Both the position numbers and the translations under genes were made by a program. The notes below the pieces were generated by a model that worked only from the letters and a program-made list of their open reading frames with translations, was not told the DNA's origin and did not search any database. From Bacteroidota bacterium (lineage in GTDB: Bacteria; Bacteroidota; Bacteroidia; UKL13-3): a stretch of 34,089 bases of DNA. This document shows, in pieces, positions 1 through 34,089 of this stretch (the stretch's first letter is position 1; each line of letters opens with the position of its first letter). The DNA is taken from the NCBI GenBank assembly GCA_034439655.1, contig JAWXAU010000190.1, positions 1 through 34,089 of the forward strand, in the 5' to 3' direction.

Positions 1-4
1 ATCC

Positions 5-60
5 GAATACTTATAGGAGGGTCGTTCCGCTACGCTCCACTTCCCCTCCTATAAGTATTC
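5..60. repeat. Long perfect inverted repeat (17-bp arms)
   Basis: Positions 5-21 and 44-60 are perfect reverse complements (arm begins GAATACTTATAGGAGG), separated by a 22-nt GC-richer loop. It lies about 87 nt beyond the stop of the AMP nucleosidase gene. No T-run follows on the minus strand before the window edge, so it is not a clear terminator. It could be a small interspersed hairpin element. The remaining sequence to position 146 is AT-rich with no gene visible. Confidence 0.7.
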
Positions 61-146
61 CCTCTATAACCGTTTACACAATCTACTTTATACTCCCGTT
101 ATTATTGCTTTATTCATAGTTTGATTAATATTTTTTTTAGTTTATA

Positions 147-917
147 TCATTCAAACTTCAAATGCTTCACACTTTCTCCTGAGTCGCGTAATTCTTTTAA
201 AGAATCGATACCAATTTGTAAATGTTTTGCTACAAATTCACCAGTTACTTTTTTGTCGCTATTACTTGTTTTTACGCCTTCGGGGGTCATGGGGTTGTCG
301 CTAACTAGTAGCAGTGCACCGTGTGGTATTCCATTGGCAAAACCTACAATAAATATAGTAGCAGTTTCCATATCAATGCCCATGGCTTTAATGTCGTGTA
401 AATAGTCTTTGAATTTTTTGTCGTGCTCCCATACCCTGCGGTTGGTGGTATAAACAGTGCCTGTCCAATAATCGCATTTGTGTTTTACAATATTAACCGA
501 TACTGCTTTTTGCAAACGGAAGGAAGGCAATGCAGGAATTTCGGGGGGTAAATAATCGTTGCTAGTTCCCTCGCCTCTGATTGCGGCAATGGGCAATATA
601 AAATCGCCCAATTTTGTTTTTTTAAGGCCGCCACATTTGCCCAAAAACAATACGGCTTGTGGCATTATTGCCGAAAGTAAATCCATTACAGTAGCGGCCA
701 TGGCACTTCCCATCCCAAAATTGATGATGGTGATATTATCATGGGTGCAGGTTTGCATCGGCTTGTCTTTTCCGATAATTTCTGTTTTATATTTTTTGGA
801 AAATAGTTCTATATAATTACTGAAATTGGTGAGCAATATATATTCACCAAACTGATCGAGTGGTGTGCCTGTGTAACGAGGCAACCAGTCTTTTACGATA
901 TTTTCTTTGTTGTTCAT
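147..917 (-). CDS. amn: AMP nucleosidase (short Bacteroidota type)
   Basis: This 256-aa protein belongs to the nucleoside phosphorylase (PNP_UDP_1) fold. It is expected to hydrolyse AMP to adenine and ribose 5-phosphate in the cytoplasm, feeding purine salvage. The phosphorylase core is visible: a beta-strand and glycine-rich segment (TIINFGMGSAMAATVM, around residues 63-78), then LFLGKCGGL, and the substrate-binding region MGIDMETATIFIVG near residue 180, where the Met-Glu pair normally contacts the ribose. The length fits the compact form common in Bacteroidota, which lacks the extra N-terminal domain of the roughly 480-aa proteobacterial Amn. The ATG at 917 gives the full fold. The gene stands alone, with a terminator-bounded T9SS gene upstream on the same strand. 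A related purine phosphorylase is the main alternative. Confidence 0.85.
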   Translation of the reverse strand: MNNKENIVKDWLPRYTGTPLDQFGEYILLTNFSNYIELFSKKYKTEIIGKDKPMQTCTHDNITIINFGMGSAMAATVMDLLSAIMPQAVLFLGKCGGLKKTKLGDFILPIAAIRGEGTSNDYLPPEIPALPSFRLQKAVSVNIVKHKCDYWTGTVYTTNRRVWEHDKKFKDYLHDIKAMGIDMETATIFIVGFANGIPHGALLLVSDNPMTPEGVKTSNSDKKVTGEFVAKHLQIGIDSLKELRDSGESVKHLKFE

Positions 918-957
918 GTTTGAGTTAGTTCTATACGAGACGAGTTTGCTTCACTCA

Positions 958-975
958 TCCTGATATGCATCGGGA
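958..975. repeat. Small palindrome of the CCCGAT/ATCGGG type
   Basis: An 18-nt near-palindrome (TCCTGATATGCATCGGGA) with a 7-bp stem including one G-T wobble. It lies just upstream of the AMP nucleosidase gene and resembles other short GC palindromes in this window (17111-17127, 24788-24807). Confidence 0.5.
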
Positions 976-1009
976 TTGGTTCGAAATGGCGGTTATTGAG
1001 TCTCCTTAT

Positions 1010-1043
1010 ATAATAAAAAAACCCTGCCTTTGTGGGGCAGGGT
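1010..1043 (-). terminator. Intrinsic terminator of the Omp28-like gene
   Basis: ACCCTGCC (1021-1028) pairs perfectly with GGCAGGGT (1036-1043) around a 7-nt loop. Read on the minus strand, the stem is followed by a run of T (A-rich at 1010-1020 on the plus strand). It begins 25 nt after the stop of the gene ending at 1068. T-rich sequence also lies on the other side, so it may work both ways. Confidence 0.85.
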
Positions 1044-1067
1044 TATATTTTTTATTATATAAATTTC

Positions 1068-3164
1068 TTATTGCACAATTACTTTTTGTGTACTTAAGAA
1101 GTTATCTCCATTAAAATTGATAAAGTAAACACCAGCTGGCATGCCAGTGGCATCAAACATAAATGAGTTGAAACCAAGGGTAAAATCACCTCTTGAGAAT
1201 GTTCTCATAGTTTTTCCTAAAGCATCAATAATAGAAACTTGAATATTGTGGTCTTCATTTAAGCCAAAATTAACTTTAGTCAATCCATTGGTTGGGTTTG
1301 GGATAACTTGGATATTTTGAACAGCATTAGGTTGTTGGTCTATTCCCAAGAAAGTGGTTGAAGTGTACCCAGCTTGCCAAACTTCTTTGGTACTAATGTC
1401 TTGCACCCAAAGAACGACCTCTAAATCACTGAATTCTTCAACTGAGTGATTTTTCTTAATATCTATTGGAGCCGCTCCACTAGCTGCCAAAGTATATATA
1501 CCAGGGAAGGTGAATTTTAAGTTTTTAGTAGTCGTAACGTCTTTAGTCAAGCCACTAAGCAAAGTGCCATTAGCATTTGGAATCATTTTCTTCATCACAT
1601 GATAGAACTCGGTTTCACCGTTGCTTTTAATATTCTTGGTTGTCATTTTTTCGCAAATAGCAGCAAATAAATATAATGAACTAGAAGTGACACCAGTCAA
1701 TGGTTTAATATCAGCCTTAATACTGATGGTATTAAAGTTAAATGAACTAGTTGCACCAATTGTCATGAAAGCTGGTTTAGCTTGAGCATTATCAAAAAGA
1801 CTAGAGGTATAGTTGTTTGCGTTGCCATCCCAACCACCGTCTAATTCCATGCGGGGGATAGAGGTAATACCATAATATGAAAGGCGGGTTCCACACTCAG
1901 AAGTATAATATGGATCACCACTACCAGGGAAATTCATTTGGTACTTTACTGTAACAAATTGATTAGCGTCTTTGGCCGCAGTGATAGCATCATAATTCTT
2001 ATTTCCTGGAGCACAGGGCCCGCAAGTAGATGAAGTAAATACTTCATTTAAAATCACTCGATCGGCAAAATTGTCAACAACAGTAACAGTGAACGTAGCT
2101 TCATCATTGGTAGTTTTACCATCGTTCGACCCATTGATATTGGAGGCCCATACTTTTATTTGATAAGTTCCAGTTGCAGTAGGAGTCCATTTAGTAGCAT
2201 GAGCTAAAGTTTGAGTGGCAAGCGGATCAATAGAAACGCTACTTGCAGCGGCAGTTACAGCACTACCTCCGTCAATAGAGTAGTTAAGGTCAGAAGCGGT
2301 AGCCTTGGCAGAACCCAAGTTCCTGAAATCGGCAGCAATAGTAAATGGAGCTTTATTTAAAATAAGATAAGGGGTTGAATTAATTTTTGTACAAGTTAAA
2401 TCATTTGAAGGTTGTGTGCCTTGGGAGAAAGTATAATAGCTATTATCACCAGCGGTAAAATCGTTTTTTGTGATTTGTAATGCAGCTAAATTTGGTGAGC
2501 TTGTAACAGAAGTAGCTGTTGAGCCATCGATTTGTATTCCTGCACTTAACTTCACATTGTTAGTACAAAGTAGGCCAGCAGTGGTAACGCACAAAGTCTT
2601 CATATCAACAATATGAATATCATTTGAATTTTCTTCTAATACAATAGCCCAATATGTCCAACCAGCATTGATATTAGCTTCTCCGAAAAAGTTGAACCAA
2701 ATCCAAAATTGGCGATTAGGTGAATTTCCATAGGTCTTGGTCATAATAGCACTTTTGTAGGCACCATTTGCTTGGGGTTTGATACCTAAAATGTTAACAG
2801 AATTGTTGGGTATGTTTGCATTAGGTAAGCTTAAGTTAGAATAAGAACTTGGCATCATGCTGGGAGTACCTGCATCAAAAGCAACTGATCCAAAATTACC
2901 AGCCGTAAATTTAGTTACGCTGTTGCCGTTGAATTTAAATGCGAAAGGCAAGGCAGTTTCTGTAGTATAAGCAAGGGATGAACCTGTTCCACCGCTCCAC
3001 AATGTTGTCCAACCTACATTTTGAGCGGCAGGATATGGATTTTCACCGTCAGCATTAAGGCCACCAGGATTTTTTCCAGCATTAGCATTTGGGATGTAGT
3101 AGTACTGAGCTACAGCAGCTTGTAATATTAAAGCTGATAAAATTGTAAATAATAGTTTTTTCAT
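1068..3164 (-). CDS. Secreted Omp28-like thioredoxin-fold protein with T9SS sorting domain
   Basis: This 698-aa protein starts at the ATG at 3164, which gives a signal peptide MKKLLFTILSALILQAAVAQ. The frame stays open upstream, but the added 30 residues would bury the signal peptide and cross the promoter. An N-terminal beta-rich region is followed by a CARDB/Ig-like segment (about residues 255-360). Then comes an Omp28-type thioredoxin-like domain beginning VILNEVFTSSTCGPC, with a CxxC pair at Cys381 and Cys384. The last ~80 residues, starting at QVIPNPTNG and ending KVIVQ, form a type A T9SS sorting domain. The protein is therefore expected to be exported through the T9SS and attached to or released from the cell surface. 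A disulfide role for the CxxC is possible but unproven. The gene has its own promoter (3197-3227) and terminator. Confidence 0.85.
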   Translation of the reverse strand: MKKLLFTILSALILQAAVAQYYYIPNANAGKNPGGLNADGENPYPAAQNVGWTTLWSGGTGSSLAYTTETALPFAFKFNGNSVTKFTAGNFGSVAFDAGTPSMMPSSYSNLSLPNANIPNNSVNILGIKPQANGAYKSAIMTKTYGNSPNRQFWIWFNFFGEANINAGWTYWAIVLEENSNDIHIVDMKTLCVTTAGLLCTNNVKLSAGIQIDGSTATSVTSSPNLAALQITKNDFTAGDNSYYTFSQGTQPSNDLTCTKINSTPYLILNKAPFTIAADFRNLGSAKATASDLNYSIDGGSAVTAAASSVSIDPLATQTLAHATKWTPTATGTYQIKVWASNINGSNDGKTTNDEATFTVTVVDNFADRVILNEVFTSSTCGPCAPGNKNYDAITAAKDANQFVTVKYQMNFPGSGDPYYTSECGTRLSYYGITSIPRMELDGGWDGNANNYTSSLFDNAQAKPAFMTIGATSSFNFNTISIKADIKPLTGVTSSSLYLFAAICEKMTTKNIKSNGETEFYHVMKKMIPNANGTLLSGLTKDVTTTKNLKFTFPGIYTLAASGAAPIDIKKNHSVEEFSDLEVVLWVQDISTKEVWQAGYTSTTFLGIDQQPNAVQNIQVIPNPTNGLTKVNFGLNEDHNIQVSIIDALGKTMRTFSRGDFTLGFNSFMFDATGMPAGVYFINFNGDNFLSTQKVIVQ

Positions 3165-3196
3165 TATAAAAATTGATTTTAGATTAATTTGGGCTG

Positions 3197-3227
3197 CTAA
3201 GGTACAATCAATTTTTACAATGGCAAA
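3197..3227 (-). promoter_or_regulatory. Bacteroidota promoter of the Omp28-like gene
   Basis: On the minus strand, TTTG (3227-3224) is followed after 19 nt by TACCTTAG (3204-3197), close to the TTTG / TAnnTTTG consensus. Predicted transcription starts about 25-30 nt before the ATG at 3164, which supports that start over the upstream one. Confidence 0.6.
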
Positions 3228-3297
3228 AAAAAGTTCCTTTTTCTTAAAAATCAATTTTTTTTAAAGAAAAAAATTATCAAACTCAAATACTTTTCTT

Positions 3298-3305
3298 TAT
3301 TTTTG
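3298..3305 (+). promoter_or_regulatory. Candidate -7 element TATTTTTG
   Basis: TATTTTTG matches the TAnnTTTG -7 box and lies 25 nt before the ATG at 3331. No convincing TTTG box is seen at the expected distance, so this is tentative. Confidence 0.4.
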
Positions 3306-3330
3306 CGTGTAATTAACATTACTTATTAAA

Positions 3331-3996
3331 ATGAAAAAAATTATTTCACTACAAGTTTTCCTATTTGCTACACTTGTTATGTTTGGTCAGCAGTTTACGC
3401 TTTCACAAAAAACTATCAATTTAGATGCAGGATTAGGTGGGACCCTTGCAAAGGTTGTTCAGATTACCAATAACAGCAGCACCGATTCCGATTTTACCTG
3501 GAACTTACTTAACTCTTCTCTCAAAAACACCTGGGTAGCTACTTTGTGCGACCCTAATGTGTGTCACAATATGCCTTTTAGTTCAAGCAATCCTTTTGTT
3601 GTAGGAAAAAATAAAACAAAAACATTTACGCTTGATGTGGAGACTATGAGTGAATGTGGCAGTGGTCAGATAGCTTTGGCTATTATGTTAAATTCAGACC
3701 CTACAAAAATTGATACACTAATTTTCAATTTGAAAACCTGGTGTGCAGGCATTGAAGATATGAAATCTAAAACACCCAATGTAATTTTGTATGATGCAGC
3801 AGATGCAGTGCAGATATCTGGCATATCAGATTTCAAGCAAGTGAAAATTTTAGATATGAATGGTAGAGCAGTTTCCACACAACAATTAAACGGAAACGAT
3901 TTACAAAGTATTTCTTTACCTTTGCCCAAAGGTGTATACGTATTTCACTTCGAAAAATTCGGGATTGAAATAAATGTAAAATTTGTAAAGCTATAA
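3331..3996 (+). CDS. Small secreted T9SS-sorted protein of unknown function
   Basis: This 221-aa protein has a signal peptide (MKKIISLQVFLFATLVMFGQ) and an Ig-like or DUF1573-like beta domain (about residues 20-135). Four cysteines there (CDPNVC, SECGSG and TWCAG) could form disulfides after export. The C-terminal part from about residue 150 contains VKILDMNGRAV and LPLPKGVYVFHF and ends NVKFVKL, the pattern of a type A T9SS sorting domain, though the usual PNP motif is degraded. It is divergent from the Omp28-like gene, with 166 nt between the two start codons, so the promoters face away from each other and might be co-regulated. The molecular role cannot be assigned. Confidence 0.75.
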   Translation: MKKIISLQVFLFATLVMFGQQFTLSQKTINLDAGLGGTLAKVVQITNNSSTDSDFTWNLLNSSLKNTWVATLCDPNVCHNMPFSSSNPFVVGKNKTKTFTLDVETMSECGSGQIALAIMLNSDPTKIDTLIFNLKTWCAGIEDMKSKTPNVILYDAADAVQISGISDFKQVKILDMNGRAVSTQQLNGNDLQSISLPLPKGVYVFHFEKFGIEINVKFVKL

Positions 3997-4004
3997 TATT
4001 CGTT

Positions 4005-4039
4005 TAGCTTTTGAAAAGTTTAAAACTTTCCAAAAGCTA
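4005..4039. terminator. Shared hairpin between convergent genes
   Basis: TAGCTTTTG (4005-4013) pairs with CAAAAGCTA (4031-4039); after one mismatch the stem continues with AAAGTT/AACTTT to a 3-nt loop. It lies between the convergent genes ending at 3996 (plus) and 4037 (minus) and contains the minus-strand stop codon. It probably stops transcription from both sides, but neither side has a strong U-run. Confidence 0.55.
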
Positions 4040-4708
4040 ATTCAAAAGTTTGAATCCCTCAACCGATTTAGATAAAGCTTTTACAAAACGGTTTTCGGAA
4101 TCTTTAGCTTCGTAACGAAGTACGCAGACAATTACTTTATCGCCTTTTAAGCTGCATTTGGTATACAACAGTTGTTTGTGAGCAGGGTATTCACCTCTAA
4201 AATAAGCAGTCTGGTTTTGATAGTTATATTCTACTTTGGGGTATTTGCCGGCACCATATAATCCGGGCAAGTACCACTTTGTTACATAATCCTCAATGCC
4301 CATTCCTTTCTGGAGTTTTACCTCGGTGATTTCAAAAAATATATTTTTTCCGGGACTGCATCTTAATATAGGGTCATCAGGTTTTATTTTCTTTTCAAAA
4401 TTATATTTCAAATTATAGTCTTGGGCATTGTCTACTTCAAATAGATACCCCACCTCTTTATCTATATAATAATTGCCCGCAAATTTATCTATTTTTGAAG
4501 GGCCATATTTCTCCTCAATCTCTTCAATCGTTTTAATGCCCATCTTAATAGTATCCATGTCGTCCAAATCTTTTAGGGAATCTTCTGCCGTGTCTTTATC
4601 CTTAACTAGCTCTTGAGCGTTATTATAATAGTCCCACGTAAAGTATAAGATACCTGTGAGAGATATTATAATTATAAAAGTAATACTGTATTTTTTTAAT
4701 GATGCCAT
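4037..4708 (-). CDS. Hypothetical protein with N-terminal membrane anchor
   Basis: This 223-aa protein is not a family I recognise. Residues ~7-27 (SITFIIIISLTGILYFTW) form one transmembrane or uncleaved signal helix. An acidic, probably helical linker (about 30-65) follows, then a soluble domain of mixed beta/alpha character with a few cysteines (LRCSPG, KCSLKG, VCVLRY). It is probably anchored in the inner membrane with the bulk in the periplasm. Its ATG lies 2 nt after the stop of the glycosyltransferase gene, so the two are almost certainly co-transcribed and may be translationally coupled. That context suggests a role linked to envelope or surface glycan assembly, but this is inference only. 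Confidence 0.75.
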   Translation of the reverse strand: MASLKKYSITFIIIISLTGILYFTWDYYNNAQELVKDKDTAEDSLKDLDDMDTIKMGIKTIEEIEEKYGPSKIDKFAGNYYIDKEVGYLFEVDNAQDYNLKYNFEKKIKPDDPILRCSPGKNIFFEITEVKLQKGMGIEDYVTKWYLPGLYGAGKYPKVEYNYQNQTAYFRGEYPAHKQLLYTKCSLKGDKVIVCVLRYEAKDSENRFVKALSKSVEGFKLLN

Positions 4709-4710
4709 GT

Positions 4711-5889
4711 TTATATATTGTTATACAATCCTATCAATTTCCCTACCAATGAATCCCAAGAAAAATTCTTTTTATATTGTTCCACATTCGCTTTCATTAG
4801 GTCATGTCTATTGTTGTCATAAAAATCGTCAATACAACTTGCAACTGCCTCGGCATTTGGCTGGCACACATACCCAACTTTGTTGTGCGGAACAAGTTCG
4901 GCCAATCCACCCACATCGGTTACCAGCATGGGCACGTCATAATAGTAGGCAATCTGTGTAACACCACTTTGTGTGGCACTATGATAAGGTTGTACTACCA
5001 TATCGGCGGCACAGAAATAATTAGGTACACGGCTGTTTTGTATAAAATCGGTATGCAGAATAAGGTGTTCCTGCAATTGATATTTTTCTATCAAATCGTA
5101 ATATGGTTTTGAGTCTTCATAAAACTCACCTGCTATAATAACTTTAATTTTTTTTGATTGTTGGTTGAAGTATTTACTTTTAGTGAGCGATTCTAATAAG
5201 ATATCTAAACCTTTATATTTTCTGATAAAACCAAAGAACAATAAATAGCGAAAATCTAGATCCAAATCTAATTCTTTCAAAGCTTTTTCCCTAGGTACCG
5301 CAGGGCCAAACGAATCGTACATGGGATGCGGATTATATACTTTTGGTTTGCCAGGAAAATGTATATCAATATCGTGCATTACCGATTGCGACATGGTGAG
5401 CAAAGCCTCCGTGGCATTAATAAAGTACTTAGTGAAAAGTGTATCGCCAGCCCTTTTTTCGTGGGGTATCAAATTGTCGGCAATGGCCAAAATTTTGGTT
5501 TTTTTATTTGATTTCACCAATCGTGCAATGCTGCCCAAACAAGGCCCCATAAAGGGCATCCAAAAACGGAACACCAAAAAATCGTAATTTTGTTTTTTAT
5601 ATTTTAGTCCTTTTGCAAGCCAATTGAAAGGGTTTACCGAATTAAGTTCTGTATTTATTATAATATCTTTAGGAGCAGGTTCGTCGCTATATTGAGTTTT
5701 GCCTGGGAATAATATATTGGGATATTGTAGACTAAAATTTAGAATTTCGCAATGATGGCCCAAGTCATTAAAAGTTTTGCATAGTCGTTCATCAAAAGTT
5801 GCCAGCCCGCCACGCAAAGGATGTGCAGGCCCCACAATTAATACTTTTAAGGTTTTTTTGTTAATGCTTTTTTCTTCTGTATTTCCCAC
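4711..5889 (-). CDS. Glycosyltransferase family 4 (GT-B fold)
   Basis: This 392-aa cytoplasmic enzyme has two Rossmann-like halves typical of GT4 retaining glycosyltransferases. The N-terminal half has the acceptor-side loop VGPAHPLRGGLATFDERL (about residues 19-36). The C-terminal half has LLFFGFIRKYKGLDILLESL (phosphate/nucleotide binding), VIIAGEFYE, and the EX7E-like region PYHSATQSGVTQIAYYYDVPMLVTDVGGLAELV, where the first Glu of the classical motif is replaced by Ser/Gln. It probably moves a sugar from a nucleotide donor onto a lipid or surface polysaccharide; donor and acceptor cannot be predicted. The ATG at 5889 overlaps the end of the upstream thioredoxin-like gene by 43 nt; no in-frame ATG gives a shorter overlap. 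The hypothetical gene starts 2 nt downstream. Confidence 0.88.
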   Translation of the reverse strand: MGNTEEKSINKKTLKVLIVGPAHPLRGGLATFDERLCKTFNDLGHHCEILNFSLQYPNILFPGKTQYSDEPAPKDIIINTELNSVNPFNWLAKGLKYKKQNYDFLVFRFWMPFMGPCLGSIARLVKSNKKTKILAIADNLIPHEKRAGDTLFTKYFINATEALLTMSQSVMHDIDIHFPGKPKVYNPHPMYDSFGPAVPREKALKELDLDLDFRYLLFFGFIRKYKGLDILLESLTKSKYFNQQSKKIKVIIAGEFYEDSKPYYDLIEKYQLQEHLILHTDFIQNSRVPNYFCAADMVVQPYHSATQSGVTQIAYYYDVPMLVTDVGGLAELVPHNKVGYVCQPNAEAVASCIDDFYDNNRHDLMKANVEQYKKNFSWDSLVGKLIGLYNNI

Positions 5890-6533
5890 TCCTGAATATA
5901 TATATCTTTAAATTTGACAAAAAATTTAATATCTAAAGTTCGCGATTTGCAATGCAGTGTAGCACCATCATCTTTATATTTTGTATAGTCCCTTTTCGCA
6001 TAGTTACGGGCTATAGCGGCAGAAGCCGAATCTAAACTAATCTTGTTGGTACTGGACATCAGCAAAATTTGGTCATACAAATTTTTTGCTGCGGTAAATG
6101 CGTCTGCCTGTTTGCTCATTGAATCCACATTCATGGTCATTTCGCATATATAAAAAAACTCTTGATTGGACGAATGCAACAGCACTAATAAAGGAAGTTT
6201 CACTACCCCAAATTTGATAGCCGCCTTTTTAGCATCATCATTGTTGACTGATGCGTTTACTGCTACAAATTTATTCTTAATTGATTTTACAAAGGTATCG
6301 CTCTCCATCACCTCTGCACTGAATTTTTCACATTGATGACAGTCATGTGAATTAAAAAATAGGAGCACTGGTTTATTCTCCGTTGCTGCATATTTTATGG
6401 CTTTTGCATAATCTTCGTTTTTTAAATAATTTAACTTTTTGCTAGGTTTCTCCGGAGTTTGAGACGCTGCAAATTGGATACTCAATGTGCTTGAGATAAA
6501 AAGGAATAGGATAGTTTTGTATATATATATCAT
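5847..6533 (-). CDS. Secreted thioredoxin-like protein
   Basis: The 228-aa product starts at the ATG at 6533; the frame can be read further to a TTG at 6551, but the ATG gives a cleaner signal peptide (MIYIYKTILFLFISSTLSIQFAASQ). A thioredoxin-fold domain follows, with KPVLLFFNSHDCHQCEKF carrying the CxxC pair at Cys65 and Cys68, then FVAVNASVNND and KLPLLVLL, which includes the cis-proline position. It resembles the Thioredoxin_7/DUF255-like periplasmic proteins of Bacteroidota. The likely role is thiol-disulfide exchange in the periplasm; the partner is unknown. It lies 61 nt downstream of the ABC exporter and overlaps the glycosyltransferase by 43 nt, consistent with one operon. Confidence 0.78.
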   Translation of the reverse strand: MIYIYKTILFLFISSTLSIQFAASQTPEKPSKKLNYLKNEDYAKAIKYAATENKPVLLFFNSHDCHQCEKFSAEVMESDTFVKSIKNKFVAVNASVNNDDAKKAAIKFGVVKLPLLVLLHSSNQEFFYICEMTMNVDSMSKQADAFTAAKNLYDQILLMSSTNKISLDSASAAIARNYAKRDYTKYKDDGATLHCKSRTLDIKFFVKFKDIYIQEWEIQKKKALTKKP

Positions 6534-6594
6534 ACGTAAAAGACAAAACAAAGATAGGAAAGGCGGATTAAGTAGGAGAGAATTTTATGCACAC

Positions 6595-8436
6595 TTAATC
6601 CAACTTTTGTAAGTCGTTAAGTTGCTTGTATATGCCTGGTTGCATAATCAACTGGGCATGTGTGCCTTGTTGCACTATTTTTCCTTTGTCCAGTACCGCT
6701 ATCATGTCAGCATTTTGCACAGTGCTTAGGCGGTGAGCAATCACCAAACTCGTTCTGTTCTGCATCAGTTTATATAATGCGTCTTGCACTATTTTTTCGC
6801 TTTCGGTGTCTAAAGCACTGGTGGCTTCGTCAAGTATTAAGATGGGCGGATTTTTTAGCACAGCACGGGCTATAGAAAGCCTTTGCCGTTGCCCACCGCT
6901 TAATTTGTTTCCCCGGTCTCCAATCATAGTTTGGTAACCATTTTCCGTTTGCATTATAAAATCGTGGGCATTAGCAATTCGGGCAGCTTGTTCCACTTGT
7001 TCTTGCTGTATATGTGGCAATCCAAAAGCTATATTATTATATATACTATCGTTAAATAATATGGCTTCTTGCGATACTACGCCCAGCAAATCTCGCAGAC
7101 TGTGAAGTTTAAGATCTCTTAAATCGTACCCATCAATTTTCACACATCCTTGGCTGGGGTCATAATAACGTGGAAGCATATCACTCAAAGTAGTTTTACC
7201 ACTCCCCGAATGCCCTACGAGAGCTACCATCTGCCCCTTTTTAATAGTTAAGTTTATATCTTTTAGCACATAACCTGTATCGCCTTTGGTATAGGCAAAA
7301 GAAAGGTTTTCGAAGCTAATTTCTTTTTCAAAACTGTTTATATCAGTTGCATCAGGTTTCTCTATGATATCTTGAGGTACGTCCATAATCGAAAAAATCC
7401 TTTCGCCCGATGCAATACCTCGTTGTATGGCGGCAATGGCTCCAGTAATGTTTTTGGCTGGGTCCAATATTCGCATGTAAAATATTATATAGGTGATAAA
7501 TTGTGCCGCCGTTAAACTCCCTTTATCCTCTAACAACATTGGGCCTACATATAATATAATAATCACGATTACTATATAAGCCATAAACTCAGTAAGCGGT
7601 GAAGCTAAATCGCGTCGGTAGAACATTCGCTTAATGGTGCGGGTATAATAAAAATTGAGATTTTCAAATTTCTCTTTTAAATAATGTTGTGCGTTGAATG
7701 CTTTAATAATGCGAGTACCTGATATTGTTTCTTCTGTAATAGAAAGTATACTACCCAAAGTATGCTGGCTTTCGATGGAATCTTTCTTGAGCCGTTTACT
7801 CATTTGCGAAATCAACAATCCCATTACAGGGAAAAGGATGATGGTAAAAAGGGTAAGTTTAACAGAAAGTACAAAGAGCACAATGAAATATATGATGATC
7901 ATTAGCGGGTCTTTGAAAGCGGCCTGCAGCGAAGAAACAACGGTATCTTCAATAGATTGTACATCGTTTGACATGCTTGACATGAGGTCGCCTTTGCGGT
8001 GGTTACTAAAAAATGATAAATCTAAGGAAGTTATTTTATCATATATAGCCTGCCTCAAATTTTTGATTACATTCACGCGTATTTTTAACATGGTCCGCTG
8101 TGCCATGTAGCGACAAATATTTGACATCAAAACTGAGAATAGAATTAAGCCGCATATAAAATACAAAGAGCCCACACTTCCATATTCTTGCTGAGCCCTA
8201 TTGAACCAATAATTAAACGAATCAGTTACATATTGAATAAAGTTTTCAAAGTGGGGGAGGGGTAATTCTTTTGCGGTGGTTTTGTAAAAAATCTTTTCCA
8301 AAAAAGGAATAACCAATGCAATATTGGCAATACCAAATATAATATTGAGAATGGCAAATAGGGCATATACAGGAATTAGGTTCAACGACGAACGAGCATA
8401 TCCCAAAATACGGAAATAGGTTTTTTGGGAGCTCAC
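6595..8436 (-). CDS. MsbA-like ABC exporter, fused membrane and ATPase domains
   Basis: This 613-aa half-transporter has six predicted membrane helices (about residues 15-330) followed by a nucleotide-binding domain. Visible motifs are Walker A GHSGSGKTT (408-416), Q-loop VVSQE (456), signature LSGGQ (512-516), Walker B ILILDE (532-537), D-loop SALD and switch IAHRLST. It should act as a homodimer that moves lipids or hydrophobic compounds across the inner membrane. Between phosphatidylserine decarboxylase and a glycosyltransferase, a lipid or glycolipid flippase role (MsbA-like) is the simplest reading, but drug export cannot be excluded. The start is a GTG at 8436; no in-frame ATG lies nearby. 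It is 74 nt downstream of the decarboxylase gene. Confidence 0.9.
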   Translation of the reverse strand: MSSQKTYFRILGYARSSLNLIPVYALFAILNIIFGIANIALVIPFLEKIFYKTTAKELPLPHFENFIQYVTDSFNYWFNRAQQEYGSVGSLYFICGLILFSVLMSNICRYMAQRTMLKIRVNVIKNLRQAIYDKITSLDLSFFSNHRKGDLMSSMSNDVQSIEDTVVSSLQAAFKDPLMIIIYFIVLFVLSVKLTLFTIILFPVMGLLISQMSKRLKKDSIESQHTLGSILSITEETISGTRIIKAFNAQHYLKEKFENLNFYYTRTIKRMFYRRDLASPLTEFMAYIVIVIIILYVGPMLLEDKGSLTAAQFITYIIFYMRILDPAKNITGAIAAIQRGIASGERIFSIMDVPQDIIEKPDATDINSFEKEISFENLSFAYTKGDTGYVLKDINLTIKKGQMVALVGHSGSGKTTLSDMLPRYYDPSQGCVKIDGYDLRDLKLHSLRDLLGVVSQEAILFNDSIYNNIAFGLPHIQQEQVEQAARIANAHDFIMQTENGYQTMIGDRGNKLSGGQRQRLSIARAVLKNPPILILDEATSALDTESEKIVQDALYKLMQNRTSLVIAHRLSTVQNADMIAVLDKGKIVQQGTHAQLIMQPGIYKQLNDLQKLD

Positions 8437-8510
8437 TAAGGATGTTTTTTTAATTATATTATTATATACAAAGGTTTATAATGACCAAAGCAAATATAAG
8501 CTAAAAAATA

Positions 8511-9167
8511 CTAGCTAAAAGAAGCTATCACAGTTTCGCCTCCCACAGTTTTGTCGCCCAATTTTATTTTTATTTGAGTGCCTACGGGTAGGTATACATC
8601 TACCCTGCTTCCAAATTTAATAAACCCCATTTCGGCTCCTTGCATTGCGGGCTGTCCTTCTTTACTATAGTTTACTACCCTGCGTGCCATTGCTCCCGCT
8701 ATTTGACGGAAAAGAACTTCCTGCTTATTCTGAGGCTGTTCTATTACAATAGTAGTACGCTCATTTTCTGTACTACTTTTGGGATGCCAAGCTACCAAAT
8801 ATTTACCGGGATGGTACTTGCTATATTTTACAGTTCCACTAATAGGATTGCGGTTTACATGCACATTAAAAGGATTCATAAAAATAGAAATCTGAATTCG
8901 TTTGTCTTTGAAATATTCGGGCTCTTCCACTTCTTCTATTACCACTATTTTACCATCGCAGGGTGCTATAATATTATTTGCATTTATGGGAGTATGCCTA
9001 ACAGGGTTGCGAAAAAATTGTAATATAATAGCAAAAACCACCACTGAGGCGAGCATCAGAAGCCCAACAATAATTTCATTTTGAGTGATAAATGTTAGTC
9101 CCCAATTTAACCCAGCCAATACTAGCGTAGCGATAAAAATGGTAGCAAATCCTTCTTTATGTATCAT
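8511..9167 (-). CDS. psd: Phosphatidylserine decarboxylase, short form
   Basis: This 218-aa proenzyme decarboxylates phosphatidylserine to phosphatidylethanolamine, the main membrane phospholipid. Two hydrophobic helices (about residues 7-50) anchor it to the inner membrane. The catalytic domain shows APCDGK (Asp71), FMNPFNVHVNRNP (His103) and GFIKFGSRVD, in which Ser187 is the expected self-cleavage site that becomes the pyruvoyl group. The length fits the archaeal-type/type II decarboxylases used by Bacteroidota, which are shorter than the 322-aa E. coli enzyme. The start is the ATG at 9167, preceded by two 21-bp direct repeats (9171-9212). The MsbA-like exporter follows 74 nt downstream, which fits a phospholipid/envelope operon. 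Confidence 0.92.
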   Translation of the reverse strand: MIHKEGFATIFIATLVLAGLNWGLTFITQNEIIVGLLMLASVVVFAIILQFFRNPVRHTPINANNIIAPCDGKIVVIEEVEEPEYFKDKRIQISIFMNPFNVHVNRNPISGTVKYSKYHPGKYLVAWHPKSSTENERTTIVIEQPQNKQEVLFRQIAGAMARRVVNYSKEGQPAMQGAEMGFIKFGSRVDVYLPVGTQIKIKLGDKTVGGETVIASFS

Positions 9168-9170
9168 AAG

Positions 9171-9212
9171 AGTAGCAAGTATTTAGTATAAAGTAGCAAG
9201 TATAAAGTATAA
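9171..9212. repeat. Two imperfect 21-bp direct repeats
   Basis: Two tandem copies, 9171-9191 and 9192-9212, share AGTAGCAAGTAT and AGTATAA and differ only in two bases in the middle (TT versus AA). They sit in the 152-nt gap just upstream of psd. They could be protein-binding sites for psd expression or a passive tandem repeat. Confidence 0.6.
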
Positions 9213-9271
9213 ATTATGTGGTAGCGAGTACGAGATTTGGTTTGGTACAGGAAATCGACCGTATGGCCCCA

Positions 9272-9304
9272 TTCGCCGCGACGAACCAACCACGATAGCT
9301 ATCG
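9272..9304. repeat. Two short GC palindromes
   Basis: TTCGCCGCGACGAA (9272-9285) differs by one base from the perfect palindrome at 18919-18932. CGATAGCTATCG (9293-9304) is a perfect 12-bp palindrome. They lie in the gap between glutamate dehydrogenase and psd. Confidence 0.5.
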
Positions 9305-9319
9305 CGTCTGAATCCCAAA

Positions 9320-10594
9320 TTAAAATACGCCGCGGAATTTCTGTGTATTGGCTACCTTGTCGATAGAAACCACATAAGCAGCTATACGCCAGCTCACATT
9401 GTATTTTTGAGCGGCAGCATATACTGATTCGAAAGCCATTTTCATGGTACGGTCGGCACGGCGGTTCACCCGCTCTTCTGTCCAATAATAACCTAGGCGG
9501 TTTTGCACCCATTCAAAATAAGATACCGTTACACCACCGGCATTAGCCAATATATCGGGCACCACCATAATTCCTTTATTATTCAATATTTCATCAGCAT
9601 TCCACGATGTAGGGCCGTTGGCACCTTCTACAATAAGTTTGGCTTTAATGTCGTTGGCATTTTCTGCTGTTATTTGGTCTTCCATTGCAGCAGGAACTAA
9701 GAGGGTCACATCTAAAGTGAGCAACTCGTTATTGCTTATTTTTTGGGCACTGAAACCTTCAAGGGTTCCTTTATTATTGTCGCGGTAAACAATGGCTTCT
9801 TCTACATTAATTCCTTCGGGATTGTAATAACCTCCAGTAACATCGGATATAGCTACAATTTTAAGTCCTTGTGTGGCTAAAAGTTTCGCAGAAATAGACC
9901 CCACATTGCCAAAGCCTTGTACGGCACAGGTTGCACCTACTGGGCTAATTCCCATTTTGGCCATTGCACTGCGGGCTGTTACCATTACGCCACGCCCGGT
10001 AGCTTCCACACGGCCAAGTGAACCGCCCAATACCAATGGTTTACCGGTAACAACAGCAGGGCACGAATAGCCTTTTATTTTAGAATATTCGTCCATCAAC
10101 CAGGCCATCTCTTGCGGGCCTGTTCCCATATCGGGTGCTGGAATATCTTTTTCGGGACCGAATACATCTATCATCGCAACAGTATAAGCCCGGGTCAATC
10201 TTTCAAGTTCGCCTTTGCTCATACTGCGTGGATCGCATTTAACACCACCTTTACCACCCCCGTAAGGGATGCCTACCACCGCACACTTCCATGTCATCCA
10301 AGCAGCTAGGGCTTTTACTTCGTCAAGGTTTACATCCATGCTATAGCGAATGCCACCTTTCGATGGGCCAAGGTTTGCATTGTGCACCACACGGAAACCT
10401 TCAAACACTTGCACTTTGCCATTGTCCATTACTACGGGCAAGTTTACAATCACCACTTTGGCGGGCGATTTTAAAACATTATATGATGAATCGTCTAGTC
10501 CGAGTGCTTTGGCAGCGATATCAAAACGCGACATCATGGACTCGAAAGGGTTGAGGTGGGTGTTGCTCAATGGAGCAGGTTCTTTATAAGTCAT
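9320..10594 (-). CDS. gdhA: Glutamate dehydrogenase (Glu/Leu/Phe/Val family)
   Basis: This 424-aa cytoplasmic enzyme interconverts glutamate with 2-oxoglutarate and ammonia using NAD(P). Diagnostic motifs are all present: GPSKGGIR (substrate Lys79), AWMTWKCA (Lys103), the catalytic-lysine motif PYGGGKGGVK (Lys115), PAPDMGTG (Asp155), the Rossmann motif VQGFGNVGSISA (about 225-236) and the family region VEGANGPT. The length fits the hexameric small GDH class (about 420-450 aa). NAD versus NADP preference cannot be fixed by eye. It has its own promoter (10614-10645) and lies upstream of psd on the same strand, but the 152-nt gap with repeats suggests a separate unit. A leucine or phenylalanine dehydrogenase is less likely, as those are shorter. 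Confidence 0.93.
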   Translation of the reverse strand: MTYKEPAPLSNTHLNPFESMMSRFDIAAKALGLDDSSYNVLKSPAKVVIVNLPVVMDNGKVQVFEGFRVVHNANLGPSKGGIRYSMDVNLDEVKALAAWMTWKCAVVGIPYGGGKGGVKCDPRSMSKGELERLTRAYTVAMIDVFGPEKDIPAPDMGTGPQEMAWLMDEYSKIKGYSCPAVVTGKPLVLGGSLGRVEATGRGVMVTARSAMAKMGISPVGATCAVQGFGNVGSISAKLLATQGLKIVAISDVTGGYYNPEGINVEEAIVYRDNNKGTLEGFSAQKISNNELLTLDVTLLVPAAMEDQITAENANDIKAKLIVEGANGPTSWNADEILNNKGIMVVPDILANAGGVTVSYFEWVQNRLGYYWTEERVNRRADRTMKMAFESVYAAAQKYNVSWRIAAYVVSIDKVANTQKFRGVF

Positions 10595-10613
10595 TCTTAT
10601 GAATTTAGGGCTG

Positions 10614-10645
10614 CAAAAGTAGATAGGAAAATTTAGGGGGGCAAA
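10614..10645 (-). promoter_or_regulatory. Consensus Bacteroidota promoter of glutamate dehydrogenase
   Basis: On the minus strand, TTTG (10645-10642) is followed after exactly 20 nt by TACTTTTG (10621-10614), a full match to TTTG / TAnnTTTG. Transcription should start a few bases downstream, giving a leader of roughly 13 nt before the ATG at 10594. It is the best promoter in the window. Confidence 0.75.
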
Positions 10646-10687
10646 GATATTTTACATTTTAAATTTAGCATTTTTTATTTTACAGGA

Positions 10688-10713
10688 GAAGTTGGAAGTT
10701 GGAAGTTGGAAGT
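10688..10713. repeat. Heptamer tandem repeat GAAGTTG x3.7
   Basis: GAAGTTG is repeated three times in tandem followed by a partial copy. It is intergenic and has no evident coding role. Confidence 0.75.
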
Positions 10714-10856
10714 GGCTGACGCTTGCTGCTTATATATACTTCAATCCGCAATAGTCTATATACTTTATACTCCCAATAATCCGCCTCCAACCCAACCCGT
10801 TTTGCAATCGGCTTGCTAAAGGGAATGGATTTATAAACCCCGTTCTTCCAGATTTG

Positions 10857-10882
10857 CAACCCCCACAGAAATGCCGGGGTTG
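10857..10882. terminator. GC hairpin downstream of the OmpP1-like gene
   Basis: CAACCCC (10857-10863) pairs with GGGGTTG (10876-10882). It lies 27 nt past the stop of the minus-strand gene ending at 10909. The T-rich tail is on the plus-strand side, not the minus-strand side, so termination of the minus-strand gene is plausible but not canonical. Confidence 0.4.
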
Positions 10883-10908
10883 TTTTGTTATATATAATAT
10901 TTTAAAAC

Positions 10909-12426
10909 CTAAAACTTATAGTTATAAGTAAGCATCATGGTATAAGATTGTTTCCGCACAATGGCACTTTCATAAGGAAGCGAACTGATACTGTATGGGG
11001 TAAAATAATCTTTACCTACCATATAACCTATGGCCATATCTATGGAACTATATTTATTGGTAATTCCTAGCCCACCACTTAGTAAATGTCTCGAGGAAGA
11101 TGCTGCAGCATAAGTACTTTTATCAGCATAAGGGCTGGCCATATATGCGTAGCCACAACGCAAAAAAGTGTTTTCAAAAAATAGTTCTCCACCTGTACGT
11201 ATATTCCATACGGGGTTATACATATTTATAATATTTTTATTCTCTTGGTTGAAATCATAAAGAGTGGAAGTAAGGTTTCCATTTGAATAATTTACAAATT
11301 CAGCATCCAAGCTCCACAAACCTTTTTTCTCTTTTACTAGAGCCAAGCTTAATACCAAACGACCCGGGCGATATGCACGGTAGGAAAAATTTTGCTCATC
11401 AGATCCATTTATATAGTTACTACTACCGTTAATGGGCTTATCGAATATTGAAGATACACTATAGCTATATTGGTCGGTAAGGCTATATACCATGGGGCTG
11501 TGATAACTCAAGCCGATTCTAAATAAATTATCGGCTCTATATATTGCTCCCAGTTTGAAACCTGCACCGCTTCCACTGGTAAACAGTTTTTGATTATATT
11601 CCATATTTTGTATGTATGCTGCAGTATTATCTATATCGTTTTCTTGGTAGTTCAAGGTGGAGTGGAAACGTATGGTATGTATAATAAAAGTACCACCAAT
11701 AAACCAACGATGGGAATAACTGGCTGCTAATCCCGCAGTGAATTCATTAACATTGCCACGCAATATATTTTGCCCCGATTGCAAAAATGCTGGCCTTGGC
11801 GTGTTGTTATTTTCAATAAAGGAAGGAACATATTGACCAAAAGTACCCGACGATTTAATTACCCCCGATTTGTAGGCAAGGGCAAAAGGATCGGCATAGT
11901 TTTCGTCCAATTCATCGGTACTATATCCATTTGCCTGCTGGGCAAATAGATCGGCAATGGAACTTTTACTATTGCGGCCACTAAAGGAATATTCTTCATA
12001 CAATGGGGTTACTCTATTATAGGCAAACAAGAGATTCACATTGGCCAATCCATCAGAAATTGGTTTGCCATTATTGTCATATTTAATGCCTGTTAACACA
12101 ATTCCCATAGAAGGAAAATTGAGATTGAAACGGTTGGCTTTAGCAATATCTCCAACATAGTTAGCAGAAGAAATGGTTTGCAAGGTGCCACCACTACAGC
12201 TAAAGAGATTATACCTATTTACTGCAATACCAGCAGGGTTTATGCTATAGGATCCGATATCGTGACCCAATGCTCCCATAGCTCCACCCAGCGATAAACT
12301 TCGGGCAGTACTATAGGGAAAAAACCTACTGTAACGCAGCATGTCTTGTTCATTTTGTGCAAGTGCAAAAGGGATAAAAAACACATAAAAAATATTAAAA
12401 ACAACTATACTTTTTAAAAGCTTCAT
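10909..12426 (-). CDS. OmpP1/FadL-like outer-membrane beta-barrel protein
   Basis: This 505-aa protein has a signal peptide ending PFALAQ and the Bacteroidota OmpP1/FadL/TodX N-terminal signature ARSLSLGGAMGALGHDIGSYSINPAGIAV (residues ~41-69). The rest alternates polar and aromatic residues in strand-like stretches (for example LRCGYAYMASPYA and IDMAIGYMVGKDYF) and ends in YNYKF, with the terminal Phe needed for barrel insertion. Family members form outer-membrane channels for hydrophobic compounds such as long-chain fatty acids or aromatics; the substrate here cannot be predicted. It lies 51 nt downstream of a low-complexity lipoprotein gene on the same strand, suggesting co-transcription. 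A PorV-like T9SS barrel component is a less likely alternative. Confidence 0.8.
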   Translation of the reverse strand: MKLLKSIVVFNIFYVFFIPFALAQNEQDMLRYSRFFPYSTARSLSLGGAMGALGHDIGSYSINPAGIAVNRYNLFSCSGGTLQTISSANYVGDIAKANRFNLNFPSMGIVLTGIKYDNNGKPISDGLANVNLLFAYNRVTPLYEEYSFSGRNSKSSIADLFAQQANGYSTDELDENYADPFALAYKSGVIKSSGTFGQYVPSFIENNNTPRPAFLQSGQNILRGNVNEFTAGLAASYSHRWFIGGTFIIHTIRFHSTLNYQENDIDNTAAYIQNMEYNQKLFTSGSGAGFKLGAIYRADNLFRIGLSYHSPMVYSLTDQYSYSVSSIFDKPINGSSNYINGSDEQNFSYRAYRPGRLVLSLALVKEKKGLWSLDAEFVNYSNGNLTSTLYDFNQENKNIINMYNPVWNIRTGGELFFENTFLRCGYAYMASPYADKSTYAAASSSRHLLSGGLGITNKYSSIDMAIGYMVGKDYFTPYSISSLPYESAIVRKQSYTMMLTYNYKF

Positions 12427-12477
12427 GGCTTTATTTTTATTATATTATAGTAGATTCTATAAGGCGATTGTAAAATC

Positions 12478-13467
12478 CTATCGGTGTCTTCCACCTCCTC
12501 CATTACGCGAGCCGCCACCGCCCGATGAGCCACTGCTGCCTCCACTGTTAGAACCGCCTCCGCCAGACCGAGGGCTTGGTGAACCAAATGAAGTATTGGA
12601 GCTGGGGCTTGAGGAATTTGAACCTTGACGATAGTTGGTTTGAGGAGTAGAACTAACCTGTGCAGGTTGGTTATAAGTAGGACGTGCTGCTGGTGTAGCT
12701 ACCTCTTGTTGCGGAGTGGATGTATGTGTTTGCGGTGCAGGTTGGTTGTTTTGCGGAGTAGCAGCAGGATAATACGAAGTTTGCGGGCTATTGAATGGAA
12801 TGCGGTTGTGAACTTGCACATTGCCCGAGGGAGTTGTAGCCTCAGCTTGCACCGCTGCTCCAGGCTTGTTGAATGAAGCACTCACACCAGCATTCTGCCC
12901 TGGAGTACTGCCGCCTATTCCAGTTCCTCTGTGTTGCTGAGGTGCTGTCCGTTTTTGTGTGGACGAAGTGCCACCAGAGTTATATCCATTGTTATTTTTG
13001 TTATAAGAATAAGAATTATACTGGGTTTGCGGCGAATAATAATTATAAGGGTTATTGTAATTATAAGCACTGTAGCCGTACATACCTATATTATTATATG
13101 GATTATAATAGGTATTATAGGGGCTGTAGGTCATACCATATCCCGTATTAAAACCATACATGCCATAACCAGGATAAAAATTGTTGCAAGCACAGGAGTT
13201 GTTAGTTGCAGGATCGGGTGAAGCAATATTGGTATTAGTTGGCGTTTGTGTTTGATTGGCATTATACGTAGCTGCGTATGCGTTTTGTTTTTCTTGTTCA
13301 CGTTTCAAAGATTCTTGCTCGCGTGCTATTTGTATAACTTGGATGTGCTTAAAATCGCCACCCACAGTATATACATCGTCCATATTTTTTGTGGTGTTTT
13401 TTATAGTGCCACAACTAGTTAGTGCAAAGGCTGTTATTATATAAACAGCGGGTCCAATATTTTTCAT
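12478..13467 (-). CDS. Low-complexity Tyr/Asn/Gly-rich lipoprotein
   Basis: This 329-aa protein has a lipoprotein signal peptide with lipobox LTSC (Cys19), so it should be lipid-anchored. After a short charged, probably helical part (about 35-65, rich in E/K/R/Q), composition becomes extreme. A Tyr/Asn/Gly/Pro block (about 95-165) has many YN, NPY and GYG motifs. A Pro/Gln/Thr/Ser/Ala-rich linker follows (about 165-285), then a Gly/Ser tail with scattered Arg that ends GGGGRHR. No enzymatic domain is visible. This composition resembles prion-like or structural scaffold segments. It sits 51 nt upstream of the OmpP1-like gene on the same strand. The function is unknown; surface adhesion or envelope scaffolding are guesses. 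It shares an intergenic region with divergent proS. Confidence 0.75.
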   Translation of the reverse strand: MKNIGPAVYIITAFALTSCGTIKNTTKNMDDVYTVGGDFKHIQVIQIAREQESLKREQEKQNAYAATYNANQTQTPTNTNIASPDPATNNSCACNNFYPGYGMYGFNTGYGMTYSPYNTYYNPYNNIGMYGYSAYNYNNPYNYYSPQTQYNSYSYNKNNNGYNSGGTSSTQKRTAPQQHRGTGIGGSTPGQNAGVSASFNKPGAAVQAEATTPSGNVQVHNRIPFNSPQTSYYPAATPQNNQPAPQTHTSTPQQEVATPAARPTYNQPAQVSSTPQTNYRQGSNSSSPSSNTSFGSPSPRSGGGGSNSGGSSGSSGGGGSRNGGGGRHR

Positions 13468-13485
13468 GATTTGATGATATTAGGT

Positions 13486-13512
13486 TTTGGAGAGGGACAA
13501 GGGTTATTTTTG
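13486..13512 (+). promoter_or_regulatory. Candidate promoter of proS
   Basis: TTTG (13486-13489) and TATTTTTG (13505-13512) fit the Bacteroidota promoter boxes, though the 15-nt spacer is short. The -7 box lies 53 nt before the proS ATG. Confidence 0.45.
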
Positions 13513-13565
13513 CCGTAAAATTACACAAAAATTATTCCTTTACAACAAGAATTTTAAATTTTTAC

Positions 13566-15029
13566 ATGGATAACCAAAAAATAAAACGCAGCGACGATTA
13601 TTCAGGCTGGTATAATAACTTAGTAAAGAATGCCGACCTTGCCGAACACTCTGCTGTGAAAGGCTGTATGGTCATTAAACCTTATGGTTATGCCATTTGG
13701 GAAAAAATGCAGCAAGAGCTCGACCGCAGATTTAAAGACACGGGACATGTGAACGCGTATTTCCCCTTATTCATCCCCAAATCATTCTTTACCAAGGAAG
13801 CAAGCCATGTGGAAGGATTTGCAACAGAGTGTGCCGTGGTTACCCATTACCGTCTCAAAAATGTAAACGGAGAAATGGTAGTTGACCCCGATGCCAAACT
13901 TGAAGAAGAACTTATAGTTCGCCCCACTTCAGAAACTATTATATGGAATACTTATAAAGGGTGGATACAAAGCTATCGTGATTTGCCTTTGCTCATAAAC
14001 CAATGGGCTAACGTGGTTAGATGGGAAATGCGTACCCGTTTATTTCTGCGTACTACAGAATTTTTATGGCAAGAAGGACATACAGCTCATGCTACCGAAG
14101 CCGAAGCTGTGGAAGAAACCCGCAAAATGCTAGAAGTATATGCCGACTTCGCAGAAAATATTTTAGCAGTTCCAGTTATTAAAGGTGTGAAAACCGAAAC
14201 CGAAAGATTTGCAGGTGCACTAGATACTTATTGTATTGAAGGTTTGATGCAAGATGGAAAAGCTTTGCAAATGGGAACTTCGCATTTCTTGGGGCAAAAC
14301 TTTGCCAAAGCGTTCGATGTAAAATTTGTAAGCAAAGAAAATAAACAAGAATTTGTATGGGCAACTTCTTGGGGCGTATCTACACGTTTGATGGGAGCAT
14401 TAATTATGGCTCATAGTGATGACGAAGGATTGGTATTGCCTCCACGATTGGCTCCTATCCAAGTTGTAATCGTTCCTATATATAGAAGTGATGAGGAACA
14501 AACAAAGGTTTTGGAAGCGGGCGATAAAATATTTGCCGCACTCAAAGCAAAAGGCATTAGTGTAAAATTTGATAGTCGAGATACACATAAGCCAGGTTTC
14601 AAATTTGCCGAATGGGAACTGAAAGGTGTACCTGTTCGCATAGCTATTGGCCCCCGCGATTTGGAAAACCAAACCGTTGAATTAGCCCGTCGTGATACCA
14701 AAGAAAAACAATTGGTTTCTATTACCGATTTGGAAAATAAGGTCGAACATTTATTAGAGCAAATACAGCAAAACATTTATCAAAAAGCCTTGGATTTCCG
14801 CACTGAGAAAACTTATATAGCTGATAACTGGGACGATTTTGTGAAGAAAGTAGAATTAGGTTTTGTATATGCACATTGGGATGGAACTGCAGAAACAGAA
14901 AAGAAAATAAAAGAACAAACCAAGGCAACTATACGTTGTATTCCTTTACACAATGAGCAACAAGCAGGCAAATGTATATTAACAGGAAATCCTTCCACAC
15001 AAAGGGTCTTATTTGCCAAAGCGTATTGA
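13566..15029 (+). CDS. proS: Prolyl-tRNA synthetase, archaeal/eukaryotic type
   Basis: This 487-aa class II aminoacyl-tRNA synthetase charges tRNA-Pro with proline. Motif 2 region [10 protein letters not shown] and the following [24 protein letters not shown], and motif 3 region [28 protein letters not shown], are intact. The anticodon-binding domain ([15 protein letters not shown] onward) is followed by the ProRS C-terminal domain ending LFAKAY. There is no bacterial editing insertion between motifs 2 and 3, so it belongs to the shorter type that many Bacteroidota use. The ATG at 13566 gives the usual N-terminus ([16 protein letters not shown]). It is followed 53 nt later by the mannose-1-phosphate guanylyltransferase gene on the same strand. 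Confidence 0.97.
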
Positions 15030-15082
15030 TAAAATAATTGCGTAACTTCGCACTCCTTTTAATAAAAGAATTTAAAATATAA

Positions 15083-16162
15083 ATGGAAAACAATTATGTG
15101 ATTATAATGGCAGGTGGCATAGGAAGTCGCTACTGGCCAGTAAGCCGTGCCAGCAGACCCAAACAGTTTATCGATATTTTGGGCACGGGCAAATCGCTTA
15201 TCCGACATACCTACGAAAGATTTGCCCGAAAATATAAACCCGAAAATATTTGGGTGGTCACCAATGAACATTATAGAGGTTTGGTGAAAGAACAAATTCC
15301 TGAAATGGCCGATATGCAAATATTGGGCGAACCTTCTGGAAAAAATACCGCTCCTTGTATAGCTTATGCTACTTATCGCATTATGCAAATGGATCCCAAA
15401 GCTACCTGTATGGTGGTGCCTAGTGACCATTTAATTATGGACGAAACTTTATTTCTGGAGTGCATGGAAATAGCCCGCGATTTTGCTACCGAAGCAGAAG
15501 CCTTTGTTACCTTAGGTATTAAACCCACACGTCCCGATACAGGTTATGGTTATATACAATACTTGGAAGCAGAAAAAAGTCCCAATGTACATAAAGTAAA
15601 AACATTTACCGAGAAGCCCGATTTGGAATTGGCAAAAACTTTTTTGGCCAGTGGAGATTTTGTGTGGAATGGCGGAATATTTGTGTTTAAAGCCAGCACG
15701 ATGAAAGCCGCATTTGAAAAGTATCTACCCGATTTGCACAATCTTTTCAGGCAGGGAAAAGGTTTATATAATACTTCGGATGAAGCTACATTTATCAATA
15801 AGATATATCCCCAATGCCCTAGCGTTTCTATCGACTATGGTATTATGGAAAAGGCAAATAATGTATATACTATTCCCGCAAGTTTTGGTTGGAGCGATTT
15901 AGGTACCTGGAACAGTATATATGATACTATGGACAAAGATGCCAGTGGTAATGCAGTAGTAGGCAAAAAAGTAAAACTATTTGAATGCAATGGCAATGTG
16001 TTAAATATGCCCCACGACAAACTCGTTATTATGAAAGGCGTAGATAATTTAATAGTAGTGGAGAAAGATAATATATTATTGATTTGTGATAAAGATTTGG
16101 AGCAGGAAATAAAGCAAGTAGTAACTGACATCAAACTTGAGTTTGGTGAAAAATATGCTTAA
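15083..16162 (+). CDS. manC: Mannose-1-phosphate guanylyltransferase
   Basis: This 359-aa enzyme makes GDP-mannose from mannose 1-phosphate and GTP, the donor for mannose-, fucose- and rhamnose-containing glycans. The nucleotidyltransferase signature MAGGIGSRYWPVSRASRPKQF occupies residues ~9-29, with GEPSGKNTAPCI around 92-103, VVPSDHLI near 113 and VKTFTEKPD near 172. A left-handed beta-helix-like C-terminal part is present, but the fused phosphomannose-isomerase domain of AlgA-type enzymes is absent, as usual for the ~360-aa form. Cytoplasmic. Its stop overlaps the rsgA start codon (TAATG), so the two are translationally coupled. The product could feed the glycosyltransferase at 4711-5889, but this is inference. 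Confidence 0.93.
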   Translation: MENNYVIIMAGGIGSRYWPVSRASRPKQFIDILGTGKSLIRHTYERFARKYKPENIWVVTNEHYRGLVKEQIPEMADMQILGEPSGKNTAPCIAYATYRIMQMDPKATCMVVPSDHLIMDETLFLECMEIARDFATEAEAFVTLGIKPTRPDTGYGYIQYLEAEKSPNVHKVKTFTEKPDLELAKTFLASGDFVWNGGIFVFKASTMKAAFEKYLPDLHNLFRQGKGLYNTSDEATFINKIYPQCPSVSIDYGIMEKANNVYTIPASFGWSDLGTWNSIYDTMDKDASGNAVVGKKVKLFECNGNVLNMPHDKLVIMKGVDNLIVVEKDNILLICDKDLEQEIKQVVTDIKLEFGEKYA

Positions 16163-17085
16163 TGACGGAAGCAACGTTGCATGGAATTGTATACAAATCT
16201 ACTGGTAGTTGGTATGATGTTCGATTAGAAGATGGGCAAACTATTAAAGCCCGCGTAAAAGGAAAACTCAAATTACAAAACCTGCGAAGTACCAATCCCA
16301 TTGCGGTGGGCGACAAAGTATTATTACAAGACGAAGCACCCGACTATAATATAGTTTCGGTATTGCCACGCGAAAATTATGTAATTCGCAAATCAAATAA
16401 ACTATCCAAACAAACACAAATTATTGCAGCCAATCTCGACTTGGCATGTATTATAGTTTCCTTGGTCGACCCACGAACTTCTACAGGATTTATCGATCGA
16501 TTTTTGGTATGCACAGGTTCTTATCATATTCCCACTTGCATTGTATTTAATAAAATAGATTTATATGGTCATGCTGAATTCTATAATGAACTGAAGGGAT
16601 TATATAATAGTTTGGGATATCAAACGCTCGGAATTTCTGCCACACAAAAAAATGGAATCGATGATTTTATTGCTTTATTGCAAAACAAAACAACATTGTT
16701 TGCAGGGCATTCTGGAGTGGGAAAATCTACTTTATTAAATGCATTGGTTCCCGAAGCTATACAAAAAACCAGTGATGTTTCTGGCTTTAGCGGACACGGA
16801 AAACACACGACTACATTTGCCCAAATGTTCGACCTGCCCGGCATAGGTCAAGTAATTGATACACCTGGTATCCGCGACTTTGGTGTAGTAGGTGTAGATG
16901 ACCAAGAACTTGCACATTATTTTCCTGAAATGCGTGCACTAATATCGGGATGCAAATTTAATAATTGCACCCATATTCATGAACCTGGTTGTGCAGTATT
17001 GCAAGCAGTAGCAGAAGGCAAAATAAATAATGGACGATATTATAATTATGTGAGTATATATAATAATGAGGATTTTATGGATTGA
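16162..17085 (+). CDS. rsgA: Ribosome small-subunit-dependent GTPase RsgA
   Basis: This 307-aa circularly permuted GTPase acts late in 30S subunit maturation. Domain order fits the family: an N-terminal OB-fold (about 1-75), a GTPase domain with motifs in the permuted order G4 NKID (130-133), G1 GHSGVGKST (182-190) and G3 DTPG (233-236), and a zinc-binding C-terminal domain with Cys264, Cys269, His271 and Cys277 (CKFNNCTHIHEPGC). All key residues are present. The ATG overlaps the last base of the manC stop codon, so translation is probably coupled. The pairing with a sugar nucleotidyltransferase does not point to a shared pathway. Confidence 0.95.
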   Translation: MTEATLHGIVYKSTGSWYDVRLEDGQTIKARVKGKLKLQNLRSTNPIAVGDKVLLQDEAPDYNIVSVLPRENYVIRKSNKLSKQTQIIAANLDLACIIVSLVDPRTSTGFIDRFLVCTGSYHIPTCIVFNKIDLYGHAEFYNELKGLYNSLGYQTLGISATQKNGIDDFIALLQNKTTLFAGHSGVGKSTLLNALVPEAIQKTSDVSGFSGHGKHTTTFAQMFDLPGIGQVIDTPGIRDFGVVGVDDQELAHYFPEMRALISGCKFNNCTHIHEPGCAVLQAVAEGKINNGRYYNYVSIYNNEDFMD

Positions 17086-17099
17086 TGGATATTACCGAC

Positions 17100-17133
17100 A
17101 TGGCGAGCGTCCCGAATTTTATTCGGGAGCGTG
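17100..17133. repeat. Hairpin with repeated GAGCGT flanks downstream of rsgA
   Basis: CCCGAAT (17111-17117) pairs with ATTCGGG (17121-17127), and GAGCGT occurs immediately on both sides. It resembles interspersed GC hairpins elsewhere in the window. It lies 25 nt past rsgA and could serve as a weak terminator. The rest of the gap to 17345 is AT-rich with no gene seen; it includes TTCGCCGCGG at 17291-17300, half of the palindrome family core. Confidence 0.55.
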
Positions 17134-17345
17134 GCAATCTCTTGAAATTGGAACCGTTTAATGAATTTCATATTGTGAAAGTCTAGGTTATGTATCCTTT
17201 TTCTCATACAAAGATAGTTGAAAAATGACAGTCGTAATTTGACAGTTGTAATCAACTCAAAAATGATTCTTTTCATTTCCCCATTACCCATTCGCCGCGG
17301 CTAACACTCGATGTTAAGAGGAACTCCAAACTATTATAAAAAAAA

Positions 17346-17377
17346 TCGTAATTCATAATTCGTAATTCGTAATTTTG
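17346..17377 (+). promoter_or_regulatory. CGTAATT repeats ending in a -7-like box before kmo
   Basis: Three close CGTAATT units plus a CATAATT variant lie directly upstream of the kynurenine monooxygenase gene. The last one forms TAATTTTG (17370-17377), a match to TAnnTTTG only 5 nt before the ATG, which would give an almost leaderless mRNA. The repeats may equally be a passive tandem array. Confidence 0.4.
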
Positions 17378-17382
17378 TCGTC

Positions 17383-18723
17383 ATGGAACACATCACACTC
17401 ATCGGCGGCGGACTCTCAGGATCCTTACTCAGTGTATATATGGCAAGGCGGGGATTTAAAGTGGATTTATTTGAACGCAGACCCGATATGCGTAGCAATA
17501 AAATATCAGCAGGAAGGTCTATCAATCTCGCACTTTCTAATCGTGGTATTAATGCTTTAAATAAAGTAGGACTTACTGAAGATATATTGAGTGATGCCAT
17601 TCCCATGCATGGCCGTATGATGCATAGCCGCACAGGCGAACTCAACTTTCAACCTTATGGCACAGCAGGGCAATGTATATATTCTGTTTCGCGTGGCAGA
17701 TTGAATACACGTTTACTCGAACTTGCCGATGAATATGAAAATATAAACTTGCATTTCGATGCAAAATGTACAGATATAAATATACAAAAAGCCACGGCAA
17801 CTTTTGAAATGGCAGATGGAACGGAGCAAACATTTGCAGCCAATCATATTATAGGAACCGATGGAGCCTTTGCCGCTACTCGTGGGCGTTTGCAGGTAAC
17901 CGATAGATTCGATTATAGTCAGAGTTATTTGCATGTAGGTTATAAAGAATTATGTATTCCTCCTGGGCCAAACGGTGAATTTAAAATGGAGAAAAATGCA
18001 TTACATATATGGCCACGTGGTGCGTTTATGATGATAGCTTTACCCAATCCCGATGGTACTTTTACCTGTACTTTATTTTTGAGTATTGAGGGAATTGTAT
18101 CTTTTAATAATTTAAAAACCGAAGAAGATATTATACATTTTTTCGAAAAAGAATTTCCCGATGCTCTAACATTGATGCCAACTTTGGCAGAAGATTTTTT
18201 TGCAAATCCAACAGGGTCATTAGTCACTGTAAAATGCTGGCCTTGGGCGGTGGATGATAAAGTAGCTTTGCTAGGCGATGCGGCACACGCGGTCGTTCCT
18301 TTCTTCGGACAGGGAATGAATTGCTCTTTCGAAGATTGTGTGGTGATGGATGAATGTATTGAAAAATATTTGCCTGATTGGAGTATGGTATTCGACGAAT
18401 ATCAACAATTACGCAAACCCAATGCTGATGCCATTGCCTCACTTGCTGTGCAAAATTTTTATGAGATGAGCGATAAAGTAGGCGATGCAGAATTCCTACA
18501 CCGCAAACATATAGAACACGATTTATGCGATTTATATCCTGATATATTTCAATCGCAGTACGAGTTGGTTACCTTTAGTCAAATCCCGTATCTGCAAGCC
18601 CAGCAGCGTGGCCCCATCAATGATCAGATACTAAGTTATATCATAGACCAAAAACTCGAAGATCAGATTAAAAATAGAAGTATTATAGAGCCGGTTATTA
18701 GGAAATTTGCCAACTATTTATAA
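17383..18723 (+). CDS. kmo: Kynurenine 3-monooxygenase
   Basis: This 446-aa FAD-dependent hydroxylase converts L-kynurenine to 3-hydroxykynurenine with NADPH and O2, a step in tryptophan breakdown and de novo NAD synthesis. The N-terminal dinucleotide motif LIGGGLSGSLLSVYMARRG (residues 6-24) is followed by FERRPDMR, the KMO-typical GRSINLALSNRGINAL, IGTDGAFAATR, and the FAD motif LLGDAAHAVVPFFGQGMNCSFED (about 295-317). The C-terminal region has the family pattern near QIPYLQAQQRG. No other kynurenine-pathway gene (kynU, haao, tdo) is in the window, so the rest of the pathway must lie elsewhere if present. The expected location is the cytoplasm or the inner-membrane face. The start codon lies within an AT-rich repeat-led promoter. 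Confidence 0.93.
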   Translation: MEHITLIGGGLSGSLLSVYMARRGFKVDLFERRPDMRSNKISAGRSINLALSNRGINALNKVGLTEDILSDAIPMHGRMMHSRTGELNFQPYGTAGQCIYSVSRGRLNTRLLELADEYENINLHFDAKCTDINIQKATATFEMADGTEQTFAANHIIGTDGAFAATRGRLQVTDRFDYSQSYLHVGYKELCIPPGPNGEFKMEKNALHIWPRGAFMMIALPNPDGTFTCTLFLSIEGIVSFNNLKTEEDIIHFFEKEFPDALTLMPTLAEDFFANPTGSLVTVKCWPWAVDDKVALLGDAAHAVVPFFGQGMNCSFEDCVVMDECIEKYLPDWSMVFDEYQQLRKPNADAIASLAVQNFYEMSDKVGDAEFLHRKHIEHDLCDLYPDIFQSQYELVTFSQIPYLQAQQRGPINDQILSYIIDQKLEDQIKNRSIIEPVIRKFANYL

Positions 18724-18763
18724 TGGTTAATGGTTAAGGATAAATGATGTCCGCCGCGGCGGA
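18721..18763. repeat. Compound element: TAATGGTTAATGGTTAA plus GC palindrome
   Basis: Directly at the kmo stop lies TAATGGTTAATGGTTAA followed by the perfect palindrome TCCGCCGCGGCGGA (18750-18763). The same combination, inverted and with a slightly longer palindrome, lies at 28449-28488. Confidence 0.6.
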
Positions 18764-18788
18764 ATGAATGATGAACGGGTTTTTTGTC

Positions 18789-18819
18789 ATGCCGTCCCGC
18801 AAGCTTGCGGAAGAGGCAT
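18789..18819. repeat. Nested hairpin with CCGCAAGCTTGCGG palindrome
   Basis: A perfect 14-bp palindrome (18797-18810) is flanked by ATGCC (18789-18793) and GGCAT (18815-18819), giving a two-part stem. The GTCATGCC...GGCATCT layout is like hairpins I remember as common between Bacteroidota genes. Confidence 0.6.
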
Positions 18820-18918
18820 CTACAACTCACCTGATAGAACTAAGGTACGCCATCGGCGGGCCTCGCCCACTCGGGATCAACGAGCTGAATATATATATAT
18901 ATACCTATCGTAATTCGT

Positions 18919-18932
18919 TTCGCCGCGGCGAA
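18919..18932. repeat. Palindrome TTCGCCGCGGCGAA
   Basis: A perfect 14-bp palindrome in the gap after kmo, sharing the core CGCCGCGGCG with those at 18750 and 28473. An (AT)n stretch (TATATATATATA) lies just upstream near 18890-18902. Confidence 0.65.
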
Positions 18933-18949
18933 CGACATTCGTAATTTTC

Positions 18950-19108
18950 TTATTCCTCTTTCACCACTTTATATATATTAGTTTTACCATCCTCCACTAC
19001 CACAAAGAAGTATACTCCCGCAGCATAAGTTTCATTCAGAAAAACTTTATATGTTTTATCAGAAAATTTGCTGTTCAAAATCTGTTTTGCAAAATCATCA
19101 TATATATA
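18950..19108 (-). pseudogene. Orphan T9SS sorting-domain fragment
   Basis: An open frame of about 53 codons from YIYDDFAKQIL to the stop encodes the second half of a T9SS type A sorting domain. Over the 45 residues from AKQIL to VVKE it matches the C-terminus of the SBBP protein ending at 20922 at about 34 positions, and the DNA is also clearly similar. Upstream of residue YIYDDF the similarity stops; the frame reads unrelated residues (CLPKRQSKH) and reaches a TAA. No PNP motif, beta domain or signal peptide is present. It lies 105 nt downstream of the porin gene on the same strand. It is probably the remnant of a deleted surface-protein gene or a partial duplication. It might be read as a short ORF from a TTG at 19132, but this is unlikely to yield a working protein. 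Confidence 0.75.
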
Positions 19109-19213
19109 ATGTTTTGATTGCCTTTTGGGCAAACAGAAATCCCACTTGCAAAAGTATTATAATCAGAAACATGGCCCCATCAAAATTTACAAGGTGCAAT
19201 TTAAAGACCTAGC

Positions 19214-20566
19214 TTAGAATCTGAAATTCATTACAACAGTAATTCGGCTATCATACTTTTGTAAATCAGGTCTCCATGGAACTACTGTGGTCGGGCCATT
19301 TGTCCAGCCCGAAGGTGAAGTGGTTCCGCCATGCCCAGCGAAATAGGGAATATTCGCCTGCCTATAGCCGTATTCAATTCTAAAGGTAGTAAATTCGGTA
19401 GGCATAATATCAAAAGTAAATGTTCCTTGCTTTATGATTAAAGGCTTTTTAGGATTTAATGCAAGTTCATCGGTATAAGCACTGGGGGCAACTGGCGACG
19501 GAGAAAAAGCCAGATATTGTCCACCATTTGAAAGCACATCTCCCCTTAAAGTAAAAGCAATTTTATTTTTATATAACCATATACGATTGCATATAGAGGT
19601 ACCATACATATAATGTTCTTTCGAGGTAACTGAATCTTTGGCATCCATACCCTTTTCAAAACCATAATGCGAGTTTATACTAAAGGCCATTTGCGAAATT
19701 CCTTTCGATTTCGGTTTGTTCAGGTATCTTGCTACAATACTATTGTCGTGGTGAAAACGCATTCTCTGCGATTGGTTCCCCAAGGTATCCGGATTCTGCG
19801 TATCGTGACCGTAGTAAAAATTAGCTACATACTGAATATTTTCATTGGGACGCCAATAGGTTGAAGTACCTATGCCAGGCGATTTCCCAGCACTATTATA
19901 GGATTGCCATCCATTAAGCATCAATATTTCCTGTTTAAACTTTTTGGTTGGGTAAATCTGTAACCTAGCACCTTGAAAGTAGAATGGCGTAAACTCACAA
20001 ACAGTGCTTCTTTGGAAGCACCAATTATCCTGAACTATATAACTTTCGAGTCCCATATAACTCATGAAAATTCCAGCTTCAAGGTTAATGCCGTACCACT
20101 TATTGAAATGGTAACCTGCCGCACCCTCCCTTATATATTTGAGGTTGCCAATGGATGTGTTTCTGCCACGGTTAACTGTTGGGTCAAGGTCTTGTACTAT
20201 ATTGAGCATAGCTCCATATTGTAACAATATTCGCCCTATCATATTTTTATAGGCTACATCAACACCAAGGCTGGCAAGGTTTATATGGATTTCGTTATGC
20301 CGCCCAATGGTTGATGAAATAGTATGTGTATTGTCTACAGGGTCGGCAAAATTGTAATTGTAATCGGCATCCATATAACCAATGCCCGTAATAATAGTTT
20401 GACCAGTTGTTTTATCTTTCACCGCTAAAATAGGATTTGTTATCCGACTTTGGCCATTCATCCAAGTTAAATCCATTCCTTCAAAAGGGATTTTATACGT
20501 ACTGTCACTTTGTGCATTGCATGTGATTACACCTAGGAAGAGAAAAATTGTACAAATACTTTTCAT
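19214..20566 (-). CDS. Putative outer-membrane porin (OmpL/BBP2-like)
   Basis: This 450-aa protein has a signal peptide (MKSICTIFLFLGVITCNAQ) and an all-beta, aromatic-rich sequence ending in VVMNFRF with the C-terminal Phe typical of outer-membrane barrels. The segment YGINLEAGIFMSYMGLESY followed by FTPFYFQGARLQIYPTKKFKQEILMLNGWQSY is typical of the putative beta-barrel porin-2 (OmpL-like) family found widely in Bacteroidota. It probably forms a diffusion channel; the solute is unknown. A candidate -7 box TAGTTTTG lies at 20650-20643. It stands alone between repeat-rich gaps; the gene downstream is only a sorting-domain fragment. Family assignment is from memory of the pattern and is moderately certain. 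Confidence 0.72.
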   Translation of the reverse strand: MKSICTIFLFLGVITCNAQSDSTYKIPFEGMDLTWMNGQSRITNPILAVKDKTTGQTIITGIGYMDADYNYNFADPVDNTHTISSTIGRHNEIHINLASLGVDVAYKNMIGRILLQYGAMLNIVQDLDPTVNRGRNTSIGNLKYIREGAAGYHFNKWYGINLEAGIFMSYMGLESYIVQDNWCFQRSTVCEFTPFYFQGARLQIYPTKKFKQEILMLNGWQSYNSAGKSPGIGTSTYWRPNENIQYVANFYYGHDTQNPDTLGNQSQRMRFHHDNSIVARYLNKPKSKGISQMAFSINSHYGFEKGMDAKDSVTSKEHYMYGTSICNRIWLYKNKIAFTLRGDVLSNGGQYLAFSPSPVAPSAYTDELALNPKKPLIIKQGTFTFDIMPTEFTTFRIEYGYRQANIPYFAGHGGTTSPSGWTNGPTTVVPWRPDLQKYDSRITVVMNFRF

Positions 20567-20921
20567 TTATTATATATATGTTGTCGAAAATAGTGTTAAA
20601 GAATAAGTAAAATACTATTATTCATTTGTCGCTAACCAATTGCAAAACTAAGGATTTTTTGTGAAGCTTTTTTACAAAAAGAGCAACCTCGTTCTCCCGA
20701 TTGTTTCAGAGCCCCTCTTGATAATTTATACTGACATCCCGAGCGTGCCCCAATATATGCGTAAAAGGTGCTACTTTATACTTCCAACCGCGACGGGCTA
20801 TATACTTGATACTATTAGAGGGCGTGCCGCCGAAGCGGCGTCGGGCTATACGCATTATCCCGCTAGTTACCGGGATGCCGGCTTCTATCCCTCACGCGGC
20901 TAAAACAACTCAATAATTTTA
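20567..20921. other. 355-nt gene-free stretch with porin promoter and structured element
   Basis: The left part holds the AT-rich porin leader and a -7-like box (TAGTTTTG on the minus strand, 20650-20643). The right part (about 20821-20902) is a GC-rich structured element. A plus-strand frame of about 80 codons crosses the stretch, but its second half is simply the translated palindromes, so I do not call it a gene. Confidence 0.6.
20821..20902 (-). repeat. GC-rich multi-hairpin element downstream of the SBBP gene
   Basis: Read on the minus strand, 20-100 nt past the SBBP stop, it has GCGTGAGGGATAGAAGC, then ATCCCG/CGGGAT-type arms (20857-20862 with 20871-20876), then TATAGCCCGAC, then a GCCGC-CGAA-GCGGC hairpin (20826-20839). 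The part at 20839-20879 has a diverged copy in opposite orientation at 24786-24826. The GAGGGATxGAAGC...AGCCCGAC layout is one I recall downstream of many Bacteroidota genes. It may act as a transcript 3-prime end or stabiliser. Confidence 0.6.
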
Positions 20922-23900
20922 CTAACGAAGTTCTTTAACAACTTTATATATATTATTTCTACCACCCTCAATTACCACAAAGAAATATATCCCAGTTGCG
21001 TAATTTTCGTCGAGAGAAACCTTATATGTTTTGTCCGAAAATTTCGTATTCAAAATCTGCTTTCCAAAAGCGTCATATATAGTTATAATTTTGTTTGAAG
21101 TAGAATTAAATTCCATAATTACATCTCCATTTGTTGGATTTGGAAATATATTAATTTCAGCATCATTAATAGCTGAAATGCCCGTCCAACCTACAGTATA
21201 CAAAACAGACGTGCCATTGCAAGCATTGCTGTCTGTAACAAATACTGTATAGTCTCCATCCGTAAGTGGAGTATAATTTTGTGAAGTAGCATTATTTATA
21301 ATACCATTATTCAAATACCATTGGTAAGTATAATAATTCCCCGTTTGCAAACTATTACTCACTTTCGTTATTACAGGAGCAGGATTGGCAAAAACAGTTA
21401 TATTAATGGAATTAGAAGAATCCCCACAGCTGTTACTATCCTTTACTTTTACATAATAATTTCCTGAAGTTTTTACTATAATACTTTGTGTAGTATCCCT
21501 CGTATTCCACAAATAGCTTTTGAATTTTCCTATGCTTAATATTGCACTGTCACCTTCGCAGAAATGTGTGGGATTGCCTGATACTGTTGGAACAGGAAGC
21601 TGACTAATACTTAAGTTTAACGCAATAACAGAATCGCATCCCAAGTAATTTTTCAGAGTATCATAATATATTCCAGTGCTTGAAATATTAATTCCGCCAA
21701 AGTAATAAGTGTTCCCCTGACATATAGCTGCATGAATACTTGAGGAATTATTGGACAAGACACTCAAGTTCAATAGAACAACGGAATCACATCCCAGATA
21801 ATTTTTTAAAGTATCATAATAGGTTCCTGTATTTGAAATATTTTTCCCGCCAAAAATATAAGTATTGCCTTGGCAAATGAAAGTATTAATTGCTGATGAG
21901 TTTGCAGGATTAGTATTGATTGTAACTGTATCATAGTTAGTACAACCTGTAATAGAATCAGTCGCTTTTAAATAATAATTGGTCGCCGATGAAGGCAGTA
22001 CCAGCGGATTAGATACAGTACTATAATACCCAGTAGGAGAAGATGTCCAATTGTATAATATTCCAGAAGTTTTTAATAAGCCTATAGTTATATAGTTTCC
22101 AATGCAAATAGCAGTGTCTACTCCAGAAAATGCTGTTGGTAATGAATAAACTATGATAATAGTTTTTATTGTATCATTTGATGTTATCTCATCTTGAACT
22201 GCATTTGGCTTTACCGACCACACTACAATTTGAATACTTCCAGGTTTAGAGAAAAAATACGACCCAATTAATACACTTACAGAACTATCTTTTTTTATTT
22301 TTCCTTTCCATAAAATCCCTTTTTGCATCACCCCATCAACACTCCAGTAAATGCTATCGGATTTGAGGGTATCTATACCAAAATTTTTAAGCGTAATTTT
22401 AACGGTTCTATTTCCCGGGCAAAATGAATTTACGGGGTAAATAAGAGCTGTTGGCCCAGCATTATTTCTAGGGGCATAAGGAAATTTAGCCAAAAAGGCA
22501 TCATTGTTTGATGAACCTATTGTTTGATATGCTCCCGAGGTAGCTATACCTGAATAACTAAAAGTATTTCCAGTTATATATATACTCCCCGAATCACCTT
22601 TTGATATCCCTGTTCCATTATCTAGTGCGGTTCCTCCATAATAGGTAGCCCATTTAAGTTTTGCGGCTCCTGAAAATTTAGAAACAAATGCATCATAATA
22701 TCCAGCAAAATAAGTCTGATTAGCACCATACGTGGCAATCCCAGATGTACTTTTAGTGTTTCCTGTTATAAATATATTATTAGAGTCATCTGCGGCAATG
22801 TGTCCAGCTACATCATCACTTTTACCACCATAATAACTGCTCCATTTTCTATTTCCTGTATTTGAAAATTTTGCTATGAAAACGTCAGTTCCTCCAGCAA
22901 TTGATTTTTGGTGTGAACCAAGAGTAGTAATCCCAGAACCACTTTCAGTATACCCAGTTATATATATATAATTTGAATCATCTATTGTAATACCGCTACT
23001 ATACTCATTTTCACTTCCCCCAAAATAGGTACCCCAAATCCTATTTCCAGTATTTGAAAATTTTGTTATGTATGCATCGTATTTACCTGCAATAGAAGTT
23101 TGATAAACATTTGAAGTCGTAATATTAGTTTTGCTACTTGTATATCCAGTTATATATAAATAATTTGAATCATCAGTTGCTATATCGACGTTAAAATCAG
23201 GATTATCACTCCCATAATATGTAGCCCAAATAAGCACTCCATTTTTTGAAAACTTTGCGATAAAAGCATCTATATTGCCTCCATAAGAACTTTTGAACGC
23301 CCCTGTTGTTGCTATGTTCGAGTCGCTATATGTATATCCTACAATATATGTGTATCCTGAATCATCTGACAATACTGCTTGGCTGTAGTCATAATTTTCG
23401 CCTCCATAATATGTAGCCCAAATAAGATTACCTGTATCTGAAAATTTAGCAAGAAAGACCTCTTCTTTTCCCCTGCGTGAAAATTGATAACTACCTGAAG
23501 TAGCAATACCTGAATCGCTTATCGTATATCCAGTTACATATATATTATTTGAATCACCAATATCTATCCCATAACTATATTCATTGGATTTTCCACCATA
23601 ATATGTAGCCCACATAAATTTCCCACCACTCGAAAACTTTGCAATAAAAACATCTATTTTACCAGCATTTAATATTTGAAATGCATTTGAACTACTTATT
23701 CCAGTTGTACAAAAAGTATTTCCGGTTATGTATGCAAATCCTGAATCGTTTATTGTTAAATTAAGAGCATAATCATTGTCTCCACTCCCCCCATAATACG
23801 TCCCCCAAACCAAACTCGGATCCACCACCAAAGTATTATGTTCTGTATTAATATTTTTGCCACTAAAAGATACAATTCCACCTTTCAATACATAATTAAC

Positions 23901-24584
23901 CATAGGTTTTTCAGCAGTAGTATTTGTATAATATACAGCGGGAATAGTTTCGGTAAGTTCTCCTAAAGTACTTGTTATCTTTATAGTGTTGTCAAGTAAT
24001 ACAGGCATTGTGCCATTATACTTCAATTGTATATCATTGATGTTTCCGCCTGCTCTTATGATAAAATTATACTTAATAGAATTGGTGGTTTTACCATTAG
24101 CAATAAATTCAATATCTATATTATGCCAAACGTCTTTTAATATAGTTTTGGTATAGCCATATATATTGGTTACACCTTGTTCGCCTGTATATTCAGTATA
24201 ATAGTTTTCGTAATAATCACTGCGGCCTTCTTTTATAATAATTGGGTGAGGATTGCCATTCATAAAATCTATATCAATTCTGTGGCTTTCAAATACTACA
24301 CTGTCATTGATATGTTTGGTTTCAGTCCGCCGCAGCGGAATCGAATCCATCTCAAACATTTCATCTTTCTTTTGCTTTTGATAAGTTTTTGAAGAGACCA
24401 ATTCATAACTCATGCCTTGGTCTTTAATAGCTAATGTAAATCCATTTGCAGAAAAAATCATCCTAACATCATTTCGCACTTTTCGGTTTTGGTCAACCAC
24501 CTGTCCTTTGTTTTCATATAATAAAGCAGGTCTTTTTGAATGAATTTTTTCTACCTTTTGAGCAAGTGTGGAGGGGATTTGCAA
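20922..24584 (-). CDS. Large T9SS-exported protein with seven SBBP propeller repeats (N-terminus frameshifted)
   Basis: The readable 1220-aa frame begins at a TTG with LQIPSTLAQ, the tail of a signal peptide whose start is in another frame (24591-24624). Domain order: an N-terminal DUF7948-like beta domain (about 15-255, beginning LLYENKGQVVDQN); seven consecutive 64-residue SBBP repeats (about 259-706) of the form WATYYGG...DDS..IYITGYT...DAFIAKFS, probably a seven-bladed propeller; an adhesin-like part with two near-identical ~47-residue repeats (NTYxFGGxNIS...TLKNYLGCDSV); an Ig-like segment; and a C-terminal T9SS type A domain (IFPNPTNG to VVKELR, about 1139-1220). Likely a cell-surface adhesin or binding protein. 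The family is often large and poorly characterised. Without the signal peptide it could not be exported, so this allele is either switched off, broken or mis-sequenced by one base. Confidence 0.85.
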   Translation of the reverse strand: MQIPSTLAQKVEKIHSKRPALLYENKGQVVDQNRKVRNDVRMIFSANGFTLAIKDQGMSYELVSSKTYQKQKKDEMFEMDSIPLRRTETKHINDSVVFESHRIDIDFMNGNPHPIIIKEGRSDYYENYYTEYTGEQGVTNIYGYTKTILKDVWHNIDIEFIANGKTTNSIKYNFIIRAGGNINDIQLKYNGTMPVLLDNTIKITSTLGELTETIPAVYYTNTTAEKPMVNYVLKGGIVSFSGKNINTEHNTLVVDPSLVWGTYYGGSGDNDYALNLTINDSGFAYITGNTFCTTGISSSNAFQILNAGKIDVFIAKFSSGGKFMWATYYGGKSNEYSYGIDIGDSNNIYVTGYTISDSGIATSGSYQFSRRGKEEVFLAKFSDTGNLIWATYYGGENYDYSQAVLSDDSGYTYIVGYTYSDSNIATTGAFKSSYGGNIDAFIAKFSKNGVLIWATYYGSDNPDFNVDIATDDSNYLYITGYTSSKTNITTSNVYQTSIAGKYDAYITKFSNTGNRIWGTYFGGSENEYSSGITIDDSNYIYITGYTESGSGITTLGSHQKSIAGGTDVFIAKFSNTGNRKWSSYYGGKSDDVAGHIAADDSNNIFITGNTKSTSGIATYGANQTYFAGYYDAFVSKFSGAAKLKWATYYGGTALDNGTGISKGDSGSIYITGNTFSYSGIATSGAYQTIGSSNNDAFLAKFPYAPRNNAGPTALIYPVNSFCPGNRTVKITLKNFGIDTLKSDSIYWSVDGVMQKGILWKGKIKKDSSVSVLIGSYFFSKPGSIQIVVWSVKPNAVQDEITSNDTIKTIIIVYSLPTAFSGVDTAICIGNYITIGLLKTSGILYNWTSSPTGYYSTVSNPLVLPSSATNYYLKATDSITGCTNYDTVTINTNPANSSAINTFICQGNTYIFGGKNISNTGTYYDTLKNYLGCDSVVLLNLSVLSNNSSSIHAAICQGNTYYFGGINISSTGIYYDTLKNYLGCDSVIALNLSISQLPVPTVSGNPTHFCEGDSAILSIGKFKSYLWNTRDTTQSIIVKTSGNYYVKVKDSNSCGDSSNSINITVFANPAPVITKVSNSLQTGNYYTYQWYLNNGIINNATSQNYTPLTDGDYTVFVTDSNACNGTSVLYTVGWTGISAINDAEINIFPNPTNGDVIMEFNSTSNKIITIYDAFGKQILNTKFSDKTYKVSLDENYATGIYFFVVIEGGRNNIYKVVKELR
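22467..23810 (-). repeat. Seven in-frame 64-codon SBBP repeats
   Basis: The coding repeats are all exactly or almost exactly 64 codons (192 nt) long, from VWGTYYGG to DAFLAKFPYA, with no linkers. They have diverged in sequence, so they are ancient compared with the DNA-level repeats elsewhere. Seven units fit a closed seven-bladed propeller. Confidence 0.8.
24326..24339. repeat. GC palindrome inside the SBBP coding region
   Basis: TCCGCCGCAGCGGA (stem TCCGC/GCGGA) matches the intergenic palindrome TCCGCCGCGGCGGA except for one base. It encodes SIPLR in the N-terminal domain (about residues 81-85). Confidence 0.6.
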
Positions 24585-24624
24585 AAAAAAGTATGATGCA
24601 GTTTAAATAAAGTTTTTTATACAT
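24583..24624 (-). other. Out-of-frame signal-peptide start of the SBBP gene with T8 run
   Basis: An ATG at 24624 opens MYKKLYLNCIILFF, a basic N-terminus plus hydrophobic core, and then meets a run of eight T (24590-24583). With seven T the frame would pass directly into LQIPSTLAQ and the SBBP protein, giving a textbook signal peptide ending AQ. With eight T the frame instead ends about 15 codons further on after ANPLHT. A promoter-like TTTG-N22-TACCTTCG (24678-24645) precedes the ATG. Confidence 0.7.
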
Positions 24625-24644
24625 TCAGGTTGTTTTGTGCTAAG

Positions 24645-24678
24645 CGAAGGTAATTGCAAAACATAACAATAGGATCAA
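24645..24678 (-). promoter_or_regulatory. Candidate promoter of the SBBP gene
   Basis: On the minus strand, TTTG (24678-24675) and TACCTTCG (24652-24645) are 22 nt apart. The second box deviates by one base from TAnnTTTG. It is placed about 20 nt before the ATG at 24624, which supports that ATG as the original start. Confidence 0.4.
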
Positions 24679-24760
24679 AAAAACAAAAAAATATTGCAAA
24701 GCTAGAAAATACAAAAAAAATCGCTTAGTTTAACTATACCGAAACTCAATATATTATAGC

Positions 24761-24785
24761 CAAAAAAAGGGGGACTAATCCCCCT
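24761..24785 (-). terminator. Intrinsic terminator of the efflux operon
   Basis: AGGGGGA (24768-24774) pairs with TCCCCCT (24779-24785) around the loop CTAA. On the minus strand the stem is followed by seven T (A run at 24762-24768 on the plus strand). It lies about 160 nt past the RND gene stop, after two GC palindromes. Confidence 0.8.
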
Positions 24786-24830
24786 GCATCCCGATAATTA
24801 TCGGGATTAAGCGGGGCTTTCGGGATGTAG
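24786..24830 (+). repeat. GC-rich element, inverted relative of 20839-20879
   Basis: GCATCCCGATAATTATCGGG followed by ATTAAGCGGGGCTTTCGGGATG. Positions 24788-24807 form a perfect 20-bp palindrome. Compared with the minus-strand copy at 20839-20879, it shares GCATCCCG-TAA-TA-CGGGAT and the following GCG...CGGG/GCCCG part. The two copies face each other across the SBBP gene. Confidence 0.55.
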
Positions 24831-24857
24831 TTCGGCATTGCCATTCTAAAAACTAAA

Positions 24858-24872
24858 TCCGCCGCTGGCGGA
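24858..24872. repeat. Palindrome TCCGCCGCTGGCGGA
   Basis: A 15-nt hairpin (arms TCCGCC/GGCGGA) in the gap after the RND pump gene; another member of the short GC palindrome family. Confidence 0.6.
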
Positions 24873-24941
24873 GAACTATTATAGTTTAATAAATGGTATT
24901 AAATAGGGCTAAGCGGTTTTTCTTAAATTATATATAATGTA

Positions 24942-27900
24942 TTATTCTATTTCCTTCACCTCTTCCACCACCACCACTTCTTCATCACTACTCCACTTAC
25001 GTGGGCCTCCCATAATACGTTCACGCAGGCGTTCGTTAATTAAATACATGGCTGGAACTAATATAAGCGTGAGGAAAGTTGCAAAGCCAAGTCCATATAT
25101 CATAGTCCATGATAAGGGACCCCAAAATGCTACCGAATCACCACCAAAGAATATATGTGGATTGCCATTGGAAAATAAAGTATAAAAATCAATATTAAGT
25201 CCAACTGCCAATGGCATTAAACCCAGTATAGTTGCAGAGGCAGTAAGTAACACAGGAGTCATACGGGTACGTCCTGCTTCTATCACTGCGGCTTTTAGTT
25301 CCCAACCTTGCTGCATCAGCATATCTGCAAACTCCACCAGCAAAATCCCATTTCGCACCACGATACCCGCCAGTGCTACAATTCCAATACCTGTCATGAT
25401 TATAGAAATATCCATTCTAAATATAACAAAACCCAATAAAACACCAATGATAGAAAATAGGATTTCGGATAATATAATTAAGGGTTTTGTTACTGAATTA
25501 AATTGTAATACCAATATTAAAAATATTAGGCCCAAAGATATAAGCATGGCCCTGCCGAGGAATGAACCTGTTTCTTTTTGTTGCTCTTGCTCACCTCCAA
25601 ATTGTACTACTATATTACTCGGTACTTTAAAACCTTTTAGTTTTTCTTGAACCACTGCCACTACTTCGTTTGGGTTGTATCCGTTTAATACATTACTACC
25701 CAAAGTAACTATGCGATTTTGATTTTTGCGATGTATAGCACCGTAGCCATGTGTATATTCTATTTTAGCTACCGATGCAAGAGGAACTTGTCTAATTGCT
25801 CCTTGCATATTCATGTCACGATACGTAATTTTCATATTGAGCATATCGTCCAAATTATCGCGGTCGTTTTCTTTCAATCGCAATACAATGGGATAGTCAT
25901 CATTCTCGTCGCGGAACTTCGAAATTTCTGTTCCTGCAAGTGCTTTGCGAATTTCGTTTCCTATTTGGCCTGTATATAATCCTTCACGCAAGGCACGGTC
26001 GCGATCTACTTGTATTAGTATTTCGGGTTTGTTACTATTAAGGTCACTTTTTAATTCTTCCACACCACCAATTTTGCAGGAATCTAAATATTTTTTTAGA
26101 CTACGTCCTGTGGCAGTGAGTTCTTTTAAATCGTCACCCATTATTTCTATACTAATAGGCTTGCCAGTAGGGGGGCCTGCTTTTTCTTGGTCGATCGTAA
26201 TTTCTACACCAGGTATTCCTTTCACTTCACTTCGTACTTTATCTAAATAATCGGAGGTAGATTTACCGTTACGTTTTGCAAATTCTACAAATGCTATAGA
26301 AACTTTTGCTTTGTGCGAACCGGGCGATTGATCAGGGTCTCCGGGGTCATTGGCACCTATAGCTACATTGGATATAACAGATTCTACAATTCCACCGTCG
26401 TTTATTTCGTCGCCCACCACTTTCATTACTCGTTTCTCCACTATTTTAGTTAATGAGTCGGTATAGGTTACGTCACTGCCCACAGGAGTATTAATAAATA
26501 CATTTACAAAATTGGGTTGGCCTTTAGGAAAAAATACAACTTTAAGTCCAGACATTCCTACTAGCATAAATGATAATATTAATAGTAGAAACGTGCCACC
26601 AAGCATTAATGCAGGGCGTTTGCCCTTAAGCACACGATTCAATAATCTCTCATAACTATTAATAACTTTTGGCCATACTTTTTCTTGGAAATTTTTGATA
26701 GTACTTTCCAAAACATAACGGTGAAATAGTACCAATAAATATATAACAACCATTAGATTTCCCATAAAGAAACTCCCTTGTATATATCCTATAAAAGCTA
26801 AAACAGCAAATAATATTAAACCATTTCTGCGGCTCTTTTTTCGTTTTGCTTTATCTACAAATTCTGCTCCATGTGGTTTCATAAATTGCACTGCAAATAC
26901 AGGATTGAATATATAGGCCACCACCAATGATGCAAGCAAAGTTACTATTAAAGTAATAGGCAAATAGAACATGAATTTTCCTATAATACCCGTCCAGAAC
27001 GCCAGTGGGATAAAGGGTGCAAGCATGGTGAGTGTACCCGCAAGTACAGGAACAAATACTTCACCCGCTGCATATTTTGCCGCTTTCACAATAGGGACTT
27101 TTCCATTATTAAATATACGGTGCGTGTTTTCAATTACCACAATTGCATCATCCACCACAATACCTAATGCCAATAAAAATGCAAACAGCACTATCATATT
27201 TAAGGAGAAACCAATACTGGGGAAAACTAAAAATGCAATAAAGCATGATAGCGGAACGGAGAGGCCAACAAATATAGCATTGGTAGCCCCCATAAAGAAC
27301 ATTAATATAAGGGTAACTAATATAAATCCTATTACAATGGTATTAATCAAATCGTGAAGTGTTACACGTGTTTGGCTCGATTGATCGCCTGTAATACTAA
27401 CCTCTAATTCTTTGGGAAATTGTGTGTTTTTGAGATGTTCAACTATACCTCTAATCGTGTCGCTGGATTGTATTAAATTTTCACCAGCTTTTTTAATTAC
27501 ATTTAAAGTTACTACATTCTTTCCTTCCAGTCGTGCATAGCTTTCGCGTTCTTTATAAGTGTCTAGTATATCGGCAATATCTTTTAAATATATAGTAGCA
27601 CCACTCATGGATCGTATAACAATATTCTCCATTTGTTTGGGGTCTATAAACTGACCTTTTACACTGATGGAACGATTAAGTTCGTCTGTTTTTAAATTGC
27701 CCGATGGTACTGTGGTATTTTCAAAACGTATGGCATTTTCTATATCCGTCATGGTAACATTGGCAGCTTGCATGCGGCTCAAGTCCATGTTGATATGAAT
27801 CTCTCTGTCTAATGCTCCTACTATATCTACACGGGTAATTTGTGGTAGTGATTCTATGTGGTCTTTTATCTGGTCAGCATATTTTTTTAACTTGTTCAAG

Positions 27901-28370
27901 TCAAAATTACCTGCCAAATTTACATTCATAATAGGCTGTTCGCTAAAGTCGAATTCCTTTACAAAAGGTTCTTTTCGTGCAGGGTCGTTTGGCAATTCTT
28001 GTTCCGATAAATCAACCGCTTCTTTTACTTTTTGTTTGCACTCATCTGGTTTTTTATCCGTATTAAATTCTACTATTATAATAGATACATTTTGTATAGA
28101 AGTACTAGTTAATTTTTTTACGCCATTGATTGCTTTTAATTTTTTCTCAATGGGTTTTGTAATCAAGTTTTCTATATCAGTAGGCGAAGTTCCAGGAAAT
28201 ATAGTTTGTACCGAGATGGTTGGTACAACAATATCAGGGAATTTTTCCTTAGGCAAACCAATATAAGACATGATACCCGTAATAGTAAGGATAGCCGCTA
28301 TTACAAATATGGTAGTTTTATTGTCTATACTCCAACTCGTGGGTTTAAATTCTTTTGTTAAATCTTTCAT
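24942..28370 (-). CDS. RND-family efflux pump (inner-membrane permease)
   Basis: This 1142-aa protein is a proton-driven RND transporter of the HAE1/AcrB type. The N-terminal helix, the porter-domain start FPGTSPTDIENLITKPIEKKLKAINGVKK, and the proton-relay pair Asp407-Asp408 in ALGIVVDDAIVVIENTHR are present, as are the second-half counterparts (PLIILSEILFSIIGVLLGF, ALAGIVVRNGILLVEFADM). It is about 100 residues longer than AcrB. Part of this is an insertion after the first membrane bundle (about 500-555) with two extra hydrophobic stretches (NGLILFAVLAFIGYIQ, LMVVIYLLVLFHRYVL); part is a loop before the last helix (FSNGNPHIFFGGDSVAFWG). It ends in an acidic tail (VVVVEEVKEIE). Last gene of the tetR-tolC-MFP-RND operon; it should form a tripartite pump exporting drugs or other toxic compounds. 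Confidence 0.93.
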   Translation of the reverse strand: MKDLTKEFKPTSWSIDNKTTIFVIAAILTITGIMSYIGLPKEKFPDIVVPTISVQTIFPGTSPTDIENLITKPIEKKLKAINGVKKLTSTSIQNVSIIIVEFNTDKKPDECKQKVKEAVDLSEQELPNDPARKEPFVKEFDFSEQPIMNVNLAGNFDLNKLKKYADQIKDHIESLPQITRVDIVGALDREIHINMDLSRMQAANVTMTDIENAIRFENTTVPSGNLKTDELNRSISVKGQFIDPKQMENIVIRSMSGATIYLKDIADILDTYKERESYARLEGKNVVTLNVIKKAGENLIQSSDTIRGIVEHLKNTQFPKELEVSITGDQSSQTRVTLHDLINTIVIGFILVTLILMFFMGATNAIFVGLSVPLSCFIAFLVFPSIGFSLNMIVLFAFLLALGIVVDDAIVVIENTHRIFNNGKVPIVKAAKYAAGEVFVPVLAGTLTMLAPFIPLAFWTGIIGKFMFYLPITLIVTLLASLVVAYIFNPVFAVQFMKPHGAEFVDKAKRKKSRRNGLILFAVLAFIGYIQGSFFMGNLMVVIYLLVLFHRYVLESTIKNFQEKVWPKVINSYERLLNRVLKGKRPALMLGGTFLLLILSFMLVGMSGLKVVFFPKGQPNFVNVFINTPVGSDVTYTDSLTKIVEKRVMKVVGDEINDGGIVESVISNVAIGANDPGDPDQSPGSHKAKVSIAFVEFAKRNGKSTSDYLDKVRSEVKGIPGVEITIDQEKAGPPTGKPISIEIMGDDLKELTATGRSLKKYLDSCKIGGVEELKSDLNSNKPEILIQVDRDRALREGLYTGQIGNEIRKALAGTEISKFRDENDDYPIVLRLKENDRDNLDDMLNMKITYRDMNMQGAIRQVPLASVAKIEYTHGYGAIHRKNQNRIVTLGSNVLNGYNPNEVVAVVQEKLKGFKVPSNIVVQFGGEQEQQKETGSFLGRAMLISLGLIFLILVLQFNSVTKPLIILSEILFSIIGVLLGFVIFRMDISIIMTGIGIVALAGIVVRNGILLVEFADMLMQQGWELKAAVIEAGRTRMTPVLLTASATILGLMPLAVGLNIDFYTLFSNGNPHIFFGGDSVAFWGPLSWTMIYGLGFATFLTLILVPAMYLINERLRERIMGGPRKWSSDEEVVVVEEVKEIE

Positions 28371-28448
28371 TATAATATATGTTAATGCTGATTTTAATAT
28401 TTATATATTGATATTTTTTGTTATATAAAATATAATTTTAATGATATG

Positions 28449-28488
28449 GTTCCATTAACCATTAACCATTAATCCCGCCGCGGCGGGA
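28449..28488. repeat. Compound element: tandem TTAACCA repeats plus TCCCGCCGCGGCGGGA palindrome
   Basis: CCATTAACCATTAACCATTAA is followed by a perfect 16-bp palindrome (28473-28488). It is the inverted counterpart of the element at 18721-18763. It lies in the 129-nt gap between the fusion protein and RND genes, where such a stable stem could lower downstream expression. Confidence 0.65.
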
Positions 28489-28499
28489 ACCATTATATA

Positions 28500-29657
28500 T
28501 TATAGTTTTACTTCTTCTCCATCATTCAAATCTTGGTAGCCCGTAGTAATTAATTCGTCTCCCGGTTGTAGGCCCGATTTTACTTCAATTTTTCCGCTGT
28601 AGTTCATGCCTACAGTTACTATACGTTTGCGTGCGATAGTTTTCTTACCTTCATGCACCAATACAAATACATACGAACCTTCTTCATTGTTTTGTATAGT
28701 ATTAATGGGTATTACTAAAGTTTTAGGATTTTCATAATCTATAATTTTTACAATGGCTACCATATTGGGTTGATAACTTGCCATATCGCCACTTAGGGTG
28801 CATTCTACATTAAAAGTACGCGACATGGGGTTTATTACTTTGCCACTGTATGATACTGTCGATTGGGTTTCTTTGTTAATATCGGGGAATACAATCAGCA
28901 CATTATTGCCCTGTTTAATTTTACCTGAATAAGTTTCAGCTACATCAGCTTTTACTTTTAGTTTAGAATTATTTACAACGCGGAAGGCAGGGAAACCAGG
29001 TGATGCAAGCTGCCCTACTTTTGCAAATACTTCATCAAGCACACCCGTTACCAACGATTTTATTTTGAATGATTCGAGGTTCTCGTTTAAGGTAGCCTTA
29101 CTTTTTTCTAAAGCTTCTTTATTATTCTTTGCTTGCAAAAATGCAATTTCACTTCCTATCTTTTGATCCCACAAATTCTTTTGTCTTTGAAAAACAGTAG
29201 TTGCCAATTCAAGTCTGTTATTTAATTCGGCCATTCCTGAGCGAAGATTTTGATCATCAAGTTGTGCCAGCACCTGACCCCTGCTCACCATGTCGCCTAC
29301 CTTTACATATACCGCCGTAATAGTGCCAGGAGCTTTTGCGGTAATTGTTACATTCTCGTCAGCATCTACACGACCTTGTATTTCGAGGTAATGTTTAAAT
29401 TCAATATTTTCTAATTTGGTTATTGAAATCAAGCGTGATTTATCATCTTTATTGGTAGTATCTAATTCGGCAATTTCTTTTTGTATTTTCGAAATATCAT
29501 CAGCTACTTTTTTCTGAATTTTGACCAAACTATCAAGTGACTCTTTCTTTTGGTCTAAAGTGGTTTTACCGCCACCACAGCTTGCTACCAGACTTATTAT
29601 AAGAATTGAGATAGCGAATAAAGATATATTTTTCATTGTATTTCTTGAGTTTTTCAT
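28500..29657 (-). CDS. RND periplasmic membrane fusion lipoprotein
   Basis: This 385-aa protein is the adaptor subunit of the tripartite efflux pump. A lipoprotein signal peptide ends LVASC, lipidating Cys27 (Cys20 if the second ATG at 29636 is used). A coiled-coil stretch (about 35-75) is followed by the biotinyl-lipoyl half-motif ITAKAPGTITAVYVKVGDMVSRGQVLAQLDD (about 103-133), an alpha-helical hairpin (about 134-190), the second lipoyl half (SLVTGVLDEVFAKVGQLASPG), a beta-barrel domain and the membrane-proximal domain ending ITTGYQDLNDGEEVKL. The order fits HlyD_D23/AcrA-like adaptors. It lies 32 nt downstream of the TolC-like gene. Both ATGs are plausible starts; the longer was kept because the added residues are basic and polar, as in an n-region. 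Confidence 0.92.
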   Translation of the reverse strand: MKNSRNTMKNISLFAISILIISLVASCGGGKTTLDQKKESLDSLVKIQKKVADDISKIQKEIAELDTTNKDDKSRLISITKLENIEFKHYLEIQGRVDADENVTITAKAPGTITAVYVKVGDMVSRGQVLAQLDDQNLRSGMAELNNRLELATTVFQRQKNLWDQKIGSEIAFLQAKNNKEALEKSKATLNENLESFKIKSLVTGVLDEVFAKVGQLASPGFPAFRVVNNSKLKVKADVAETYSGKIKQGNNVLIVFPDINKETQSTVSYSGKVINPMSRTFNVECTLSGDMASYQPNMVAIVKIIDYENPKTLVIPINTIQNNEEGSYVFVLVHEGKKTIARKRIVTVGMNYSGKIEVKSGLQPGDELITTGYQDLNDGEEVKL

Positions 29658-29689
29658 TTGATTGATTTTATATATATAATGATTTTAGT

Positions 29690-31024
29690 TTATTTTCCCA
29701 TTGCTTTTTTCAAATCCGATTTGGAGGTGAGTAATTCATATATAGCATTTAGATAACTTGTTTGTGCTGTTTTAAAATCGCTATCTGCCGTTTGCAATTC
29801 AAAACTATTAGCAATACCTTCTTTATATTTGATAGAAGTAGTATTATATATTTTCTCCGATAAGTCTCTACTTCTTTTTTGCAAATCGAGCATTTTAATA
29901 GCATTTTGATATTTACTTTTTGCAGCAAAATATTCAAGGTTCAAGGCATTTGAAAGATTAGCAGAATCGTTTTGTAATTTCCGCAATTGTATATTTGCTT
30001 GTGCTATTTTACTTTGTTTTTGGAAACCATCGAAAATCGGAACGCCTAGTCGCAGCCCAACCAAGGCAGAGGGAACCCAAGGAAGTTGTGGTGTAGATTT
30101 GAATAGATTATCATTATTTCGGTTCAATGCACTTTGCACAGAACCTATCAATACAAGATTGGGAAGATAACCATATTGGTAACGTTGTTTGTCGAGTGTA
30201 TATAATACTTGTTGCTCTCTCAAAAGTTTATATTCTATCCTGCCCTGCACGCTAAAATCTGTATTGGCCATATCGCCCGCATCGGCGGTATATAGCTTTT
30301 CTAAGTTATCGGAAAGTGTAATTGGTTTTGTAACATCGAAACCCATTTGTAATTTGATAGCTTTATAGGCAATTTCTTTTGAGTTTTCTAAATTTGCTTT
30401 TGCTATTTGAAGATTGGAAAGAGTGAGTTCTAATTTGTCAACATCCAGCGATTCTACAAAACCATTTTTGTTCATTTGTTTCATTTCGAACAAAAGTTTT
30501 TCTATCCTCGTTAAGTTTTCGTTTACGAGCTTAATATTTTCCGTTAAAATTAAAGCGGCATAATATGCTTTTGTAATATTCGACTCAACATCAATTTCAC
30601 TTTTGGCAACCAATTGCTGCGATAATATAGCTACTTCTCTCGAAGCTTTAAGCCCCACCAAATAGCCACCATCAAAAATAAGTTGGCTAGCATTAATAGC
30701 TGCTGTAATTTGGTGTGTGGTACCAAAGGTGAGTTTCAGATATTCATCAGGTTTTCCACCAAATACATTGGGAATAAAACTAGCAGGCAATTTTAAAAAG
30801 TCGTTCCATTGCACACTACCATTTACTTGCGGTAAGCCAACCGAAAGAATTTCTTTCACTTGTTCTTTCGATTTGTCAGCATCAAGTTTGGAGTTAAGCA
30901 GGGTGGGGTTGTGCTTTTTGCCATAATCAATAGCTTGTTGCAACGAGAAATTTTCTTCTGTCGACTGTGCCTGTATGGCGTTAAGCGATAAGTAGGTTAG
31001 CCCTAGTATGAGCAGTTTTTTCAT
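29690..31024 (-). CDS. TolC-family outer-membrane efflux protein
   Basis: This 444-aa protein has a signal peptide (MKKLLILGLTYLSLNAIQAQ) and two homologous halves of long amphipathic helices typical of the OEP/TolC family. The first begins FSLQQAIDYGKKHNPTLLNSKLDADKSKEQVKE and the second includes KQSKIAQANIQLRKLQNDSANLSNALNLEYF. The last conserved part YKEGIANSFELQTADSDFKTAQTSYLNAIYELLTSKSDLKKAMGK is a family signature. A trimer would form the outer-membrane and periplasmic tunnel for the pump. The ATG overlaps the tetR stop by 4 nt (ATGA), so translation is coupled to the regulator; the fusion-protein gene follows after 32 nt. Confidence 0.94.
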   Translation of the reverse strand: MKKLLILGLTYLSLNAIQAQSTEENFSLQQAIDYGKKHNPTLLNSKLDADKSKEQVKEILSVGLPQVNGSVQWNDFLKLPASFIPNVFGGKPDEYLKLTFGTTHQITAAINASQLIFDGGYLVGLKASREVAILSQQLVAKSEIDVESNITKAYYAALILTENIKLVNENLTRIEKLLFEMKQMNKNGFVESLDVDKLELTLSNLQIAKANLENSKEIAYKAIKLQMGFDVTKPITLSDNLEKLYTADAGDMANTDFSVQGRIEYKLLREQQVLYTLDKQRYQYGYLPNLVLIGSVQSALNRNNDNLFKSTPQLPWVPSALVGLRLGVPIFDGFQKQSKIAQANIQLRKLQNDSANLSNALNLEYFAAKSKYQNAIKMLDLQKRSRDLSEKIYNTTSIKYKEGIANSFELQTADSDFKTAQTSYLNAIYELLTSKSDLKKAMGK

Positions 31025-31644
31025 AACTGTGTTGTTTTATTTTCTAAATATTTAATTCCTTTAGGCGTGCAAACACCCCTCAAATGATAATTAATGAATT
31101 CATGGTAAATGTCGTGGAAACTATACTCATCATCAGGGAACAATTCATTGTTTACGGTAAGCCCAATTATCTCCACATACAATCTGCAAATTATTTCAGT
31201 ATTAAGGTCACTTCTATAATACCCCTCCGCTTTGCCGTTTTCCAAATTGGACTTTACCATTTTTGCTATAAAGCTTCTTTTATGTTGGTCGAATCTTTTC
31301 CAGCTATCATGATAATATTTTTTAAGATCATTTATAGTCATCGGATTCACATGTCTCATAGTTTGGTTCACCCGTTTTACGATACAAAGCACTTCGTCAA
31401 TTGGGTTTTTTCTTTCAGCATGCAAATGACTAAAATACGCTTCCTCGCAACTAAAGGTGTGATCAACTGTTTGTTTTACCAAGTCCGATTTGTCTGAAAA
31501 ATACTGGTACAAAGTTTTTTTACTAATACCCAATTCACGGCTCACATCATCCATAGTCGTGCTTTTTACGCCCACTTTCATGAAAATGGACTCTGCACCT
31601 TTCAGTATTTTATTTTTAGTATCTTTTTCCAAAACGTGGGGCAA
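31021..31644 (-). CDS. TetR/AcrR-family transcriptional regulator of the efflux operon
   Basis: This 207-aa regulator has an N-terminal helix-turn-helix (KILKGAESIFMKVGVKSTTMDDVSRELGISKKTLYQYFSDKSDLV, about residues 12-56) and a helical ligand-binding domain (about 60-200). Proteins of this family usually repress adjacent pump genes and release DNA on binding a substrate of the pump. It is the first gene of the tetR-tolC-MFP-RND operon, overlapping tolC by 4 nt, so it probably controls its own operon. The start is not an ATG: the frame opens at TTG (31644), or at a second TTG at 31632 just before EKDTKNK. No ATG fits in any frame upstream. A candidate operator lies at 31711-31724. Confidence 0.9.
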   Translation of the reverse strand: MPHVLEKDTKNKILKGAESIFMKVGVKSTTMDDVSRELGISKKTLYQYFSDKSDLVKQTVDHTFSCEEAYFSHLHAERKNPIDEVLCIVKRVNQTMRHVNPMTINDLKKYYHDSWKRFDQHKRSFIAKMVKSNLENGKAEGYYRSDLNTEIICRLYVEIIGLTVNNELFPDDEYSFHDIYHEFINYHLRGVCTPKGIKYLENKTTQL

Positions 31645-31710
31645 AAAAATTTATAAATGTGTTTTCTCTTTTTGTGTATTTACGTGAACCGTAGTTACAA
31701 GTAAGCGAAA

Positions 31711-31724
31711 TGTAAAAATTTACA
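31711..31724. promoter_or_regulatory. Candidate operator TGTAAA-AA-TTTACA
   Basis: Two perfect 6-bp arms separated by 2 nt, about 67 nt upstream of tetR in the tetR/radical SAM intergenic region. Size and symmetry suit a TetR-type dimer, but the A/T-rich sequence makes chance possible. Confidence 0.35.
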
Positions 31725-31822
31725 ACCCATCCAAATATTGATATTTTAGTATGATTATCAGACAATTAAAATTACCGCCATTGGGAAAGGCTTGGTATTA
31801 TTGCTTTGCAAATGGATACTAG

Positions 31823-31851
31823 GGAAACAAAAGTAAGTAAAAAATGTTTCC
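31823..31851. repeat. Inverted repeat GGAAACA...TGTTTCC
   Basis: Seven-bp arms (31823-31829 and 31845-31851) with a 15-nt A-rich spacer, in the divergent gap between tetR and the radical SAM gene. Its role is unknown; it could be a binding site. Apart from this and the sites at 31711 and 31889, the 283-nt gap holds no gene. Confidence 0.35.
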
Positions 31852-31888
31852 TATGTTCCTGCATATTTAACTAAAGGCAAACTCTTTT

Positions 31889-31923
31889 TTTGGAAATTAT
31901 TATAGTGAAGAAGTTTACCTTTG
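31889..31923 (+). promoter_or_regulatory. Candidate promoter of the radical SAM gene
   Basis: TTTG (31889-31892) and TACCTTTG (31916-31923) fit the Bacteroidota boxes with a long 23-nt spacer. The -7 box ends 4 nt before the GTG at 31928, so the mRNA would be leaderless if both calls are right. Confidence 0.45.
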
Positions 31924-31927
31924 ACCC

Positions 31928-32950
31928 GTGAATATAAGATTTTATGATAGCTTAAATTATATCAAGAAATATAATAGCCGTAGGATATGGAATCTTATAC
32001 TAGTTTGGACAAGTTTTCATCTTTCTAAATTGTTCAAAAAATCTCTTCATTTGGGGATGCCAGTTAGTGCTTCCATCGAACCTACCACTTCTTGTAACTT
32101 GAGATGCCCTCAATGCCCTAGCGGTTTGCGTTCATTTTCTAGACCAACGGGTATGTTGCAAATGGATATGTTTCGAGATACCATTGATCAACTGGCACCT
32201 ACACTTACTTACCTAATACTCTACTTTCAAGGTGAACCTTATTTGAATCCAGATTTTTTAGGTTTTGTAAATTACGCCCATCAGAAAAATATATATACAG
32301 CCACATCGTCCAATGCCCACCATATTTCGGAGAAGATGGCAGAAGAAACTGTAAAATCAGGCTTGGATCGGTTAATAATTTCGATTGATGGTGTCACTCA
32401 AGACACCTACAAAGAATATAGAGTAGGAGGTAGTTTGGACAAGGTATTACAGTCCACTCAAAACCTTTTGCAGTGGAAGAAAAAGTTAAAAAGTAAAACG
32501 CCACATATTATTTGGCAATTTATTGTTTTCAAACATAATGAACATCAGATTCCTGCATTTAAAGATTTGGCAAAAACTTATGGAGTTGATGACTGGGCAA
32601 TTAAGACTGCACAAGTTTATGATTATGAAAACGGGAATGATTTGATACCAGACGATGGTCGTTATAGCCGCTATGAAGAGGTTCATACCAATGGTTTTTC
32701 CTTAAAAAATAAAATGTTGGATCATTGTTGGAGAATGTGGCAGGGCTGCGTTATTACTTGGGACGGTAAAGTAGTTCCCTGTTGCTTCGATAAAGATGCT
32801 GAGTTTAGGATGGGGAATTTAGAAAGTCAATCATTTGTAAAAATATGGAAAGGGGAGGCTTATAAAAATTTCAGGTCTAAAATCTTAGGAGGACGAAAAA
32901 ATATTTCTATTTGCCAAAACTGTACCGAGGGTACCAAGGTGTGGGATTGA
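31928..32950 (+). CDS. Radical SAM protein with SPASM domain
   Basis: This 340-aa enzyme has the radical SAM cluster motif CNLRCPQC (Cys56, Cys60, Cys63), preceded by SIEPTTS. It also has the SAM-binding region YFQGEPYLNP, LDRLIISIDGVTQDTYKEYRVGGSLDKV, and a C-terminal SPASM cysteine set (about 271-333) with CWRMWQGCVITWDGKVVPCCFDKD and ICQNC that should hold extra Fe-S clusters. SPASM enzymes modify peptides, proteins or small molecules; this Bacteroidota subgroup has no assigned substrate that I know of. The start is a GTG at 31928, preceded only 4 nt upstream by a promoter-like TACCTTTG; no ATG gives a complete N-terminus. It is divergent from tetR and 169 nt upstream of a Cys-rich secreted protein gene. 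Confidence 0.88.
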   Translation: MNIRFYDSLNYIKKYNSRRIWNLILVWTSFHLSKLFKKSLHLGMPVSASIEPTTSCNLRCPQCPSGLRSFSRPTGMLQMDMFRDTIDQLAPTLTYLILYFQGEPYLNPDFLGFVNYAHQKNIYTATSSNAHHISEKMAEETVKSGLDRLIISIDGVTQDTYKEYRVGGSLDKVLQSTQNLLQWKKKLKSKTPHIIWQFIVFKHNEHQIPAFKDLAKTYGVDDWAIKTAQVYDYENGNDLIPDDGRYSRYEEVHTNGFSLKNKMLDHCWRMWQGCVITWDGKVVPCCFDKDAEFRMGNLESQSFVKIWKGEAYKNFRSKILGGRKNISICQNCTEGTKVWD

Positions 32951-33010
32951 TTATTTTGAATATCAGTTATATATAGGTCTTTGTTTAGAAATAATTATTT
33001 TTTTCTTTAT

Positions 33011-33039
33011 ACAGGCAACCAAAATCCCATTTTGCCTGT
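33011..33039. terminator. Hairpin between the radical SAM and Cys-rich genes
   Basis: ACAGGCAA (33011-33018) pairs with TTGCCTGT (33032-33039), with CAAAAT/ATTTTG as an alternative inner stem. It lies 60 nt past the radical SAM stop. No T-run follows, so a terminator role is uncertain. Confidence 0.4.
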
Positions 33040-33082
33040 CGTGGATATTGAACGTAAATACTTAAAAACCGTTTAAAATACT

Positions 33083-33090
33083 TATATTTG
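33083..33090 (+). promoter_or_regulatory. -7 element TATATTTG of the Cys-rich gene
   Basis: A full TAnnTTTG match 29 nt upstream of the ATG at 33120. No TTTG box at the usual distance was found. Confidence 0.45.
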
Positions 33091-33119
33091 AAGTCTAATT
33101 TTAGAAGAACTAATTTCAC

Positions 33120-34089
33120 ATGAGAAAAATTATACCCATACTGTTATTTGTTTTTAGCTTTACTCAAAGCTTGGAAACCAAAGCCACCCACGTAATGGGG
33201 GCTGATATCGAGTATACCTGCCGGAGCAAGGACACCTTCGATTTTATCGTACGTGTTTTCAAGGACTGCAAAGGTGTGAGCTTGTCAGCCATTGCAATGA
33301 ACGTTATTGGGATTGGATGCTCATATACCTCAAGCTATACTATGACCCAAGTTTCCTGTCAGGATATTACCCCTGTATGTAAAAAGTCATGCTCCAAGTG
33401 CGACCGTACCAACTGCAATGCATACGGCTATCCCAACGGTTCCGATGCAAGTTGTTCGTTCCCGTACGGTGTTGAAAAATTGATATTCAAACAGACAGTA
33501 ATTTTTCCAAAGAACAACACCTGCTGCAAATTCCGTGTGGAGTATTCTCAGTGCTGTCGGAACGGGGCCATCACCACCTGTTGTGCGGGCGATAATTTTT
33601 ATTCCTATGCCGAGTTCAACCGCTGCATCACCCCCTGCAACAACTCGCCCACACTTACCAACGACCCCGTGGGTATGTACTGCGTGGGCAACTGCATCTG
33701 CTACAACAACGGTGCCCGCGACACTTCCAACTACGATTCCATTTCCTACCACATGGCACAGGCTCTTTCAGCCTTTGGCTCACCTGCTACTTACCAAGGT
33801 TCCTATACTTACCAGTACCCCTTGTACTATGATGGTTTCCCCTCGATAAAAAAATACAACGACAAGACTTGCAAGGGATGGCTCTTGGACTCCATCACTG
33901 GCGACCTTTGCTTCAAGCCGATGCAGCAGCAGGTGTCCGTTGTGGCCATCACCCTCAAAGAATGGCGTAAGGACTCCAACGGCAAGATGGTGAACATAGG
34001 TCTCACCCGCCGCGACATGCAGCTAATTATTGTGGCCAACTGTACCAACAAGGCACCGAGCCTTCCCGCGGCCACCCAAGTGGGCTGTG
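33120..34089 (+). CDS. Cysteine-rich secreted surface protein, 3-prime truncated by window end
   Basis: An uninterrupted frame runs from the ATG at 33120 to the window edge (323 codons seen, no stop). It starts with a signal peptide MRKIIPILLFVFSFTQSLETKA followed by THVMGADIEYTCRSKDTFDFIVRVFKDCKG. That pattern opens many very large Bacteroidota proteins ending in PKD repeats and a gliding-motility/T9SS sorting domain, so the full protein is probably a big T9SS cargo. About 24 cysteines occur in the visible part, many as CC pairs or close sets (CKKSCSKCDRTNC, TCC, QCC), suggesting dense disulfides or metal binding. After the first ~25 codons the third positions become rich in C and G (AAC, ACC, TGC, TTC, CGC), unlike all neighbours. 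This could mean high expression or acquisition from elsewhere. The plus-strand -7 box TATATTTG is at 33083. Confidence 0.85.
   Translation, partial: MRKIIPILLFVFSFTQSLETKATHVMGADIEYTCRSKDTFDFIVRVFKDCKGVSLSAIAMNVIGIGCSYTSSYTMTQVSCQDITPVCKKSCSKCDRTNCNAYGYPNGSDASCSFPYGVEKLIFKQTVIFPKNNTCCKFRVEYSQCCRNGAITTCCAGDNFYSYAEFNRCITPCNNSPTLTNDPVGMYCVGNCICYNNGARDTSNYDSISYHMAQALSAFGSPATYQGSYTYQYPLYYDGFPSIKKYNDKTCKGWLLDSITGDLCFKPMQQQVSVVAITLKEWRKDSNGKMVNIGLTRRDMQLIIVANCTNKAPSLPAATQVGC

Follow-up and report, generated by a model that had tools for sequence, protein, structure and literature searches.

Introduction

The gene inlA of Listeria monocytogenes, which encodes a surface protein, carries a short poly(A) tract at its 5' end (Orsi et al. 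2010, PMC2831843). A length change of one base in this A/T homopolymer yields a tiny truncated peptide, and relatives carry a version of the gene without the homopolymer. The tract is polymorphic in the population and its reversion rates have been measured, with gain at about 5.5e-7 and loss at about 4e-8 for A-tracts of 6-7 bases. A published survey further reported that A/T tracts prefer the 5' ends of genes across prokaryotes (PMC2831843). Among the Bacteroidota, a report on Ornithobacterium hominis (PMC13183296) proposes that the FSD surface-protein genes are phase variable, by a mechanism called putative there. Regarding phase variation through homopolymers in the T9SS, no report was found in a literature search.

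Here, a locus within 34,089 nucleotides of a Bacteroidota draft genome, the whole of which is termed the window, was analyzed in comparison with these systems. Like inlA, it encodes a surface protein, has a short homopolymer at its 5' end, gives a tiny peptide on the change of one base and has run-free relatives; it differs in being represented by one assembled allele and in encoding a T9SS cargo protein. With the O. hominis genes it has in common that a Bacteroidota surface gene is concerned, the FSD proteins belonging to another family. The same kind of protein is found in the Bacteroidota cargo proteins of DUF7948 / SBBP / Por_Secre_tail architecture, several of which carry an in-frame T7-T8 in the signal peptide; unlike in these, the start of the present copy is out of frame.

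Results

Reading frames at the signal peptide

The features of the gene are as follows.

24514..24624, minus strand: signal-peptide frame as sequenced, ATG 24624, 36 codons, TGA (frame reading; start confirmed via the L043 alignment)
24583..24590, minus strand: T8 run with the +1 frame break (frame reading)
24603..24605, minus strand: TAA in the frame of the long ORF, which rules out an upstream ATG or GTG start there (frame reading)
20922..24584, minus strand: 1220-codon open frame, T9SS cargo protein, nominal TTG start (ORF reading)
23817..24515, minus strand: DUF7948 domain (PF25778), E 7.4e-38, residues 24-256
22519..23759, minus strand: SBBP repeats with a 192-nt period (PF06739; domain match and repeat period)
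21210..21383, minus strand: PKD domain (domain match)
20940..21149, minus strand: T9SS type A sorting domain (PF18962 / TIGR04183; domain match)

The signal-peptide ORF begins at ATG 24624, enters the T8 run (24590-24583) and ends at the stop codon 24516-24514, so that as sequenced it translates to MYKKLYLNCIILFFANPLHTCSKGRKNSFKKTCFII followed by a stop. The run is located at codons 12-14 of the 5' coding region, and its length sets the frame: the offset between the signal-peptide frame and that of the body is +1, and a run of T7 or T10 joins the two while T8 or T9 does not. Neither ATG nor GTG was found upstream of the run in the 1220-codon frame, leaving TTG 24584 as its sole candidate start at the run. 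The earlier note had reported a one-base break in this T-run, separating the signal peptide from the T9SS cargo body, and reading of the frames bears out its coordinates and frames, with the two parts occupying separate frames from ATG 24624 and at 20922-24584.

Judged by its domains, the 1220-codon body is a T9SS cargo protein with DUF7948, SBBP repeats, PKD and a type A sorting tail. The C-terminal sorting domain scored 34.2 bits against TIGR04183 (cut-off 23) and 34 bits against PF18962 (cut-off 27). Since SprA is encoded in the same genome (2462 bits, G000:C81), export of the cargo through the T9SS is plausible. The only other DUF7948 protein found in the genome (L094 5286, G000:C9) has no ATG in its first ~160 codons; it perhaps uses a non-ATG start, as a frame break was not seen there.

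Homologues in the genus and the ancestral start

In a family-wide search for homologues, only the congener G001 gave any, and none that is close was found in the congener G002; a collection scan for close relatives of the cargo returned merely a 30% match over the C-terminal part. The two homologues of G001 show 75% and 62% identity across the 261 N-terminal residues. The signal peptides of both are intact and in frame, and a comparable T-run was looked for in both and not found. The closer homologue, L043, begins MNKNLYLIILLLVFFSSNSIAQKVEN, which has the same length (26 residues) as the T7-joined MYKKLYLNCIILFLQIPSTLAQKVEK and shares with it both KxLYL and the cleavage region AQKVE. The T7 proposed earlier as the joining length is thus upheld by the equal length of the congener's signal peptide. 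As sequenced, the Sec signal peptide, judged as such by eye, is out of frame with the body, while that of L043 is in frame. From the intact start of L043 and the equal signal-peptide length it follows, on this alignment, that the ancestral start is ATG 24624, that the derived state is T8, a +1 break, and that the joining of signal peptide and body by T7 is not a matter of chance.

The N-terminal domain was compared with the congener on its own, as dN/dS of the whole gene is saturated, and gave a dN of 0.17 and a dS of 0.97. On this estimate purifying selection has acted on the domain during most of its divergence, and the low dN relative to dS implies that the break is recent, is an error, or is not fully inactivating.

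The surrounding island

Comparison with the congener G002 places the gene in a variable island.

18724..24941, no strand: variable island of 6.2 kb with the cargo gene, the BBP2 porin gene and a remnant, absent from G002
19214-20566: BBP2 porin gene, within the island
18957..19106, minus strand: C-terminal remnant of a decayed paralogue, 76% amino-acid identity to residues 1169-1218, 81% nucleotide identity

The remnant, of 150 bp, adjoins the porin gene. The island is flanked by an RND transporter gene and a kynurenine 3-monooxygenase gene, the latter recognised by sequence, and in G002 these two genes are adjacent, ~250 bp apart, without the island. The absence of the island, the presence of the remnant, and the finding of two homologues in G001 but no close one in G002 indicate by comparative sequence analysis that the cargo gene belongs to an accessory family in which genes are gained, lost and decay.

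Poly-T runs and gene breaks across the genome

Among 419 long ORFs in 0.87 Mb of the genome, 17 T8 and 4 T9 runs occur on the coding strand, and in these sampled stretches in-frame T8-T9 runs were found within the first 30 codons in 5 cases. Exported proteins with an in-frame T8 include those at L057 4979-5695 and L088 14498-15451. In DUF7948 homologues from relatives, T7-T8 is present in the signal-peptide region of 4 out of 17, always in frame. In view of these two counts, the T-run itself is ordinary, and T8 close to the start of a gene is in itself nothing unusual in this genome.

The genome is a draft of 3.5 Mb in 205 contigs, 96.8% complete, and encodes both MutS and MutL. A sample of 1.36 Mb (38.8% of the genome), enriched for contigs with T9SS-type genes, was scanned for frame joins at runs of 7 or more and then at A/T runs of at least 8. 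Only one of the 333 runs of the latter class (666 run-strand pairs), the window's own, convincingly breaks a gene, and no other gene broken in this way was found in the sample. In nearly all the other start-type candidates an obvious ATG follows the run, and runs placed in this way ahead of a start account for the apparent surplus of start-type hits at a run length of 8. Two further candidates were rejected: the A9 of L080, which by the look of its sequence we take to be the gene for initiation factor IF-3, presumably with the non-ATG start common in that gene, and the A8 of L102, where the break is located at a nearby G-run. Mid-gene frame breaks were not commoner at runs of at least 7 than at short ones. 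Furthermore, eleven genes of the window that are syntenic with G002 (~4,800 codons) align in single unbroken frames. The scan and the synteny results argue against a noisy assembly and against a genome-wide switch design, and are compatible with a single error.

Three more exported-protein genes in the sample have a single short indel near the N-terminus, away from long homopolymers. The first (L102 17525-18075, G000:C70) encodes an outer-membrane-type secreted protein and has a one-base break near a short G-run, the homologue in G002 being intact. The other two were read from sequence alone: one with a T9SS-like C-terminal tail, whose frame breaks directly behind the signal peptide, at a site that is no homopolymer (L124 2185-3700, G000:C42), and a lipoprotein-like gene broken at a short TA repeat ~70 codons in (L056 16564-17480, G000:C156). 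These three breaks were selected visually, from a scan that favoured breaks near the N-terminus, and show occurrence, not frequency; a dicodon scan, in which non-ATG starts and overlapping genes made up most of the frame-break hits, served only to pick cases for inspection.

Discussion

The reading that we prefer, to which we give an even chance of being right, is a recent, real loss-of-function allele that arose through slippage in a turnover-prone accessory surface gene, and that is possibly revertible. The poly-T stretch is built from TTT and TTG codons, as is usual in this AT-rich genome, and one T would have been gained by slippage within it, in the hydrophobic core of the signal peptide, shifting the latter out of frame. 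As the sequence stands, the ATG directs a peptide of 36 residues and not an exported protein. In principle, the T8 allele could revert at a low rate by a further slip. The open body of 1220 codons and the dN and dS given above indicate that the break would be recent or that decay has not yet begun. The intact start of the congener, the run-free homologues, the variable island, the non-homopolymer breaks in C70, C42 and C156, and the ordinary in-frame T7-T9 runs support a null allele, and neither the congener homologues nor the sampled genome gave any sign of the run being maintained as a switch. Against it, the fully intact body also fits a switchable gene, inlA provides a published precedent for toggling at a short 5' A-tract in the gene of a surface protein (PMC2831843), and a consensus error is possible with one assembled allele.

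Such an error, by which the true run would be T7 and the gene intact and exported, is a tentative explanation that we consider rather unlikely. It would account for a single base alone disabling a gene with purifying selection acting on its N-terminal domain, and for the joined signal peptide having exactly the congener's length, and a draft in 205 contigs is open to it. It is opposed by the frequency of mid-gene breaks, which at runs of at least 7 does not exceed the short-run background, by the uninterrupted frames of the eleven syntenic genes, and by the solitary convincing break at A/T runs of at least 8 in 1.36 Mb.

Evolved phase variation, in which the T-run is a contingency tract and slippage between T7 and T8 turns export on and off, is unlikely. 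Contingency loci typically show such a position of the run in a surface-protein gene together with an intact body, the arrangement corresponds to that of the 5' A7/A6 tract of inlA (PMC2831843), and a putative phase-variation mechanism is reported for the O. hominis FSD genes (PMC13183296). Nevertheless, T8 is short, MutS and MutL are present, the tract is missing in both congener homologues, equivalent in-frame T-runs elsewhere are ordinary, no second convincing break at an A/T run of at least 8 was found in the sampled part of the genome, and other exported genes (C70, C42, C156) are broken at sites without long homopolymers. The design proposed in the earlier note is not borne out by these observations; that note had named relatives with an intact start and no homopolymer as evidence to the contrary, and both homologues found in the genus are of this kind. 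It is likewise doubtful that slippage at this signal peptide reversibly switches the surface export of a T9SS DUF7948/SBBP protein, as a homopolymer contingency locus at a secretion signal in a Bacteroidota bacterium. Given the slow slippage of inlA and the presence of MutS and MutL, any switching at T8 would probably be slow.

Transcriptional slippage or ribosomal frameshifting at T8 might restore expression and let some protein be exported, but this is very improbable. RNA polymerase can slip on poly-T and the body is still intact; the shift needed is, however, -1 or +2 if it occurs on the RNA and +1 if it occurs on the ribosome. Known +1 frameshift sites of the prfB type have a stop codon in the decoding position, unlike the site CUU UUU UUU GCA. 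Moreover, T8 is shorter than the Tn with n>8 cited for transcriptional realignment in a survey (PMC3711429).

Translation from TTG 24584 or from an ATG farther in, with a product devoid of the signal peptide, is scarcely credible: a TTG start is permitted in bacteria and in frame here, yet the product would carry a T9SS sorting tail, which requires prior Sec export, the congener uses the ATG equivalent to 24624, and the first later in-frame ATG is ~40 codons in, inside DUF7948.

Conclusion

This break is apparently one among several in the genome, scattered and probably recent, rather than a purpose-built switch. T7-T8 runs in signal peptides are ordinary in this AT-rich genome and a single broken run is weak evidence for a switch; as it stands the locus is mainly a caution to that effect. 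If the run varies in the population, it would constitute a homopolymer switch on the export signal of a T9SS cargo protein.
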